A stretch of DNA of 64,000 nt, taken from assembly GCA_003599145.1 (NCBI GenBank), contig QZIT01000006.1, positions 62,001 through 126,000 on the forward strand, read 5' to 3'. A program made the translations under genes and the position numbers. Shown piece by piece: positions 1 through 64,000 of this stretch. The notes below the pieces were generated by a model that worked only from the letters and a program-made list of their open reading frames with translations, was not told the origin of the DNA and did not search any database. Source of the stretch: Candidatus Woesearchaeota archaeon (GTDB lineage: Archaea > Nanobdellota > Nanobdellia > Woesearchaeales > UBA9642). Every line of letters begins with the position of its first letter. Position 1 is the first letter of the stretch.

Positions 1-587
1 GCTTTAGATTTAAGAAAATAATCGATGCGCTCTTTGCGCGACTTCATTTCGTTATTGAAAATGATTTTAGTTTTTATTCCCTTGCGTTCTCGCATTTTTG
101 AATATTTGAGAAAAAAAGCATCTGCTGTTTTTTCGCTTTCTCCTTTGCTTGCTCCGAATACTCTATTTTCATCGCCTTTAGTGCACTCTTCAAGCAGCTC
201 TTCAAAGACAGTTTTAAGGCCTTTCCATCCATTGAATACCTGAACGCTTACGTTGTCAGCATGCTCATGATACTGTTGCAGGAGCGCAGGAATAATTGAC
301 TCTGCAAGTTGTTTTTCTTTAGCCAGTGTTTCTTCTTTTTCAGCAATATACGACCGTATGCTATTGGGATTTGCAGGACTGAAGTGCTGAATTCCATCTT
401 TTACGACACGGGAAATGAGTCCTTTTTCTGCTAGCCTGTTAGTGATGTCATAAATATTTGCAGGCGATACTCCTGAATGTTTTGCCAAAAGCGTTTTGGT
501 GCATTCCCCTATCTCTAAAAGTGCATAGTACACTTTAATTTCTCCTTGGCTTAGTCCTATCTGCCTTAAATCAGGTATTTCTTGCAT
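1..587 (-). CDS. TrmB-family transcriptional regulator (C-terminus cut by window edge)
   Basis: The minus-strand frame is open from the ATG at 585-587 to the window edge (195 codons visible). The N-terminus begins MQEIPDLRQIGLSQGEIKVY, followed by a winged-helix (about residues 8-75, with the typical TrmB pattern of kinship to 'sGVSPANIYDITNRLAEKGLI'), then a charged coiled-coil linker and the start of a PLD-like TrmB sensor domain (FNGWKGLKTVFEELLEE). TrmB proteins are archaeal regulators of sugar and other metabolic genes. It is divergent from the gene at 660; the shared 72-nt spacer holds a TATA-like AT stretch and a palindrome at 630-644 that may be its operator. The ligand cannot be told from sequence. 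Confidence 0.85.
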   Translation of the reverse strand, partial: MQEIPDLRQIGLSQGEIKVYYALLEIGECTKTLLAKHSGVSPANIYDITNRLAEKGLISRVVKDGIQHFSPANPNSIRSYIAEKEETLAKEKQLAESIIPALLQQYHEHADNVSVQVFNGWKGLKTVFEELLEECTKGDENRVFGASKGESEKTADAFFLKYSKMRERKGIKTKIIFNNEMKSRKERIDYFLKSK

Positions 588-629
588 TAGTAGTCCTGTA
601 TAACAACACCTAAGTATATATAGTTATGT

Positions 630-644
630 TACTATTAAATAGTA
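630..644. promoter_or_regulatory. Palindromic candidate operator between divergent genes
   Basis: The 15-nt sequence TACTATTAAATAGTA has perfect 7-bp arms around one central base. It lies just downstream of a TATA-like stretch (about 612-622) and immediately before the ribosome binding site AGGAGGTGA (647-655) of the gene at 660. A protein bound here would block that gene, so autoregulation by the neighbouring TrmB protein is the simple guess. Confidence 0.45.
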
Positions 645-659
645 GTAGGAGGTGAGAAC

Positions 660-1151
660 ATGACTGAAGAAACCTACGTGAATCAGACGCTCAGAGAATC
701 AACAGAAAACCTTGAACGAGTATGCAGAGAGGCTGATGAAAACTTGCATAGAATATCTATGAATCTGAATACGCGCCTTGCCGAGATTCATCGGGATGTT
801 TATGGCAAAATCGAACTTAAAAACTGGTATAACGAGTATAGAGTTTTTGGCTCTGCAGACCCTCGTTTTCCAACTGCAAAAAAGCTTTTGCGTACCTATT
901 CCTACAGTTATTTTGGAGTCTATAAAGATTCAGAGTACAGGATTATGCTAAGAGATGAAACAACGCAAAAACCTAGCGTGAGGTTTTTAGGAAGCTATTT
1001 TTCTTCTAAAGAAGCAAATGATGCAGCATACACTCTTGCTAGAGAATTCGCAGAAGGCCACGCTGCAAAAATGGGCGTTGGCATTGATGATTTTGTTGAA
1101 AAATATCTTGAGTACACAAAAACGAGGGGTGAAACCAATGGAAAAACTTGA
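660..1151 (+). CDS. Hypothetical protein with coiled coil and AP2-like domain
   Basis: A 163-residue protein with a strong ribosome binding site (AGGAGGTGA, 647-655). Residues 1-55 are highly charged and probably helical or coiled coil. Residues about 83-140 (FGVYKDSEYRIMLRD, then FLGSYFSSKEANDAAYTLA) follow the layout of the AP2/ERF DNA-binding fold: GVxx, a three-strand hairpin, 'LGxFxxxxEAxxAY', then a helix. AP2 domains occur in plants, apicomplexans, phages and homing endonucleases; an archaeal stand-alone copy would be unusual. The match is by eye only, so it may be a non-AP2 small domain. It overlaps the next gene by 14 nt and is probably co-transcribed with it. Confidence 0.7.
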   Translation: MTEETYVNQTLRESTENLERVCREADENLHRISMNLNTRLAEIHRDVYGKIELKNWYNEYRVFGSADPRFPTAKKLLRTYSYSYFGVYKDSEYRIMLRDETTQKPSVRFLGSYFSSKEANDAAYTLAREFAEGHAAKMGVGIDDFVEKYLEYTKTRGETNGKT

Positions 1152-1449
1152 ACAAAGAGTGGAAAGGTTGGCAAATATGTGGAAAGAAAAAGCGCATTTA
1201 GCCTCGGATGATGAGCAGGGCAATGTTGTGGTTAATTTGTACTGCAATCTTATGGCGTATTGTGCAAGGCCAACGATGCAGGGAATGGAGTGGAAAGCTG
1301 ATTTAGATCAGTCACTTGCTGATTATGTGGCGTTTAACCAACGACAAAGAGAGGTTCATGTCAAAATGCATGGAGAAGGTTCAGGAGCAAAAGCGTATGA
1401 TGCCATGCTTAACGACATCAAACAGTATTTCCCTGAAGTAAAAGCATAA
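1138..1449 (+). CDS. Hypothetical protein, 103 aa
   Basis: Start chosen at ATG 1138 (MEKLEQRVERLANMWKEKAH) because it follows GAGGGGTGAAACC, a good ribosome binding site; the same frame stays open further upstream but inside the preceding gene. The product is soluble, mostly helical and charged, with no recognised motif. Its 14-nt overlap with the gene at 660 suggests translational coupling. Function unknown. Confidence 0.7.
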   Translation: MEKLEQRVERLANMWKEKAHLASDDEQGNVVVNLYCNLMAYCARPTMQGMEWKADLDQSLADYVAFNQRQREVHVKMHGEGSGAKAYDAMLNDIKQYFPEVKA

Positions 1450-1481
1450 CCTTTATAAATTTCCAGAAACAAAAAAAGAGA

Positions 1482-2030
1482 GTGAAAAAAGAGGATCCTC
1501 AGAAACAATTTCCTTTGGAATGGTTTTACTCAGACATATTTCATAATGCCATCGTAGACAAGGTTCACGAGGATGAAAAGCTCCATTGGATGCTTGGCAT
1601 ATCTGCATTGGTGATGAGCCTTACTCTTACAACCATGAGAGCAGGGTTCACTCTTGAAAACTTGGGATTTGTCATTATTTTCTTTTCTTCATTGATGGCA
1701 TTTTTGTTGTCTCTTTTTATTTTTGAGCTTCCTGAATTCTGCAGAAAAATTCCCCATTCCTATAAGAGTATCATGTATTATTCATCTCATAAAAAAATGT
1801 CTGCAGATGAGTTTGCGGAAAAGCTGAAAAAAATCAGAACACAAGAAGACATTTCTGATCAATATGCCTATAATGTTGCAAATTTGGTAAATAGAAATAG
1901 TCATTTAAAAAGTGTGCTTGTTAAGTGGCCTGTCTATATTCTGTTTTTTGGTATTATTATTGGAGTTGTATGTATTGTTCTTTTCGGAGGAGTTGGGTTA
2001 ATCCCTGCAGCATCTGCTGTGCATAGCTAA
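1482..2030 (+). CDS. Three-helix membrane protein resembling Pycsar effector TM domain
   Basis: A 182-residue protein starting at GTG 1482; a TATA-like CTTTATAAAT at about 1450-1459 sits where a leaderless transcript would begin at this GTG. Layout: a short cytosolic N-terminus ending DEKLHWMLGISALVMSLTL (helix 1), a second helix (LGFVIIFFSSLMAFLLSLFIF), a central soluble stretch with 'MSADEFAEKLKKIRTQEDIS' and 'YNVANLVNRNSHLKSVLVKW', then helix 3 (VYILFFGIIIGVVCIVLF). This order matches the PycTM/DUF5706 membrane family, known from cyclic-nucleotide-triggered antiviral effectors. No nucleotide cyclase is visible nearby, so an effector role is unproven. Confidence 0.75.
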   Translation: MKKEDPQKQFPLEWFYSDIFHNAIVDKVHEDEKLHWMLGISALVMSLTLTTMRAGFTLENLGFVIIFFSSLMAFLLSLFIFELPEFCRKIPHSYKSIMYYSSHKKMSADEFAEKLKKIRTQEDISDQYAYNVANLVNRNSHLKSVLVKWPVYILFFGIIIGVVCIVLFGGVGLIPAASAVHS

Positions 2031-2110
2031 CGCTCATTTTCCTGAAGATATCGGAAATTTTACATTTTTTCTATCTTCATCTTAATAAGAATAAAGATTA
2101 CTAGCATATC

Positions 2111-3304
2111 ATGCTCTCCATCCTTTTGGCAACGCTTGCAGGAATAACCATAGGAATCATTACAGGCTTAACTCCAGGCATTCATATTAATCTCGTTGCT
2201 GCCATGATGATTGCATACTCTGCAGTATTATTGCAATTTACCTCGCCAATTATCCTTGCATGTTTTATTATTGCCATGTCCATTACGCATACGTTTTTAG
2301 ATGCAATTCCCAGCGTTTTTTTGGGAGCTCCAAAAGATGAAAATGCTTTAGGAGTATTGCCTGGTCATAGATATTTATTAAAAGGCAAAGGCTACACTGC
2401 AGTAAAATTAACCATCATCGGTTCATTTTTTGGGTTGTTATTTTCATTAGCGTTATTTCCCTTATTAATTCCCGTTGTTTCTTTTTTATATCCTGCAATG
2501 AAAAATTACATTGCCTATTTCCTTATAGCAATAGCGTTATTCATGATTTTTCGAGATGAAAAATGGCACTGGGCGTTGTTTATTTTTTTGCTTTCAGGCA
2601 TTTTTGGCTTGCTGGTTTTTTCAAGCAATCTTAAAAATCCTTTATTTCCCTTGCTTTCAGGATTATTTGGCATTGCAACGTTGCTTGTTAGTCTGAATGA
2701 AAATGAAGTTATTCCCGAGCAAAAAACAAAACAGGATTTAAAACTTGATACAAAAAAATCAATTATTGCAATTATTTCAGGAACCTTTTCAGGATGGATT
2801 ACTGCCTTTTTACCAGGAATTAGCTCTGCCATTGCAGCAGTTATTTCCCTGCAGTTTACTAAAAAACTAGGAGATTATGGCTTCATGATTTTGATAGGTG
2901 TCATTGGAACAGTGAACTTTTCTCTTTCTTTAGTTACTTTTTACGTTCTGAATAAAGCAAGAAACGGCAGTGTTGTCGCCATTCAGCATTTTCTGGAAAT
3001 AAACACAACAACGTTGCTTATTTTTATTGCAGTCAGCATGATTGCAGGTGCTATAGCTGTTTTTTTAACTTTAAAATTAACAAAATGGTTTGCCATAAAC
3101 ATAACGAAAGTGAAATACAAAGTTCTCGTTAGCTCTATCATACTTTTTATTGTTCTGCTAGCATTTCTTTTATGCAGCTGGCTAGGACTTTTTGTTTTGT
3201 TGATAGCAACTGCGATAGGTTTATTGCCTGCAATGCAAAAAACTGCGAGAACTCACGCCATGGGCTGTCTGGTTTTGCCTGTAATTTTATACTTTATTTT
3301 ATGA
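2111..3304 (+). CDS. TctA/DUF112-family membrane transporter (archaeal COG1784 type)
   Basis: A 397-residue polytopic protein with about 10 hydrophobic segments. The N-terminus (GITIGIITGLTPGIHINL) and an internal repeat (SGTFSGWITAFLPGISSAIA) carry the paired 'G-x-TPGIH / G-x-LPGISS' signature of the TctA/DUF112 superfamily, whose bacterial members take up tricarboxylates. Archaeal members are stand-alone and their substrate is unknown. No periplasmic-binding or small TctB partner is seen here. The tail overlaps the convergent miniprotein gene at 3299 by 6 nt. Confidence 0.8.
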   Translation: MLSILLATLAGITIGIITGLTPGIHINLVAAMMIAYSAVLLQFTSPIILACFIIAMSITHTFLDAIPSVFLGAPKDENALGVLPGHRYLLKGKGYTAVKLTIIGSFFGLLFSLALFPLLIPVVSFLYPAMKNYIAYFLIAIALFMIFRDEKWHWALFIFLLSGIFGLLVFSSNLKNPLFPLLSGLFGIATLLVSLNENEVIPEQKTKQDLKLDTKKSIIAIISGTFSGWITAFLPGISSAIAAVISLQFTKKLGDYGFMILIGVIGTVNFSLSLVTFYVLNKARNGSVVAIQHFLEINTTTLLIFIAVSMIAGAIAVFLTLKLTKWFAINITKVKYKVLVSSIILFIVLLAFLLCSWLGLFVLLIATAIGLLPAMQKTARTHAMGCLVLPVILYFIL

Positions 3305-3454
3305 CTCTGATGCTAAGGCTGTCCTTTCAATGGTTTTTGCTTCTTTATGAGTGCACATCTCACAATCATGACAGGGAACTGCCAAAACACCATCTTTGGC
3401 TTTCTCAGGATGAAAGCACATTCCGTTCATGCTGTATTCACATTCGTCTGCCAT
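3299..3454 (-). CDS. Cys-rich miniprotein, 51 aa (probable metal-binding)
   Basis: A minus-strand ORF from ATG at 3452-3454 to TAA at 3299-3301. It begins MADECEYSMNGMCFHPEKAK and has Cys at 5, 13, 28, 31 and 34 with His at 15, 29 and 37; the CHDCEMC cluster suggests zinc or Fe-S binding. An AT-rich TATA-like stretch (about 3472-3485) lies upstream in the right orientation and distance. Not recognised as a named family. Confidence 0.6.
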   Translation of the reverse strand: MADECEYSMNGMCFHPEKAKDGVLAVPCHDCEMCTHKEAKTIERTALASES

Positions 3455-3690
3455 ATCGATCCCCCACGATAGTGTATATAAATATACTAATTTATATACT
3501 TGTATATTCTATTATGTATGAACTCGTATTTAAACTTTTCGAAACGATTTAAATACCCCCTACAATAAGGAATGGGTTGTCTGCTTTTAAACTTTTTGGA
3601 AGTGCCTTCCAGAAGGCTATAAACTTATATTACTATTTATAAGTAATAAAAATAGTCAAATTTTTAAATAAAATTGCATTTCCCGTCGTT
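3455..3690. other. Intergenic promoter region before kinase operon
   Basis: This 236-nt AT-rich gap holds TATA-like stretches for the miniprotein (about 3472-3485) and for the kinase gene (TTTTTAAATA near 3660, about 30 nt before its ATG, compatible with leaderless transcription). A short GC hairpin (GCCTT-CCAG-AAGGC near 3605) is present. No ORF or RNA gene is evident. Confidence 0.5.
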
Positions 3691-5016
3691 ATGGACCGCC
3701 CTACGTTAGAGAGAATTCTGAAAGCAGTTCATAAAAAACGTATGAGAGTGCTTAACTCAGCACTTTTAAGGGGCTTTGCCATTCCCTATGATGCTGAAGA
3801 AATACCTCTTATTATTAAAGGGCTTAATGATGATTCTGTGGTGCTTGTTGACGGAAGCCATGAGTTTTTCAGGGCATACCTGAACTCTCCTCACGCTTAC
3901 AAAAAAGATGGAACTCCAAAAACAGAAAGGCGATTAACAGAGGAGCTGACATTAGTAGCGCGATACAGAGATGTGCCCTTTCGTAGGTTAAAGGAAATAC
4001 TTGATGCTGGAAAAGCAAAAAACATAGCAGATATGGTTGATTGCTCTCAATATGAATCTAGAGAAAAATTTCTTACTCAATTAGGACAGGGAGTTGCAGG
4101 CAAGACCTATCTGGTTTATTCTCCTGACTTTAAAAAGGAAATGGCCATGAAGATTGTTCACCCTGACTTTTATAGCCCTCTTGAAGTAGAGTTTTTAGCA
4201 AGATTGGATCATCCTAACATTGTTAGAATTTGGTACGCAGGAAAAAATTTGGTTTTAAGAAGAGGAAGCTTGGTGAATCATCCGGGAGAGGAAGTGTTTG
4301 CAATTCTCATGGACTATGTTGACGGCGTTACCCTTCGAGAATATATGAAGCAGCACCCAAAAGGAGTTTCTAAAGAGGAAGCAATAAAACTTTCATTCCA
4401 GCTTTTAACAGCAGTGCGCTATTTGAGAAGGCAGGGCGTTTTTCATAGAGACTTAAACCTTGAAAATATAAAAATAACCAGCGAAGGAAATATTAAAGTC
4501 ATCGACTTTGGCATTGCTACTAACGTTCAAGATGAGCCCAGGGATAATCGCAGATATGGCGGACCAAGCGATTTGTTCTCTTGGGCTCTTCTTACCTATA
4601 AAATTTGGACAGGAGAGCATCTTCTTGGAGAGCCTGATATGAGCACAAGAACCTTTGCTGAAGAGATACAGAAGTTGAAAACGCATATGCGTAATCCTGA
4701 TGGGACTCTTAAAAACATGTACAAACGCAAGATTGATGCTCTTGGTGAAGGTGCGCTTTCTCTTATTCTAAAGAGTGCGTTAAGTGTTTATACAACAGAG
4801 GTTCCTGATACTTTAAAAGGTCATTTTACTCCAGAAGACTTGCACACAGGAGTACTTTGGAATCACTTTAATTTGGCATACATCAATCTTAATCTTACTG
4901 AACGCATTGCGAGAAAGCTTGAAGAAAAAGACGGAAAAAGCATTTCGCGATGGGATGTCAGCGCAGTTGTAGGAGAGGTAATCAATGACCCAGACTTTGG
5001 AATCTACTTTAGATGA
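3691..5016 (+). CDS. Eukaryotic-like protein kinase 1 of four-gene cluster
   Basis: A 441-residue protein. Residues 1-120 are a helical N-terminal region; the kinase domain runs from about 128 to 330. Glycine loop LGQGVAGKTYLV (131-142), Lys in MAMKIV, alpha-C Glu in VEFLARL, hinge MDYVDG, catalytic loop HRDLNLEN (His252) and DFGIA (Asp272) are all present, so it should bind ATP and transfer phosphate. The activation segment is very short: only 22 residues from Asp272 to the Asp of SDLFSW, and there is no APE motif. The catalytic loop lacks the Lys of HRDLKPEN. The tail (330-441) is helical with no known domain. It overlaps the next gene by 32 nt. Substrate unknown. Confidence 0.85.
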   Translation: MDRPTLERILKAVHKKRMRVLNSALLRGFAIPYDAEEIPLIIKGLNDDSVVLVDGSHEFFRAYLNSPHAYKKDGTPKTERRLTEELTLVARYRDVPFRRLKEILDAGKAKNIADMVDCSQYESREKFLTQLGQGVAGKTYLVYSPDFKKEMAMKIVHPDFYSPLEVEFLARLDHPNIVRIWYAGKNLVLRRGSLVNHPGEEVFAILMDYVDGVTLREYMKQHPKGVSKEEAIKLSFQLLTAVRYLRRQGVFHRDLNLENIKITSEGNIKVIDFGIATNVQDEPRDNRRYGGPSDLFSWALLTYKIWTGEHLLGEPDMSTRTFAEEIQKLKTHMRNPDGTLKNMYKRKIDALGEGALSLILKSALSVYTTEVPDTLKGHFTPEDLHTGVLWNHFNLAYINLNLTERIARKLEEKDGKSISRWDVSAVVGEVINDPDFGIYFR

Positions 5017-6766
5017 TACAGCAAAGCAGAGAATTTTGCAAACAGTAGAATTGGAAAGAAGGAAAACGTTAGTTAAAAAACTGTATAGAGAAGGTTTACA
5101 ACATAGTGATGGGAATGTGAGAAGAGGGACTTGCCTCTGTGTGAGTGAGTTAGCAAGCATTGACGAAGAATTGTTTGAAGACCAGACATGTAGATTTTTG
5201 AATATGAGTCGATTGGGTCCTGTCCGTCGAGATTTGATGGTTGGGCAAAGTGAATATGAGGCAAATCATGCAGATTCTTTTTTTATTCGACTATTTGCGA
5301 AAGGGATTGTTGCCAGTCGCTGGATGAGTAAAAAACTGCCAAGACTGCTAAAACAAAAAATAAGGAATCATTTTCCAAATGCTTATGAAAAAACATATAG
5401 TTTAGGCATTAAAAGCTCTTCTGCATTTATCACCTATCATGCAGGAAGACTTATAGATGGTTTTTTTGGAAACCAAGAACTTTTTATGAACCATTTTCTT
5501 TTTGGAATAAAAGATGAAGATCGCTGGTTTGTTAGCGGATCATTTGCGAATAGTCATGAATATGTTTTAAGAAGCGCTACTGCAAAAGCTCTCGACCTTG
5601 TAGCATTAATAGATCCTATGACTTTTTTATACGTTTATTATCAAGGAATTGCAAACCCTGCTGATTATCCAGAGAAAAGTCAAATAGCTCAGATAAAGAA
5701 GTCAATTGCATCATCTTTAACAGGCATTGTGAAGACGTTAGACGTAAGCCCTATGAAACCCGTAGAAGATGCTGGTTGGTACTTTTTGAACGCATATTTG
5801 AATTCAAAATATATATTGGGAAAAACGGAAGCAGAAGTGCTTGCAGAGCTATTGCATTTAGTTCAATCACCTGACAGTGCCTATGCTCAAATGGAAAGGC
5901 CAGAACCAGATTATCAAAAACTTGCTGCCTTACTCGAGATAGGACAAGTAAAAAACGCAGAAGAGTTGTTTGATTGCGCACAGTATTCTGCAAAAGACGT
6001 TGTGTTCTTAAAAAAGCTTGGAGAAGGAGTTTCCGGAAAAACATATCTGGTTGATTCATTAACGTTGGGAAAGAGAATGGCCTTAAAAATTGTTGATTCA
6101 AGTGCCTATACTGAACAGGAAGCAAAAATATTGGCAGGTTTAAATCATAAAAACATTGTTCGAGTGTGGTATGCGAGTGATGCTTTGGTAAAAAAAGGTA
6201 ACACGCCAGTGCCAGCTATTTTAATGGATTATGTTGATGGCAAGACCTTGGAAGAGGTTATGCAGGACTATCCTGATGGGTTGCCTATCCTTTATTTTGC
6301 AGACGTTGCAAATCAACTTTTAGATGGAATAGCATATCTGAGAAGCCAAGGAGTTTTTCATAGAGATTTAAACTTGCGAAATATTAAAGTGAATAATTCT
6401 GGTGCTGTCAAAATACTGGACTTTGGTATTGCAGCTGATGTTAAAGATGTTCCTAAAAACAATAGAAAATATGGAGGCCCTACCGACTTATTTTCTTTTG
6501 GGCTGATTGTTTACAAATTGAGGACAGGACGACATCTTCTTGATGATTTTGATAAAGACTGCGAAAGTAATAGTTATGCAGAGAAGATTGAAAGAGCAAA
6601 AAGAGTAATGTTGGGGGAGGATGGACGATTGTTGCTTGATTATATGTTGAAACTGCCAAAAATGAACTATGGAAAAAGCAGTGTCCCGGAATATACAACA
6701 TTATTTGCACTTCAGAACAATGAGCAATTGTTAAAAATGGGGTTTCCTATAATCCATGACACTTGA
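4985..6766 (+). CDS. Eukaryotic-like protein kinase 2 with HEAT-like N-terminal region
   Basis: A 593-residue protein. Start at 4985 is supported by the ribosome binding site AGGAGAGG inside the end of kinase 1. Residues 20-300 contain HEAT-like helical pairs (for example NVRRGTCLCVSELASIDEEL and LRSATAKALDLVALIDP). The kinase domain begins at LGEGVSGKTYLV (345), with MALKIV, catalytic loop HRDLNLRN (His459) and DFGIA (Asp479). As in its neighbours the activation segment is short and runs directly into KYGGPTDLFSFG. A 47-nt block near its start (5033-5079) is identical to the equivalent block of kinase 3. The stop overlaps the next start. Confidence 0.87.
   Translation: MTQTLESTLDDTAKQRILQTVELERRKTLVKKLYREGLQHSDGNVRRGTCLCVSELASIDEELFEDQTCRFLNMSRLGPVRRDLMVGQSEYEANHADSFFIRLFAKGIVASRWMSKKLPRLLKQKIRNHFPNAYEKTYSLGIKSSSAFITYHAGRLIDGFFGNQELFMNHFLFGIKDEDRWFVSGSFANSHEYVLRSATAKALDLVALIDPMTFLYVYYQGIANPADYPEKSQIAQIKKSIASSLTGIVKTLDVSPMKPVEDAGWYFLNAYLNSKYILGKTEAEVLAELLHLVQSPDSAYAQMERPEPDYQKLAALLEIGQVKNAEELFDCAQYSAKDVVFLKKLGEGVSGKTYLVDSLTLGKRMALKIVDSSAYTEQEAKILAGLNHKNIVRVWYASDALVKKGNTPVPAILMDYVDGKTLEEVMQDYPDGLPILYFADVANQLLDGIAYLRSQGVFHRDLNLRNIKVNNSGAVKILDFGIAADVKDVPKNNRKYGGPTDLFSFGLIVYKLRTGRHLLDDFDKDCESNSYAEKIERAKRVMLGEDGRLLLDYMLKLPKMNYGKSSVPEYTTLFALQNNEQLLKMGFPIIHDT
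5033..5079 (+). repeat. 47-nt direct repeat, copy 1 (kinase 2 N-terminus)
   Basis: Identical over 47 nt to 6786-6832. It encodes the RILQTVELERRKTLVKK segment of kinases 2 and 3. The rest of the two genes has diverged much more, so this looks like recent gene conversion or strong constraint on the nucleotide sequence. Confidence 0.9.
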
Positions 6767-8372
6767 CGATAAAGTAAAGGAACGTATTTTGCAAACAGTA
6801 GAATTGGAAAGAAGGAAAACGTTAGTTAAAAAGCTCTATAGAGACGGATTAAATCATACAGAATTTTCTTTCCGCCTAGGAACTGTTGAAGCCCTCGACG
6901 GTTTGGCAGAAGTTGATAAGGATCTTTTTTATAGGGTTGTAACTTACTTAACAGGTCTAGATATAGACCAGCGGATAAGAGACGCTGCTATGGAAGTGGA
7001 AAAACGTGTGCATGACAATGTACGTTCAGGAAGAGACCATAACCTTCCTCTTGAAGTTAGAGGAAAACAGAAAGGATACAAGCTCTTTCCTCATACTGTT
7101 GAAGGACAGAACGCTATGGTTGATGCATTGCCAAGCCTTGCACAGCAAGACCCTGAAGAATTCTTGAGATGTTATTATTTTATGCAAAATTTTTATCACC
7201 ACGCCTTAGAACTTTTCGAAAAACCTGACTTCTTTATACGCAGTACGCTCTATGAACATAGACTTTTTTTTGATGAGTTTTTGAGAAAAACGGCTGCTTC
7301 TTTAGGCACGTTTGCTAAAACGATTTTTCAGGAGCCTATTCTCTTTATTGACGATCTTGAGCATTGCTTTTATACTGATTATTTGTCTTCGCATTATGCA
7401 AGAGGTAAGACGGAAAGAGAGCTTTGTGACGAGCTTGTTATATTTGCAAGAGATATGTCAGTGGTGCAGAACGATACTTTTTACGGAAATTTGCTTATCG
7501 CACTAGAGTATGCTAAAGCATCAGATCTTGAGGAGTTAAAAGACTGCGCAAGATATTCCTCTCCGGGCGAACAACTTGTTAAGCGTTTAGGTTCAGGCGC
7601 TTCAGGGTCAACTTTTTTAATTAATTCAGAAAGCTTTGGAAAAGAAATGGCTCTGAAAGTATTTAAGCCGTATCCTTATTTTTATAGCGAATCTGAGCTA
7701 AAAATTTTATCTGATTTGCAGCATCCTAATATCGTAAGAGTGTGGCACGGAGGAGAACGCGAGTTATCTTCAGATCCTTTTTTTATTTTTCATGAAGACA
7801 AAACTCCAGGATACATCATGATTAGCCATGTTTATACATTACTTATGGATTATGTTACAGGCAGAACTCTTGAAGAACTCATAGAAGACTATCCCAACGG
7901 ATTGCACCCAGAGCATCTCTTGGACATCGCGCAACAACTGCTGAGTGCCATTCAATATTTAAGAAGCGAAGGGATTTTTCATAGAGACTTGACTTTGCGG
8001 AATATAAAATTTGATGATGCAGGAACATTGAAAGTGATTGACTTTGGCATTGCGACAGATGTTCAGCAAAAACCTCGAGATAATCGCAAATATGGTGGAC
8101 CAAGTGATTTGTTCTCTTGGGGACTTATTATTTACAAACTTGCAACAGGCAAACACTTGTTGGGATCGAAAAACCCTTTAGAGAAAACAACAGATTATGC
8201 TCAGGCTATTCAAAAAATAAAGCAAAACATGTTTGAGCCTGATGGTGCTCTAAAAAAGAAATACTCTGCTAAACTCTATCATGATATCCTGCCTTTGGCA
8301 GATGCCATTATTATGGCTCTGCAGGATAACGATGCGGTCTTTCATCACACGATGCCGAGGATACTGAAATGA
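6756..8372 (+). CDS. Eukaryotic-like protein kinase 3 with HEAT-like N-terminal region
   Basis: A 538-residue paralogue of the preceding kinase, with which it shares the N-terminal stretch RILQTVELERRKTLVKKLYR almost exactly, then HEAT-like helices (FRLGTVEALDGLAEVDKDLF). A pre-kinase element shared by the first three kinases (YLSSHYARGKTERELCDEL here) and the linker LKDCARYSS precede the glycine loop LGSGASGSTFLI (278). MALKVF, HRDLTLRN (His409) and DFGIA (Asp429) are intact, and the short activation segment reads DNRKYGGPSDLFSWG. It has an insertion before the hinge (about 335-355). The start overlaps kinase 2 by 11 nt and the end overlaps kinase 4 by 4 nt (ATGA). Confidence 0.87.
   Translation: MTLDDKVKERILQTVELERRKTLVKKLYRDGLNHTEFSFRLGTVEALDGLAEVDKDLFYRVVTYLTGLDIDQRIRDAAMEVEKRVHDNVRSGRDHNLPLEVRGKQKGYKLFPHTVEGQNAMVDALPSLAQQDPEEFLRCYYFMQNFYHHALELFEKPDFFIRSTLYEHRLFFDEFLRKTAASLGTFAKTIFQEPILFIDDLEHCFYTDYLSSHYARGKTERELCDELVIFARDMSVVQNDTFYGNLLIALEYAKASDLEELKDCARYSSPGEQLVKRLGSGASGSTFLINSESFGKEMALKVFKPYPYFYSESELKILSDLQHPNIVRVWHGGERELSSDPFFIFHEDKTPGYIMISHVYTLLMDYVTGRTLEELIEDYPNGLHPEHLLDIAQQLLSAIQYLRSEGIFHRDLTLRNIKFDDAGTLKVIDFGIATDVQQKPRDNRKYGGPSDLFSWGLIIYKLATGKHLLGSKNPLEKTTDYAQAIQKIKQNMFEPDGALKKKYSAKLYHDILPLADAIIMALQDNDAVFHHTMPRILK
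6786..6832 (+). repeat. 47-nt direct repeat, copy 2 (kinase 3 N-terminus)
   Basis: Second copy of the 47-nt block also found at 5033-5079, in the same reading frame and at the same position relative to the start of the gene. Confidence 0.9.
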
Positions 8373-11116
8373 CACTTGACGATACTTTGAACCAACCTGG
8401 AAGTTTTGGCAGGCCTCATCATAAAGAGCAAGAGTATTTTGAAATGCCTGATCGGAAATTCCTATTGGCGCAGCATAGAGATGGTAGTCCTTGGGCTTTT
8501 TATTCTCATGAAGGAAAAATATTCGATTTTTTTGGAACGCCTGAATTGAATTTTACTTTTTTGAAAATCTATGGGAAGAGATATGGATTGAATCGTTCTG
8601 CGGTGCTATCTGAAGATGGCGAGCCTAAACATTTTATAAAATTAGAACGTCCTGTAGGATCAGTATACAAAGTTGGAGATCGATATTTTATTCAACAGAC
8701 GAATGACCTTTTAAAATATCCTATGCTTTCCTCGCTCACTGATGCTGAAGTGTTGCATTTGTCAGACTTTGACGATGAAGATATGGATTTAAAAGATGTT
8801 GTATCTGTTGGTGGAGAGTTGTATGCACTGGTGGTTGACCGATCTGAAGAGGCCAATTTTAATGAATTAGGAATCCACGATAAAACTGGAGAACTCCCTG
8901 ATATTCCTTCTATTCGTTTTAGCGGTTTGGTTTCTGTTGATGGTGTTCCTTACGTTCTAGGAGCTACTTCGTACGCAATGGGGATGTGGGATGTGAGGAC
9001 TCTGGTCAAAAATAAGCTCAGTGGAATAAAGTTTCCTGATCATGTTAACAGGGTTTCTAAAGTTTCTTTGCACCATCAAAACTTGGTTTTGCTCTATTCA
9101 GGGAGAAATGCCGTGCAAGTTTTTGACCCTGAAACGTTTTCGCTACTTGATGGAGTATATACAAGCAATGACGTCATTCATGATCTTCATGGAAAATCAT
9201 ATTTAACTGTTCAAAATGAACTTGGCTGGAACATCTTTGATGCTAGTCAATGCTTGATGGTTGAACGTCCTCTTAAAGAAAAGCCTGTGCAAATAATCCA
9301 ATTTGATGGCAAGAACCATATTCTTGCTGAAGACTTGGTAGCATATACGCTTGAAGGAAAAGAAACTAAGTTATTTCAGAACATTAAGAACGCCGTGAGT
9401 TCAAAACAACTAGTGTTTAAGCAGTTTTTTGCGTCTGCGAATTCATTTTATGTTGTTATGGGGCAAGTTCCAGGAGTAGAACCTGATGATGTGCAACCAA
9501 CTATAGTTTCCTCAGAAGGACGCGCTGATTGTTTTCAAGGACCCCATAATGTTTTAGATCATGTATTTTATCATCAAGGGAAACCGATTGTTTTGGCAAA
9601 AAAAACCTGGCATGGTCCTTGGAATTTTTATGATGAACAGGGTGTAAGTTCTGCGTTTCCAAAAGCATATACTAGGGATCCTGTTTTTTCGTTCATAGAC
9701 GGCGTGGAAATACTGCATCCTGGGCAAACAAAAACAGCGTTTATTGCAGAAGACAGATTGAGATTTAAAAGTAAAGATCATTTTAGGAAAAGTAAGTACG
9801 GCATGCATAAACACGTTGATTCTATCTATGATGCAGTGCAAAAATGGCTAGCAGCCCAGCCTAATGCAACCATTGTTGGAGAGAACTTCACGCTTGATGC
9901 TTCTATAGCGGAAGCATTGTCAGAAAACGAGATGTTGCATACTGTTGCAACATATTTTGATTATCCTGTATCTGAAGCTTTGAGATTATTGACGCCAGTA
10001 CTTAAAAATGAGCAATCATATGCTGTTTGGGATAGTTTGTTTAAGAGTACTTCTTTATTTCAACGAAAACTGTCATTAGCACAACAGGTTAAAGTATCAG
10101 CAGATTTATCATCACCTACCAGTCTTGAAGCGTATAAAAAAACAATGAATGCAATTGGTTATTTGAGAACAAAGCATAAGAACACTTCAGGAACGCTTGC
10201 AGATCTTGTTGACTGTTCTCGATTTTCAGGTCCGGAATTATTTTTGGAAAAACTCGGTTCTGGAAAAGCCGGAATAACGTATTTAGTTTACTCTCCAACA
10301 TTGGATAAAGAAATGGCCATGAAAATAGTCAAAGATGAATTTTTCAATCCAGAGGAAGCGAAAGTGCTATCTCAGTTGAGCCATCCTAATATTGTGAGAG
10401 TGTGGTACGCAAGTGATACAACGGTAAAGAAAGATGAAAAACCTGTGCATGCTATTTTGATGGATTATGTTGATGGAAAAACTTTGGAAGAGCTTGTTAA
10501 AGAAAACCCTCAAGGTTTATCGGTCGACCAGGTAATTCCTATCGCTTTGCAACTTTTCAATGCAGTATATTATTTGCAAAAGAATAATATTTTTCATCGT
10601 GATTTAAACTTGAGGAATGTTAAAATGGATAGCTTAGGGAGACTGAAAGTGATGGATTTTGGCATCGCTTCTAGCCTCGGTGCATCTCCCAAAGACAATA
10701 GGAAGTTTGGTGGAGGTTCAGATTTATTCTCCTACGGCCTTATTCTTTATCATTTGCTTACAGGAATTCATTTTATTGACGATGAGTGCGCAGTGGGTGT
10801 AAGCTCTGCACATGCAGAAAAATTAGCAGAAGCTATTCTAAGATTGAGAACACCTAACGGTGATTTTAAACCAGAGTATGAAGCAAAGCTTGAAAAAGAA
10901 GGATTGGGTCGCCTTGCAGATGTTATTGATATGTCTTTAAAGTATCCTGATAATGTTGACGGTATGAGATATCGCTTAGAAAATTTGACAGGCTATAAAG
11001 ACTTAGACATGACTCAACAGTTGAAACAAGAATTGGAAGAATTGCTAGGTCATCCTTTAAACTACATGACCTTTTTTACGCTAGTTCAAAAAATAAACAA
11101 AGATACTTTAAAATAG
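8369..11116 (+). CDS. Protein kinase 4 with large N-terminal beta-propeller-like domain
   Basis: A 915-residue protein, the largest of the cluster. Residues about 25-480 are rich in short strands with repeated 'GxxYxLxxxS' and 'VFDPETFSLLDG'-like blades, suggesting a beta-propeller or similar sensor; this fold is an inference. After a helical linker and the shared element LADLVDCSRFSG, the kinase domain starts at LGSGKAGITYLV (about 629) with MAMKIV, HRDLNLRN (His743) and DFGIA (Asp763); the activation segment ends DNRKFGGGSDLFSYG. No transmembrane segment or signal peptide is seen, so the propeller probably senses something in the cytosol. It begins with MTLDD like kinase 3, and the ATGA overlap indicates translational coupling. 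Confidence 0.87.
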   Translation: MTLDDTLNQPGSFGRPHHKEQEYFEMPDRKFLLAQHRDGSPWAFYSHEGKIFDFFGTPELNFTFLKIYGKRYGLNRSAVLSEDGEPKHFIKLERPVGSVYKVGDRYFIQQTNDLLKYPMLSSLTDAEVLHLSDFDDEDMDLKDVVSVGGELYALVVDRSEEANFNELGIHDKTGELPDIPSIRFSGLVSVDGVPYVLGATSYAMGMWDVRTLVKNKLSGIKFPDHVNRVSKVSLHHQNLVLLYSGRNAVQVFDPETFSLLDGVYTSNDVIHDLHGKSYLTVQNELGWNIFDASQCLMVERPLKEKPVQIIQFDGKNHILAEDLVAYTLEGKETKLFQNIKNAVSSKQLVFKQFFASANSFYVVMGQVPGVEPDDVQPTIVSSEGRADCFQGPHNVLDHVFYHQGKPIVLAKKTWHGPWNFYDEQGVSSAFPKAYTRDPVFSFIDGVEILHPGQTKTAFIAEDRLRFKSKDHFRKSKYGMHKHVDSIYDAVQKWLAAQPNATIVGENFTLDASIAEALSENEMLHTVATYFDYPVSEALRLLTPVLKNEQSYAVWDSLFKSTSLFQRKLSLAQQVKVSADLSSPTSLEAYKKTMNAIGYLRTKHKNTSGTLADLVDCSRFSGPELFLEKLGSGKAGITYLVYSPTLDKEMAMKIVKDEFFNPEEAKVLSQLSHPNIVRVWYASDTTVKKDEKPVHAILMDYVDGKTLEELVKENPQGLSVDQVIPIALQLFNAVYYLQKNNIFHRDLNLRNVKMDSLGRLKVMDFGIASSLGASPKDNRKFGGGSDLFSYGLILYHLLTGIHFIDDECAVGVSSAHAEKLAEAILRLRTPNGDFKPEYEAKLEKEGLGRLADVIDMSLKYPDNVDGMRYRLENLTGYKDLDMTQQLKQELEELLGHPLNYMTFFTLVQKINKDTLK

Positions 11117-11120
11117 ATTT

Positions 11121-12068
11121 CTAGCAATACTCTTCCATATGCAGTGCAATATACGTCTCTGAAAAATCGTTGATGGTGTCCAATAAAATCTTGCATTCTG
11201 CAATAACTTTGAATTCCTCGAGAGTAAATTTTTCCCTGTTTACTTTATGCATCAATGCGTATCTTTTCTTTACCAATGCATTCAATTGCTCTTTGCTGTA
11301 CTGCTTTTTCAAGATGACATCAAACTGCTCTAAAAAGAAGGTAAATAATTCTTTGAGTATTTTTTTGATGTGCTCCTTGCGCTTGAGCAAAACAACCTGT
11401 TCTGCAGTATGGCGAAGCTTGTCAAGTATTTTATCCAAAACCATAAATAAGCTAAACAGTCTCATTTTCTTATCCTCTTCAAGATTTGCATACTGCAATA
11501 ATCTTAGATAATAATAGCAGAATTTAGTGATGTTGTCATGTAAGTCATAGGATTTTTCATGAAACTCCTTGAAAGTATCCATGCTGGCTATAAATTCATC
11601 CAGATAGTCTTTGAGCAGATAGTAAATCCTCTGCAAAATGATGTCACTTTTCTCATAGTCTTCCTGAAGAATCAGCGTTTGTAATACAATACAGTTCTTT
11701 TTTTGAGAGACAATTTCAACGCCTATGAATCGTTCAATAACTCTTTTAATGCGCGTATGAACATTGATCGTTTCTTCTCGTTTATAATCGGGAATGAGTT
11801 CATTGCTGAATACCAGCGTTATCTCTTCAACGCCTTGCCGGTAAAACTCCCATAAGTATCTATTGATCGTTATTTTATTAAGCCCATCGATGTTCAACGT
11901 GACTTTTTTTCTTTTCTTTTCAGTTTTTTCTTTGGAAACTCTCAGTTGCATGCCTTCTTCTTCAACATCCAGTTCATCTCCCTGCTTGATATTGTGCTTT
12001 TTTGCCCATGCGCTTGGCAAGCTTACGGTTAAGGTATTCTGGCCAACAAGATTGACTTTTCTTTTCAT
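11121..12068 (-). CDS. AbrB-PhoU-like regulator (first of three)
   Basis: A 315-residue protein. Residues 1-45 (MKRKVNLVGQNTLTVSLPSAW, then KKHNIKQGDELDVEEE) form a SpoVT/AbrB swapped-hairpin DNA-binding domain; residues about 90-310 are all helical with the spacing of PhoU-type bundles. Archaeal AbrB-PhoU proteins are usually linked to phosphate uptake control, but no pst genes are nearby. It is divergent from the Lrp-like gene at 12202, an arrangement repeated at 55902-57405. It is convergent with the kinase operon, with only 4 nt between them. Confidence 0.8.
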   Translation of the reverse strand: MKRKVNLVGQNTLTVSLPSAWAKKHNIKQGDELDVEEEGMQLRVSKEKTEKKRKKVTLNIDGLNKITINRYLWEFYRQGVEEITLVFSNELIPDYKREETINVHTRIKRVIERFIGVEIVSQKKNCIVLQTLILQEDYEKSDIILQRIYYLLKDYLDEFIASMDTFKEFHEKSYDLHDNITKFCYYYLRLLQYANLEEDKKMRLFSLFMVLDKILDKLRHTAEQVVLLKRKEHIKKILKELFTFFLEQFDVILKKQYSKEQLNALVKKRYALMHKVNREKFTLEEFKVIAECKILLDTINDFSETYIALHMEEYC

Positions 12069-12107
12069 AGCATAGAGAAAGCTTTTCCTGTTTATATATT
12101 TTTCTAA

Positions 12108-12119
12108 AAGTAATTACTT
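12108..12119. promoter_or_regulatory. 12-nt perfect palindrome in divergent promoter region
   Basis: AAGTAATTACTT lies midway in the 133-nt spacer between the AbrB-PhoU gene and the Lrp-like gene, flanked by TATA-like stretches on both sides (about 12090-12100 and 12149-12160). Its place suggests a shared operator, possibly bound by one of the two flanking regulators. Confidence 0.4.
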
Positions 12120-12201
12120 ATATACCTATAATAATTATAATTGCTAAAAGTATATATATTTTTTCTGCGTTCTCCAGAATCATTACAGAACGTACAGAAC
12201 C

Positions 12202-12657
12202 ATGTTGACGCCGAAAGAAAAAAAATTGATTGCTGGGCTGAGAAACAATGCTCGTCAGAAGATTAAAACGATTGCGCAGAAGAACAATCTGCCGGTATCA
12301 AGTATGTTTGAATTACTGAATAAACTGGAAAAAAACAACATTATCCAGCATTCCTGCAGAGTCAACTTTGACAGCATAGGATACCCTGTGCGAATGTACA
12401 TAACGCTAAAAACAGAGCTGCAAAACAGAGAACCACTCCAATTGTATCTTGAGCAGCATAAACAGGTCAATAGCCTGCATATCATTAACTCAGGCTATGA
12501 CTTTTTAGTTGAGGCTGTTTTTAAAAACCAAAAGCAGGCGCAGGACTTCATGGATTTGCTGGAAGTTAACAATGCCATAGTCAAAAAAAATGTGTACAAT
12601 GTCATTGAAACCATCCATCAAGAACGGTTTTTGACAGAAGAAGAACATTTTGACTAA
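12202..12657 (+). CDS. Lrp/AsnC-family-like regulator
   Basis: A 151-residue protein. Residues 1-55 are a helix-turn-helix (RNNARQKIKTIAQKNNLPVSSMFELLNKLEKNNII), followed by a RAM-like alpha/beta ligand or dimer domain (about 60-140) with the GYDFLVEAVF core. It resembles the regulator at 55902 in length and pattern (both have 'NSGYDFLVEAVF / NNGYDFMLESVF'), so the two are paralogues. The ATG at 12202 has no clear ribosome binding site; a TATA-like AGTATATATA about 40-50 nt upstream fits a short-leader transcript. Confidence 0.8.
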   Translation: MLTPKEKKLIAGLRNNARQKIKTIAQKNNLPVSSMFELLNKLEKNNIIQHSCRVNFDSIGYPVRMYITLKTELQNREPLQLYLEQHKQVNSLHIINSGYDFLVEAVFKNQKQAQDFMDLLEVNNAIVKKNVYNVIETIHQERFLTEEEHFD

Positions 12658-12670
12658 AAAATGAAATCAA

Positions 12671-14371
12671 ATGAGCGAGAGCGTTACCATGATCTTGGAT
12701 ATAAACTACTATCGAAATAATTATTTTTTAGACCCAAAAGGCTCAAATGCAGAGCTGTTTCTTAATCAGGCGAATAAAATTTTAGTGAAATTGCTTTCCA
12801 TGTATACAGGAAAAGATTTCCAGATTGATATGAAATTGAATGAAGGAGACTTTACTACACAAATAAAAGTGCGAGATGAAACTTCAACAGAACAAATCAA
12901 GAGAAAGGTTGCAAAATTTGGATATAAAATGCCAGAACATGGAGTTTCTCTAGATCATCTTAGAGATGACTTGTCAGATTTATTGAGCAGCGAAATATGC
13001 TTTAATCCAGAATTTATAGGTCAGATGCATCCTCATGATAATATTGCTTCTTTTGTTGCAGGAATTGCAGGAAAATTCTTGAACGGGAATACTATAGCAG
13101 AAGAGGTTTCAAGGGTAACGACCTATTTAGAAAAACAAACAATAGCATGGCTTGCACAATCTTTTGGCTATAAGCCTGATATTTCATGGATGACTACGGT
13201 CGTTGATAGGAAACCTTTAGCATCAGGAAACATTACTGCAGGAGGAACAACGGCAAATTTAACTGCACTCATAGTTGCAAGAAATAAAGCTTTTCCAGAT
13301 GAGCTTTTTACCATAGGCGCAGCGCATGCAGGATTGCATGATGCTGCAGTTGTTTTTGGCTCAGAATATTCCCATTATTCAATTGAAAAATTGTGCGGTT
13401 ATATAGGAATTGGTTCTGATAATTTTAAGAAAATAAAAGCGCCTGATAAAAGAATGCTGCTTCGTGGAACAGACTCTTTAGAAGAAAAAATGTGGCATGC
13501 GGGAAGAATCAAGAAAAAAGTTGTTGCAGTTGTGGCAACTGCCGGTTTAACAGAAACAGGAAATATCGATGATTTATACGGTATTAAAAAATTGATTGAT
13601 AAATTCGAGAGGGAATTTGGATATAGACCGCACTTTCATGTTGACGCAGCGCATGGTGGAGGTTTTATTTTCCATCCTGATTTTAACATAAGAGATGGAA
13701 AGTTCAAGGGAATACAGCATGCAGATTCAATAACCATTGACCCTCATAAAATGCTCTATGTTCATTATACTGCAGGAGCTATTTTATTCAAAGATAGAAA
13801 AGATCATGCATTGCTTAAGCAAAATGCAGATTATCTTTTCAAAAATAACGGTTGCAATGATCTTGGGCAATTTAGAGTTGAAGGTTCTATGGGATTAGAG
13901 GGAGCTTTGCAAACTTGGGCCAGTCTTTATGCATTAGGAAAAGAAGGGTATCAGGTTATTCAAGACCACGTATTGCAGATGACAGCGTATATGAAACAAC
14001 AAATAAAAGGCAATCCAAACTTTCAACTCCTTCATTACCCTGAAATGAACTTATTGGCTTTTAGATATTATAATCCAAGATTTAGTGAACCGCTCAATGA
14101 TGAAATTAACAGTAAAGCACAGAAAGTGATGTACGATCGGGGCAATGCATATATTTCCAATGACGGATTACTGCACAGAAAAGATGAGTCTGATCCTGGA
14201 AGAAAAATGCAAGTATTTAGAGCAGTTGTAATACACCCTTACACCACTGAAAAAGAAATTGATCTTGCGTTGAATGAAGTAACTATGAGCGTTGAAAAAG
14301 TGCTTGATGAAATTGCGCTAAATGCAGCTTATGCAAAGAATAAATTTGAACCTATACCTGTAGGAGGTTAA
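12671..14371 (+). CDS. PLP-dependent group II amino-acid decarboxylase, probably tyrosine decarboxylase
   Basis: A 566-residue pyridoxal-phosphate enzyme. The PLP lysine is K360 in SITIDPHKMLYVHYTAGAIL; the cofactor Asp lies in HVDAAHGG; the substrate-domain sequence ASGNITAGGTTANLTAL is typical. The 'SITIDPHKMxYVxYxAG' wording is shared with tyrosine decarboxylases of lactic acid bacteria, and here too the next gene is a tyrosyl-tRNA synthetase, 1 nt away. It would convert tyrosine to tyramine, or act in acid stress or cofactor synthesis. Glutamate or another aromatic amino acid remains possible. The start may instead be the internal ATG at 12689, since no ribosome binding site is obvious for either. 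Confidence 0.85.
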   Translation: MSESVTMILDINYYRNNYFLDPKGSNAELFLNQANKILVKLLSMYTGKDFQIDMKLNEGDFTTQIKVRDETSTEQIKRKVAKFGYKMPEHGVSLDHLRDDLSDLLSSEICFNPEFIGQMHPHDNIASFVAGIAGKFLNGNTIAEEVSRVTTYLEKQTIAWLAQSFGYKPDISWMTTVVDRKPLASGNITAGGTTANLTALIVARNKAFPDELFTIGAAHAGLHDAAVVFGSEYSHYSIEKLCGYIGIGSDNFKKIKAPDKRMLLRGTDSLEEKMWHAGRIKKKVVAVVATAGLTETGNIDDLYGIKKLIDKFEREFGYRPHFHVDAAHGGGFIFHPDFNIRDGKFKGIQHADSITIDPHKMLYVHYTAGAILFKDRKDHALLKQNADYLFKNNGCNDLGQFRVEGSMGLEGALQTWASLYALGKEGYQVIQDHVLQMTAYMKQQIKGNPNFQLLHYPEMNLLAFRYYNPRFSEPLNDEINSKAQKVMYDRGNAYISNDGLLHRKDESDPGRKMQVFRAVVIHPYTTEKEIDLALNEVTMSVEKVLDEIALNAAYAKNKFEPIPVGG

Positions 14372-14372
14372 A

Positions 14373-15593
14373 ATGAATATTCAGGAACAAATACAGTACA
14401 TTGCAAGAGGAACAGTTGATTTAATAACAAAAGATGATTTGTTATGGAAACTGCAAAAAGCAGAACGTGAAAAACGGTCTATGGTGGTTAAATATGGCGT
14501 TGACCCTACTGCTCCTGAAATGCATCTAGGACATACCGTTCCCTTAAGAAAATTAAAGCATTTTCAGGACATTGGTCATGCCGTTACTTTTTTGATTGGC
14601 GATTTTACAGCAAGAATAGGCGATCCTACAGGGAGATCTTCAGGAAGACAGGCAATGACCGAGGAAGAAGTACTTGCAAATGCCCAATCCTATAAAGAGC
14701 AGATATTCAAAATCTTAAATCCAGAAAAAACAATCATTGTTTATAATAGCGACTGGTTAAAGCCATTGGCATTAGAACAGCTTATTGGATTACTTGCAAA
14801 AAATACCGTCAATAATTTAATTAAACGAAAAAGTTTTGTCAAGCGCTTTGAAAATGGAGAGCCTGTTGCAGGACATGAATTGATTTATCCTTTTTTGCAG
14901 GCGTATGACTCTGTTGCTTTAAACGCAGATGTTGAATTAGGCGGAACAGACCAGTATTTTAATTTAGTTTTTGGAAGAGACTTGCAGCCTAGTTATGGTC
15001 AGGAATCCCAGGTGGTTGTTACAACGCCTTTGCTTGAAGGTCTTGATGGCAATGAAAAAATGAGCAAGTCATTGGGAAACACTATAGGATTAGATGCATC
15101 TGCAATTGACATGTATGCAAAGCTTATGCAGATAAGAGATCATTTGATGATTAAATACTTTACACTGTTAACTGATATGGATGACCTTGAATTAGGAAAA
15201 TTGGAAGTTGCGCTTGCACAGGAAACCATACATCCTTTGGATGTCAAGAAAAGACTTGCTCGCGATATTACTTCTCAGTACCATTCCCTTGAGCAAACAA
15301 AAGAGGCAGAGGAAGAATTTATGAGAGTCTATTCAAGGGGAGAATTGCCTTCTTCGCTTGATACGATTGTTATTAAGCAGGATCAAACAGCAAATGGAAT
15401 AATGACGCCAGTAGCACTTATGAGGCTTGCAGGGATGGCAGAAAGCAATAGTGAAGCTCGAAGATTAATAACGCAAAGGGGATTTAGCATCGATGGAATA
15501 GTTATAGAAAACCCCTATGCAGATATTGCTGTTAAAACTGATATGATTTTGCGTGTTGGAAAAACTAAATATGCAAAAATTGCCTATGAATGA
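14373..15593 (+). CDS. tyrS: Tyrosyl-tRNA synthetase, bacterial type with S4 domain
   Basis: A 406-residue class I synthetase. HIGH-type motif HLGH at 51-54, LIGDFTARIGDPTGRS, tyrosine-site LGGTDQYFNL, and KMSKS at 229-233. A C-terminal S4 RNA-binding domain occupies about 340-406. Archaeal/eukaryal TyrRS lack the S4 domain and have a KMSSS-like motif, so this is the bacterial TyrZ-like form, probably acquired by transfer. The ribosome binding site AGGAGGT lies in the end of the decarboxylase gene. Whether it charges the archaeal-type tRNA-Tyr found at 16298 is an open question. Confidence 0.92.
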   Translation: MNIQEQIQYIARGTVDLITKDDLLWKLQKAEREKRSMVVKYGVDPTAPEMHLGHTVPLRKLKHFQDIGHAVTFLIGDFTARIGDPTGRSSGRQAMTEEEVLANAQSYKEQIFKILNPEKTIIVYNSDWLKPLALEQLIGLLAKNTVNNLIKRKSFVKRFENGEPVAGHELIYPFLQAYDSVALNADVELGGTDQYFNLVFGRDLQPSYGQESQVVVTTPLLEGLDGNEKMSKSLGNTIGLDASAIDMYAKLMQIRDHLMIKYFTLLTDMDDLELGKLEVALAQETIHPLDVKKRLARDITSQYHSLEQTKEAEEEFMRVYSRGELPSSLDTIVIKQDQTANGIMTPVALMRLAGMAESNSEARRLITQRGFSIDGIVIENPYADIAVKTDMILRVGKTKYAKIAYE

Positions 15594-16131
15594 TTTTAAT
15601 AGGGATATGAAAAAAGTAAAAGCATTTTATGAAGTGGTGAGTGCGAACTTTCCAGAATTTTTTCATGGAACGGTTATTGATGCTTGTTCAGGCAATGGTT
15701 TGCTAGGATGGTATGTGCTTTCACAGCATCATGATATGAAGGTTATTGCCATTGATAAAAAAGAGACAGAAAAAGCTAAACAGTATAGAGCGTTGTTTCC
15801 TGATGCGGAACATCAATACGCTTTTCAACAGATAGATATAACAAAACAACCATTGCCAGAAGCTGATGCACTCGTTGCACTGCATGCCTGCGGAACATTA
15901 ACAGATATGCTTATGGAACATGCAATGAAAGAACATATGCCCTTTGCAATTATGCCTTGTTGTTATAGCAAAGACAGGCATTATTTTCCAGGCAACGGCG
16001 GATTTGCCTTTCAAGAACAGATTACTCATGAACGACTGCTGTTTGCACGAGGACAGTATGCGGACGTTAAGCTTTTACATATTGATGATGCAATAACTCC
16101 TATGAATGCTATACTTGGAGGGGTTGCATAA
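15586..16131 (+). CDS. Class I SAM methyltransferase (Methyltransf_32-like)
   Basis: About 181 residues from ATG 15586, which overlaps the tyrS stop; the frame is open upstream (15553) but inside tyrS. The SAM site is VIDACSGNGLLGW; later motifs LHACGTLTDML and MPCCYSKDRH match the Methyltransf_32 (PF13679/METTL25-like) group, whose members carry 'HaCG..td' and 'PCCy'. The substrate is unknown. Its place between tyrS and tRNA-Tyr may be chance or may point to RNA modification. Confidence 0.75.
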   Translation: MNDFNRDMKKVKAFYEVVSANFPEFFHGTVIDACSGNGLLGWYVLSQHHDMKVIAIDKKETEKAKQYRALFPDAEHQYAFQQIDITKQPLPEADALVALHACGTLTDMLMEHAMKEHMPFAIMPCCYSKDRHYFPGNGGFAFQEQITHERLLFARGQYADVKLLHIDDAITPMNAILGGVA

Positions 16132-16297
16132 TCTTAAAATTCGCACTAAACGAAATGTTTAAATAAAAGTTGATATTTATGATGGCAATGAAAAGCAAAA
16201 CTAAAAAATGCAGTTGTGGTTTTGTTAGTTTAAGAACTGTTTTCTATTGCTATTGATAGGTCTGGATTTGCTTTACAAGTTCAGACCGCGTATTGTC
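16132..16297. other. Intergenic region before tRNA-Tyr
   Basis: This 166-nt gap carries the tRNA promoter region and a 25-codon ORF (16179-16256, MMAMKSKTKKCSCGF start) with a CSC motif. The ORF follows a TATA-like GTTTAAATAAAA and could be a small peptide, but evidence is weak. Confidence 0.3.
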
Positions 16298-16420
16298 CCC
16301 CGCTTAGCTCAATGGTAGAGCGTTCGGCTGTAGATATAACGCAGAATAAGCGCTGTTGCTGTTGATGAAGCGTTATCAGCTGATACCGAAAGGTTGCCGG
16401 TTCAAGTCCGGCAGCGGGGA
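16298..16420 (+). tRNA. tRNA-Tyr (anticodon GTA) with 51-nt intron
   Basis: The acceptor stem CCCCGCT (16298-16304) pairs with AGCGGGG (16413-16419), with discriminator A at 16420. The D arm is GCTC-AATGGTA-GAGC, the anticodon stem TTCGG/CCGAA, the loop CTGTAG + A with anticodon GTA at 16330-16332, and the T arm GCCGG-TTCAAGT-CCGGC. The intron is 16334-16384, at the canonical 37/38 site, and forms an ATAACGC/GCGTTAT helix expected near a bulge-helix-bulge. The mature length is 72 nt. The first pair is C1-G72, the archaeal/eukaryal tyrosine identity pair. Confidence 0.93.
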
Positions 16421-16488
16421 TTATAGAGAGGTCAAAAACATGAAACAACAACAAGGGGCTAAGGCGAAAAACGCTGATTGTCTTTATC

Positions 16489-18570
16489 TTGCCAGATGGA
16501 AATATTTTTGGTACTAAAGATAGTGATGAGTTTACTATTTCTCTTGATGAAAAACAACAGGGCGTGTTTAAACGATTTGAATACTTAAGCGTTCCTTTTT
16601 CTATTCAAGGAAAAAGAAATCAATTTCAAGAAATATTGCGTAGAGCTTCATATAATAAAACATCATTTGATGAAGAATTAAAAAAAGATCAGTCAGCGAT
16701 GCAAACCGTTGATAGCGTTATTCAGCATATGCAACAGCACCCTCATTTTTCAAGACAAACACTCGATACGTTGTTGCCTGAGGCATACCTTACTGATATT
16801 TGTCTTGCAAACATTCAAGAACCTTCTTCACTAGAAGATCACGCTGCAAAGGTTGTTGTTGCTTGGAAACAATTGGCAGATTTTTACTGCATAGAAGGTT
16901 TAGTAGGAGGAGATGGTGCAAGAAATCCGTTTACGGAAGATGCACAATATTCCCTCATTGCAGGAACATTAGATAGTTTAGAATCTATATTGCCGTCTAT
17001 AAGACGTATATTGGACAAAAAAGATTGGGCTGTCCTTTCCTTACAGTTGGCTTCAGTGATTGGAAGGTCTTATGTTCAGATTGATAAGGCCACTGATGTT
17101 TTAGAAAGTATATTCGGCAGCCAAAGGTCTGTTGACCATGTTGAAGAATATCAAGCCACGATTCAACAATTAGCAAATACAACATTTACCGCTAATACTG
17201 AGCTTGGAAAATTGTACAATAGTTTGATAAGATTCCATAATTGGTTGCCTGCAAATTTGAAAATAGACGGTACTGCAGGAGATGTTTATGATGGAATCTG
17301 TGTTCCTACAAAAAAAGCGTTGGCATATGTTGAAGATCTTGGGGTTCGGGAAACATTGCTTGCTATTGGTGATGCTACCTCTCCAAAAGGATTGGCAATT
17401 GTTTCTTTGATACAAGAAAAACGATTGGGAAATAAAGAGAAACTTCATCAAAAAACTGTGTGTTTAGAAGAGCGAGTAGATTCTGAACTCTCAGTCTTAA
17501 GAAAAGAATTCAACTGCTTTTCTCTTGAAGATCCTGTTTTCTATCAGGGATTAGTTGGTGGAAAATGGAAAGGGCTAAAATTATTGCATGATGCAAAAAC
17601 TGCGTTTAATCTTCAATACAAACTCCCAGAAGGGTTTGTTGTTTCATCTTTAGCTATACGAGAACTTTTAGAAAAATACACAGTTTTACCAAAAATGTAT
17701 GCGCACATGTTTGCTATGGATGAAGAAGCAAGAGCAAAAATACAGTTAGCTATAGACGAAATTCCTGATAGTGCGTTTACTGAGTTGTTAGAAAATGATG
17801 ATCTTTCTAATGAACGTATGGTGCGTTCCTCTATGTATGGAGAAGACGGTCTTTCAAACTTTTCAGGAACGTACGATTCTGTTGCTTGCGAAAAACCAGA
17901 TACTGTTTCTGCAATGAGAACAGTGATGAAAAGCTATTTTAGCAAAGAAGCAGTTCTCAGCAGACAGGATGTGGGTTTAGCGCATATTCCTGGCATTAGT
18001 TTTGTTGTTCAAGAAAGAATTTCTGGAAGAGGAGGAGTTCTTCACCTTACTGATGAAGATGCGTTTCTTAGCTTTGCAGAGACGCCTGAAGATGCAGTGA
18101 TGGGAAATGGAACACATCATAAAAAAACAGCATTACAAGATCTTCTTCATGAAACGCCACTTGCGCCCTATGCTGATGATTTTCTTTTATTAAAGCAAAT
18201 TTATGGAAATATTGATATTGAATTTGTTCTTCCTGATGAAGGGGGCATCTATGTAACACAAATGCGGCCTAAGTATATTGTTCCTCCGCTTTCCGTTACG
18301 GATGAGGTTAAGTATAGAATTGACATTAAAACGTTAGATGAATTGTCGGCTTTAAGATTAGAGAAACCTTGCATTGTGCATATGCATTTTTTAGGCAGAC
18401 AAAACATCATGAATAAAGAGGCAATCATTATGGATTTCCTGAGAGAAAATAAACAATACGTGATGGCAGTTGAAGGAAAGATGCCTACCGTTGCCCATAT
18501 TCCTAATAAAATTGAAGGGCACTTTAGAATCCCTTACAGACAAAGAGGTGATGAAGATGTTAAACAATGA
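16489..18570 (+). CDS. PEP-synthase-like ATP-binding protein (PPDK_N domain, no PEP-binding half)
   Basis: About 693 residues. Residues 1-340 have no recognised domain and are largely helical. Residues about 355-600 match the PPDK/PEP-synthase ATP-grasp domain: GGKWKGLKLL, LPEGFVVSS, MVRSSMYGEDG then FSGTYDS, VVQERI, and DIEFVLPDEGGIYVTQMRP. The phospho-His swivel domain and PEP-binding barrel of a full PEP synthase are absent, so it is a phosphotransferase-like fragment protein, perhaps acting on another substrate. The start is uncertain: TTG at 16489 opens this frame, while an ATG at 16440 with a good ribosome binding site lies in another frame. It overlaps the HD gene by 14 nt. Confidence 0.75.
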   Translation: MPDGNIFGTKDSDEFTISLDEKQQGVFKRFEYLSVPFSIQGKRNQFQEILRRASYNKTSFDEELKKDQSAMQTVDSVIQHMQQHPHFSRQTLDTLLPEAYLTDICLANIQEPSSLEDHAAKVVVAWKQLADFYCIEGLVGGDGARNPFTEDAQYSLIAGTLDSLESILPSIRRILDKKDWAVLSLQLASVIGRSYVQIDKATDVLESIFGSQRSVDHVEEYQATIQQLANTTFTANTELGKLYNSLIRFHNWLPANLKIDGTAGDVYDGICVPTKKALAYVEDLGVRETLLAIGDATSPKGLAIVSLIQEKRLGNKEKLHQKTVCLEERVDSELSVLRKEFNCFSLEDPVFYQGLVGGKWKGLKLLHDAKTAFNLQYKLPEGFVVSSLAIRELLEKYTVLPKMYAHMFAMDEEARAKIQLAIDEIPDSAFTELLENDDLSNERMVRSSMYGEDGLSNFSGTYDSVACEKPDTVSAMRTVMKSYFSKEAVLSRQDVGLAHIPGISFVVQERISGRGGVLHLTDEDAFLSFAETPEDAVMGNGTHHKKTALQDLLHETPLAPYADDFLLLKQIYGNIDIEFVLPDEGGIYVTQMRPKYIVPPLSVTDEVKYRIDIKTLDELSALRLEKPCIVHMHFLGRQNIMNKEAIIMDFLRENKQYVMAVEGKMPTVAHIPNKIEGHFRIPYRQRGDEDVKQ

Positions 18571-19138
18571 ACAGCTTGAAAAAATAAAGCAGTTTGCTCT
18601 AGACTTAGATTGGGAACAGGCATTTGATGGCAAATCGAAAGGCAATAGACACTTATTTCGCATTGTGGCTCTAGCAAAACAGCTTGCGCAAGATTATCCT
18701 GTTGATATGACGATTGTTGAAGCAGGCGCTTGGCTGCATGATACTAATCTTTCAGTTACTATTGCAGGAAGTACGTTAGCCAATGAGGAAAAAGTTCGTT
18801 CTTTGATGAATTCGTTGAATGTTTCTCAAGCAGATGCTGAGAAAATTTTGCATTGCATAGAGGCTCATGATGGAAGAGTTATTGCATTATCTCTAGAAGC
18901 GAAAATTATCCACGATGCAGATACGCTTGAAAAAATGGGTTCCTTGGGCGTTATAAGAGAAACTTGGAAAAGATCACAATTAGGATGGACAACAGAGAAA
19001 ATTTTGGAACATTTGCAGATACATTTGCAAAAAAGAGAAAAAAACCTGTATTTGCCTGAAGCAAAGAAAAGAGCAAAGTATCTTAATAGGGTATTGCCTG
19101 TATTTTTTGAAATAGCTCAAGAACAACTTAAGGAATAA
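18557..19138 (+). CDS. HD-domain hydrolase
   Basis: 193 residues from ATG 18557, chosen because AAAGAGGTG lies 6-8 nt upstream; the frame is open further up inside the previous gene. The HD pattern is visible: H in GNRHLFR, HD in AGAWLHDTN, H in CIEAHDGR, and the final D in IIHDADTLEKMG. Such proteins hydrolyse phosphate esters of nucleotides or similar metabolites. It is translationally coupled to the PPDK_N-like gene. Substrate unknown. Confidence 0.82.
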   Translation: MLNNEQLEKIKQFALDLDWEQAFDGKSKGNRHLFRIVALAKQLAQDYPVDMTIVEAGAWLHDTNLSVTIAGSTLANEEKVRSLMNSLNVSQADAEKILHCIEAHDGRVIALSLEAKIIHDADTLEKMGSLGVIRETWKRSQLGWTTEKILEHLQIHLQKREKNLYLPEAKKRAKYLNRVLPVFFEIAQEQLKE

Positions 19139-19198
19139 GTGTTCTTTAAGAGTAGCCTATACAGCAACCTTTATAAAAACCATTTTCTTCTTGCAGCC

Positions 19199-21919
19199 AT
19201 GCTCGAAGTGCTTTTGTCAGAAATAGTGCATAGAAAAGATCACATGTTTGTTACCTTGCGAGGTTATGGCAGCTTTTACGTTAACCATCCGCATATCTTT
19301 CCATCTCAAATTCTGTCTGCAGAAAATGCAGATGCCCTTGAGCAGAGATTACGGGAAGATCCTTCGTTAAGTCAGTTTCCAAGAAGACGTTTAACAAAGC
19401 CTTTCAATATTGTTCAAATCGATGCTCCTATCAAGACAAAAACAATTCTGCCTAAAGAATTTATTTGGGGCCATTATACAGAGCAGATGCGCAACATGAT
19501 TGCAAATCCTGGAACATGGGTTGCCGCTGACGAACACTTTTTGTATCTGTTAAAGCTTAAAAAACAGTTTGATGCTGGCATGCAGGATGTTTATGAAAAA
19601 ATCAAACTTCATTTTTCTGAAAACGCTCCAAACTTTCAAACAAGAGTTTATAATGAGTTGAATGAGCTCTTTTTTGAAAATCATCTCGATGAATTAACAA
19701 CCAATATCTTTATGCAAAGACTGCCTGAAGCCATTATTGAGCAAAGAAGAGCTTTGCATGGCGTGTATACAAAAATTCAGCAGCATTGCAAAGCAATATG
19801 GACAGGAACACTTGATTTGCATTTTGATGAACTCCCTTTTAAGCCATTGCGGCAGTTAAACTATGAAGAGCTGAAACAGCAAAAATGGCTTTTTCTCGAT
19901 ATAGAAATTCCCCATTATCAGACAGATAACGCAATAACCTGGGTTGGTTTATTGTATTATGAACGTGGAAAAGAAGTGAAAGAAATGCACACGCTAAGCG
20001 ATTTGCAAACCGATGTGCATGAAGGCTATCGCATTGTTACTCATGCAACGCAGACAGAACTTGTTGAAGCAGTGCGAGCATCTATTCTCAAGGAAGACCC
20101 GTATATTGTGTCTCCTTACAATGCTAGATTTGATTTACTGCAGTTGCGTGAAAGAGATGCAGAGTTTTCCATCGGAGAGCATAATAGCGTTCCTGTGATG
20201 GAAGTAACCACCAAATTTTTGGAAAGAATTGGCATTAAGGGAAGAGAAGTGATTGACTTGTTAAAATGGGCCCAGCTGTCTTTTGATTTTTTGCCCAATC
20301 AAAAATTAGAGATGACGGCAAAGCATGTTTTAGGCGATGAACGATTTGAAAAAAGCATAACGTATGAAGAGATGGACGCTTTAGAAGATAAAGCAAGAAC
20401 TGGCAATAGTGATGCAGCTAAGACTATTGCATCGTATTTATCAGATGATGTTGATGTGTTAAGAGATTTATTTTTAAGCCCTGAATTTCAGCATTCCTTG
20501 AAAGACCTTTCAGAGCTTGCAGGGCAATTTCATGTTCCTCTTTCCTGGATGTTTTACTCTTCCAATGCAATCAACCATGCACAAAAACGTTCTTACTTTC
20601 AGCATGTGGGCATTTATCGCGATGAAGTTTTTTTGAAAAATAAAACCATGATCGAGCAGAGGGCAAAGGGAAAAGCAGAGATGAGAAGGATGTTTGAGCA
20701 ATTATTTGATATTACTCCAGAAACAGGTATTTACCACAACGTGCATAAAACGTACATTTCTCATGGCTATTTTTTAAGATATCTGCTTGAAAGAAGATTT
20801 TCTGAAGTCATGCCCTTGTTTGAGCGTAAACATCTTAACAATCATCAACGATTTTATCTTTCAAGATTTGGCAATGCTGTTGCAGAGTGGATGATGATTG
20901 ATTATTGTCTGCTCAAGGGGCGTTTAGACGATTTTCAGTGGAAACTTGAAAAACATGGTTTAACAGAAAGCCAGTTCAACCCTTTTTTTACTGCATTTGA
21001 AGATGCGTTGAATGAAGATGAAAGAAGAAAGTTTGACGTATATCAGCTTTCTTCACGGCAAGTACAATCGCATATTCCTCCTGATTCTTTGATGAAGGAT
21101 TTTTCACTGGACCAAATTGTTGACTTGCTTGTGCTGAAAAAACGAGTTGATAGAGGAGTAAAAAAAATGCTCGGAAATTACAAGGTTGCCCCTTTTGAAA
21201 TTGCTGCAGCGTTAGAGTACATGAAAGACCTCGTTATGAAATTTGCAGATGAAAGAAATCTTAAGCTTATCTATCAAGAAGGCCCTTACCTGTATTTTGC
21301 AGGTGATGATGACTTTGAAAAATCTCCTGTAAGAAAAGTAGACAGCATTGATACAGCAATGGTAACGGTTGATGATAAGGGAGCATCAAAACTGTATTAT
21401 AAAAGACATGGCTATTTTCACAATTTTAAAGTTGTTGGTCATCCTACGAATAGATGGACTCTTTTTGACCAGGAAACCTTTGGCCCTTTTTTAAATTACA
21501 TGTTGCAGGGAGACTATCTTTCTGCATTGGATGTTATTTACAGGCAAACTGACTTGCTGATGGCGCATATGGTAGAGCCTGAAAAATTGGTTATGCGAGC
21601 TAAGCAAGAACATAGGTATAGCGCTTTTGAGCATGGAGACAAAATTCATTTTTATCTTCCTCCTTTTTCTGGAGAAACCATCAAGGATGATTCAGGAAGG
21701 GCTTACACTGTTGAAGAAATGAGAGGAGAGGAAATTAAAGTGTTTATTATGTCTATAGCAGATCTTCAGCCTGATTGGAAAATCTATCTTAACAGGCATC
21801 AAGGCAAAGTGCTTGCTATGCTTCACGGTTTTTTAGGAGAAGCAGTCTATTCTTTTTTTGAAAAAGAGCCATTGTCAGAATCTGCCTTAGAGCGATATGC
21901 AGATACCATGTCAGTATAA
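19199..21919 (+). CDS. Family-B DNA polymerase homologue, polymerase site lost, 3'-5' exonuclease motifs kept
   Basis: 906 residues from ATG 19199; the frame opens at a GTG 20 codons earlier, but a TATA-like CTTTATAAAA about 30 nt before the ATG favours it as a leaderless start. The exonuclease motifs of family B are present: Exo I FLDIEIP (Asp234, Glu236), Exo II YNARFD (Asn308, Asp312), Exo III YLSDD (Tyr413, Asp417). The polymerase motifs are not: no SLYPS, no KxxxNSxYG, and where YxDTDS is expected the sequence reads LIYQEGPYLYF. This fits the described class of inactivated archaeal PolB homologues. Role perhaps accessory proofreading or structural. Confidence 0.85.
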   Translation: MLEVLLSEIVHRKDHMFVTLRGYGSFYVNHPHIFPSQILSAENADALEQRLREDPSLSQFPRRRLTKPFNIVQIDAPIKTKTILPKEFIWGHYTEQMRNMIANPGTWVAADEHFLYLLKLKKQFDAGMQDVYEKIKLHFSENAPNFQTRVYNELNELFFENHLDELTTNIFMQRLPEAIIEQRRALHGVYTKIQQHCKAIWTGTLDLHFDELPFKPLRQLNYEELKQQKWLFLDIEIPHYQTDNAITWVGLLYYERGKEVKEMHTLSDLQTDVHEGYRIVTHATQTELVEAVRASILKEDPYIVSPYNARFDLLQLRERDAEFSIGEHNSVPVMEVTTKFLERIGIKGREVIDLLKWAQLSFDFLPNQKLEMTAKHVLGDERFEKSITYEEMDALEDKARTGNSDAAKTIASYLSDDVDVLRDLFLSPEFQHSLKDLSELAGQFHVPLSWMFYSSNAINHAQKRSYFQHVGIYRDEVFLKNKTMIEQRAKGKAEMRRMFEQLFDITPETGIYHNVHKTYISHGYFLRYLLERRFSEVMPLFERKHLNNHQRFYLSRFGNAVAEWMMIDYCLLKGRLDDFQWKLEKHGLTESQFNPFFTAFEDALNEDERRKFDVYQLSSRQVQSHIPPDSLMKDFSLDQIVDLLVLKKRVDRGVKKMLGNYKVAPFEIAAALEYMKDLVMKFADERNLKLIYQEGPYLYFAGDDDFEKSPVRKVDSIDTAMVTVDDKGASKLYYKRHGYFHNFKVVGHPTNRWTLFDQETFGPFLNYMLQGDYLSALDVIYRQTDLLMAHMVEPEKLVMRAKQEHRYSAFEHGDKIHFYLPPFSGETIKDDSGRAYTVEEMRGEEIKVFIMSIADLQPDWKIYLNRHQGKVLAMLHGFLGEAVYSFFEKEPLSESALERYADTMSV

Positions 21920-22486
21920 TCTGTTCAGTCCTCTTTTTACAGTTCTTTTGATGGTATTTGCCTGTTTTTCGGGCAATTCAATGCAATTGTCTATCTGGTA
22001 CACTTTTGCTCTTATACCAAAAAAACCGAGAATGTCTCTCTTGACTAAATTTCTCGCCCTGTTTCCCTGTATTAGCCACGTAAAAATAGAGAATGTTCCG
22101 CTGGTCATGAAGACAGCTGCTTTTTTTCCTGTCAGCATTTTTACAGGAATGCCATGGACATATCTAAAGGCAAATCTCGAAACAAACACTTTATCAAAAA
22201 ATCCTTTTAAGATGGCAGGCATGCTGCTCCACCAGATAGGATAGATGAAAATGAGTTTATTCGTATCTGAAATTTTTTGCTGAAACTCCTTTGTCTGTTC
22301 AGAAACGTCTCGTCTTCCTGCACTGTACAGTTCATTCTCGTGCAAAACAGGGTCATAGTTTATTTTGTACAAGTCGATAAGCTCATATGTTATGTTTTTC
22401 TTCTTATGATACGCAAGCACTTCATCTAGAATCAGAGAACAATGGCCTTTGACATCAGGGTGGGCATAAATGATAAGGGTTTTCAT
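21911..22486 (-). CDS. Flavodoxin-fold NAD(P)H oxidoreductase (KefF/MdaB-like)
   Basis: 191 residues from ATG 22484-22486 (MKTLIIYAHPD); an ATG 7 codons upstream is possible, but a TATA-like CTATATAAAA at about 22506-22515 favours the shorter form. The N-terminal FMN loop IIYAHPDVKGHCS, the IFIYPIWWSSMPAILKGFFDKVF segment and the later GKKAAVFMTSG are those of the Flavodoxin_2 quinone reductase family. It probably reduces quinones or similar electrophiles. The 3' end overlaps the convergent polymerase homologue by 9 nt. Confidence 0.87.
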   Translation of the reverse strand: MKTLIIYAHPDVKGHCSLILDEVLAYHKKKNITYELIDLYKINYDPVLHENELYSAGRRDVSEQTKEFQQKISDTNKLIFIYPIWWSSMPAILKGFFDKVFVSRFAFRYVHGIPVKMLTGKKAAVFMTSGTFSIFTWLIQGNRARNLVKRDILGFFGIRAKVYQIDNCIELPEKQANTIKRTVKRGLNRLY

Positions 22487-22538
22487 GATAGCGCTTATAA
22501 ACTGCACTATATAAAACTATTGGAAGACTGCTCTCTAG

Positions 22539-22853
22539 TCATTTGCAATGTTTCAATGCGGTGTAAATAAGCGATTCATACTCTTCAGCCATGTGATCAG
22601 GCGTCCAAAAATTATCCTTTATTCTTTGTTTTTCAGCTTCTATTTTTGCAATTCTTTCTGCATCTAAGAGCGTTCCATATTCCTCGCAGATTGATGGATA
22701 GACATAATACTTTTGCCATAGGTAACTTCCTCCGAAGACAAATGCACTAAGAGTGAAATAGGGGATAACAACAAAAGGAACTACCCAGGATCTATCCACA
22801 ACATCTTCATAAGTTTCTTTGATTGTTTTTTTTAATCGTTCAGTTAAGCTCAT
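22539..22853 (-). CDS. Small single-pass membrane protein, 104 aa
   Basis: Start chosen at MSLTERLKK (ATG ending at 22853), preceded by TAGGTGAG. One hydrophobic helix (VVPFVVIPYFTLSAFVFGGSY, residues about 25-45) is followed by a charged helical tail with Cys near both ends. No family recognised. Confidence 0.6.
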   Translation of the reverse strand: MSLTERLKKTIKETYEDVVDRSWVVPFVVIPYFTLSAFVFGGSYLWQKYYVYPSICEEYGTLLDAERIAKIEAEKQRIKDNFWTPDHMAEEYESLIYTALKHCK

Positions 22854-22958
22854 TTTTCTCACCTAAGAGTTGTAAGAAAAAAGGAATATTTAAAATATTT
22901 TATGAAAAAATTACTAATTTCCGATATTTTTATAAATAAATAACGCTTATAAGAAAAA

Positions 22959-23909
22959 ATGGACAAAAAAGACAGAAAGATTCTCTATGAACTTGATAAA
23001 AATTCCAGAGCATCGTTCTCTCACTTGGGCAAGGCGGTAAAACTTTCTCAGGAAACCGTAAGATATAGGATTCATCAACTTATGAGGAAGGGAATTATTG
23101 CGCATTGCATTACTGTTTTAAATCAAAACATGCTCGGACATTCGCTTTATGAAATTTACTTTAAACTCAAAAAAGTCAATGAAGAAAAAAAGAATGCTGT
23201 TATCAAATATTTGCAGCAAAGCAAGGCCGTTGCGTGGATAGGTAATTTTGAGGGCAAATTTGACATAGGCGTTATTGTCATGGTTCCTGATCAGCTTTCC
23301 ATGCAGAAATTTATGATGGACTTCAATAATGCCTTTAGCGCTATCATGATGAAAAAAACACTTTCCCTTGACCTTAAGGCAGAATTTTTCCAGCGAGATT
23401 ATTTGATAGGAAAATCCAGAACAACAGCAACTGCTTTAAGCTATGAGATGAGCGAAAAAAAAGTTATGCTTGATGAACTTGACAAGAACATCTGTAGGTT
23501 ATTGGCAAACAATGCAAGAATGTCTTCTGTGGATATGGGAAAAAAACTGAAGCGTTCTTCAGATGCTATTTTGCTTAGAATGAAAAAACTCAAAAAACAG
23601 GGGATTATTCGAGGGTATGCTTTGGTCATTGACAATGAAAAGGCAGATCAGTTACATTATAAATTATTGCTCTATCTTCAGGATGCCGCAACAGCTCAAA
23701 AATTGCTAGGATTCGCCAAAAGCAACAACAGAGTGTTTGCCATTATGCATACGCTTGCAGAGTGGGATTATGAAATTGATTTAGAAGTCGAAACCGTGCA
23801 ACAGCTTAAAGACTTTACGATGGAGCTGACGGATAGATTTTCAGAGAGCATTAAAGATTATGAAGTGTTAAGAATAGTTTCTATGCCTAAGTATGATTTT
23901 TATCCATAA
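22959..23909 (+). CDS. Tandem Lrp/AsnC-family regulator
   Basis: A 316-residue protein with two Lrp-like units: helix-turn-helix 1 (MDKKDRKILYELDKNSRASFSHLGKAV) plus a RAM-like domain (60-150), then helix-turn-helix 2 (LDELDKNICRLLANNARMSSVDMG) plus a second alpha/beta domain (230-310). Tandem forms bind DNA as pseudo-dimers. TATA-like TTTTTATAAATA (about 22928-22940) precedes the ATG at the distance of a leaderless transcript. Target unknown; the flanking DoxX gene is convergent. Confidence 0.85.
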   Translation: MDKKDRKILYELDKNSRASFSHLGKAVKLSQETVRYRIHQLMRKGIIAHCITVLNQNMLGHSLYEIYFKLKKVNEEKKNAVIKYLQQSKAVAWIGNFEGKFDIGVIVMVPDQLSMQKFMMDFNNAFSAIMMKKTLSLDLKAEFFQRDYLIGKSRTTATALSYEMSEKKVMLDELDKNICRLLANNARMSSVDMGKKLKRSSDAILLRMKKLKKQGIIRGYALVIDNEKADQLHYKLLLYLQDAATAQKLLGFAKSNNRVFAIMHTLAEWDYEIDLEVETVQQLKDFTMELTDRFSESIKDYEVLRIVSMPKYDFYP

Positions 23910-23922
23910 AAAAAGAAAAAAA

Positions 23923-24336
23923 TTAGCACTCTTTTTTGAAAAGTGCCTTTTCCAATCCCCAGATGCCTGCTCCTTTTGCTAGGAATACTAGCCATAACAC
24001 CAAGTACAACAGTGCAAGCTCTCCGCCATTAGCTAGGGGATTCCAGCCTTTTGGGAAATGCGCTATGATTAAAGCAACAATCATCTGCAGTCCTCCTAAT
24101 AACGCTGCAATTCTGGTGAACAATCCCAATAAGATTAACAGACCGCCGATCAATTCAATGAATGTAGCAATGTATGCTAGCCAGATAGGAAATCCGAATG
24201 CACCTGCAAATCCTGCAACGCTGCCATTGCCATACCATCCTAATTTGCCTGCTCCATGCATAAAAAACAAGAAACCTGCTATTACTCTTAAAACAAACCA
24301 AAAATATTTTTCTGTTTTTTCAAACATTCCAAACAT
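23923..24336 (-). CDS. DoxX-family membrane protein
   Basis: 137 residues from the ATG at 24336 (MFGMFEKTEKYF), which follows GGGGTGATT. Four hydrophobic helices and the family wording FVLRVIAGFLFFMHGAGKLGW, then FIELIGGLLILLGLFTRIAALL. DoxX proteins are integral membrane proteins linked to redox or sulfur metabolism. The longer frame opening at 24444 adds a non-matching N-terminus and is not used. Confidence 0.87.
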   Translation of the reverse strand: MFGMFEKTEKYFWFVLRVIAGFLFFMHGAGKLGWYGNGSVAGFAGAFGFPIWLAYIATFIELIGGLLILLGLFTRIAALLGGLQMIVALIIAHFPKGWNPLANGGELALLYLVLWLVFLAKGAGIWGLEKALFKKEC

Positions 24337-24430
24337 ATAATCACCCCGGTAAGTGTATTTTTCAGGGATATTTAAATGTATCGCTCTTTGTTTCAAGATG
24401 AGTGCTGTAATTCTTGCGAGAGATAGGTGC

Positions 24431-25324
24431 TTACTTTTCTGCAATCAACAAGCTTTGTGGAGTGTTGATGTCTCGGTTAGCCGGGAAGCCTATAAAAACT
24501 TTTTTAACAATTTTGTATCCAATTGCTTTGCATAAATTTTCCCATTCTTCAAGAGTTCTATATCCAAAAGGAATAGGTACATTTTTTCTCCTGGCAAGTA
24601 TTCTATTTGCAATCCAATCATACGTTGACATGACGACTTTTCTTTCAGATGTGCTTAACTTCATAAAGGAGGCATATGTGTTTTTACCGCTTCTTGGCGA
24701 AAGATTTTCCGCATACGAATCTTCCAGAATAATCATTCTCGACCCAGTCTTCATGAGGGAATATGTGTTTGATAAGTATCTTGCTTGTTCGTTATAGTTC
24801 ATGTGGTGAAGAGTCCATGTTAATAGGAGGTTGTCAGGTTGTGTTTTTTTTAAGAACGCTCTAAATGCAGTTTCTTTGACGATCTTGAATTGTGCTTTAG
24901 AGCTTTTAAAGTGTCTCCATTCTGGATATTCATGAATGTCTATTCCTACGAGTTTCTTGAATTTTTTCTTATGTGCAAGTCTATGGATTAAAATACCTGT
25001 ACCACAGCCGATATCAAGGATTTTATTTGATTTTGGAATGTGAGGGATCACTTCTTTACTAAAATAATCAGGCACAATCTTTTGAAAAAAACCAATTGAA
25101 TATACGTTCTTAATCTCTTCTTCGAACTTCTTATAGAACTCTTTAAACTCTAGTTTTGAAAAATTGCTGGTAAAAAAATTGATGAATTCCTCTGAAAAAC
25201 CTATAGATGCTAAACTAGCTTTTAAATTGCTTAGCATGTAGGCATATATTCTTTTAGACGGTATTTTCTTCAATAGTTTTCTATGCTCTTTTTCATATTG
25301 AGCGTATGACATCCTCATCCACAT
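24431..25324 (-). CDS. Class I SAM-dependent methyltransferase
   Basis: 297 residues (293 if the start is the ATG ending at 25312, which suits a TATA-like TTATAATATT near 25335). A helical N-terminal region (1-95) precedes the SAM domain with ILDIGCGTGILIHRL, VGIDIHEYPEW, and NLLLTWTLHHMN. It ends with a C-terminal extension. Substrate unknown; the 'LHHM' motif is common in small-molecule methyltransferases. Confidence 0.82.
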   Translation of the reverse strand: MWMRMSYAQYEKEHRKLLKKIPSKRIYAYMLSNLKASLASIGFSEEFINFFTSNFSKLEFKEFYKKFEEEIKNVYSIGFFQKIVPDYFSKEVIPHIPKSNKILDIGCGTGILIHRLAHKKKFKKLVGIDIHEYPEWRHFKSSKAQFKIVKETAFRAFLKKTQPDNLLLTWTLHHMNYNEQARYLSNTYSLMKTGSRMIILEDSYAENLSPRSGKNTYASFMKLSTSERKVVMSTYDWIANRILARRKNVPIPFGYRTLEEWENLCKAIGYKIVKKVFIGFPANRDINTPQSLLIAEK

Positions 25325-25366
25325 ATATTGAATATTATAAGTTTTTCGTTTCGTAGTTTTTTTTAG

Positions 25367-25969
25367 CTATCGCACCATAAAACTCAAAACAGTTAATCCC
25401 AATGCAACAGCAACAGTAGCAAAATAAGCAACTTTGCTCCATTTGATGATTTTTGCTCCGTCAAAAAAGCCAAAGGGAATCATGTTGAATAAGGCGATGA
25501 ATGCGTTTATCATAAAGCCATAGGTTGCTATTTCATGCGAAAACGGAATAAAGAGAAAGGGAATAAACAGGAGAGCAAGAACAATATTCGTCAAAGGTCC
25601 TGCAATGCTGATTAATCCATTTTGTCTTTTGGTTACATTGCCAAAAATCATCACAGCTCCAGGAGCTGCAAAGACAAACCCGAAAAAGCTCATGATTAAC
25701 GCTAAGAATAACATGGTGTAATCAGCCCTGAATTCTGCCCAGCAGCGATATCGTTGCGCAACAACTTTGTGTGCAAGTTCATGCAATAAAAATCCTATTC
25801 CTACGGTAAATGCAGCTATGAGAATATATTTGATTGCTCCATTGCTAAAAATGCTTATGCCTAGTGGTCTAATAACAATGCCGAAAGCTAAACTCACAAT
25901 GACCCATGCAATAAGCAAATCGGTAATTTCCTGCTTTGATGTGGTTATTTTGGCATGTACAGGCTTCAT
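25367..25969 (-). CDS. Site-2-protease-like M50 metallopeptidase
   Basis: A 200-residue polytopic protein with the zinc motif HELAH at 63-67 and the third-ligand motif NMIPFGFFDG (Asn162, Asp170). About six hydrophobic segments. Members cut membrane proteins within the bilayer, often to release regulators. No PDZ or CBS domain is attached. The gene faces 26079 across a shared promoter region. Confidence 0.88.
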   Translation of the reverse strand: MKPVHAKITTSKQEITDLLIAWVIVSLAFGIVIRPLGISIFSNGAIKYILIAAFTVGIGFLLHELAHKVVAQRYRCWAEFRADYTMLFLALIMSFFGFVFAAPGAVMIFGNVTKRQNGLISIAGPLTNIVLALLFIPFLFIPFSHEIATYGFMINAFIALFNMIPFGFFDGAKIIKWSKVAYFATVAVALGLTVLSFMVR

Positions 25970-26078
25970 AGTCTGGTGACCAAATGCTTCTATTTAAAAT
26001 TTGCGTTCACCACTCTAAAATGGATAAAAGCAAAAACTTTAAAAAGAGGTAAAGAATTAAGCATGTTGGGGTGTGAAT

Positions 26079-26597
26079 ATGGACATACAGAGGATGTTTA
26101 TTATTTTGGTAACAATGGTTGCCATTGTCTTGATGTTAATAACAAGTAATGTCATGCAATATCTATATGCATTAATCTATGTATTTTTGCTCGTTATTTT
26201 GCTGTTTCTATCGTTAAGAACAAAAAGAGTCCATCTGAGAGATTATTATCTGCTGTTATGCACGATCGTTGGATTTCTGTTTTTAGTGCTATACCTGATT
26301 GAAGCAGAGTTTGCTTTTGCAATAGGCTATTTAGTCATGGCTGCATACTTTATAGCGCTGATTTTATTCTGGAGAGTTCCTTGGAGAACTGCAAGAGCTC
26401 ATAAAGTAAAAATAGTTGACATGGCTGATTTGGAAAAGCCAGAAGAGCCTGGAAAAAATATCTTTGCAGAAATGGAAAAGCCAGTTGACACTGCAGAAAT
26501 TGTCAGGCAGGCAAAAGCCTTGGAAAAAGCAGATAAGCAGATCAGGGAAATTATGGCATTGGCAAAAAAGAAAAAAAAGGCTAAACGAAGAACGTAA
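26079..26597 (+). CDS. Membrane protein with Lys-rich tail
   Basis: Start chosen at ATG 26079 (MDIQRMFIILV), preceded by GGGGTGTGA; the frame also opens at GTG 26073. Four hydrophobic helices (residues 5-110) are followed by a cytosolic segment with acidic then basic runs (EKPEEPGKNIFAEME ... KKKKKAKRR). No family recognised. The stop is 1 nt before the next start, so the two are probably co-transcribed. Confidence 0.7.
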   Translation: MDIQRMFIILVTMVAIVLMLITSNVMQYLYALIYVFLLVILLFLSLRTKRVHLRDYYLLLCTIVGFLFLVLYLIEAEFAFAIGYLVMAAYFIALILFWRVPWRTARAHKVKIVDMADLEKPEEPGKNIFAEMEKPVDTAEIVRQAKALEKADKQIREIMALAKKKKKAKRRT

Positions 26598-26598
26598 G

Positions 26599-27012
26599 AT
26601 GTATGCAGTGCAGCGATTTGAAATTGTTGTCAATAACCAGGCTATTCCTGTGTATTTAGTTGATGCAATAGAAAATAGCCATGCGTTATTTGCTTATGAA
26701 GCAGGGTATCATGCAAGGCCTTCTTTAGGAATTCCGCAGACAACGGTCATTGATGCTCAGGGCAGTATTGATGATTTAATTGATGAGTTTGTGCACAAAG
26801 CAAATCCTATGCTTGAGCTCAAGCTTCCTGGTTTTCCTGATAACGATCTTACGAAGATGTTTGCTTCAGCAATGCTTACCATGCTGAGCAAAATGCATCT
26901 TGTTGACACTGATAAAATTATTCTGTATCAAAAAGAACGCTATATTTACGATGGTGTTTTTATGATAAGCGGCACTAATTATAAGCGGAGAGTTTTTTCT
27001 GAGTCTGGATAA
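26599..27012 (+). CDS. Hypothetical protein, 137 aa
   Basis: Start chosen at ATG 26599 (MYAVQRFEIVVNNQAIPVY), directly after the upstream stop; the same frame is open upstream only as a shadow of the previous gene. A mixed alpha/beta soluble protein without recognised motif. The last 38 nt overlap the convergent nre gene. Confidence 0.65.
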   Translation: MYAVQRFEIVVNNQAIPVYLVDAIENSHALFAYEAGYHARPSLGIPQTTVIDAQGSIDDLIDEFVHKANPMLELKLPGFPDNDLTKMFASAMLTMLSKMHLVDTDKIILYQKERYIYDGVFMISGTNYKRRVFSESG

Positions 27013-28234
27013 CAGAAAGAATTTTGCTTTGTTTGATGATAAACTCTATATCTAGTCCAAATTTTTTCTTTGCAATCATTTTTGCATATTGCAGCATGAG
27101 TTCCTTGCTGGCAAATTCTATTGCCTGAGACTGCATTGCAGCCCTTGTTGCCTGTCGCACTACCCAAACGCCTAAAGGAAGGTAATAGTCATCAGTAACA
27201 AACCGCAAGGTTAAAACCGTTGCCTGCTTTTTTACTTTTTTTAATTGTTCAAGGATGGCAAGCCTTGCCGCGTAATAACCGCCCACCGTATGCTCGGCAT
27301 AGGTTTTTCTTCCAAAAACATCTTCGTGGTCTGTCCACACTTTTTTACTGCTGACACTGATTTCAAATAATTCATAGCTCCAGGCGTCTGGAAAAAGCAT
27401 GATGACATAGTAGTTTCCTAAATAACCTCCAAAATAAGCATAATAATTGCTTTGGGGAAAGTCTTTAATATCATCAATGATTTTTTTTCCGATCATGTCG
27501 TCCGTTGCAGTAATCGACCATCGTGTTGGCACTATTTTTTGGCTGCTTTCCTTTCCTAGATTGCCCATGCTGAAGATTTTGGTTAAATAGTGTTCATCAA
27601 ATCCTTTTTGATAGAGCAGGTTCATGGCCTCATTGGCTAATAAATCATCAGTTACTATTTTCTCAACCTGTTGCGGTATTTTTGGATTTGCAGTAATTTT
27701 TGCGCTTTCTAATTTTACAGAAGGTCCGTAAGGCGTAATATCCTGTTCAAAGGAAAAGCTCACTTTTGGAGTTTTCTCAAGATGAATTTCCATTTCAACT
27801 GGTTTTGCCGCTAAGGAAACTTCCTTGCTCATGTCCATAAATCTGCTGGTTGCCTTGACAAATACGTTGTAATTTGAATTGACTAAACTGCTTCTCAAGC
27901 TGACAATTTTCGGTATGTCGTAGTGCTGTTCTGCCCATACTCTTGGGTTGTCATGCTGTTCTGACTGTTCATTGACACTGAGAAAACCAACGTTGATATT
28001 GGGATAGCCAAATTTGCCAACAAAAACGTTAGGGGTGTTTCCAAAGAATTCCTTTTTTGCAGGGATTTTTTCATTCGCCTTTATTTTTTCCAACAGCGTG
28101 TATAATTTGCGATAGTCAATAATCCTTTTTCCCTGCTGGATGTGCATAGAAGGAGGTAATCTTCTGTTGTTTTTATGGATTTCGACAACGCCCTTGTGCG
28201 TTATAGTACCACGCTCTTGTGCATTCATAAGCAT
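26975..28234 (-). CDS. Archaeal Nre-type DNA repair protein
   Basis: A protein of up to 419 residues. The family wording is clear: NVFVGKFGYPNINVGFLS, RFMDMSKEVSLAAKPVEMEIHLEK, and WSITATDDMIG, all conserved in archaeal Nre proteins (Nre N- and C-terminal domains). Nre proteins act in repair and bind PCNA through a C-terminal peptide; here the last residues IQTQKKLSAYN resemble a PIP box (QxxLxxY). The N-terminal Cys-rich zinc segment found in many Nre proteins is not visible. The start is uncertain: the 5' end overlaps the next gene by 62 nt, and the internal ATG ending at 28147 is an alternative. Confidence 0.85.
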   Translation of the reverse strand: MLMNAQERGTITHKGVVEIHKNNRRLPPSMHIQQGKRIIDYRKLYTLLEKIKANEKIPAKKEFFGNTPNVFVGKFGYPNINVGFLSVNEQSEQHDNPRVWAEQHYDIPKIVSLRSSLVNSNYNVFVKATSRFMDMSKEVSLAAKPVEMEIHLEKTPKVSFSFEQDITPYGPSVKLESAKITANPKIPQQVEKIVTDDLLANEAMNLLYQKGFDEHYLTKIFSMGNLGKESSQKIVPTRWSITATDDMIGKKIIDDIKDFPQSNYYAYFGGYLGNYYVIMLFPDAWSYELFEISVSSKKVWTDHEDVFGRKTYAEHTVGGYYAARLAILEQLKKVKKQATVLTLRFVTDDYYLPLGVWVVRQATRAAMQSQAIEFASKELMLQYAKMIAKKKFGLDIEFIIKQSKILSVIQTQKKLSAYN

Positions 28235-28718
28235 AAGAAAGCACGTTCGTTCCTATTTTGGCAAGACCATATGATATCATAGATGCTTCCGGACTGGAAA
28301 AAGCAAGTCGAAGAATATTTTCTTTTGACAAAGGGTCAAAAGTTTCTGGATAAAAGGTAAGGCAAATGGTTGGAATAACTATTGCAACATAGGCAATTCC
28401 TACGTCTAGTAGGGCAGCAGCACCATACCCATTAGAAATAGAATCACGTTTGTCCTTAACTAATCCGATCTTTTTTTCTGTTTTTAACCTGTAAACAGTC
28501 GGGATTGCAAATGCCTGAAAAAATTCAAGAACCATGCCATATCCGAAGTTCACTGTTCCTTTTGAAAAATTCCATAGGCCTTTAGCTATTGCTGTTCTGT
28601 GGGAATAGAGACCCTTAAGTGGTGCACTGGTAAGACTATAGACATCATGAATCATTGTTTGTATTGTTTTGATTCCTGAAACGTGGTCATCCTTTATAGC
28701 ATCATCTATAGACTTCAT
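28173..28718 (-). CDS. Hypothetical membrane protein
   Basis: 181 residues with hydrophobic segments near 105-125 (AALLDVGIAYVAIVIPTICLT) and weaker ones near 58-75 and 145-165. No family recognised. It is transcribed divergently from the TrmB gene at 28828 with an AT-rich TATA-like stretch at 28754-28769, and may be the TrmB target. Its 3' end overlaps nre. Confidence 0.65.
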   Translation of the reverse strand: MKSIDDAIKDDHVSGIKTIQTMIHDVYSLTSAPLKGLYSHRTAIAKGLWNFSKGTVNFGYGMVLEFFQAFAIPTVYRLKTEKKIGLVKDKRDSISNGYGAAALLDVGIAYVAIVIPTICLTFYPETFDPLSKENILRLAFSSPEASMISYGLAKIGTNVLSYAYECTRAWYYNAQGRCRNP

Positions 28719-28769
28719 TGGTGTTTCCTCTACTGTTTTGTGGTAACTTTAAAGAATATATAAATTTAT

Positions 28770-28786
28770 GTCGTATAACTTACGAC
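28770..28786. promoter_or_regulatory. Inverted-repeat operator between divergent promoters (probable TrmB site)
   Basis: GTCGTA-TAACT-TACGAC has perfect 6-bp arms with a 5-nt spacer. It sits exactly between the TATA-like stretch of the minus-strand membrane gene (28754-28769) and that of the TrmB gene (about 28794-28808). A dimer bound here could control both promoters. Confidence 0.6.
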
Positions 28787-28827
28787 GATTTGGAAATATT
28801 TATATATGCTAGACGATTACTCTTTGC

Positions 28828-29550
28828 ATGAGCATATTGCGAGAGCTGGGGTTGACAGAAAATGAGGTAAAAGTATACACGACCTTGCTGAAAATAGGTT
28901 CAGCGACCGTATCGGTTATAGCAGAAAGGTCAGGATTATACAGGCCTTATGTATATGATACCTTAGAGCGTTTGGAGGAAAAAGGACTCGTATCTTTTCT
29001 CAAAAAAAACAACAAAAAACACTTTAAGGCTGCGCATCCATCGCAATTGATAGAGCGAGAAAAAGAAAAGTTAGAAGAGTTGCAAAAGCTTATGCCTCAA
29101 CTTGAAGAGTTCTTAAAACTTCCTAAAGAAGAAGCTTCTGTTGAATTGTATGCTGGGAAAAAAATTGTGAGAGTAGTGCAAAAAGACGTTCTAAAAACAT
29201 TGATGAATAAAAAAGAAGAGAATCTTGTTATTGGTGTTGATGAAAAACGTTTTATGAATGCAGATTCCGTCATTATGAATCAGTATTTTCATCAAATGCA
29301 AAAATACAAACTTAAAGAGCGAGTGCTCGTGAGAAAAGGCGATACGTTTCTTCCAGGACATAAGCTGACAACGCAATATCGATTTCTGCCAAGAGCGTAT
29401 TTTAGTCCTACTTCAACATTTATTTATGGTGAAAATGTTGCGATTATTCTTTTTACAGAGCCGCTCTATGGATTAATCATCAGAAGCAACGCTTTAGCAA
29501 AAGCATATAGAAGACAGTTTGAAATTTTATGGAAAAGCGCTTCTGTGTAA
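28828..29550 (+). CDS. TrmB-family transcriptional regulator
   Basis: A 240-residue protein. Winged helix at 1-75 (LGLTENEVKVYTTLLKIGSA, RPYVYDTLERLEEKGL), a coiled-coil linker to about 105, and a TrmB/PLD-like C-terminal domain (VELYAGKKIVRVVQKDVL ... IYGENVAIILF). The TATA-like ATTTATATATGC at about 28797-28808 precedes the ATG by about 20 nt. The operator at 28770 is likely its own. Confidence 0.88.
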   Translation: MSILRELGLTENEVKVYTTLLKIGSATVSVIAERSGLYRPYVYDTLERLEEKGLVSFLKKNNKKHFKAAHPSQLIEREKEKLEELQKLMPQLEEFLKLPKEEASVELYAGKKIVRVVQKDVLKTLMNKKEENLVIGVDEKRFMNADSVIMNQYFHQMQKYKLKERVLVRKGDTFLPGHKLTTQYRFLPRAYFSPTSTFIYGENVAIILFTEPLYGLIIRSNALAKAYRRQFEILWKSASV

Positions 29551-29596
29551 ATGTACTGGGTATGCTCAAAGTAACTTATCACACCAGAAAAATTCC

Positions 29597-30877
29597 TTAC
29601 GCTAGCCTTTCAATAACCAACTCAACTGTTAATAATTCTTCCTTGCCTGTTTTCATATTGCGCAGCTTTACTTTTTCTTTTTTAAGCTCTTCTTCGCCTA
29701 TGAAAAGCACATGAGGAATGTCTAAACTATTGACATAGCTTAAATTCTTGCTTACGCCCTTATCCAGCAAATCAATTTCAGTATTGACGCCTGCTTTTCT
29801 TAATTGCTGCGCAATTTTAAGGCTTTCCTGAAAAGTGTTGATAGGAACAATAAAAATTTCTGTTACGGTTTTGTTAATTTTCAATTTGGTTAATTTCATG
29901 AACTCAGTTATAGGCTCTAGTCCAAAAGATATGCCGACAGCAGGAAATTCTTTGTTGCCTGCAAATAGCCCTATCATGTTGTCGTATCTTCCACCACCGC
30001 AGATAGAGCTTTTGATTTTATTGTTCTTGATAAAGCCTTCAAATACAGTTCCAGTATAATAGCTTAGTCCTCGTGCTAATGAAATATTGAGTTTAATATT
30101 GTCCTTAAAGTCCTTGAGAATGGAAAATAACTCTTCTAATTCTGCAATGCCCTGCTTTCCAGCGTCTGTTGTCATGATTTTTTTCAGGCCGTCTAAAATT
30201 TTATGTCTATCGCCTCTCATGTCAAAAATATCAGTTAATTGCTTTGTTTTTTCTTTTGCAACGCCTAAGTTGTATAATTCGCTTTCAACGCCAGCCAAGC
30301 CAATCTTGCTCATTTTATCGAGAATAGTGATGACAGATTCATGGGATTGCGTTATGCCAACGGTGTCAAGAATTCCTGACAGCAACTTTCTGTTATTCAC
30401 TTCAACGTACGCATCAATGTCCAGCTCCTTAAAAACATCTAATGCTAATAAGAGCAATTCAGCTTCTGCGCGCATGGTTTTGCATCCAATAATATCAACA
30501 TCGCACTGCACGAATTCCCTATATCTGCCTAATTTAATAGGTCCATCCCTAAAAACTTTGCCTATTTCATACCTTTTAAAAGGCATTTTTAAGGTTGGAT
30601 TCATAGCGATAAATCTGCTTAAAGGAACCGTTAAATCAAATCGCAATCCTAATTTCCTTTCTCCCTGATCAGTAAACGTAAAGGTTTCTTTTAATGCATC
30701 GCTCTCGTCTCCTGCAGCAAATTTTGCAGAAAGCGTGCTGAATCTTTCGATAGTTGGAGTTTCCAAAGGACTAAAGCCATAGTTCTCAAAAACAGTGATG
30801 ATTTTATTCATCATCTCGTTTCTGATGATGGTTTCCTCTGCAGGAAAATCCCTTACGCCTTTTGCTGTTTCAATCAT
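29597..30877 (-). CDS. hisS: Histidyl-tRNA synthetase
   Basis: A 426-residue class II synthetase. GVRDFPAEE, motif 1 region, motif 2 RYEIGKVFRDGPIKLGRYREF, His-specific LARGLSYYTGTVFE, and motif 3 AVGISFGLEPI are present; the anticodon-binding domain is about 330-426. It charges tRNA-His. ORFs on the opposite strand here are antisense shadows. Confidence 0.95.
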   Translation of the reverse strand: MIETAKGVRDFPAEETIIRNEMMNKIITVFENYGFSPLETPTIERFSTLSAKFAAGDESDALKETFTFTDQGERKLGLRFDLTVPLSRFIAMNPTLKMPFKRYEIGKVFRDGPIKLGRYREFVQCDVDIIGCKTMRAEAELLLLALDVFKELDIDAYVEVNNRKLLSGILDTVGITQSHESVITILDKMSKIGLAGVESELYNLGVAKEKTKQLTDIFDMRGDRHKILDGLKKIMTTDAGKQGIAELEELFSILKDFKDNIKLNISLARGLSYYTGTVFEGFIKNNKIKSSICGGGRYDNMIGLFAGNKEFPAVGISFGLEPITEFMKLTKLKINKTVTEIFIVPINTFQESLKIAQQLRKAGVNTEIDLLDKGVSKNLSYVNSLDIPHVLFIGEEELKKEKVKLRNMKTGKEELLTVELVIERLA

Positions 30878-30966
30878 AATAATCCCCTGAATGCATGGTA
30901 TTTTTTGTTGTTTAAAAAGGTATTTGTTTTAGATAGGTTTATATATTTTTTAGCATTACTAACACT

Positions 30967-31407
30967 ATGGAATTGCAGCAATTTCTCGTAAAAGCAAAAA
31001 AAGCAACCTATGCAGCTCATGCAAAGGAGAATAAGCTTGCAGACGGTTGTAAGGAATTAACGTATGAAGAAGCCGAGTGGAAGTATAGAGATAGGTATTT
31101 TGGAGCAAATCCTTTTTCTGGACAGGAAGTGGTGTGGAAAAATAATAAACTTGTCTGGACCATGAACTACTATGGCAAAATAACTTCAAATGCAGAAAAA
31201 GAAGTGGCTGCATTTCTGAGAAAAGCCATGAAGCAAGTAACTGAAACAAGACCTTTTAGAGGACCTAGTAATTTTAAAGAGGGAGATTTTGAATATGTCG
31301 ATGCATCAATAGGAACAGCAGAACAATTCTCAGGAACAGAAAAAATATTTTTGAAGAAAAAAGAAATGTATAGATTGCTGTATCATGGCGGAAGCATGAA
31401 TAGATAA
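30967..31407 (+). CDS. DUF5680-domain protein
   Basis: A 146-residue protein with the DUF5680 layout: LQQFLVKAKKATYAAHAKEN, LTYEEAEWKYRDRYFGANPF, GQEVVWKNNKLVWTMNYYG, then a helical C-terminus. The function is unknown in all organisms. TATA-like GTTTATATATT about 30 nt upstream suggests a leaderless transcript. Confidence 0.8.
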   Translation: MELQQFLVKAKKATYAAHAKENKLADGCKELTYEEAEWKYRDRYFGANPFSGQEVVWKNNKLVWTMNYYGKITSNAEKEVAAFLRKAMKQVTETRPFRGPSNFKEGDFEYVDASIGTAEQFSGTEKIFLKKKEMYRLLYHGGSMNR

Positions 31408-31437
31408 TTATATAAATTCTTCAAGTATTCATCTACT

Positions 31438-32004
31438 ATGGATATCGTTGCCAAAGCAAGAAACTATGCAGTTTCTGAAATAGAACAGTATGGAGCTCCA
31501 ACGCTGATTGCCTTTGAAATTTCTGAGAAAAAAGCTTTAGAGCTTGCAAAAAAGCTGAAAGCAGATGTGACCATTGTGCATCTTGGCATTATGCTTATGG
31601 ATGTAAAATTAGGGCAGGCAATGAAAGAAAATAAGCTGCGAGAGCATGTGGCCATGAGCTCTCTTGCCGCAAAAGAGTTTCTGAAAGAATCCAAACTTGA
31701 TGAGGCAACAAAGAAAAAAATAATCAACTGCATTGAAGCGCATCATAAGGCAGTTCCTTTTTCCTGCTTGGAATCTGAAATCTGTGCAAATGCAGATTGC
31801 TATAGATTTATGACTCCCAAGGGTTTTTTATCATTTTTGGCATCGCTGGGAAAAAGAGACGGAACGTTTGAAGCTAAATTGAAACTTGCAGAAGAAAAGC
31901 TTGATGAAAAATACGACATTTTATCTTTGGATATCTGCAAAAAAGAATTAGAAGGCCATTATCAAAACCTTAAAAGGCTTATTGCAGATGCTAAAGTAGA
32001 GTAG
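31438..32004 (+). CDS. HD-superfamily-like protein
   Basis: 188 all-helical residues. The order HLGIMLMDVKLG, REHVAMSS, CIEAHHKAVP, CANADCYRFM resembles an HD phosphohydrolase core, but the central HD pair is not a clean HD (LMD instead), so catalysis is uncertain. TATA-like ATTATATAAA precedes the ATG by about 30 nt. Confidence 0.65.
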   Translation: MDIVAKARNYAVSEIEQYGAPTLIAFEISEKKALELAKKLKADVTIVHLGIMLMDVKLGQAMKENKLREHVAMSSLAAKEFLKESKLDEATKKKIINCIEAHHKAVPFSCLESEICANADCYRFMTPKGFLSFLASLGKRDGTFEAKLKLAEEKLDEKYDILSLDICKKELEGHYQNLKRLIADAKVE

Positions 32005-32045
32005 GACACCGAAATCTTTAAATAGTCGGTTTGCAATGAAAAACT

Positions 32046-32471
32046 ATGAATCCTTTTGAGCTTTTAAAACTAAAATTGCGTCCTAAATATCACACACTAT
32101 TAGCGTCTCTTCATCAGGAGTTTGGTGGCAATTTTCAAGGTAAAGATGGCCATGGAAGACACGGTGATATTGACGAATCTGCAGGAGGCGGTTTTCCTGT
32201 TATAGGTCTTAGTGTAGCGTGGGATATTGAACTGAAAACAGGTTTTATGTCTTCAAAGAAAATAGTTTCTGTTTCCATAAAAACAATAGGTCAATCACAA
32301 AACTTAAGCATAAATGTAGAGATTCATGATAAATATTATCATCAATTTCTGTTAGATTTCTTCTTAGGATTTGATGCTGAAGTTACGAATTATCTTAAGG
32401 AGCTTAATTTTAAATTCACCAGTATTCAGATGTCTTATAATGGGCATATAACTTTTAGTCATGTAGATTGA
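32046..32471 (+). CDS. Hypothetical protein, 141 aa
   Basis: A soluble alpha/beta protein with a Gly/His-rich stretch (GKDGHGRHGDIDESAGGGF, 32-50) and no recognised family. It is preceded by CTTTAAATA about 30 nt upstream of the ATG, a likely promoter. Confidence 0.65.
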   Translation: MNPFELLKLKLRPKYHTLLASLHQEFGGNFQGKDGHGRHGDIDESAGGGFPVIGLSVAWDIELKTGFMSSKKIVSVSIKTIGQSQNLSINVEIHDKYYHQFLLDFFLGFDAEVTNYLKELNFKFTSIQMSYNGHITFSHVD

Positions 32472-32519
32472 AGTTTTTCTTGCATAATCTTTATTAATCC
32501 TTTCTAGTTTCCTTGTTCT

Positions 32520-33629
32520 ATGTTAACAGAAGATGCAAGAGCAGAGCTTGTAAAACAAGGCTATAGAATTGTAGGTAGTCACAGCGCTGTAAAAACTTGC
32601 GGCTGGACAAAGAATATGATTCGAGGCATAGGTGGCTGTTACAAATTAAAGTTTTACGGTATCATGAGCAACCAATGCATGCAAATGACTACTTCAATAA
32701 GCTGCGCAAACAGATGCACGTTTTGCTGGAGAGGCTACAAAGCGCCTGTCAGCAAAGAATGGAACTGGGGAGTTGATGACCCTGATATGATTTTAAAAGA
32801 CAGCATAGAAGAGCATCATGATTTGCTTGTAGGCTTTAAAGGCTCAAAAAAAGCAAATAGGCCGCTTTATGATAAATCAAGAGAAGTAAGGCATGTTGCC
32901 CTTTCGTTAACTGGAGAGCCTATTATCTATCCTAGAATTAATGAACTTATCCAAAAATTTCATGAAAGTAAAATCTCCACATTTTTAGTAACCAATGCGC
33001 AATATCCAGAACAGATAAAAAATCTTGCTCCTGTAACGCAATTGTATGTTAGTTTAGATGCTCCCAATAAACCGTTATTAAAAAAAGTAGATGTTCCTTT
33101 ATTTTCTGATTACTGGGAAAGGCTCAATCAAAGTTTAGACTATTTAGCAGAAAAAAAGCAGAGAACCTGCATTAGATTAACCTGTGTCAAAGAACTGAAT
33201 ATGATAGAACCTGAAAATTATGCAAAATTAATCATGAAAGGGAATCCTGATTTTATTGAAGTCAAGGCATACATGCATGTTGGCGCCAGTAAGGAAAGAT
33301 TAGAAAGAAAAAACATGCCTTTGCACGAAGAAGTCGTTGCCTTTTCAAAAGAACTGATGAAATATTTGTCTGAGTATGAAATTGTTTCTGAGCATATTCC
33401 TTCCAGAGTCTTAATGATGGCAAAAAAATCATTCAAGAAAAACGGAAAATGGTTTACCTGGATAGACTTTGAAAAGTTTTTTACTCTGCAGGGAAACTTT
33501 ACAACAGAAGAGTATCTTAAACAAACGCCTTCAGTTGGGTTAAGCGAAAAAAGTTTATCAGTAACGCCTTTTGTAGATGAGAAAACCAATGAAATGGAGT
33601 TCTGGGAAGACGTTCAGCTTAAGGTGTGA
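32520..33629 (+). CDS. taw1: tRNA 4-demethylwyosine synthase (Taw1/TYW1-type radical SAM)
   Basis: A 369-residue radical SAM enzyme. The radical cluster cysteines are C62, C66, C69 (CANRCTFCWRG); C27, C40 and C53 match the second cluster of archaeal Taw1. It makes the tricyclic imG-14 base at position 37 of tRNA-Phe from m1G and pyruvate. The GEPIIYPRINEL and VSLDAPNKPLLKK segments are conserved in the family. No flavodoxin domain is fused, as usual in archaea. Confidence 0.93.
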   Translation: MLTEDARAELVKQGYRIVGSHSAVKTCGWTKNMIRGIGGCYKLKFYGIMSNQCMQMTTSISCANRCTFCWRGYKAPVSKEWNWGVDDPDMILKDSIEEHHDLLVGFKGSKKANRPLYDKSREVRHVALSLTGEPIIYPRINELIQKFHESKISTFLVTNAQYPEQIKNLAPVTQLYVSLDAPNKPLLKKVDVPLFSDYWERLNQSLDYLAEKKQRTCIRLTCVKELNMIEPENYAKLIMKGNPDFIEVKAYMHVGASKERLERKNMPLHEEVVAFSKELMKYLSEYEIVSEHIPSRVLMMAKKSFKKNGKWFTWIDFEKFFTLQGNFTTEEYLKQTPSVGLSEKSLSVTPFVDEKTNEMEFWEDVQLKV

Positions 33630-33954
33630 TTTTTTCAGAAAAAATCTGTACTGCATAAGCGTAGAATGGCCAGTCGCTTGCAGGCATGCTCCTCGGCAAA
33701 TGATCTGTTGTTTGGTCATGAATTAAAACTGCATAGTTTTTTGTTCTGTACGGTTTATCTTCAGTTGTTCCATGTATTCTTTTATGATATCGCTCAACAT
33801 AGCCATCAACATGCTCCTGAAGCTTTTTTTCAGGGTCTCCTCCCGTGCCTATCACAAAGCCGATGCTGATAATGGGACCAGAAATCGCATCAGTAAGCAG
33901 GTCTGTTAATTCTTCTGGTGTTTGTGCTATCCTTACATGTACTTCATTATTCAT
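33619..33954 (-). CDS. Hypothetical protein, 111 aa
   Basis: A small soluble protein with no recognised motif. TTTATAAAC about 22-30 nt upstream of the ATG is a good TATA box for a leaderless transcript. It overlaps the 3' end of taw1 by 11 nt (convergent). Confidence 0.6.
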   Translation of the reverse strand: MNNEVHVRIAQTPEELTDLLTDAISGPIISIGFVIGTGGDPEKKLQEHVDGYVERYHKRIHGTTEDKPYRTKNYAVLIHDQTTDHLPRSMPASDWPFYAYAVQIFSEKITP

Positions 33955-34055
33955 AATCTGCAGAATTATTTTGCTGTTTATAAACCTTAAGATTGTTGCT
34001 GCGAAATATTTATATAACGATTGGCTTTAGCTCTTTTTTCCATGGAGGTGGAATA

Positions 34056-34652
34056 ATGCATACATTGCCAAAATTACCCTATGATTACAACGCGTTAGAA
34101 CCATTCATTGATGAACAAACTATGACTATTCATCACACAAAACACCATCAGGCGTATGTAGACAAACTAAACGATGCGCTTAAAAATTATCCTGAGTTAC
34201 AGGAAAAATCTGCAGAAGAATTAATAACTCATTTGAATGCAATTCCTGCTGAGATTAAAACTGCTGTGCAGAATCATGGAGGAGGTCATCTTAATCATTC
34301 ATTTTTCTGGCAAATACTGAAAAAAGATGTTGCTATGGAAGGAGAAGTTGTTGATGCCATTACGCAAACCTTTGGAGATAAATTTAAAGAGCAATTTTCT
34401 GCTGCAGCCATGGGAAGATTTGGAAGCGGATGGGCATGGTTGGTTGTTAATAATAAAAAACTGGAAATCATGAGCACGGCAAATCAGGATTCTCCTTTAA
34501 GTTTAAGCAAAACGCCTGTTTTAGGCATTGATGTTTGGGAACATGCGTATTACTTAACGTATCAAAGCAGACGAGCTGACTACATTAATGCTTTTTTCAG
34601 CGTAATAAACTGGGAACAGGTTGAGAAGAATTATAAGAATGCGATGAAATAA
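34056..34652 (+). CDS. sodA: Superoxide dismutase (Fe/Mn family)
   Basis: 198 residues from ATG 34056 with ATGGAGGTGG as ribosome binding site. Metal ligands His26, His81, Asp159 and His163 are in their usual motifs ([30 protein letters not shown]). The GGHLNH form favours manganese, but Fe use cannot be excluded. It removes superoxide in the cytosol and begins the oxidative-stress stretch 34056-38187. Confidence 0.95.
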
Positions 34653-35333
34653 TTATAAAAACACCAGTGCAAGCACGACAGCAATAACTAAACTGGGAAG
34701 CATATTAAGAACCTTTAATTTTTTTATTTCTAGAATGTTAATGCCTAATCCTATTAATAATAACCCTCCTACTGCTGTTAATTCATTAACGATCGTTGGC
34801 GTTAAAACATGCTGCAATGCTCCTGCAAATAACGTTAATCCTCCTTGGTAGAGAAGCAAGGGTATTGCCGAAAAAATAACCCCTAGTCCAAGTGAAGCAG
34901 ACAATGCTATTGATGAAAAGCCATCAAGAATAGATTTTGCAAGCAAAAGATTCGGCTTTCCTCCCAAGCCTTCTTCAAAAGAGCCTAAAATAGTCATGGA
35001 ACCCATGCAAAAAAGCAAAAATGCAGTAACGAAGCCGTCGGAAAATTTTTTATTCTTTGATTTTATTTTCTTTTTGAGCCATGCACTAAATCTATAGACT
35101 CCTTTGTCAATGTCAATGAGCTCTCCCATAATGGTTCCTAGCACTATGCTGAAAATCATGATGAGAAAGTTGCTTGTTTTCATCGCCATGATAATCCCTA
35201 AAAAAATAGTAAAAATCCCTATTCCCTGAAAGACTCGGGTGGTTATGTTTTTAGGAAGTTTTGAGTGGATAATAAGTCCTATGATGCTTCCTACTATAAC
35301 TGCTCCAACATTGATAAGTGTTCCAAGCATCAT
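34653..35333 (-). CDS. DUF554-family membrane protein
   Basis: About 226 residues from the ATG ending at 35333 (MMLGTLINVGAVIVGSIIGL); a longer frame to 35381 lacks family similarity, and CTTATAAAT near 35355 fits a leaderless start here. About 6-7 membrane segments; GTLINVGAVIVGSIIG, SILDGFSSIALSASLG and the closing VGGLLLIGLGINILEIK are typical of DUF554 (YqgA-like). Function unknown. It abuts sodA with no gap. Confidence 0.87.
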   Translation of the reverse strand: MMLGTLINVGAVIVGSIIGLIIHSKLPKNITTRVFQGIGIFTIFLGIIMAMKTSNFLIMIFSIVLGTIMGELIDIDKGVYRFSAWLKKKIKSKNKKFSDGFVTAFLLFCMGSMTILGSFEEGLGGKPNLLLAKSILDGFSSIALSASLGLGVIFSAIPLLLYQGGLTLFAGALQHVLTPTIVNELTAVGGLLLIGLGINILEIKKLKVLNMLPSLVIAVVLALVFL

Positions 35334-35412
35334 GAAAGAATAAACTGATGATTTATAAGCCTTCTGGAGGAAAAATAACAATCCTTAAATACTCCTTTGT
35401 TCTAAGCAAATC

Positions 35413-36264
35413 ATGGACTTTCAGGGCCTTATTAAAAAATGGCAAAGAGAAGAGCTTACAGAGCATTATATTTATGCAAGGCTTTCCAAAACAGCAAAGC
35501 AGAATGCTGATGTGCTAATCCATTTATCAAAAGACAAGCTTTTGCATTATGATGTATGGAAAAGATATACTAAACAAGACCTGCCTTCAAAAAAATTCAT
35601 GTTTGTATGGTATCTTTTTCTTTCAAAAATTTTTGGTCTGGTATTTACCTTAAAGCTTATGCAGAAAAGGGAGAATAAAAAAGAGCATCTTTATCTTGAT
35701 ATTGTCAAGGCATTTCCTGAACTGCAGCATCTTTTAAAGCTTAAAGATGCCCATGAAGAAAAGCTTATCAGCATTGTGCATGAAGAGCATCTTGATTATG
35801 TGGGCAGTATGGTTTTGGGATTGAATGATGCACTTGTAGAGTTAACAGGCGCTTTGGCAGGACTGAGCTTTGCACTGCAAAAAACCAGATTGATTGCCCT
35901 TGCTGGTTTAATAACAGGCGTTGCTGCTGCATTATCTATGGCGTCTGCAGAGTTCTTGAGCAAAAAATCTGAACAGTCGCAAAAGGCAGGAAAATCTGCA
36001 GCATACACAGGCCTTATTTACTTTATTACAGTCATTTTTCTCGTTGTTCCTTACTTTATCTTTTCAGACTATAAGCTCGCACTGCTGGTAACTATTCTTA
36101 TTAATATTACGGTTATCGCAATCTTTACCTATTTCCTTTCAGTTGCTAAAGACCTTTCTTTCAAAAAGAGGTTCGGGGAAATGGCAACCATCAGCTTAGG
36201 GGTTACTGCAATATCCTTTTTGATTGGGTTATTTCTTAAAGCAGTTTTGCATATTGAGGTATGA
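35413..36264 (+). CDS. Ferritin-like domain fused to VIT1/CCC1 iron transporter (MbfA-like)
   Basis: A 283-residue protein. Residues 1-130 are a helical rubrerythrin/ferritin-like region with many Glu and His (EELTEHYIYARLSKTAKQNA, HEEKLISIVHEEH); residues 135-283 are a VIT1-type membrane domain with five helices (VLGLNDALVELTGALAGLSFAL, ALSMASAEFLSKKSEQ). MbfA-type proteins export iron after oxidation. Its placement beside sodA and prxQ supports a role in limiting free iron during oxidative stress. Confidence 0.85.
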   Translation: MDFQGLIKKWQREELTEHYIYARLSKTAKQNADVLIHLSKDKLLHYDVWKRYTKQDLPSKKFMFVWYLFLSKIFGLVFTLKLMQKRENKKEHLYLDIVKAFPELQHLLKLKDAHEEKLISIVHEEHLDYVGSMVLGLNDALVELTGALAGLSFALQKTRLIALAGLITGVAAALSMASAEFLSKKSEQSQKAGKSAAYTGLIYFITVIFLVVPYFIFSDYKLALLVTILINITVIAIFTYFLSVAKDLSFKKRFGEMATISLGVTAISFLIGLFLKAVLHIEV

Positions 36265-36265
36265 T

Positions 36266-36712
36266 ATGAAAGAAGGCGATAAACCAGATTTTGCATTAAA
36301 AGACCAGCATGGAAAAGTACATAAGTTTTCTGATTATAAAGGGAAAAAAATAATCCTTTATTTTTACCCTAAGGATGATACTCCTGGCTGTACAAAAGAA
36401 GCTTGTGGTTTTAGAGATGCATTTGCATTATTTAAGAAACATAATGCAGTCATTTTAGGAATTTCTGCAGATGATGAGGTTTCTCATAAAACATTTGCAG
36501 AAAAATACGATTTGCCGTTCACCTTGTTAAGCGACCCTGAGAAAAAAGTGATAGAGCAGTTTGGTGTGTGGAAGGAAAAAAGCATGTACGGCAAGACTTT
36601 TTTCGGCATTGTCAGAACCACGTTTCTTATGGATGAGCAAGGTGTTGTTAAGAAAATTTTTCCTAAGGTAAATCCAGAAGAGCACGCAAAGGAAATTCTT
36701 GATGCACTGTAA
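36266..36712 (+). CDS. bcp: Peroxiredoxin, PrxQ/Bcp type
   Basis: 148 residues from ATG 36266. Peroxidatic Cys42 and resolving Cys47 are four residues apart (TPGCTKEACGFRD), the PrxQ form. It reduces peroxides using thioredoxin; a thioredoxin reductase gene lies at 45588. The start is 1 nt after the transporter stop, so the two are co-transcribed. Confidence 0.93.
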   Translation: MKEGDKPDFALKDQHGKVHKFSDYKGKKIILYFYPKDDTPGCTKEACGFRDAFALFKKHNAVILGISADDEVSHKTFAEKYDLPFTLLSDPEKKVIEQFGVWKEKSMYGKTFFGIVRTTFLMDEQGVVKKIFPKVNPEEHAKEILDAL

Positions 36713-36760
36713 TCAAAACATTTAAAAACATGGAACGTTCAGAAAAAGAGGTGAATGATA

Positions 36761-37018
36761 ATGGCAAAGCTCGATTATGAAGATAAAGAGGTAGAAGTCA
36801 AGGACGATGAAAAAATTGTTGAACAGCTTATGGAATTTGGAGTTCCTTTTGGCTGCCAAGATGGCTTATGCGGAACTTGCAGGCTAAAAATTCTTGAAGG
36901 CGCTGAAAACTGCACCCCCTTGACAGAAGCTGAAAAAGCTATGGGAGATAGAGATGAACATAATCGATTAGGCTGTCAGTTAAAAATAAAAGGAGGAAAA
37001 GTTAAAATAACGTTTTAA
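36761..37018 (+). CDS. 2Fe-2S ferredoxin
   Basis: 85 residues from ATG 36761 (GAGGTG at 36748-36753; an ATG at 36755 is too close). Cluster ligands are Cys32, Cys37, Cys40 and Cys72 in the plant-type pattern (GCQDGLCGTC). An extra Cys51 is present. It carries electrons; no dedicated partner is next to it. Confidence 0.9.
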   Translation: MAKLDYEDKEVEVKDDEKIVEQLMEFGVPFGCQDGLCGTCRLKILEGAENCTPLTEAEKAMGDRDEHNRLGCQLKIKGGKVKITF

Positions 37019-37019
37019 C

Positions 37020-37517
37020 ATGAAACTGCTCTTCTTTCTTGTTTTTCTAATGATTTTCGCAGGTTGCACGGTAAACGAAGAAACAATATTTGACAATGTC
37101 ACAGAACAGCCTGATAATGATGTTCCTGAGAATGACATTGCAGATGTGCCTGTTGATACTTCAGTCGATATTCCTGTTAATAATAGCGATGAAGAAACAG
37201 ATGCTGAAGAGCCTGAAATTCCAGAAAATAACACGCCCTTGCCCTATGTTATCGCAGAAGATGGCTATAAGGAGTTTTCAGTAACAGCACAGCGATGGTA
37301 TTACACTCCTGACGTCATTGAAGTAAACAGCGGAGATAAAGTGAGAATTAAAGTGCATAACATAGGATTGATTTTTGGCATGCGTATTGGCGGTATCAGC
37401 AGAGGTAAAAACACTCTTAAATTCACTGCAGAAGAACCAGGAACCTTCATTTGGAGATGCGATGAATACTGCGGTAGCGGCTATTCTAACATGACGGGTA
37501 GGTTTATTGTTAAGTAA
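37020..37517 (+). CDS. Lipoprotein with cupredoxin (COX2-like) domain
   Basis: 165 residues. Signal peptide with lipobox IFAGC (Cys16), an acidic Asp/Glu/Pro/Asn-rich linker (18-75), then a COX2-like cupredoxin domain. CuA is normally held by His, CxxxC, His and Met; here C147, C151 and M158 are kept (CDEYCGSGYSNM) but the His before Met is Tyr155 and the upstream His region reads LIFGM. Copper binding is therefore doubtful or altered. It starts 1 nt after the ferredoxin stop. Confidence 0.8.
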   Translation: MKLLFFLVFLMIFAGCTVNEETIFDNVTEQPDNDVPENDIADVPVDTSVDIPVNNSDEETDAEEPEIPENNTPLPYVIAEDGYKEFSVTAQRWYYTPDVIEVNSGDKVRIKVHNIGLIFGMRIGGISRGKNTLKFTAEEPGTFIWRCDEYCGSGYSNMTGRFIVK

Positions 37518-37548
37518 ATTTATATAGTTCGTTCTTTTTTCTTTTTGC

Positions 37549-38187
37549 ATGGACATTGATAAGGTATTGCTTATTCTAAAGAAAGAAGTTGTGCACTATA
37601 AAGTTCCTGTTGTTGATTTGATTAAAGTGCAGACAAAAGACCCTTTTAAAGTGCTTTTGGCAACCATGCTTTCAGCAAGGACAAAAGATGAAGTTACTGC
37701 TGCAGCTGCAAAACGATTGTTTGCGAGGGTGCATGCTGTTAAAGATTTGGAAAACATTTCTCAAAGAGAACTGGAAAAATTGATTTATCCTGTGGGTTTT
37801 TACAAGAATAAAGCTAAATATCTGAAACAGCTTCCAAGTACGCTTAAAAACAATAACATACCTTATACGGTTGAAGAGCTGATAAAGCTTCCTGGAGTTG
37901 GAAGGAAAACAGCAAATTTAGTTGTTGCCGTTGGCTTTGAAAAACCTGCTATTTGTGTCGATGTTCATGTGCATAGAATTATGAACAGATTGGGCTATTT
38001 AAAAACAAAAAATCCCTTTGAAACAGAAATGGAATTGCGAAAAAAACTTCCCAAGCAATTCTGGCTAATGGTAAATTCAACGTTGGTTGCCTTTGGCCAA
38101 AATACCTGCAAGCCAGTTTCTCCTTATTGCAGCAAATGCCCTGTAAAACAATATTGCAAGCGCGTTGGAGTTGCAAAAAGCAGGTAA
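37549..38187 (+). CDS. nth: Endonuclease III-type DNA glycosylase
   Basis: A 212-residue protein. The helix-hairpin-helix is LPGVGRKTAN (from residue 114) with catalytic Lys120, Asp138 lies in VDVHVHR, and the C-terminal [4Fe-4S] site has the C-x6-C-x2-C-x5-C pattern (CKPVSPYCSKCPVKQYC). It removes oxidised pyrimidines from DNA. A TATA-like AATTTATATAG about 30 nt upstream suggests its own promoter. Confidence 0.95.
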   Translation: MDIDKVLLILKKEVVHYKVPVVDLIKVQTKDPFKVLLATMLSARTKDEVTAAAAKRLFARVHAVKDLENISQRELEKLIYPVGFYKNKAKYLKQLPSTLKNNNIPYTVEELIKLPGVGRKTANLVVAVGFEKPAICVDVHVHRIMNRLGYLKTKNPFETEMELRKKLPKQFWLMVNSTLVAFGQNTCKPVSPYCSKCPVKQYCKRVGVAKSR

Positions 38188-38228
38188 TTCTGCGATAATA
38201 ATTTAAATGCGTTCTCATTTTCTGCACT

Positions 38229-39071
38229 ATGGATGATGCTTATGAAAAAATAGTTCCTACGGCATGGCTTGTTGCCTATAGAAGAAAATTTTCTGACATT
38301 CCTTTTGCGAAGGAGATATTTGATGCTTTAGATAGGTTAAGAGCTGAACGGTTTTTTGAAATTACTGATGAGATGCTTGTTCCTGAAATGGCTCCCCAAT
38401 ACGAAGCGCGATATAAACTTATAGATAGATGTATTCATGCGCAAGATTCCCAGCAAATTCTTGAACTCGCTGCGGGTTTTGCGGGAAGAGGCATGGATAT
38501 GGCACAGAATTCAAGGGTTACGTATGTGGAATTTGACCTTCCTAGAGTTATGCAGGACAAGGAAAAAATTGCTGGTGAGCTTTTAAAAGGTGCTATTCAA
38601 GGTAAGCTTTATTTTGAAGCAGGCAATGCTTTGGATTATGACAGCTTGTATCGCGCAGCAAAACATTTTGAAAAAAAGCCAATTACCGTTATCAATGAAG
38701 GCTTGCTGAGATATTTGAATTTTGAAGAAAAAACGGCAGTAGCTCAAAATGTGCATAAACTGCTTGAAATCTATGGAGGTGTATGGATAACTTCAGACAT
38801 CACACTGAAAAAAATTCTCAATGTGGACGAAAAAACAAAAGCGCACAATAAAACCATAGCAGGTATAACAGGAATAACTGTTGATAAAAACAGGTTTGAA
38901 GATGAAAATCACGCTATGGCGTTCTTTGAAAACTTAGGATATAGCATAGAAAGGCACAGTTTTATGGAAGTAAAATCTGCGTTAGTTTCTCCAAGAAATC
39001 TCAATCTTTCCGATGCAGAAGTTAATGCATTAATCGATACTGCAGTTGTTTACATTATGCGGTTAAAGTGA
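38229..39071 (+). CDS. Leucine carboxyl methyltransferase-like (LCM family) enzyme
   Basis: 280 residues. The SAM site is ILELAAGFAGRGMDM, then VTYVEFDLPRVM and TVINEGLLRYLNFEEK, which follow the LCM/Ppm1 (PF04072) pattern. Members methylate carboxyl groups or hydroxyls of small molecules. Substrate unknown. AATTTAAATG about 30 nt upstream is a likely TATA box. Confidence 0.75.
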   Translation: MDDAYEKIVPTAWLVAYRRKFSDIPFAKEIFDALDRLRAERFFEITDEMLVPEMAPQYEARYKLIDRCIHAQDSQQILELAAGFAGRGMDMAQNSRVTYVEFDLPRVMQDKEKIAGELLKGAIQGKLYFEAGNALDYDSLYRAAKHFEKKPITVINEGLLRYLNFEEKTAVAQNVHKLLEIYGGVWITSDITLKKILNVDEKTKAHNKTIAGITGITVDKNRFEDENHAMAFFENLGYSIERHSFMEVKSALVSPRNLNLSDAEVNALIDTAVVYIMRLK

Positions 39072-39117
39072 GCCATAAATTGTTTCATTTAAACGATTGC
39101 AAAAAAAGTATTAAAAG

Positions 39118-39651
39118 TTATTTCAGTTCTATTCTTTCGTGCATTTTGCAGTCTTCGCAGCTTCCTGGATTCTGGCATTCTTCCCTATGTTCTCTTTCCA
39201 AGTCTATTTCACAGATAAAGGGTTTTGCTGCAGAAACTACAACGCTCATGTTGATATTCTTGACTGCTTCGTTATGCCTTAAGTTTTTGTCAATAATGCT
39301 TTCTATTTTTTTCAAATCATGGGCAACAATCATGATGCTTACATTGTTGCTTCCCGATAGGATAAATCCGTTAACGAAAAATGAGCATAATTTGAGCTCA
39401 TTTAATAGCTTTTCAGGGTTTGCAGCAGTAAAGTCAACTCTTGCCATGTACATGTTTGCCCTGTTAAACTCAATGCCTGTTGCTCTGGCAAGCACTCCAT
39501 TTCTTTTCAACTTTCGCAACCTTGCATTGATCGATGGCTGGCTTATGCTTAATGCATCTGCTAGTTCTGTTTGAGAAATGTCTGGGTTTTGCATAAAAAG
39601 AGAGACTATTTTTACGTCTTTTTTGTCCATTCCCAGTTTTTCCTTGAGCAT
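39118..39651 (-). CDS. Lrp/AsnC-type regulator with C-terminal Cys/His tail
   Basis: 177 residues. Helix-turn-helix at about 10-55 (DKKDVKIVSLFMQNPDISQTE, SQPSINARLRKLKRNGVL), a RAM-like domain to about 145, then a tail with C159, C165, C168 and H171 (C-x5-C-x2-C-x2-H) that could bind zinc or an Fe-S cluster. It is divergent from the Suf operon, with 115 nt between, so it is a candidate iron or Fe-S sensor for that operon. The alternative start MDKKD is 7 codons in. Confidence 0.8.
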   Translation of the reverse strand: MLKEKLGMDKKDVKIVSLFMQNPDISQTELADALSISQPSINARLRKLKRNGVLARATGIEFNRANMYMARVDFTAANPEKLLNELKLCSFFVNGFILSGSNNVSIMIVAHDLKKIESIIDKNLRHNEAVKNINMSVVVSAAKPFICEIDLEREHREECQNPGSCEDCKMHERIELK

Positions 39652-39766
39652 TATAGGGTGAAAGGGGAAAAATTTATAAATCTTTCTATTTTCTATAACT
39701 GAACGTGGCTTAATAATTATAATCTATAGTGCCAATGTTTATATATTATAAGCCGTTGGAGGGAAC
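39652..39766. promoter_or_regulatory. Divergent promoter region of Suf operon and Lrp regulator
   Basis: The spacer holds ATTTATAAAT-like (about 39671-39681) and TTTATATATTATAA (about 39738-39751) TATA candidates in opposite directions, and a GGAGGG ribosome binding site just before ATG 39767. An imperfect A/T palindrome between them may bind the flanking regulator. Confidence 0.45.
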
Positions 39767-40333
39767 ATGGAAGCCGTACAAGAACTCATACATAAGGATA
39801 TGACACTGGGAGAAATAGTAAGCAAATATCCGCAGGTAGTGCCTGTCATTACAGAATATGGTTTGCACTGCGTAGGCTGTCATGTAAGCTATTGGGAAAC
39901 CGTTGAACAGGGTTGCAAAGGGCATGGGATGGATGATGAAACCATACAGAATCTTTTGAAGGACATCAACAGAGTTGCCAATGAAAAACAGTCTGCTAAA
40001 GAAGATGGAGCAGTCATTCATATTACTGATTTTGCCGCTGAAAAAATAAAGGAAGTTTTGACAAAGCAAAATAAAGAAGATCATTTTTTACGATTGGAAA
40101 TAATTTCAGGCGGCTGCTCTGGAAAAAGCTACTCTTTCATGCTGGATAATGTTCAAAAACCAAATGACACGGTTGTTGAAAAAAATGACATCAAAGTAGT
40201 TGTTGACCCTGCAACGCTTGAACAGATAAAAGGCTCAACCATAGATTATCTTGATACTTTGCAGGGAGCAGGGTTTAAAATAGATAATCCGAACGCAACA
40301 AAATCCTGTGGTTGCGGCTCATCTTTTAGATAA
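39767..40333 (+). CDS. DUF1858-SufA (A-type Fe-S carrier) fusion
   Basis: 188 residues. The N-terminal DUF1858 domain (1-70) carries YGLHCVGCHVS (Cys35, Cys38), as in ScdA-type and hybrid-cluster-associated proteins; the C-terminal HesB/IscA domain (82-188) has ligands Cys117, Cys181 and Cys183 (SGGCSGKSY, CGCG). It should carry clusters delivered by SufBCD, while DUF1858 may add a redox or di-iron function. First gene of the operon. Confidence 0.88.
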   Translation: MEAVQELIHKDMTLGEIVSKYPQVVPVITEYGLHCVGCHVSYWETVEQGCKGHGMDDETIQNLLKDINRVANEKQSAKEDGAVIHITDFAAEKIKEVLTKQNKEDHFLRLEIISGGCSGKSYSFMLDNVQKPNDTVVEKNDIKVVVDPATLEQIKGSTIDYLDTLQGAGFKIDNPNATKSCGCGSSFR

Positions 40334-40355
40334 TTTTTATTTTTTTGGGGGAAGA

Positions 40356-41771
40356 ATGACAAACGACATCAACATGCAGACCTTTCAGATCAATAGGGAA
40401 ACCTATGATCATTATAATGAAGAGCGTTTGCTGTTTAGGGCAGTTCCTGGTATTGATGAAAAACTTGTCAGAGAAATTTCCAAACAAAAAAATGAACCTG
40501 CATGGATGCTGCAGAAACGATTAGAGGGGTTAAAAACATTTTATGAATTAAAGATGCCTGCATGGGGTCCTTCACTGGAAAAATTGGACTTATCGCAGAT
40601 TCATTTCTTTTTAAGGCCTGATGCAAAAAAAAATGCAAGAACCTGGGCAGATGTTCCTGAAGATATTAAAAGAACTTTTGATAAATTAGGAATTCCTGAA
40701 GCAGAAAAGACAGCGCTTGCAGGCGTTGGTTCTCAGTATGAATCTGAAGTTGTCTATCATAACTTGAAAAAAGAATGGGAAGACCAGGGCGTTATTTTTT
40801 TAGACTGCGATGAAGCTGTGCAGAAATATCCTGAACTCGTTAAAAAATATTTCATGACTTCTTGCGTTCCTATCAGCCTGCATAAGTTTGCTGCTCTGCA
40901 TGCTGCAGTGTGGTCAGGAGGAACGTTTATCTATGTTCCCAAAGGAGTGAAATTGACAACACCTTTGCAGGCATATTTCAGAATGAATGCAAAAAGAGGA
41001 GGCCAGTTTGAGCATACGCTCATTATTGTTGATGAAGGCGCAGAGTGCCATTATATTGAAGGCTGTTCAGCTCCTGTCTATGCAGAACATTCTCTGCACG
41101 CTGGCTGCGTAGAGATTCATGTTTTAAAAGGGGCAAGAGCACGATATTCCAGTATTGAAAACTGGAGCAAGAATACCTTTAATTTGAATACTAAACGAGC
41201 TGCAGTCTATGAAGACGGCATTATTGAGTGGATTAATGGAAACATGGGCTCTAATGTTACCATGCTTTATCCTGCTTCTGTTTTGATAGGAGACAGGTCA
41301 AAATGCGATTTTATAGGAATAGCATTTGCAGGAAAAGACCAAAATCAGGATACAGGAGCTAAAGTCGTTCATGTTGGAAAGCATACAAGCTCAACGATAC
41401 AGTCAAAATCAATTTCAAAAGATGGCGGCATTACCAGTTATCGAGGATTGTTGAGCATTGCGAAAGGTGCAATCAATGCAACAGCAAATGTTTCCTGCGA
41501 TGCCTTGATGGTTGATAATCTTTCTCAATCAAATACCTATCCGTTTATGGATGTCAAGGAATCTAAAGTAACGGTTTCTCACGAAGCAACAGTCGGGAGA
41601 ATAAATAAAGACCAGATTTTTTATTTGATGAGCCGTGGTTTGGATGAGCAGACAGCAACGCAGATGATTGTTTCAGGATTTATAGAGCCTATTGTAAAAG
41701 AGCTTCCGCTAGAATATGCTGTTGAATTGAACAGACTGATAGAGTTGGAAATGGAGGGTTCTTTAGGATGA
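40356..41771 (+). CDS. sufB: Fe-S assembly scaffold SufB
   Basis: 471 residues from ATG 40356 (GGGGGAAGA upstream); the frame opens earlier inside the preceding gene. The SufB wording is clear: FMTSCVPISLHKFAALHAAVW, GGTFIYVPKGV, AECHYIEGCSAP, SIENWSKNTFNLNTKRA, and the C-terminal SHEATVGRINKDQIFYLMSRG. It forms the scaffold with SufC and SufD. It overlaps sufD by 4 nt. Confidence 0.95.
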   Translation: MTNDINMQTFQINRETYDHYNEERLLFRAVPGIDEKLVREISKQKNEPAWMLQKRLEGLKTFYELKMPAWGPSLEKLDLSQIHFFLRPDAKKNARTWADVPEDIKRTFDKLGIPEAEKTALAGVGSQYESEVVYHNLKKEWEDQGVIFLDCDEAVQKYPELVKKYFMTSCVPISLHKFAALHAAVWSGGTFIYVPKGVKLTTPLQAYFRMNAKRGGQFEHTLIIVDEGAECHYIEGCSAPVYAEHSLHAGCVEIHVLKGARARYSSIENWSKNTFNLNTKRAAVYEDGIIEWINGNMGSNVTMLYPASVLIGDRSKCDFIGIAFAGKDQNQDTGAKVVHVGKHTSSTIQSKSISKDGGITSYRGLLSIAKGAINATANVSCDALMVDNLSQSNTYPFMDVKESKVTVSHEATVGRINKDQIFYLMSRGLDEQTATQMIVSGFIEPIVKELPLEYAVELNRLIELEMEGSLG

Positions 41772-42844
41772 ATGACTACAGAAAAAATGCCCTTGCAAAG
41801 CTTGCAACGGCAAAACTGCCTTCGTTTCGCTATGGCTTGAATATCTACATAGGCACCGATTTCGATTTTAATATTGCGCCAAAAAAAGTTGCCCATGATG
41901 TGATTGTTGATGCAGAGGAACAAGTAAACGTTTTTTCAGGAGCTGAAATGCCTGATGCAGAAGAGTTTTTTACTGATTACTGGACAGAAGACCATAAACT
42001 GTTTTATCTTCATCAGGCGCATGCAAATGATTTTCTGATGATTTCTATTCCTGAAAATCTTATCTTAGAAAAGCAGATAACGGTGAAATGCATCATGAAA
42101 ACTTCACCTTTACTTTCAACGATTTTGATAAAAGCAGGAAAAAACAGCACTGCAAAAATAGTTTTTTCTGTTGAAGGAGGATTTTCCAATAGCTATTACA
42201 GTCAGGATGTGAGGATTATTGCCGAGCAGAATAGCAATATCGAAATGATTGGGGTGCAGAAGCTTTCAAAAAATGCAGTTATGGTGCAGAATAAAAAAGC
42301 AATGGCAAAAAAAAATGCAACCGTCAATTGGACAGAGCTTTCTGTTGGAACCAGATATATGCGTTCCAATGCAGTTACTGATTTAACAGGCGAGGGAGCG
42401 CAAACACAAAATACGGTGTTATATCTTGCAAGAGCATCGCAAAGGCAGGACATGTATACTGCAAGCATCCATAACGCGCCCCATACGCATTCAAACATGC
42501 TTACCAAAGGTGCTGTATATGATGAAGCAAAAGTGCTGAGCAGAGGATTGGTAAAAATTAATGATGCAGCCTTTGGCTCAAATGGCTTTGAAAAACAGGA
42601 TGCGTTATTGCTAAGCGATAAAGCAGAAGCAGATGCCATTCCTAATCTTGAAATTCACAATCACGATGTCAAATGCACTCATGGCTCGACGATAGGCCAA
42701 ATTGATTATGAAAAGATATTTTATCTGATGTCTAGAGGGCTATCGAAAAAAGAATCAGAGCAGAAGATAATTGAAGGCTATTTTAATCCTGTGCTTTCAT
42801 TACTGGATGAAACCCTGCAGGAAACCATAAGGTCATCATTATGA
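41768..42844 (+). CDS. sufD: Fe-S assembly protein SufD
   Basis: 358 residues, beta-helical core with SufBD family C-terminus: FGSNGFEKQDALLLSDKAEAD, IPNLEIHNHDVKCTHGSTIG and IFYLMSRGL. It partners SufB and SufC. ATGA overlaps at both ends show tight coupling. Confidence 0.93.
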   Translation: MNDYRKNALAKLATAKLPSFRYGLNIYIGTDFDFNIAPKKVAHDVIVDAEEQVNVFSGAEMPDAEEFFTDYWTEDHKLFYLHQAHANDFLMISIPENLILEKQITVKCIMKTSPLLSTILIKAGKNSTAKIVFSVEGGFSNSYYSQDVRIIAEQNSNIEMIGVQKLSKNAVMVQNKKAMAKKNATVNWTELSVGTRYMRSNAVTDLTGEGAQTQNTVLYLARASQRQDMYTASIHNAPHTHSNMLTKGAVYDEAKVLSRGLVKINDAAFGSNGFEKQDALLLSDKAEADAIPNLEIHNHDVKCTHGSTIGQIDYEKIFYLMSRGLSKKESEQKIIEGYFNPVLSLLDETLQETIRSSL

Positions 42845-44016
42845 ACAAAGCAGACTTTCCTATTCTTCAGCATGTTGTTTATTTAGATAATGCTGCAACA
42901 ACACAAAAACCAAAAAAAGTTATTGATGCGATTGCTCACTTTTATGAAACGAGCAATGCAAATGCGCATCGTGGAGTGTATCAGTTGAGCATGAAAGCTT
43001 CCCAGCTCTATGATGATGCACGAAAAACCGTCGCAGACTTTATTCATGCAGATGCTGACGAAATTATTTTTACGAGAAATGCAACAGAATCCATTAATCT
43101 GGTTGCTGCTGCCGTTTTTCCTCTGTTAAAGGGGAAGGAAATTGTTTTAACCGTCATGGAGCATCATTCAAATCTTATTCCGTGGCAGCAGTTTGCAAAG
43201 AAAAATGGATTTACGTTGCAGTTTATCCAGATGAAACCTGATTTTACGCTAGACTATCAGGATGCAGAGAAAAAAATAAATGATAAAACAGCGCTGGTCG
43301 CTTTTTGTCAGGTTTCTAATGCTCTGGGAACTATCAATGATGCTGAAAAAATTATTGCGCTGGCAAAAAAACATCATGCATTGACGTTGATTGACGCTGC
43401 GCAGTCAGCTCCCCACATGATTGTTGATGTAAAAAAGCTTGACTGTGATTTTCTTGCTTTTTCAGGCCATAAAATGCTCGGGCCTATGGGCATAGGTGTT
43501 TTGTATGGAAAAAAAGAACTGCTTGAAAAAATGCAGCCGTATCAATTTGGAGGGGATATGATAAAGTCAGTCTCCTTAGAGCATGCAGAGTGGAATGATT
43601 TGCCTATGAAATTTGAGGCAGGAACAGTCAATGTTGCAGATGCTGTTGGACTAGCAGAAGCCATAAAATATTTGGAACATATAGGCATGGACGTCATAGA
43701 AAAAAAAGAAAAAGAATTATTGCAGTATGCCCTGCAGGAGTTAAAAAAAATAAAAACCCTAAAGATCTATCACGCTGAAAAAAGTTCAGGAATTATTTCT
43801 TTTACCATGGAAAAAGTGCATCCTCATGACATTGCTTCTCTTTTGGATGATGAGCGCATTTGCATCAGGGCAGGACATCACTGTGCAATGCCTTTAATGC
43901 ATATTCTTGGAGTTCCTGCAACGGCAAGAATAAGTTTTTATATCTACAACACCAGAGAAGATGTTGATATGCTGGTGAAAGCATTGTTGCATGTGGAGGC
44001 GATGTTCCATGGATAA
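42841..44016 (+). CDS. sufS: Cysteine desulfurase SufS
   Basis: 391 residues. PLP lysine K211 (SGHKMLGP), catalytic Cys348 in RAGHHCAMP, and YLDNAATTQKP at the N-terminus. It supplies sulfur from cysteine to the Suf scaffold. A SufU zinc partner follows directly, the usual pairing for this group II desulfurase. Confidence 0.95.
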   Translation: MNKADFPILQHVVYLDNAATTQKPKKVIDAIAHFYETSNANAHRGVYQLSMKASQLYDDARKTVADFIHADADEIIFTRNATESINLVAAAVFPLLKGKEIVLTVMEHHSNLIPWQQFAKKNGFTLQFIQMKPDFTLDYQDAEKKINDKTALVAFCQVSNALGTINDAEKIIALAKKHHALTLIDAAQSAPHMIVDVKKLDCDFLAFSGHKMLGPMGIGVLYGKKELLEKMQPYQFGGDMIKSVSLEHAEWNDLPMKFEAGTVNVADAVGLAEAIKYLEHIGMDVIEKKEKELLQYALQELKKIKTLKIYHAEKSSGIISFTMEKVHPHDIASLLDDERICIRAGHHCAMPLMHILGVPATARISFYIYNTREDVDMLVKALLHVEAMFHG

Positions 44017-44377
44017 TAAAGACATGTACAGAGAGCATATCATTGATAGCTATAAGCATCCTCATAATTTTGGAAATTTGCCTCATCCAACGCATGCATG
44101 TAGGGAGTTCAACCCTTTTTGCGGAGATGACATCACCATGCAATTAGTTGTTAAAGAGGGTATTATTGAAAAAGTGACTTTTAACGGAAAAGGCTGTGCA
44201 CTTTCTGTAGCTGCAGCATCCATGCTCACTGATAAAATAAAAGGAATGAACGTTGAAGATATAAAAAAAATGTCAAAAGAAGATATTTTAGAATTATTAA
44301 AAATCCCTATAGGTCCTGTCAGATTAAAGTGTGCTTTATTGTCATTGGAAACACTGCATAAAGCATTGGAAAGGTGA
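44009..44377 (+). CDS. sufU: SufU-type sulfur-transfer protein
   Basis: 122 residues from ATG 44009, overlapping the sufS stop. Zinc/sulfur ligands Cys38, Asp40, Cys63 and Cys108 (NPFCGDD, GKGCALS, LKCALL). SufU takes sulfur from SufS; an IscU-like scaffold role is the alternative. Confidence 0.92.
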   Translation: MDNKDMYREHIIDSYKHPHNFGNLPHPTHACREFNPFCGDDITMQLVVKEGIIEKVTFNGKGCALSVAAASMLTDKIKGMNVEDIKKMSKEDILELLKIPIGPVRLKCALLSLETLHKALER

Positions 44378-44378
44378 A

Positions 44379-45110
44379 ATGATGCTCGAAATAAAAAATT
44401 TGCATGTCTCTGTTGATGGGAAAGAAATCTTAAAAGGGTTGAATTTGTCTTTGGAACCAGGGGTTAATGCACTGATGGGTCCTAATGGCTCAGGAAAAAG
44501 TACGCTTGCCAATACGTTGCTGGGACATCCGAATTATGAAGTGACTGCGGGGCAGATTTTGTTCAAAGAAGAAGACATTACAAAACTTTCTCCTGATGAA
44601 CGCGCAAAGAAGGGATTGTTTTTGTCTTTTCAGTATCCTCATGAAATTTCAGGAGTCACTATTTCAAATTTTTTAAGATCCGCCTATAATGCAGTTACCG
44701 GAAAGAAAGTTTCCATTCTCGACTTTCACGATATCTTAGAAAAGAACATGAGCGTGTTAAAAATGGATAAGGCGTTTGCAAAACGCTATCTTAATGAGGG
44801 CTTTTCAGGCGGTGAAAAAAAGCGCTCTGAAATCTTGCAATTGCTGGTTTTAAATCCTTCTCTTGCCATTCTCGATGAAACCGATTCAGGCCTTGATATT
44901 GATGCCTTGCGTGCTGTTAGTGAAGGTGTCAATGCATTCATGAAAAAAGACAAATGCATTTTAATCATCACTCATTACAAAAGGATTTTAGAGCTTATCC
45001 ATCCTGATAGATTGTTTATTTTAATAGAGGGCAAAATTGCGTTATCTGGTACAGGAGAGCTTGTTGACCATCTCGAAGAAAAAGGTTATGGGTGGATAGA
45101 GAAGGATTAG
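44379..45110 (+). CDS. sufC: Fe-S assembly ATPase SufC
   Basis: About 243 residues; ATG ATG at 44379/44382 follows AAGGTGA. Walker A GPNGSGKST, signature SGGEKKRSEIL, Walker B LAILDETDSGLD. ABC-type ATPase of the SufBCD complex. It is last in the operon, whereas in most bacteria sufC is next to sufB. Confidence 0.95.
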   Translation: MMLEIKNLHVSVDGKEILKGLNLSLEPGVNALMGPNGSGKSTLANTLLGHPNYEVTAGQILFKEEDITKLSPDERAKKGLFLSFQYPHEISGVTISNFLRSAYNAVTGKKVSILDFHDILEKNMSVLKMDKAFAKRYLNEGFSGGEKKRSEILQLLVLNPSLAILDETDSGLDIDALRAVSEGVNAFMKKDKCILIITHYKRILELIHPDRLFILIEGKIALSGTGELVDHLEEKGYGWIEKD

Positions 45111-45511
45111 CGATAAATAGGAATGACAATGCGCTCTCTGGGCATTTCCATGCTGAACGGTTCGGGTTTCATGCCTTTAACGGTCCATTCTGGCTTTTTT
45201 CCATAGATTTCTTCCCAAAGCCCCAAGATGCGCTCTCCAAAAAAGCCGGGATGCCATTGCGACTGAACAATTTCTGCATTCTTTATTCCCGTAATCCTAT
45301 AGGTATTATCTCCTATTGGTTGGAAAGCAATGTCAGTCACTACGGCTTTTGTGGTCACTTCTTGGTATGGCCATCCATGCCATCGTTTATGGCTTTGATC
45401 TTGGGGAGAATCTATCCATACTGCAAGTGCAACCAGATTGTCTAAATTAACATTGTCAATTCTCGAATACTTTCCTTCTTGCACCTGCTTTACTATTGCT
45501 TGCATATCCAT
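45107..45511 (-). CDS. Hypothetical protein, 134 aa
   Basis: A soluble protein with several Trp/His/Pro residues (KRWHGWPYQEV, SQWHPGFFGER) and no recognised family. It overlaps the convergent sufC by 4 nt. Confidence 0.65.
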   Translation of the reverse strand: MDMQAIVKQVQEGKYSRIDNVNLDNLVALAVWIDSPQDQSHKRWHGWPYQEVTTKAVVTDIAFQPIGDNTYRITGIKNAEIVQSQWHPGFFGERILGLWEEIYGKKPEWTVKGMKPEPFSMEMPRERIVIPIYR

Positions 45512-45587
45512 AATGCTGAAACTATCTTGGCCCTTTTAAATTTTCTCTTTCACAATCTTTATTAATAACCTCTTTATACTTATTTTT

Positions 45588-46511
45588 ATGGAAAAAGTCG
45601 TTATTTTAGGTTCAGGAGTTGCAGGATTAACAGCGGCAATCTATGCAGCGAGAGCTGAACTCTCTCCCTTGGTGTTGACAGGCAATGAGGACGGCGGGCA
45701 ATTAACATTGACAACGACCGTTGAAAATTTTCCTGGATTTCCTGAGGGCATTTTAGGCTCTGAACTGGTTGAGCAGTTAAAAAAGCAATCACAAAAATTT
45801 GGAGCAAGAATAAAAGTTGCCCATGCAGCTGATTTTCACGTTAAAGACGGATTTGTTGAGATAGTCACTGATGAAGAAACCATACAGACAGTTACGTTAA
45901 TTATTGCGACAGGCGCAAGTGCTCGCTGGTTGGGAATTCCTTCTGAAAAGCAATTTATGGGTCGGGGAATTCATACCTGCGCAACGTGCGATGGCTTTTT
46001 TTACAAGGATAAAACCATCATGGTTATTGGCGGTGGCGACAGTGCCTGTGAAGAATCAAATTTCTTAACCAAATTTGCAAAAAAAGTCTACGTGGTGCAT
46101 AGAAGAGACGAGTTAAAAGCAAGCAAGATTATGCAGGAACGATTGTTTAAAAACCCAAAAATTGAAATGATTTGGAATGCCGAAGTGCATGAAGTCAAAG
46201 GAGATAGCTCTGTCAAAAGTGCTGTTTTAAAAGACACCGTTACAGGGGATTTAAAAGAGCATACTATTGATGGCATATTTCTCGCTATTGGTCATGTTCC
46301 TAATACGGCAATCTTTGAAGGCAAGATTAATTTGGATAAAGGTTTTATTATTACTGATAGACGATTGCACACAAATGTTCCTGGTGTTTTTGCAGCAGGC
46401 GATGTGCAGGATTTTATCTATAAGCAGGCAGTTACTGCTGCCGGAACTGGTTGTCAGGCTGCAATGGAAGCAGAAAAATATTATTCACACTGGAAAGAGT
46501 CTAAAGAGTAA
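45588..46511 (+). CDS. trxB: Thioredoxin reductase
   Basis: 307 residues. FAD loop VILGSGVAGLTAAIYAARAE, redox pair Cys131-Cys134 (CATCDGFF), NAD(P)H loop VIGGGDSACEE, and C-terminal FAD motif VFAAGDVQDF. It regenerates thioredoxin-like proteins and so supports the PrxQ at 36266. CTTTATACTT about 25 nt upstream of the ATG fits a leaderless transcript. Confidence 0.95.
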   Translation: MEKVVILGSGVAGLTAAIYAARAELSPLVLTGNEDGGQLTLTTTVENFPGFPEGILGSELVEQLKKQSQKFGARIKVAHAADFHVKDGFVEIVTDEETIQTVTLIIATGASARWLGIPSEKQFMGRGIHTCATCDGFFYKDKTIMVIGGGDSACEESNFLTKFAKKVYVVHRRDELKASKIMQERLFKNPKIEMIWNAEVHEVKGDSSVKSAVLKDTVTGDLKEHTIDGIFLAIGHVPNTAIFEGKINLDKGFIITDRRLHTNVPGVFAAGDVQDFIYKQAVTAAGTGCQAAMEAEKYYSHWKESKE

Positions 46512-46554
46512 TTTGAAGGAAAAGGCATATAAATAACCAAAACATTCTCAAATC

Positions 46555-46704
46555 ATGAAGTGCAACATCTGCAGTGCAAAAATAGAACAGACGTTTCTAG
46601 AAAAGATAAACGGCGCCTATATGAAGGTAAAAGGCAAGCAAAAAGTAATTTGTCCTGTTTGTCAGAAACAGTACAGCAAAGAAGAGCTGCTTGCAAAGCT
46701 ATAA
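46555..46704 (+). CDS. Zinc-ribbon miniprotein, 49 aa
   Basis: ORF from ATG 46555 to TAA 46702-46704; it begins MKCNICSAKIEQTFLEKING and has a second pair in VICPVCQKQY, giving CxxC-x~30-CxxC, a zinc ribbon. CATATAAAT about 25-30 nt upstream is a TATA box for a leaderless start. The opposite-strand ORF here is a shadow. Similar small ribbons occur widely in archaea with unknown function. Confidence 0.75.
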   Translation: MKCNICSAKIEQTFLEKINGAYMKVKGKQKVICPVCQKQYSKEELLAKL

Positions 46705-46743
46705 CAATAAACTTTATAATAGTCTTCTTTTTCTTATAACCAT

Positions 46744-46861
46744 GCCTCTGTAGCATAGTAGCTATTGCGTCGGTTTCGTACATAGCGACTAACGTCGCAA
46801 GCTTTTGACGCTATCGCATCAAAAGAACCGAAGGTCGGGAGTGCAACTCTCCCCAGAGGCT
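46744..46861 (+). tRNA. tRNA-Thr (anticodon CGT) with 45-nt intron, atypical D and T loops
   Basis: Acceptor GCCTCTG (46744-46750) pairs with CAGAGGC (46854-46860), discriminator T. Anticodon stem TCGGT/ACCGA, loop TTCGTA + A with anticodon CGT (46777-46779). The intron is 46781-46825 at the 37/38 site, with an ATAGCG/CGCTAT helix. T arm GGGAG-TGCAACT-CTCCC. Two oddities: the D loop (TAGTAGCTAT, 3-bp GCA/TGC stem) lacks the G18-G19 pair of bases, and the T loop has G at 55 instead of T. It may still fold, or it may be decaying. Confidence 0.82.
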
Positions 46862-46899
46862 TTCACAATCTTTATAACTCCAAAATAAGTTCTTCCATA

Positions 46900-47622
46900 A
46901 TGCAAGATCCTCGAGAAGTTTCATACAGAGCAGATGAACATACTGCAGTCATAACGCAAGTTCTTGCAGAATCTCATTTAAAACCGTATAATATCTTCTT
47001 GCATGCAGATGTTAAAGGGAAAAAAGTTGCTGATCTTGGCTGTGGTGACGGAACTATTGCAAGAATGTGCATTGATAGAGGTGCAGAGTACGTTTTAGGC
47101 ATTGATGGAAAAGCAGATATGATTCAGCTTGCTTCCCAAATGAGTTTAGCGTATAGAAGAAAAATCCATTTTCAGCAGAAGTTCATTGAAGATGTTGTTG
47201 GTGATGGTTACTATGATATTGCCGTTTTATCATATCTCTTAAACAATGCACAAACGTTTGAGCAATTAGTAAGGCAGTGCAAAAGCACGTTTTCACTTTT
47301 GAAAAAAGGAGGCGTTGCCGTTGTCTATAACAATAATCCTTGGGACATTGTAGGTGGAGATTTTATGCAATACGGTTTTAGAAAAACGCTTACAGGATTA
47401 ACAGAAGGCTCTCCTATTCTTTTTGATTACAGGCCTATTATGACTGATGATATTGTAAATTATTACTTCAGCCCAGAACAACATGAAACTGCGTTCAGCA
47501 TGGCAGGCTTTTCTGAATTTGCATGGAAGCCATTGCAGTTGCCCGATGCAAATCCCTTCTGGCATGATTATTTTAACAGAGAGCATCTGCCTGTTATCTG
47601 CATGGTTGCAAAAAACATTTAA
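46900..47622 (+). CDS. Class I SAM-dependent methyltransferase
   Basis: 240 residues. SAM site VADLGCGDGTIARM and VLGIDGKADMIQLA, with YDIAVLSYLLNN as motif IV. Substrate unknown. CTTTATAACT about 25 nt upstream of the ATG; the promoter lies just beyond the tRNA-Thr. Confidence 0.85.
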   Translation: MQDPREVSYRADEHTAVITQVLAESHLKPYNIFLHADVKGKKVADLGCGDGTIARMCIDRGAEYVLGIDGKADMIQLASQMSLAYRRKIHFQQKFIEDVVGDGYYDIAVLSYLLNNAQTFEQLVRQCKSTFSLLKKGGVAVVYNNNPWDIVGGDFMQYGFRKTLTGLTEGSPILFDYRPIMTDDIVNYYFSPEQHETAFSMAGFSEFAWKPLQLPDANPFWHDYFNREHLPVICMVAKNI

Positions 47623-47670
47623 ACAGCAATCATTCTTTGAGCATAGGGAGATATTTATCTTTGAGAAAAA

Positions 47671-48459
47671 TTATCTATAGGCTTTTATTATTTTTGGCAA
47701 TTCTGATGGGTGATCTATGATATGTGTGAAATGTATTGTTCCTGAATCGTTAGCACTATACCCTTTTTCTAGCACTGCTCTTCCTTCAAATCCCCACGCT
47801 GCGCCTATGGTAATCAATGTTTCAGAATTTATCCCACCATGTCTTCTAATATCGTATGATGCTCTTAAATCTCCGATGGTGTCTCCTAAATGGAATGTTG
47901 TTCTGCCCTCTGAACCTAATATGTGTAACATGAGTGCTACTGACACTTTAGAGGGTTTATGTAATGCTGCTGAGTTACCACTACCCTCAAAATTATGGAG
48001 TGTTTCAGCTGTACAATACGAATCGAATAAATAGTCTATTCCAAATCTGACTAAGTCTGGGTATATGGATTTCCAGCTATTGGTAGTATTTATTGCAAGT
48101 CGCATTGTTTGATTTCTGCTAGAATTAGCGTTTAGTCTTCCTAATTTCCATACATCTATTAACGCTTGTTCTATTCCGTCATACATTTCTACAGGGTTTG
48201 TTGCTTTGAAATGATCGTATGCAGGCCATACTGGGTGTTGAGGGTTGCTCATTTCACATGGCAATCCGAATGCGTCATAAACTCCCTGTGCACTTTTTTC
48301 ACTAATTATTTTATTGTATACGGCTAAGAACTCTTCCAGCGTGTCATACGTAAACTCTATATTATTCTGTCTTGCCCATTCACGAAACCATTTAAATTGT
48401 CTTTCAGGAGTTTTGGCTATTACTCCGTCCCAGTCTATTAATCCACCTTGAAGCCCCAT
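47671..48459 (-). CDS. HAD-superfamily hydrolase
   Basis: 262 residues from the ATG ending at 48459 (MGLQGGLIDWDGVIAKT), favoured by GTTTATAAATG about 30 nt upstream. Motif I is DWDGV (Asp9, Asp11), motif II LAINTTN, motif III Lys in HKPSK, motif IV LGDTIGDLRAS, so catalysis is plausible. A helical cap lies between 20 and 110. Probably a phosphatase; substrate unknown. Confidence 0.82.
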   Translation of the reverse strand: MGLQGGLIDWDGVIAKTPERQFKWFREWARQNNIEFTYDTLEEFLAVYNKIISEKSAQGVYDAFGLPCEMSNPQHPVWPAYDHFKATNPVEMYDGIEQALIDVWKLGRLNANSSRNQTMRLAINTTNSWKSIYPDLVRFGIDYLFDSYCTAETLHNFEGSGNSAALHKPSKVSVALMLHILGSEGRTTFHLGDTIGDLRASYDIRRHGGINSETLITIGAAWGFEGRAVLEKGYSANDSGTIHFTHIIDHPSELPKIIKAYR

Positions 48460-48611
48460 GTAATGCAGTATTAAGAACTCATTTATAAACTTTATCCTAC
48501 TGTTCAATGGTAACACTTAAGGAATCGTGGGCTTATAGGGAAAATTGCATAACAATGCCGAGCTTTTTTTAAAATAATAAAGCATTTAAACATAATAACA
48601 TCTTTTAAACT

Positions 48612-49328
48612 ATGTACGCAGTCATTACAGGAGCAAGCACAGGCATAGGAAAAGCCATTGCCATGGAATTATCAAAGAAAGCTACGGTTATCATAACGTA
48701 TAACAAAAGCGAAAAAGAAGCAGATGCTGTTTGCAAACTCATCGCATCAAAAGGCGGAAAAGCATTCAAAATAAAAGCAGATTTAAGAAATGAAACTGAA
48801 AGGGTAAAATTAAAAAATGAAATAGTGAAAATAACCAAACAAGTAGATGTTCTTGTTAATAATGCAGGTATTTTTCTTGACGATGGCCCAGATGTTTCAG
48901 ATAAGGATTTGCAGGATTACTTTGCACTGCATGCTATTGCAACAGCAAGAATGTGTTCATTGCTAAAGCCATTTTTAACTAAAAACGCTTCTATTATCAA
49001 TATTGCTTCTATTCATGGAATGTTGGCAAGGCCTCATGCATTAGGCTATTGCGCAAGCAAGGCAGCTGTTCATGCTATAACTCAGGCGTTAGCCCAGGAA
49101 TATGCTCCTATTAGAGTAAATACGTTAAGTCCTGGTCCTGTTGATACGCCTATGTGGGCTGAGGACGATAAAAAAACAATAGCTGATGTTGCCAAAAGAA
49201 CGTTATTAAAAAGATTTGCAAAGCCAGAAGAAATTGCCAAAGTTGTTTCCTTTTTAGCTTTTGATGCAATGTATATAACAGGTTCTAACATTGTTGCAGA
49301 CGGCGGAGCTTTGCTGTATAGAGAATAA
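48612..49328 (+). CDS. Short-chain dehydrogenase/reductase (FabG-like)
   Basis: 238 residues. NAD(P) loop TGASTGIG, NNAG motif (LVNNAGIF), catalytic Tyr146 and Lys150 (GYCASKAAV), and LSPGPVDTPMW. It resembles 3-oxoacyl-ACP reductases, but no fatty-acid genes are near, so the substrate is unknown. TATA-like sequence precedes the ATG. Confidence 0.9.
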   Translation: MYAVITGASTGIGKAIAMELSKKATVIITYNKSEKEADAVCKLIASKGGKAFKIKADLRNETERVKLKNEIVKITKQVDVLVNNAGIFLDDGPDVSDKDLQDYFALHAIATARMCSLLKPFLTKNASIINIASIHGMLARPHALGYCASKAAVHAITQALAQEYAPIRVNTLSPGPVDTPMWAEDDKKTIADVAKRTLLKRFAKPEEIAKVVSFLAFDAMYITGSNIVADGGALLYRE

Positions 49329-49329
49329 A

Positions 49330-49381
49330 TTTATAAATCGCAAAATACTTCCGCAGTCATGGCAGACTTAAGCAATCTCGT
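49330..49381 (+). repeat. 52-nt direct repeat, copy 1 (promoter and start of unknown gene A)
   Basis: Identical to 49985-50036. It covers the TATA box (TTTATAAATC), the leader and the first 23 nt of coding sequence (MADLSNL). It marks a tandem duplication of a whole transcription unit. Confidence 0.92.
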
Positions 49382-49967
49382 GTATATTGGTCTTGATCCA
49401 ACAGAACCTGATACAACAGAAGAATGGCACATTGATTTTACTCTTAGAGAATCAACTTCGCGAGCACGTTTTGTTTTTAATGGCGATTTTTTAATGCCTA
49501 AGGGTTATGAACAGGCAATAGATGTTTTTTATGATTTATGGAAAAACGGAAGGTTTCATCTCAATCTTAGAAACTTTGGTGAACGACTTTACCTTGATTA
49601 TCAAATAGCATTATCCCCTTTTTTCTGCATAGAGGCATCGTTTCCTGATGATAATAGTCCTGTTTTTTTTGAAATTGCTGCGTTGATGCCTGCTCTGAAA
49701 ACAGGTTTTTTTGTAGATTATAAGCCTGATTATGATAGAACCCTTGTTCAAGACTTAACTGAGCCTGTTTATGATTATCCTCTTACAAGTCATTATGCTG
49801 ATAGGCCTCTCTATCTAAGCAAGATGTCAAATGCACTTTTAGAAACTGCTGAAGTACAGGACTTGCTCTGTAAAAAGCCAAAATTCTTGATGACTGACTC
49901 TGTTAAGATAATTTCTCCAGAAGGACATGTTTACAGACCGGTTACTAACAAAGTTATATATTTATAA
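49359..49967 (+). CDS. Hypothetical protein A of tandem pair
   Basis: 202 residues with no recognised family. Shared landmarks with the next gene: MADLSNLVY, FxMPxGYEQAxxVFYxLWK, ALxPALKxGFFxDYKPDYD, and a C-terminal 'VQDxL ... KIxSPxGxxY'. The two are paralogues by tandem duplication, with the promoter region copied exactly while the bodies have diverged. Confidence 0.8.
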   Translation: MADLSNLVYIGLDPTEPDTTEEWHIDFTLRESTSRARFVFNGDFLMPKGYEQAIDVFYDLWKNGRFHLNLRNFGERLYLDYQIALSPFFCIEASFPDDNSPVFFEIAALMPALKTGFFVDYKPDYDRTLVQDLTEPVYDYPLTSHYADRPLYLSKMSNALLETAEVQDLLCKKPKFLMTDSVKIISPEGHVYRPVTNKVIYL

Positions 49968-49984
49968 ATTTCGCATAGGCAATC

Positions 49985-50036
49985 TTTATAAATCGCAAAA
50001 TACTTCCGCAGTCATGGCAGACTTAAGCAATCTCGT
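49985..50036 (+). repeat. 52-nt direct repeat, copy 2 (promoter and start of unknown gene B)
   Basis: Second copy of the repeat at 49330-49381, in the same place relative to the start codon of the second gene. Confidence 0.92.
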
Positions 50037-50601
50037 TTATGAACCTTCAGAAGGAGACTTGGAAGCATGGAATATTGACTTTGAATTGCTTATTCCTAAC
50101 GATCTCCAACGTCATCGTTTTCAAGGCAGGTTTTTTATGCCTGAAGGTTATGAACAGGCATTAGCAGTTTTTTATCAGTTATGGAAAGAGCCAAGAAAGC
50201 ATTTTAAGTGGAGTATGTTAGGATTTGAGCGAGCTTCTCTTCCTTATTTTATGGAAACTCCTTTTTTTAGAATTGAAGCGCAATATTTAGATAGCGGAAC
50301 AGAAGCTTATTTTGAAGTTGCAGCGTTGAAGCCTGCATTGAAAAAAGGATTTTTTGCAGATTATAAGCCGGATTATGATAATACTTGGTATAAAACTGAG
50401 GATTACAATCCAAATCCTTATCCTAGCCATCAAAGCTATGCAAGAAGGCCTATTGTTTTGCTTGATATTTCGAGAATGAGTGAAGAAGTGCAGGATTTTT
50501 TGGCTTTGAAAACAGATCTTGACTTTCTTGGCTGTAAAATTGTTTCGCCTCAGGGCAAAGAATATAAACTCTATTCTGAACTAACATGCTATGAATATTA
50601 G
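50014..50601 (+). CDS. Hypothetical protein B of tandem pair
   Basis: 195 residues from ATG 50014; the frame opens upstream at 49927, but the duplicated start region fixes this ATG. Paralogue of the previous gene (see shared MADLSNLVY and FFADYKPDYD). It is richer in aromatic residues. Function unknown. It overlaps the 3' end of the convergent pseudouridine synthase by 4 nt. Confidence 0.8.
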   Translation: MADLSNLVYEPSEGDLEAWNIDFELLIPNDLQRHRFQGRFFMPEGYEQALAVFYQLWKEPRKHFKWSMLGFERASLPYFMETPFFRIEAQYLDSGTEAYFEVAALKPALKKGFFADYKPDYDNTWYKTEDYNPNPYPSHQSYARRPIVLLDISRMSEEVQDFLALKTDLDFLGCKIVSPQGKEYKLYSELTCYEY

Positions 50602-51329
50602 AAAATCTCTTCCTTTCTAACGTTTCTATACGCTCCTTGTTTCAAGTTTCCTACTTGCAGTTTTCCTATAGAAATTCTTTCCAAAGCAACAACGTAATTG
50701 TTTACTGCTTCCATCATTCTTTTTATTTCCCTTTTCTTGCCTTCTTTTAAGGTTATTTCGATGATGTTTTCTTTTATTTTGTTTATTCTGCAAGGCAGCG
50801 TCTTGTATTTGCTTATTTTCCCATTTTCTTCCATATGAATGATTATTCCTTCTTCTATTTTTCTTATCTCTTCTCCAGTTATTCTTTTCTTCAACTCAAC
50901 TACGTAAGTTTTCTCCACTTTTCCTGGTTCTGTCAGTTTTTTTCCCAAAACACCGTCGTTAGTAATAATCAGCAATCCTGAACTGTCTTCATCCAACCTG
51001 CCAACTGAAAATAAACTGTTTTTCTCTTCTTCACTAACAGTTAACAAAGAAAAAACGCTTTTTTTCCCTAACTGTTTATCCATGGCTGTCAATTTAGAGC
51101 ATAGATAGCCAATAGGCTTGTTGATTATATAATAGAGATGCTCTTTTTTCCTTTGAAGAATTTTATTCTTATACATTACCTGCTTATTCTGGCTAAATTG
51201 ATAGTGTATATCCTTGATAATCTTGCCTTCTATGGCTATTTCGTTGTTTCGTATCGCCTGAATAAGTTCTTTTTTGCTGGAAAACTGCCCTGTTTGGGAT
51301 AAAAACTGGTGTAACCTTATTTTTTTCAT
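50598..51329 (-). CDS. RsuA/RluB/RluE/RluF-family pseudouridine synthase
   Basis: 243 residues. An N-terminal S4 domain (1-60) precedes the catalytic domain with Asp in GRLDEDSSGLLIITNDG, and EGKKREIKRMMEAV later. This family modifies rRNA in bacteria and is rare in archaea, so transfer is likely. Which rRNA site it targets cannot be seen. Confidence 0.92.
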   Translation of the reverse strand: MKKIRLHQFLSQTGQFSSKKELIQAIRNNEIAIEGKIIKDIHYQFSQNKQVMYKNKILQRKKEHLYYIINKPIGYLCSKLTAMDKQLGKKSVFSLLTVSEEEKNSLFSVGRLDEDSSGLLIITNDGVLGKKLTEPGKVEKTYVVELKKRITGEEIRKIEEGIIIHMEENGKISKYKTLPCRINKIKENIIEITLKEGKKREIKRMMEAVNNYVVALERISIGKLQVGNLKQGAYRNVRKEEIF

Positions 51330-51585
51330 AGTATGGTTACTATATACTTATTTATATACTCATCCAAACGCAAAAGTATATGCTTGCTATATGCTAAAAA
51401 AACCATGAAAAATAGACTACTGATATGGTATTTTCTATATTAATATACTAATAACAGCACCAAAAACAGAAAGATTTAAATACTAGTATTGTCTATATAA
51501 TCCTGATATACTAATCTAGTATGTCGCATTTGGGGGAATCACCAAACTATAGGATAAACAAAACTAGCTAAAGCACTGTGAAATC
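51330..51585. promoter_or_regulatory. AT-rich divergent region with two related inverted repeats
   Basis: This 256-nt region separates the pseudouridine synthase from the antiporter. It has AATACTAGTATT (51479-51490, perfect palindrome) and ATACTA-ATC-TAGTAT (51508-51522), plus a direct repeat TATATGCT-TGC-TATATGCT near 51378-51396 and several TATA-like stretches. No ORF. The repeats could be operator sites for the antiporter. Confidence 0.5.
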
Positions 51586-53340
51586 ATGTTAGAACAAACA
51601 CTTGTTAACTTAGGCATACTCTTCTTATTCGTAGTTATAGGAGGCATTATTGCAACCCGCTTTAAACAGCCCATTGGCATAGGACTATTATTAGTAGGAG
51701 CAATCATAGGCCCTTTTGCTTTGAACTTGGTTAATGATGCCAGCTTATTAACTATTATGATAGAGTTTGGAGCTATTTTGCTGATGTTTGTTTTAGGATT
51801 GGAATCTGCTGTTTTCAAGCTTACCAGAATGGGATTTAAAGTTTTATTAATGGGACTGCTTAAAATTGGCATTTCTATTTTCATAACCTACGAAGTGCTT
51901 ACTTTGATAGGTGTAAGCAGCACAGTCGCTTTGCTTACAGGTGTTATTATTTCCATGTCCAGTACGGTTGTTATCATTAAAGTTTTGAAATCAAAAGGCC
52001 TCTATGATAGACAGGAACTTCCTTTGTTAATAGGCATCCTTATTGTTGAAGACGTTTTTTCAGTGGTTGTTTTGACGTTATTAACAAAAGCAAATGGCCC
52101 TAACCTGTTTGCAGGTTTGGAAAATCTGTTCATCGCCATGATTGTTGTCGGCATAGTTTATTTCCTTGTGCTGAAATTTGCAAAAGCCGTCATCGAATGG
52201 TTTGTCAAGCAGAGCGGAGAAGAGGCAACAACGTTTATAGCGCTTTTGACCTGCATAGGCTTCAGTTATTTTACCTATGCCATCGGATTATCTCCTGCTA
52301 TCGGCGCATTTTTAGCAGGCACTATTGTTGCATCATTGCAAAGCTCAAAAACCTTCAAAGAATCAGTCATGCCCTATACGGATATGTTTAGTGCATTGTT
52401 TTTTGTTTCTATAGGAACCATGATTAATTTTGTCTGGGTGAAAAACAATCTTCCTTTGCTTGGAATTCTCGTCATTGTCATTTTTCTTACGAGATTCATC
52501 GGTATTGGTTTAATGGGACATTTGTTTGCAAACTTCAAGAAAGAACAGGCAATCTTTGCAAGTTTAACCATGGTGGCCATAGGAGAGTTTCCTTTATTGA
52601 TGGCTCATACGCTTAACAAGCTTGGATTAGGAGTTGACTTTATTTCTCTTTCAGGCTCTCTTTTGCTCATCTCGGCAGTCATTATGTCTATCTTCATAGG
52701 TATGCATAGCCATGTCTCAACGAAAGTGTTTAGCTATCAGTTAAAAGGAGACTTGGCAAAATCAAGCAAGCTTTCTGATTATCTGAGAAGGTTTTCAGAC
52801 GAGCTTGACATTGAAACAGTAAACACCAGAAAATTAAAAAGCTTGACAGGAAAATTTGGATTGCTTTTCGTTGTTTTAATCTTTGCATTGATTGGTGTAC
52901 ACAAGCTGTTTGTTTTGTTAGCTGCAAATCATGTTTCTCTTGGTTATTTTATTTTGATAGGTGTTGCAGCATTAGCGCTTATAGGCTATCTTGTCTATAA
53001 CCTCAATAAACTGAGAAAACAAGTGCACGACACGCTGTTGCTTATCGTTTCTTCTCTTGACGGAACATCAACAAGTAAAAGAAGCCATTATGTGCTTAAT
53101 ACGCTTATCAGAACCATGATGCTTTTCTTTTTTGCACTTGCAAGCCCATTGGTTATTGCGATTTTCCACCTTCCAGGATGGACTAACTTTATATCGCTGG
53201 CAATTTTGGTTTTTGTTGTTTTCAAAATGATGAAAGTGATGAACTTTATCCATTCAAGCAATTTCACTAAATCATTTCCAAAATACAAGAAATTTACCGA
53301 TGTAAGGCCGAAGGGAAGCTATTACGATAAACTAGAGTGA
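51586..53340 (+). CDS. CPA2-family cation/proton antiporter with extra C-terminal membrane domain
   Basis: 584 residues. Residues 1-385 are the KefB/NapA-like antiporter core (LLMFVLGLESAVFKLTR, VEDVFSVVVLTLLT, LSPAIGAFLAGTIVA). Usually a RCK/TrkA_N domain follows; here a short charged linker (about 385-425) is followed by further hydrophobic helices (430-560) and a basic tail. It probably exchanges K+ or Na+ for H+. Possible regulatory repeats lie upstream. Confidence 0.87.
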   Translation: MLEQTLVNLGILFLFVVIGGIIATRFKQPIGIGLLLVGAIIGPFALNLVNDASLLTIMIEFGAILLMFVLGLESAVFKLTRMGFKVLLMGLLKIGISIFITYEVLTLIGVSSTVALLTGVIISMSSTVVIIKVLKSKGLYDRQELPLLIGILIVEDVFSVVVLTLLTKANGPNLFAGLENLFIAMIVVGIVYFLVLKFAKAVIEWFVKQSGEEATTFIALLTCIGFSYFTYAIGLSPAIGAFLAGTIVASLQSSKTFKESVMPYTDMFSALFFVSIGTMINFVWVKNNLPLLGILVIVIFLTRFIGIGLMGHLFANFKKEQAIFASLTMVAIGEFPLLMAHTLNKLGLGVDFISLSGSLLLISAVIMSIFIGMHSHVSTKVFSYQLKGDLAKSSKLSDYLRRFSDELDIETVNTRKLKSLTGKFGLLFVVLIFALIGVHKLFVLLAANHVSLGYFILIGVAALALIGYLVYNLNKLRKQVHDTLLLIVSSLDGTSTSKRSHYVLNTLIRTMMLFFFALASPLVIAIFHLPGWTNFISLAILVFVVFKMMKVMNFIHSSNFTKSFPKYKKFTDVRPKGSYYDKLE

Positions 53341-53850
53341 TTATTTCTGATGATGTATCTTTGCGTATTTCGTGTCAATAAACGCAGAATCTGGAAAAAG
53401 TGAAGAGAGATCAGTTCTTTGCCATCCCCACCATCTTCGTACATGGTCTCTTCTGTATCCTGTCAACGGAGGAAATTCTCCTGCAAGATGAATTTTAACC
53501 GTAGATTTGGGAATAACAAGCGTATCTAAGCTGTCTTCGTCTTCAAAAATGGCAACAGGATTAGGAAAAATAGCCTTCATCATCCAATAGGGATCTCCTG
53601 GTTCATGGTCTGAGCTGAAGCGATAATGCTCTATTCCTGTCTGCAGATAGATTTTTGCAATGACAGCATCAGGAACTCCCCATAATCCAAGGGTTTTTAC
53701 AGCAATATCCATCTCTTCTGAACGGTGAACAATGACTCCTCTGAACGGATTTTCAATAGGTTCTGTGTTTTCAGTGCGATTTGCAAGAACAAGGGCATCC
53801 ATGCTGGTGATTCTATTCAAATACTCAATAAATGTTTGGGCAAGTTGCAT
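53341..53850 (-). CDS. Hypothetical protein, 169 aa
   Basis: A soluble protein with Trp-rich stretch DHVRRWWGWQRTD and no recognised family. Abuts the antiporter stop (convergent, no gap). Promoter-like TTTATAAAT at about 53873-53882 is 25 nt before the ATG. Confidence 0.65.
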   Translation of the reverse strand: MQLAQTFIEYLNRITSMDALVLANRTENTEPIENPFRGVIVHRSEEMDIAVKTLGLWGVPDAVIAKIYLQTGIEHYRFSSDHEPGDPYWMMKAIFPNPVAIFEDEDSLDTLVIPKSTVKIHLAGEFPPLTGYRRDHVRRWWGWQRTDLSSLFPDSAFIDTKYAKIHHQK

Positions 53851-53880
53851 GCCTGCAGAATTGTTTCTGATTTTATAAAT

Positions 53881-54291
53881 TTATTCCCCTATAATCTTTA
53901 TCAGCACTCTTTTTTTGCGCCTGCCGTCAAATTCTCCATAAAATATTGCCTCCCAAGGTCCTAAATCGAGTTTTCCTTTGGTTATGGCAATAATAACTTC
54001 TCTTCCCATGATGGTTCTTTTCAGATGGGCATCTGCGTTGGTTTCGCCTGTTGCGTGATGATGATAGTTTCCAGAAGGCGCAAGCTTTTCAAGCCAGAGA
54101 GAAAAATCCTTTAACAATCCAGATTCGTGGTCATTGATAAACACGCTGGAAGTGATGTGCATGGCATTCACAAGGCACATGCCTTCTTGGATATTGCTTT
54201 TCCTTACAGCGTCTTCAATATCAGGGGTAATATGGATAAAATCGCGCTCTTTTTCGGTATGCATCCAGAGATAGTGGGTAAAGGTTTTCAT
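53881..54291 (-). CDS. YjbQ/UPF0047 family protein
   Basis: 136 residues with the conserved [19 protein letters not shown], a His-rich [17 protein letters not shown] and [20 protein letters not shown]. The fold forms trimers; E. coli YjbQ has weak thiamine phosphate synthase activity. The in vivo role is unclear. Directly downstream of the terminator at 54299. Confidence 0.93.
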
Positions 54292-54298
54292 GAGAATT

Positions 54299-54331
54299 TA
54301 AAAAAAAAAGGCTGACCCGCAAACGGCCAGC
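54299..54331 (-). terminator. Hairpin plus U-tract terminator
   Basis: On the minus strand GCTGGCC-GTTTGCG-GGTCAGC forms a 7-bp stem (one G-U pair), directly followed by C-C and about 12 T residues. It lies 16 nt after the stop of the micro-ORF at 54347. This resembles a bacterial intrinsic terminator. Confidence 0.6.
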
Positions 54332-54346
54332 AAAACTTGTAAGAAC

Positions 54347-54385
54347 TTATCTTTTCTTTTTAGCTGCTTTTTTTTTCTTTGCCAT
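54347..54385 (-). CDS. Lys-rich 12-residue micro-ORF
   Basis: ATG at 54383-54385, TAA at 54347-54349; the peptide is MAKKKKAAKKKR. AGGTGA lies 6-7 nt upstream, a TATA-like ATTTAAATATAAG at about 54425-54441 is in the right place for a promoter, and a hairpin terminator follows at 54299. The full set of signals around so short an ORF argues that the unit is expressed. The peptide could bind nucleic acid; alternatively the RNA is the product. Confidence 0.5.
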   Translation of the reverse strand: MAKKKKAAKKKR

Positions 54386-54658
54386 TTGTTTTCACCTACT
54401 TAATTATTTATTTTATTTATGGAGATACTTATATTTAAATGTTTTGTTTTTCAGAATTTTTTTTTCAGAATTTTTTTTTTGATTTTGGTGAAATTCTTTT
54501 CTTTTTTGATTTTTTTTCTCTTTTCCGGTGTTTTTGCTTAAAGATTTTCGTTATTCTGAATTTTTATTTTTTGATGAGAATGCGGGTAATCACTCTTTCT
54601 CTCGTTATCAGCAAGAAAAACAAGAGAAAAATAAAAATTTTCTATAAAGAAAAAAAAA
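54386..54658. other. AT-rich intergenic region
   Basis: It holds the promoter of the micro-ORF (about 54425-54441), long T-rich runs and poly-A stretches near 54613-54658. A plus-strand ORF here (54439-54741) is low-complexity Phe and is not accepted. No RNA gene is evident. Confidence 0.4.
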
Positions 54659-55630
54659 TTACTGGTAGCTTATTCTTGAAATGTCGTGGACGTACGTCAG
54701 CATCATCTGCAGTCGCTGCATTAGTAGTTGTTGCTGCTTGAATACGGTTTCCTGATCTTCCCAGTCTTCAATTTTGTTTTTAATCATCGAACGCTTTTTG
54801 GCAATTTCAAAAGCGATGGAGCGGTCTTTCTTGTAGTAGGACTTCATCGCATTGACATAGACGTTCTCAATTTGGGTAAACAGCTCGAAGATTTTTCTCA
54901 CTGCTTCTTTCTGCTTTTCTGTTTTGACATCTTCTCTGGATTTTTCAACCAATCGGGCAATGCGTTTGACTTCATCTCCTATTTTTTCAACAAGTTTGAC
55001 GATGTCGTACAATTCTAACAGATAATGGGGCATCAGTTTGTTCTTTTTGATGAAATTCGTGTCATCAATGCCGTATCTGATGGTTCTTAGGGCCAAAAAC
55101 GTCAATCGGTTAATGTCTCTGTCTCTTGAATTAAAGACTTCGTCAACTTTTTTCCCTTCTTCGTGCATGGTTTTGAGGTCATACATCATCGATCTGAGAA
55201 TCATGTCCACTTTTCTGACGATGTTGGTGATGGAAATATTGTCCATGTCAAGAAAGTCTTTTGCGGTTATTCTCTTGCTGGTCTGTTCCATAATTTCAAG
55301 CGCAACAAGGTTGTTGATGATGTCTCTTATGCCAAGAGATTTTTCAGAAAGGTCGTCTCCCGTAATGACGATGTTGTGGTAATTGTTGATGTATGCTGCG
55401 GTGATTTCTCTTTGGATATGAAAAATGTCTTTGTTGTTGATATCAATAGTTATGCTCTTTTTCTCCTTTTTTATCTCGGTTAGCTTTGGAGTGAGCAAAA
55501 TTTCCCCGTTGTTGCTCATGTCCAAATACACAGGGTCGCCTTTTTTCAGGTTATGCTGATCTATCCAGTCTTTAGGCAAAGAAATAACAAATGAGGAATT
55601 GCCGAACTTAATCATCTTTCTGTATTCCAT
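54659..55630 (-). CDS. AbrB-PhoU-like regulator (second of three)
   Basis: 323 residues from the ATG ending at 55630 (MEYRKMIKFGNSSFVISLPK), which follows GAGGGGTGA. AbrB-type domain at 1-48, PhoU-like helical bundle at about 80-320 with repeated 'RDIINNLVALEIMEQ' and 'DEVKRIARLVEKS' helices. It is more divergent from the other two, which resemble each other in length. Divergent from the small acidic gene at 55740. Confidence 0.82.
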   Translation of the reverse strand: MEYRKMIKFGNSSFVISLPKDWIDQHNLKKGDPVYLDMSNNGEILLTPKLTEIKKEKKSITIDINNKDIFHIQREITAAYINNYHNIVITGDDLSEKSLGIRDIINNLVALEIMEQTSKRITAKDFLDMDNISITNIVRKVDMILRSMMYDLKTMHEEGKKVDEVFNSRDRDINRLTFLALRTIRYGIDDTNFIKKNKLMPHYLLELYDIVKLVEKIGDEVKRIARLVEKSREDVKTEKQKEAVRKIFELFTQIENVYVNAMKSYYKKDRSIAFEIAKKRSMIKNKIEDWEDQETVFKQQQLLMQRLQMMLTYVHDISRISYQ

Positions 55631-55739
55631 GCGAATCACCCCTCAAAGCATATACTGAATATATGCCATATATAATATAGAGAATAACTATATATTTATA
55701 AATGTTATTACTAGTTATATAACCTATGGGGGTGGTAGC

Positions 55740-55880
55740 ATGGAAGAACAACTGTTTGATGAGGATGTTATCGACGACCTTGACTTTTACTCTGAAGACA
55801 TCATCGAGAAATTGCTTGAATACGACGAGCTTACCGGCGAAGAAGCCGCATTCATGCGTGGCTATGAAGAGGAAATATAG
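55740..55880 (+). CDS. Small acidic protein, 46 aa
   Basis: ATG at 55740 to TAG at 55878. It begins MEEQLFDEDVIDDLDFYSED and is strongly acidic with one helix. GGGGGTGG precedes the ATG and a TATA-like stretch (about 55700-55720) lies upstream. It may bind the neighbouring regulators or act as a DNA mimic; no family recognised. Confidence 0.6.
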   Translation: MEEQLFDEDVIDDLDFYSEDIIEKLLEYDELTGEEAAFMRGYEEEI

Positions 55881-55901
55881 TCTGGTATATTTTTTCTTTT
55901 T

Positions 55902-56354
55902 TTAGAATATCCTATCGGGGTTTGCTAAAAAGCACTCTCTTTTGAGCTCTTCTATGATATAATAGGCCTTTTTATCCAGTATTCTGAACTTGACTTCAAG
56001 CTGCTCAAGAAAGTCTTCCATATCTTTGACGGTTTCAAAGACAGATTCAAGCATGAAGTCGTAGCCGTTGTTGATTTTATACAGGGAATTGATTCTTTCC
56101 TGTTTCAGCAGAATGCTTCTTACCTCTTCTCTGTGGTCTCTTTCCACTTTTAGTATGATAGTTGCCCTGCAGTGAAATCCAAGCGCAGGAAAGTTTACCA
56201 AGGTCGTATGCTTGGTAATGATCTGTCTCTTCTGGTAGCTTTTGAGCCTGTCGAACAGGGTAGAGATGGGGCAGTGGGTCTTTTTGCTGATGTCAGTCAA
56301 GGACTGTCGTGCATCTTCCCTCAAATGAACCAAAAGTAAGTCTTTCTTTTCCAT
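55902..56354 (-). CDS. Lrp/AsnC-family-like regulator (paralogue of 12202)
   Basis: 150 residues. Helix-turn-helix (LREDARQSLTDISKKTHCPISTLFDRLKSYQKRQII) and a RAM-like domain with NNGYDFMLESVF. It parallels the protein at 12202 in length and motifs, and like it is divergent from an AbrB-PhoU gene (56497). The 142-nt spacer is very AT-rich with an ATTATATAAT-type palindrome near 56402-56415. Confidence 0.8.
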   Translation of the reverse strand: MEKKDLLLVHLREDARQSLTDISKKTHCPISTLFDRLKSYQKRQIITKHTTLVNFPALGFHCRATIILKVERDHREEVRSILLKQERINSLYKINNGYDFMLESVFETVKDMEDFLEQLEVKFRILDKKAYYIIEELKRECFLANPDRIF

Positions 56355-56496
56355 GATATCACCGAAATGAGTTCTATCTGTAGAAAATATATAACTTTTT
56401 ATTATATTATATAATAATTATAAGAAATATATAAAAAAAGTATTTTTATGTAAAAAAAACGAAATATTTAAATTATCACCTTGATTACCTGCTTTC

Positions 56497-57405
56497 ATGA
56501 AGCGAAAGGTCATTCAGCTTGCAGGTAAGACGCACGTACTTTCCCTGCCGTATAAGTGGGTTCGAAAGTACAATATCAAGAAAGGGGAGGAGCTGGATAT
56601 GCTGGAAGATGGCCAGAAAATTATCATCAGCACTTCAAGTCTGCAGCAGCTCAAAAAAAAGGATATTGATGCAAAAAAATTGAAGATTATTCTTGCGCGA
56701 TTGATTGGAGCAGTATACAAAGCAGGCTTTGATGAGATAGAAGTGCGCTATGAAAATGCAGAACAGTACAGCAGCATCAAGAAATGCCTCGATAGAACAT
56801 GCATAGGGATGGAAATTGTGGAGCACGGCAATAACAGAGTATTGATCAAGAATATCTCGCTTCCGCAGGCAGACCAGTTTGACAACGTTTTAAGAAGGCT
56901 TTTTCTGTCTCTTTTGGCCATGGCAGATGATGGTTTAGATGCAGCAACCAAAAAAAATGAGGATGCGTTGCAGGAATTAATACTGCGAGATGATGCTATC
57001 AACAAGTACAGCGATTTCTGCAGGAGAATTTTAAATACTAAGGGAACAGATTCAACTATGCGGGCAGCGCCTTTGTATTATATTGTTGAACAGCTTGAAA
57101 GAATTGGCGATACCTATAGGGATATTGCTTTATTGCTGCAGGAAGAGTTTGTCGTATTTTCAAAGCCAGTCAATGCATGGTATCAGTCAGTCAATACCTA
57201 TCTGAGATCATTTTATCTGCTGTATTATAGCTTCGACCTTGAAAAAGTTGAACGTCTTGGGGAACAGTATCTTGCTCTAGAAAAATCGTTTGATAAAGTG
57301 CTGAAGCAGGCAACGAAAAAAGAGTCTATTTTTGTTTTTTATTTAAAAAAAATACTTGAAGATGTATGGGATATGAATGGAGCATTATTAACTGCAAAGC
57401 TCTAA
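56497..57405 (+). CDS. AbrB-PhoU-like regulator (third of three)
   Basis: 302 residues. AbrB-type domain at 1-45 (MKRKVIQLAGKTHVLSLPYK, WVRKYNIKKGEELDMLED), then a PhoU-like helical domain to the end. It closely matches the protein at 11121 in layout and opening (MKRKV.L.G..TL/VLSLP). The ATG follows ATATTTAAATT at the distance of a leaderless promoter. Role unknown, probably transcription control. Confidence 0.82.
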   Translation: MKRKVIQLAGKTHVLSLPYKWVRKYNIKKGEELDMLEDGQKIIISTSSLQQLKKKDIDAKKLKIILARLIGAVYKAGFDEIEVRYENAEQYSSIKKCLDRTCIGMEIVEHGNNRVLIKNISLPQADQFDNVLRRLFLSLLAMADDGLDAATKKNEDALQELILRDDAINKYSDFCRRILNTKGTDSTMRAAPLYYIVEQLERIGDTYRDIALLLQEEFVVFSKPVNAWYQSVNTYLRSFYLLYYSFDLEKVERLGEQYLALEKSFDKVLKQATKKESIFVFYLKKILEDVWDMNGALLTAKL

Positions 57406-57464
57406 GCCCTTTTCTAAAATTATATAACTATAAGCAAAATCATTAAGTAAGTTTCTTTTCTTTT

Positions 57465-57980
57465 ATGAGCATGCATATCGCCATAGCATTTACTGCAATA
57501 GCAGATACGGTAAAATTACAGCAGGACTTTTTCAGCAAAGTGTACAATAAAAAAGTTTCTGCTTCGCACTGTTCAGGACAGCATATTGCCAAAGCAGGAA
57601 TTGCATTGAAAGAATATCAGGAAATTTTAGCCATGATTTATGAGTCCAAGCTTATCTTAAAGGCAAATCTCTCTGAGCACGCAAAACAGGTGATGAACCA
57701 AATAAGCAAAACTTCTAAGGTGTTTATTGTGGGAAAAAATGCCCAGGAAGCCTTCTTTGCAAAGGAGTTTTTAAGATTGCAAGGCATTGATTTCTACCTT
57801 TTTGTGGTTGAAAGCAAGGAATTCATGAAAAAATACGACCTTGATGTTTTTTTAACAGACGAATTGCTTGAGGGAGAGCATATTTTCATTCTTGATAGGC
57901 CTTACAATAAAAACTATAGAAAACTCAACAGGGTAGCATCCTTTCAGGACTTTTTTGAAAAAATAAAAAAATTAAATTAA
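57465..57980 (+). CDS. HAD/NT5C-like protein with degenerate catalytic motif
   Basis: 171 residues. The layout follows 5'-nucleotidase (NT5C) HAD proteins: an N-terminal strand, a cap helix, SKVFIVG, LRLQGIDFYLFVVESKEFMKK, VFLTDELL, and the closing ILDRPYNKNYRKLNRV. However motif I, normally DxDGT, reads AIAFTAIADT (Ala8, Thr10), so both catalytic Asp are missing and the late acidic pair is reduced. It is therefore probably a binding or regulatory protein. Convergent with the NYN gene, with a 9-nt overlap. Confidence 0.7.
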   Translation: MSMHIAIAFTAIADTVKLQQDFFSKVYNKKVSASHCSGQHIAKAGIALKEYQEILAMIYESKLILKANLSEHAKQVMNQISKTSKVFIVGKNAQEAFFAKEFLRLQGIDFYLFVVESKEFMKKYDLDVFLTDELLEGEHIFILDRPYNKNYRKLNRVASFQDFFEKIKKLN

Positions 57981-58460
57981 AAACTTTCTGTCCAAGGGAA
58001 AATAATCATCCACTTCATCAATCAGTTTGTTGCTGGTCGTTTCCTTGAAAGCCATAAGCTCTACTCTCACTCCCATGGCTTCCTGTAGGTATTTCACTAA
58101 GGGAATGAAATCCCCATCACCGCTGACTAAAACAAGAACATCCACCTTTTGCGACAGCTTAAGCGCATCCATGGCAATGCCGATATCCCAGTCGCCTTTT
58201 TTTGCTCCTCCCAAAAACACCTGCAAGTCCTTTGCCTTGACTTCATAGCCGAAACTTTGGAGGGCTTCAAAAAAATTAATCTCTTCTTTGATGTCTGCCT
58301 TGATAACATAGGCAATCGCTCTTATCAACTGTCTTTCTCCCACTGCTTTTTTCAAAACACTGCCAAAATTTACTTTTCGTTTATGAATATTTTTTGCGCT
58401 GTAATACATGTTCTGTACGTCAACTAAAACAGCAATTCTCTGATTTTTATATTTGTCCAT
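57972..58460 (-). CDS. NYN/LabA-type (PIN-like) nuclease domain protein
   Basis: 162 residues. NYN motifs: VLVDVQNMYYSA (Asp14, Asn17), KKGDWDIGIAMDALKL, and LVSGDGDFIPLVKYL, giving the acidic metal site of PIN-like nucleases. It probably cuts RNA. It follows a Zn-ribbon gene by 3 nt, so the two are co-transcribed and might act together. Confidence 0.9.
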   Translation of the reverse strand: MDKYKNQRIAVLVDVQNMYYSAKNIHKRKVNFGSVLKKAVGERQLIRAIAYVIKADIKEEINFFEALQSFGYEVKAKDLQVFLGGAKKGDWDIGIAMDALKLSQKVDVLVLVSGDGDFIPLVKYLQEAMGVRVELMAFKETTSNKLIDEVDDYFPLDRKFLI

Positions 58461-58463
58461 GCG

Positions 58464-58703
58464 TCACCTCTTTAGGTCTCTTGTTTTGTAATTCTCAGTA
58501 GTCTCATAAACCTTTTTGAGCTTTTTCCTTTCGACGGTTGCAATTATTTTTTTCTTCACTTCTTTCTCTACATGTTCCTTGCTTACCTGCAATTCCTTTT
58601 TTTTATACAGCAGATTGCAGTGCTTGCAAAAAAAGGTGTCTTTGTCGTTTCCCTTAACATCTTGATTGCATAACGGGCATCCTTTGAGAATGGTTCTGAC
58701 CAT
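58464..58703 (-). CDS. Zinc-ribbon protein, 79 aa
   Basis: CPLC ... CKHC (residues 9-29) forms a zinc ribbon; the remainder is a basic coiled-coil-like helix. It lies directly upstream of the NYN nuclease gene and could present RNA to it. TATA-like ATTTATATG near 58728-58736 upstream. Confidence 0.75.
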   Translation of the reverse strand: MVRTILKGCPLCNQDVKGNDKDTFFCKHCNLLYKKKELQVSKEHVEKEVKKKIIATVERKKLKKVYETTENYKTRDLKR

Positions 58704-58742
58704 GCTTTCCTTGAAGTTTAGGGATTTATATGTTTTGTGTTG

Positions 58743-59129
58743 TCAATTTTTGTATACCTCTAATGCAGTAGATAGCTTTTTTCTTAAATCTGGCAAATCT
58801 TCATATTCTATGACTGTTGTCTCTGGCATTCCTTGAACCAGTTTACTAACCAGCGTTCCCTTCTCATGCAAAAGGATTCTTTTGAGGCCTAGGCAATAAG
58901 ACATTCCTATTTCAATGCCCACTCCGTGGCTTGTTTCAGAGACCTCTGCAATTAAAAGATTGCATGATTTTAACTGTTTGTAATCTCTGGTGAATATCTC
59001 TTTTGGGGAACCGCCAATTTGAAAAACAAACGCATCAAGTTTGTTATCTTTTGCAATCTTTTCTATTTCTGGCAAAAGATGCAGTCTGTTCTTTGTATGG
59101 CTAATTGGACAGGTGATGTATGCTTTCAT
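58743..59129 (-). CDS. Nucleoside 2-deoxyribosyltransferase-like protein
   Basis: 128 residues from the ATG ending at 59129 (MKAYITCPISHTKNR). The family pattern is AYITCPIS, RDYKQLKSCNLLIAEVSETSHGVGIEIGMSYCLG, which includes the catalytic-type Asp/Glu residues of the NDT/DNPH1 group. It may cleave or exchange nucleotide bases. A longer frame to 59234 lacks family similarity. Confidence 0.8.
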   Translation of the reverse strand: MKAYITCPISHTKNRLHLLPEIEKIAKDNKLDAFVFQIGGSPKEIFTRDYKQLKSCNLLIAEVSETSHGVGIEIGMSYCLGLKRILLHEKGTLVSKLVQGMPETTVIEYEDLPDLRKKLSTALEVYKN

Positions 59130-59201
59130 AGATGGTACTGCTTGGAAGAAGTTTATATGTTTTGTGCAAATCTTTAAAAATGAGAAAGGAATCCTGCAAC
59201 C

Positions 59202-59759
59202 ATGGCATTGGATGAAGACATTATAAAATTGCATGCTTTGGAAGAGCCTCTTGACGGCAGGTTTGATTCAGTACTCAAATGGCTAAAGAATGTAACTACA
59301 CAAACCATGTCTACAGCCAGTTTTTCTCCCTATGCCTATACCACTGTTTGCACAGTTTTGGAATATTTCCTTTTTGCAAGCGATACATCTTTAGAATTTT
59401 CCTCGTATAAACGTATTGCAAGAGACCTATCTCCTTTTTTTGGAAAAATTAACTCCTTTGTAGAATTCGCACACCTGCAAGATGCTATTAAACGTACTTT
59501 TTCCTCAGAAGAAGTTTTTCCTTCTTTGATTACTCTTTTAGAAGCATACAAAGACCTGCATACTCCATTTTATGAGCAAAAAGATTATGATGAAGTTGGA
59601 AATGCGTATCAATACAGCGGAGGTTCTGTCTATGCTTTTAAGGATGGAAAAATGACCAATACTGCAAGACATGGCATGCTAACTATTACCGAAACAGACT
59701 CTGTAGCACAAACAATAACCGTTTCTGTAAATGGAAACCCTGGAACGGTTTATCTTTAA
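59202..59759 (+). CDS. Hypothetical protein, 185 aa (paralogue of next gene)
   Basis: Soluble, helical in the first 130 residues, ending in a beta-rich segment (SGGSVYAFKDG, TITVSVNGNPG). The part STASFSPYAYTTVCTVLEYFL lines up with STMNAGHLPPGVYSTVYDAV in the next gene, so they are distant paralogues. No family recognised. A TATA-like CTTTAAAAA lies about 25-30 nt upstream. Confidence 0.7.
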   Translation: MALDEDIIKLHALEEPLDGRFDSVLKWLKNVTTQTMSTASFSPYAYTTVCTVLEYFLFASDTSLEFSSYKRIARDLSPFFGKINSFVEFAHLQDAIKRTFSSEEVFPSLITLLEAYKDLHTPFYEQKDYDEVGNAYQYSGGSVYAFKDGKMTNTARHGMLTITETDSVAQTITVSVNGNPGTVYL

Positions 59760-59771
59760 GAAGGTGATACT

Positions 59772-60212
59772 ATGACGCTAGATGGAGATGTACAGGTATT
59801 GTCTGCTTTTCAGGCAATACAAAAACAGAAAAGCATAGAAGAAGCAATAAATTACTTTAGAGCACAAGAAACCGTCAAGTCAACGATGAATGCAGGGCAT
59901 TTGCCTCCTGGAGTATACTCAACAGTCTATGATGCAGTGCAGGTCGTTCTTGCTATTGGAGACTCTATGAAACAGCCAGCAGAGTATGTTGATATTGCAA
60001 AAGTTGTCAATAAACTTTTAGGATTTGATGCGGCAAGCATTCATGAATCTTATCAGCATCCGTTTCAATCGCAAACCTTTGCTCCTTTGGTTGTTGGGTT
60101 GCTAGAGCGTTATAGAAACGTAAGTAATCATGCAACTGAAAAGTCCTTGAATACTTACACTGAACCTGCTGCAAAAAGCGATCTTTTCGGTGAGCATCCT
60201 TCAAAGAGATAA
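59772..60212 (+). CDS. Hypothetical protein, 146 aa (paralogue of previous gene)
   Basis: Start at ATG 59772, with AAGAAGGTGA 6 nt upstream, 12 nt after the previous stop. It lacks the beta-rich tail of its neighbour. Helical. No family recognised. Convergent with gdhA without a gap. Confidence 0.7.
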   Translation: MTLDGDVQVLSAFQAIQKQKSIEEAINYFRAQETVKSTMNAGHLPPGVYSTVYDAVQVVLAIGDSMKQPAEYVDIAKVVNKLLGFDAASIHESYQHPFQSQTFAPLVVGLLERYRNVSNHATEKSLNTYTEPAAKSDLFGEHPSKR

Positions 60213-61436
60213 CTATTCTCTTTTCTCTATTGCTTTTGCAATTCGTTCTATGGAAAGAATGTACGCAGCAGTTCTCATATCTACATGGAATTTTTTCCTG
60301 TATTCATACACTTGATGAAAGCTGGCAACCATGATTTCCTTTAATTTTGCATCAACTTCCTCTAATTTCCAATAATAGCCCTGCAAGTTCTGTACCCATT
60401 CAAAATAACTTACTGTTACACCGCCTGCGTTGCTTAAAATATCTGGTATCAAAAACACATCATTTTTGAACAAAACAGCATCTGCTTCGCTTGTTGTTGG
60501 TCCATTGGCAAGCTCAAGAATAATCTTTGCCTTTATTTTTTCAACGTTCTTCGCAGTAATTACGTTTTCCAGTGCAGCTGGAATAATGACATCAACAGGC
60601 AGCTCAAGCAATTCTTCATTGGTTATTTTCTTTGCATATCCAAAAACAGTTCCTTTTTCTTCTTTATGCTCAAAGACTTTTGGAATATCCAAGCCTTTTT
60701 CGTCATAACAGCCGCCTTTGGAATCGCTTACGGCAACAACCTTAAATCCGTCTTCAAAAAGCAATTTTGCTATGGTTGCTCCTGCATTTCCAAATCCCTG
60801 AACTGCAATCGTTGCATTCATGTCCAAGTCGACTAAATCCAACGCTTCTTTTAAAATATAATAACCGCCCTGCGCAGTTGCCTTGTCCCTTCCTAAACTT
60901 CCTCCTACTTCTAAAGGCTTTCCGGTAATGACAGCAGGGTTTCTTCCGTAAATGCTTTCATATTCATCGAGCATCCATCCCATAATTTCTGCTGTGGTAT
61001 ACACATCAGGAGCAGGAACATCTTTGTAAGGTCCGATACTTTCATGAATTGCCCTTATGTAGCCTCTGCTTAGCCTTTGCAGTTCGCTTTTGGAAAGCTC
61101 TTTTGGATTGACAATAATTCCTCCTTTGCCACCGCCCATGGGGATATTGACAACAGCGCATTTTAATGCCATCCATGCTGATAGCGCCTTAACTTCATCT
61201 AAATGAACAGTAGGATGATATCTAATGCCTCCTTTAAATGGTCCTCGGGCATCGTTAAACTGCACTCTATACCCTGTAAATACTTTGATGCTGCCATCGT
61301 CCATTTCAACGGGAATGTTTATTTCAATGACTTTCTTGGGTTTTTTGAGTACTTCAAGCACTTTTGCCTTTAATTTGAGCTTCTCATTTGCAATGTCCAA
61401 AGTTTTAAGATAATTATCAAATGGATTTTCCATCAT
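60213..61436 (-). CDS. gdhA: Glutamate dehydrogenase
   Basis: 407 residues (or one less if the second ATG is used; AGGTGA precedes both). Glutamate-binding PMGGGKGGIIVNPK, catalytic region VPAPDVYTTAEIMGW, and NAD(P) fold IAVQGFGNAGA are present. It interconverts glutamate and 2-oxoglutarate with ammonia. Stands alone. Confidence 0.96.
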   Translation of the reverse strand: MMENPFDNYLKTLDIANEKLKLKAKVLEVLKKPKKVIEINIPVEMDDGSIKVFTGYRVQFNDARGPFKGGIRYHPTVHLDEVKALSAWMALKCAVVNIPMGGGKGGIIVNPKELSKSELQRLSRGYIRAIHESIGPYKDVPAPDVYTTAEIMGWMLDEYESIYGRNPAVITGKPLEVGGSLGRDKATAQGGYYILKEALDLVDLDMNATIAVQGFGNAGATIAKLLFEDGFKVVAVSDSKGGCYDEKGLDIPKVFEHKEEKGTVFGYAKKITNEELLELPVDVIIPAALENVITAKNVEKIKAKIILELANGPTTSEADAVLFKNDVFLIPDILSNAGGVTVSYFEWVQNLQGYYWKLEEVDAKLKEIMVASFHQVYEYRKKFHVDMRTAAYILSIERIAKAIEKRE

Positions 61437-61504
61437 ATCACCTGTCTTTAGGGAAAACAGCGTTGTTTAAAAATATTTGGTAAGAACGCTCTAGGCATGC
61501 TTTG

Positions 61505-64000
61505 CTATGACCGTTTATTCATAAACAGCTCTATCTTTTTTCCCTTTATTTTTTCGCTTGCGTGATGTTCATGCTTTTTTAAATGCTCATTAATCAACAA
61601 TGTGCTGCCTGTTTTTTCCTGAATAGCATCTTTCCATTCTTTTAAAGAAATTGCAAGCTGTTCATCAGCAATCAAAGCGACTTCAACCTTATCTTGTTTT
61701 ACGAGTCCAGAATTCTTTCTTAGCTGCTGAATTCTTCTGATGATTTCCCTTGAAAAACCTTCTGCTTCCAAAGAAGAAGTTAATCTTGTTACCAAATAGA
61801 TTGTGCCATCTTTAAATTCAAAGGCATCTAAATCTGCAGGGAGTTTTCGTTTAACCTCTAAATGACTTTTGTTTATTTTTATTTTTCCCAGGGTTATTTC
61901 TTCCTTGTCTGTTTTTAACGCCTGCACGATTTTAGCATCATTTTCCGTTATCAAATCGATGACGTCTGGAGTTTTTGAGCCAAAGGCAACGCCCAGCGTT
62001 TTGTAATTCGGCTTTACTTCTACATCAGTTTCCATATGCTTCATCGTTATGGTCTTAGTATTCACCTGATTCATAATAAGAGGTTTTAATGCGGAAACTG
62101 CAGCAGTAACTTCTTCACTTTTCGTATCAATAGTAACTTCCTCTACAGGCCAACGTACGCCTAATTGATTTTTCTCTCTTAAAAATAAAATATTGCTGAT
62201 AATATCTTGTGCAGTGAGCATTTGTTTTTCCAACGCTGCATCAATAAAAGCATCATCTGATTCTGGCCAGCTGCATAAGTGTACAGATTCTTCGTGCAAG
62301 GCAAACGCTCTTTTCATATTCTGATAAATTTGTTCTGTAATAAATGGCGTTATAGGTGCCATGAGCTTGAGCAATGCTAACAGGGAGGTAAACGTGGTAT
62401 GCAAAACCGTTTGCTTTTCCTTTTCTGTTCCATAGGCTGCTTTTTCTCTTATCAGTTGAATATAGGTTCTGCTCAGTTCCATGTAGAACTGTTCAATAAG
62501 CAGAGGAATTTCATTGAGTGCATACGCTTCAAATTTCTCACTTGCTAGTTTTATCGTGCTGTGCAATCGTGAAAGGATGTATTTTTCCTCAACATCAAGA
62601 TGCACTTTTTTTATCAACACAGGATTCATGCCTACTGACTTTGCGAGCTCAATGACAAAATTCTGCAGGTTCCATAAGATCAGCAGATTTTTATGCTTTA
62701 ATTGCACATCTTCAGGATTGTAGTTTAAATCAAAGCCAGGGCTTGCTGCTCCTATAGTATAATATCGCAAGGTATCTGCCCCGTATTTATCTATGACTTC
62801 ATAGGGTGAAATGTAATTTCCAAGTGATTTGCTCATTTTTCTTCCTTGACTATCTTGAATAAAGCCGTGCATGTACACTGCTTTAAAGCTTGGCTTGCTG
62901 AACGCAAGCATGCTGTTGACCAGTAAAAAGTTAAACCATCCTCTTATCTGGTCTTTTCCTTCAAGAATGAAATCGGCAGGGAATAATTTTTGAAAGAGCT
63001 CTTTTTTCTGAGGATAATCTAAACAGGTCCAGGAGGTTGTTCCTGCATCTATCCAGACATCTAAAATATCAGGAACTCTTTTTTTGATTCCTCCGCAATG
63101 GCAGGGAATAGTTAATGCATCAATCCAAGGCTTATGTAAATTTTCAGGAGCGCTTCCTGTTTTTTCTTTCAGCTCTTTCAATGAGCCAATAACCGTTATG
63201 TCTTTGCAGCTGTTGCATTTCCATACAGGCACAGGTGTTCCCCAATAGCGCTGTCGTGTTATGCAGTTATCTTTTAAATTTCTCAGCCAGGATTCAAATG
63301 CGTTGAATGCGGTATGGGGAATCCATGTAATATTCCTGTTTTGTTTTATGAGCGCATCTTTCAAATCTTCTGTCTTGAAAAACCATTGGTCTGTTGTTCT
63401 GAAGACGACAGGATTTTTGCATCTCCAGCAGTGGGCGTATTCATGTTCAATTTCCGTCACGGCAAGTAATGCGCCTGTTTTTTTCAGTTCAGCAATAAAT
63501 TTATGGTCGTCTTTTTTCGCAGTCCAGCCTTTGAATTTGCCCATTGATGTATCAAACGCGCCGTATTCATCTAAGGTGTTGTATGCAGGAAGCTCTTCTC
63601 TTCTGCCTATTTCAAAATCTTCTGGGCCGCATCCTGGAGCGCAATGAACTAAGCCGGAGCCTGCGGTCGTATCTACATATTCCTCGCTTAAGACAACCGT
63701 GTGCACTCGAGGGTTGATTTTTTCAATCTCCTTATAATAGGCAATTTCCTGATAGAGCGGATGAAGATATTTCATTCCCTTTAATGCAGAGCCTTTGAAT
63801 TCGTCTTCAATTTCAAACTGCTTTCCCATCACTCCCTGAACAAAAGGGCCTGCCAATGCCTTTGCAAGAATCCAATATTCATTGTCTACTTTGACCTTTA
63901 CATATTCTATTTCTGGATTTACCATCACTAATAAATTAAAGGGTATGGTCCAGGGAGTTGTTGTCCAGATGACAAGGTAGGTGTGGTCATTTTTGGAATT
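61505..64000 (-). CDS. ileS: Isoleucyl-tRNA synthetase (N-terminus beyond window edge)
   Basis: The frame stays open through the window edge (831 codons visible), so the GTG at 63926-63928 is not the start; the residues before it read LVIWTTTPWTIPFNLLV, the conserved editing-domain entry of IleRS. KMSKS is in QGRKMSKSLGNYI, with zinc pairs CWRC and CNSC. The C-terminal extension (last 150 residues) is the usual archaeal/eukaryal IleRS tail. The HIGH motif lies outside. Confidence 0.96.
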   Translation of the reverse strand, partial: NSKNDHTYLVIWTTTPWTIPFNLLVMVNPEIEYVKVKVDNEYWILAKALAGPFVQGVMGKQFEIEDEFKGSALKGMKYLHPLYQEIAYYKEIEKINPRVHTVVLSEEYVDTTAGSGLVHCAPGCGPEDFEIGRREELPAYNTLDEYGAFDTSMGKFKGWTAKKDDHKFIAELKKTGALLAVTEIEHEYAHCWRCKNPVVFRTTDQWFFKTEDLKDALIKQNRNITWIPHTAFNAFESWLRNLKDNCITRQRYWGTPVPVWKCNSCKDITVIGSLKELKEKTGSAPENLHKPWIDALTIPCHCGGIKKRVPDILDVWIDAGTTSWTCLDYPQKKELFQKLFPADFILEGKDQIRGWFNFLLVNSMLAFSKPSFKAVYMHGFIQDSQGRKMSKSLGNYISPYEVIDKYGADTLRYYTIGAASPGFDLNYNPEDVQLKHKNLLILWNLQNFVIELAKSVGMNPVLIKKVHLDVEEKYILSRLHSTIKLASEKFEAYALNEIPLLIEQFYMELSRTYIQLIREKAAYGTEKEKQTVLHTTFTSLLALLKLMAPITPFITEQIYQNMKRAFALHEESVHLCSWPESDDAFIDAALEKQMLTAQDIISNILFLREKNQLGVRWPVEEVTIDTKSEEVTAAVSALKPLIMNQVNTKTITMKHMETDVEVKPNYKTLGVAFGSKTPDVIDLITENDAKIVQALKTDKEEITLGKIKINKSHLEVKRKLPADLDAFEFKDGTIYLVTRLTSSLEAEGFSREIIRRIQQLRKNSGLVKQDKVEVALIADEQLAISLKEWKDAIQEKTGSTLLINEHLKKHEHHASEKIKGKKIELFMNKRS

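Follow-up and report, generated by a model that had tools for sequence, protein, structure and literature searches.

Can a Hanks-type protein kinase still phosphorylate proteins once the part of its activation segment that anchors the substrate has gone, and with which partner would it work? The question is raised by four adjoining genes, K1 to K4 (Table 1), in a stretch of 64,000 nucleotides from a Candidatus Woesearchaeota genome (contig QZIT01000006.1, positions 62,001 to 126,000), here called the window. The four are paralogues and constitute a probable single operon. The N-terminal region of K4, about 600 residues long, has no match in Pfam. Besides these, the genome (1.31 Mb in six contigs) encodes a single Hanks kinase of the normal form, together with a Bud32 and a RIO-like kinase. 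In a synteny comparison the neighbouring TyrRS had no match in genomes of the same family, and the empty site was unreadable there. Judged from sequence, the reading we favour, with a probability of roughly 0.6, is that K1-K4 are active, secondarily reduced Hanks kinases of PknB-like type, which work with a dedicated AbrB-type regulator and probably do so by phosphorylating it.

Table 1. Kinase genes, their shortened segments and the adjoining regulator genes, in window positions
Feature	Position	Strand	Description
Kinase K1	3691..5016	+	441 aa; helical N-terminal region, kinase domain from about residue 113; Pfam Pkinase E=6e-28
Kinase K2	4985..6766	+	593 aa; 32-base overlap with K1; Pfam Pkinase E=2e-27
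Kinase K3	6756..8372	+	538 aa; 11-base overlap with K2; Pfam Pkinase E=3e-29
Kinase K4	8369..11116	+	915 aa; 4-base overlap with K3; Pfam Pkinase E=1e-26
K1 catalytic loop HRDLNLEN to helix-F Asp	4444..4572	+	shortened segment 4504-4572
K2 catalytic loop HRDLNLRN to helix-F Asp	6359..6487	+	shortened segment 6419-6487
K3 catalytic loop HRDLTLRN to helix-F Asp	7980..8108	+	shortened segment 8040-8108
K4 catalytic loop HRDLNLRN to helix-F Asp	10595..10723	+	shortened segment 10655-10723
AbrB/MazE-fold regulator	11121..12068	-	315 aa, all-helical C-terminal part; convergent with K4; Pfam MazE_antitoxin E=3e-9
Lrp/AsnC-like regulator	12202..12657	+	oriented divergently to the AbrB gene; matches NCBIfam Lrp_Halo below its cut-off (E=4e-11)

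What the shortened segment has lost

Exactly 22 residues lie between the Asp of DFG and the Asp of helix F in each of K1-K4, as against 34-70 (median 40) in the APE-bearing kinases compared; an earlier note on this DNA had given 22-24, and the segment and catalytic-loop motifs that it quoted are all present in the four proteins. The segment motif is NRxYGGP(S/T)DLFS in K1-K3 and NRKFGGGSDLFS in K4. In place of the extended activation segment ending in APE, a trait of Hanks kinases and other ePKs, the window kinases have GGP or GGG without the Glu. The earlier statement that APE is absent is thus right for its Glu, which is gone from all four, but not for its Pro, which three of them retain. 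This Pro stands 20 residues after the DFG Asp, compared with 22 or more in APE kinases, and two residues before the helix-F Asp, compared with 12-19. By these distances, the deletion has mainly taken the APE Glu, helix EF and the linker that leads on to helix F, and has left the activation loop proper nearly intact. The shortening that had been placed in the activation segment is therefore real, but the placement was only rough, as most of the loss lies C-terminal of the Pro. Of an APE-equivalent loop, whose presence elsewhere in the proteins the earlier note had allowed for, the Pro remnant is there and the Glu and the helix are absent.

When aligned with relatives, the N-R-x-Y-G-G-P of the window falls on T-P-x-Y-x-A-P of GTPxYxAPE, and a graded series begins with NRLYGAPEFKINEEHANSDIWS, where APE is retained, passes through RRFGAPASMEASDLIS, RRYGTPSRTYANDLFS and RRFGVPSDMKSNDLFS to RRYGGPSDLFS of the window and NRxYGGNNDLIS, and finally reaches YNRAFGTHDLVA. 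The deletion is located by the intermediates GAPEFK..., GAPASMEA, GTPSRTYA, GGPS and GTH. Profile-profile and HMMER alignments with S. aureus PknB also contain a large gap at this place, in a slightly different register. Because the shortening is common to four copies whose mutual identity is 42-48% and to about 35 relatives from other genomes (DFG-to-helix-F spacing 22-32 residues), it is ascribed neither to chance nor to sequencing error. An AlphaFold2 model of the K3 domain (pLDDT 79.5, pTM 0.80) predicts a two-lobed kinase in which an unstructured loop leads straight into helix F at residue 202, the Asp, with no helix EF and with helices at the expected G, H and I positions. No normal activation segment is seen in this model, where the segment itself is of low confidence (pLDDT <50 at residues 190-198).

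Loss of the ion pair and grouping of the short kinases

The Glu208-Arg280 pair, together with the segment from APE to helix F, has been described as the defining feature of ePKs relative to simpler kinase-like enzymes (PMC3415842) and as belonging to a network of ePKs and pknB (PMC1821047). Both residues of this ion pair are missing in K1-K4. The helix H-I region of APE-bearing kinases from the same order has the form CLxxxPxxRY, and the Arg is present in every bearer of the APE Glu with a complete C-lobe; in the short kinases the region is LLDDDLWTQP, CLIAKNHHYK, ALQDNDAVFH or similar, and none of them has the Glu or the Arg. One further kinase, L130, has lost both residues separately.

In a tree with the segment columns excluded, 40 short-segment kinases, mostly of one archaeal order, fall into one group, divided from the APE kinases by a single branch of modest support (79); deep branches in these quick trees are weakly supported. 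Since the group apparently has a single origin, the loss of Glu and Arg counts as one or two events and not as forty. The short state looks like a secondary loss, for which graded intermediates exist. The relatives were gathered by profiles from a sample of the same order and phylum (288 and 371 genomes), and phyla beyond this one were scanned with N-lobe peptides only. The peptide scan of genome contigs yielded bacterial kinases, nearly all of which have a normal APE-like region where the loop is readable; the Prevotellaceae sequences that gave no HRD match stand outside that set. No relative of the short kinases was found in the viral contigs scanned. The group is apparently undescribed so far, and in the open-licence literature we found no description of it or of its linkage with AbrB genes.

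Kinase class

Apart from the segment and the ion pair, the core traits of Hanks kinases are present: the Pkinase fold, and in all of K1-K4 the Gly loop, the VAIK Lys, the helix-C Glu, the HRD Asp, the Asn and DFG. The Pfam Pkinase model (E 1e-26 to 3e-29) is ahead of the PF07714 (Tyr/Ser-Thr), ABC1 and APH models in all four. ABC1 passes its Pfam cut-off in K1 only (31.6 bits, versus 98.4 for Pkinase), Bud32 matches are far below cut-off, and no RIO match was found among the window kinases in Pfam. With the K3 model, Foldseek ranks PknA/PknB first (TM ~0.6). The bacterial Hanks-type kinases PknB, PknA, Stk1 and StkP are the best matches in sequence and fold, and share the two lobes and the ATP-site and catalytic residues. 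The window kinases differ from them in lacking the APE Glu, helix EF and the Arg of the helix H-I region, in the DFG-to-helix-F distance (22 residues as against about 40), and in the residue at the Lys position of the catalytic loop. Bud32, RIO, ABC1 and choline-kinase-like ELKs likewise have a short DFG-to-helix-F segment and neither APE nor the Glu-Arg pair (PMC3415842), but their sequence match is far weaker, and the window kinases retain NR-x-(Y/F)-GG as a remainder of the P+1 loop.

The adjoining AbrB-type regulator

The protein encoded convergently to K4 has the MazE/AbrB DNA-binding domain at its N-terminus in common with AbrB-type regulators (Pfam PF04014, 37.2 bits versus a cut-off of 24.7). 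The best natural sequence match of its helical C-terminal part in the PDB is PhoU (4q25), a weak one (E=0.005), but the structure model is poor (pLDDT 61) and has no significant fold match. The Lrp/AsnC-like gene on its other side may be part of the locus. A gene of similar size adjoins the AbrB gene in several loci, a few of which were compared in sequence.

A convergent AbrB-fold/helical gene lies directly downstream in 15 of the 21 short-kinase clusters with a readable flank, a count that leaves aside L181 (segment unalignable) and the clusters that a contig end truncates, and that rests, like all adjacency here, on mechanical ORF calls. The 15 clusters (the window, L117-L119, L131, L132, L134, L135, L138, L140, L142, L148, L149, L182 and L183) represent 11 families in two orders, and are not independent, their gene order being shared by ancestry. 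The gene is two or three genes off in L137, L141 and L145, and absent in L139, L144 and L146. A genome has about five AbrB genes of this kind, so that by chance well below 1% of neighbouring genes would be of this type.

The same pairing with AbrB genes is seen for normal kinases of these archaea (L186, L187, L188, L189, L190 and L195). The next gene is convergent in 41 of the 57 AbrB genes examined, the partners being 13 kinases, about four APH-like genes and a varied remainder. That an AbrB gene faces a kinase in every case would be too strong a generalization, since APH-like, HAD, PHP and other genes also lie opposite members of the family; for the same reason convergence alone is no proof that the AbrB protein is a substrate. 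It is mainly co-inheritance that leads us to regard it as the cognate partner. Of the 64 AbrB proteins placed in a tree, 16 adjoin short kinases; 11 of these form an exclusive clade (SH-aLRT 100), to which the window protein and one member from another order belong, and the other five lie outside it. The invariant residues specific to this clade include Ser121 and Tyr270, which are candidate phosphorylation sites.

It could be argued that K1-K4 are Hanks Ser/Thr kinases of the ordinary kind whose loop is simply shorter, in which the Pro remnant and its neighbours form a usable P+1 site for ordinary protein substrates and the AbrB gene is a bystander. The strong Pkinase matches, the near-normal DFG-to-Pro distance and the first rank of PknA/PknB agree with this, but the anchor of the P+1 loop is gone with the Glu, helix EF and the Arg partner, and the AbrB linkage extends over 11 families with a clade of its own. 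We regard this explanation as unlikely, though the most probable of the alternatives.

Catalytic residues and the resemblance to tyrosine kinases

Across 26 divergent short members, at a mean column identity of about 18%, the VAIK Lys (K57), the helix-C Glu (E70), the His and Asp of HxD, the Asn (N172) and the DFG Asp (D185) show little or no variation. This speaks for selection on catalysis, and we infer that the kinases are catalytically active. Pseudokinases or nucleotide-sensing scaffolds, regulating the AbrB protein without phosphate transfer, would be consistent with the missing Lys of HRDLKPEN in most short kinases and with the change of DFG to DLG, DLS or DLH in some relatives. However, the complete set of ATP-site and catalytic residues is kept in all four window kinases and across divergent members, and tyrosine kinases are active without the catalytic-loop Lys, so that we find such a role rather improbable.

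The catalytic loop HRDL(N/T)L(R/E)N, with no Lys and with Arg in three copies, is as the earlier note described it, but the likeness to tyrosine kinases drawn from it turns out to be superficial. Ten residue types occur at HRD+4 among 39 short kinases: Arg in 13 of them, and A, K, N, G, H, E, Q, L or D in the rest. The Lys position is likewise variable (H, R, N, K, T, Y or G), and the wider group includes HRDLKPKN and HRDIRPAN loops. Given this variation the likeness looks like drift. Eukaryotic tyrosine kinases (HRDLAARN) share the Arg of three copies and the missing Lys, but their P+1 motif is not found in the window kinases. Kinases of tyrosine type, or of ELK type acting on small molecules, are highly improbable: the HRD+4 Arg, the short, unregulated segment of the ELK state (PMC3415842) and weak ABC1 and APH matches are set against an HRD+4 position that is not conserved, tyrosine, ABC1 and APH models that Pkinase outscores, and the lack of any evident small-molecule pathway gene beside the cluster. 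The suggestion that substrate binding is altered is supported by the missing APE Glu, helix EF and H-I partner Arg; the analogy with tyrosine kinases is not supported.

Defence-system kinases of the MAD6 or PD-T4-6 type can be given next to no credence, as the PADLOC models that match (E 1e-24 to 1e-33) are expected to match any Hanks kinase, NCBIfam MAD6 scores around 84 bits (about 81-85 among the window kinases) versus a cut-off of 460, and the genes that directly flank the cluster include no methylase, nuclease or other defence gene.

A possible signalling pair

For reduced but active Hanks kinases with an AbrB-type partner, the following mode of action can be proposed. No Ser or Thr of the loop is conserved across K1-K4, and activation through the T-loop therefore seems unlikely; the kinases would be switched on by their N-terminal regions, probably not by T-loop phosphorylation, and may bind the substrate by docking instead of through a normal P+1 site. 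The convergently encoded, DNA-binding AbrB-fold/helical regulator is the most likely partner and perhaps the substrate. Kinase and AbrB protein, whose genes are linked, might then act as a signalling pair, in which phosphorylation of the latter would affect transcription. The fuller picture, of an archaeal phospho-signalling system in which tandem kinases devoid of the ePK substrate anchor have in each cluster a dedicated AbrB-fold regulator as substrate, is tentative, and we consider it less likely than not.

Within the clade of short kinases, for which graded intermediates exist, the ion pair and the segment from APE to helix F were lost together and the catalytic residues were kept. The short kinases are hence a natural experiment on whether protein phosphorylation needs the Glu208-Arg280/APE network, and, if the reading holds, would represent a natural reversal of a step thought to divide ePKs from simpler kinases. 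Their conserved pairing with a dedicated regulator points to a definite candidate substrate, in archaea about whose signalling little is known; if true, the kinase-AbrB pair would be a Hanks-kinase counterpart of the two-component pair.

Kinase domains and N-terminal regions

In addition to K1-K4, the four adjacent kinase genes with a shortened activation segment, kinases of related archaeal loci (L117:8981-10429, L149:526-3168 and L118:3-1685) have the approach to helix F reduced even further, to YGTHDLVA. These kinases retain the Lys of HRDxKP, which K1-K4 lack, and represent a separate path of reduction.

K2 (4985-5080) and K3 (6756-6850) have a near-identical N-terminal stretch in common, ERILQTVELERRKTLVKKLYR, beyond which their similarity is far lower; this identity most likely reflects recent duplication or gene conversion. 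No Pfam family was found for the ~600 residues preceding the kinase domain of K4 (8369-10150), a region that, judged by eye, looks like a beta-repeat sensor.

AbrB-family, Lrp-like and TyrRS genes

An Lrp/AsnC-like gene (12202-12657) is divergent from the AbrB-fold/helical gene (11121-12068), and in related loci L132, L134, L135, L137 and L129 the corresponding position holds a gene of ~150 aa. At a further site in the window (54659-57405), an Lrp-like gene occurs without a kinase.

Genes of the second AbrB/Lrp site
Gene	Coordinates	Strand	Arrangement
AbrB-family	54659-55639	-	flanks Lrp-like gene
Lrp-like	55902-56354	-	between two AbrB-family genes
AbrB-family	56497-57405	+	flanks Lrp-like gene

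The TyrRS gene close to the kinase locus (14373-15593) has no match at E<=1e-20 in five same-family genomes; horizontal acquisition is possible.

The AbrB-fold/helical family (11121-12068 and related loci L198-L254) has about five members per genome. Most of its genes (41 of 57 examined) lie 3'-to-3' with a variable partner, the ends often overlapping by a few bases, and kinases, APH-like, HAD and PHP proteins are among these partners.
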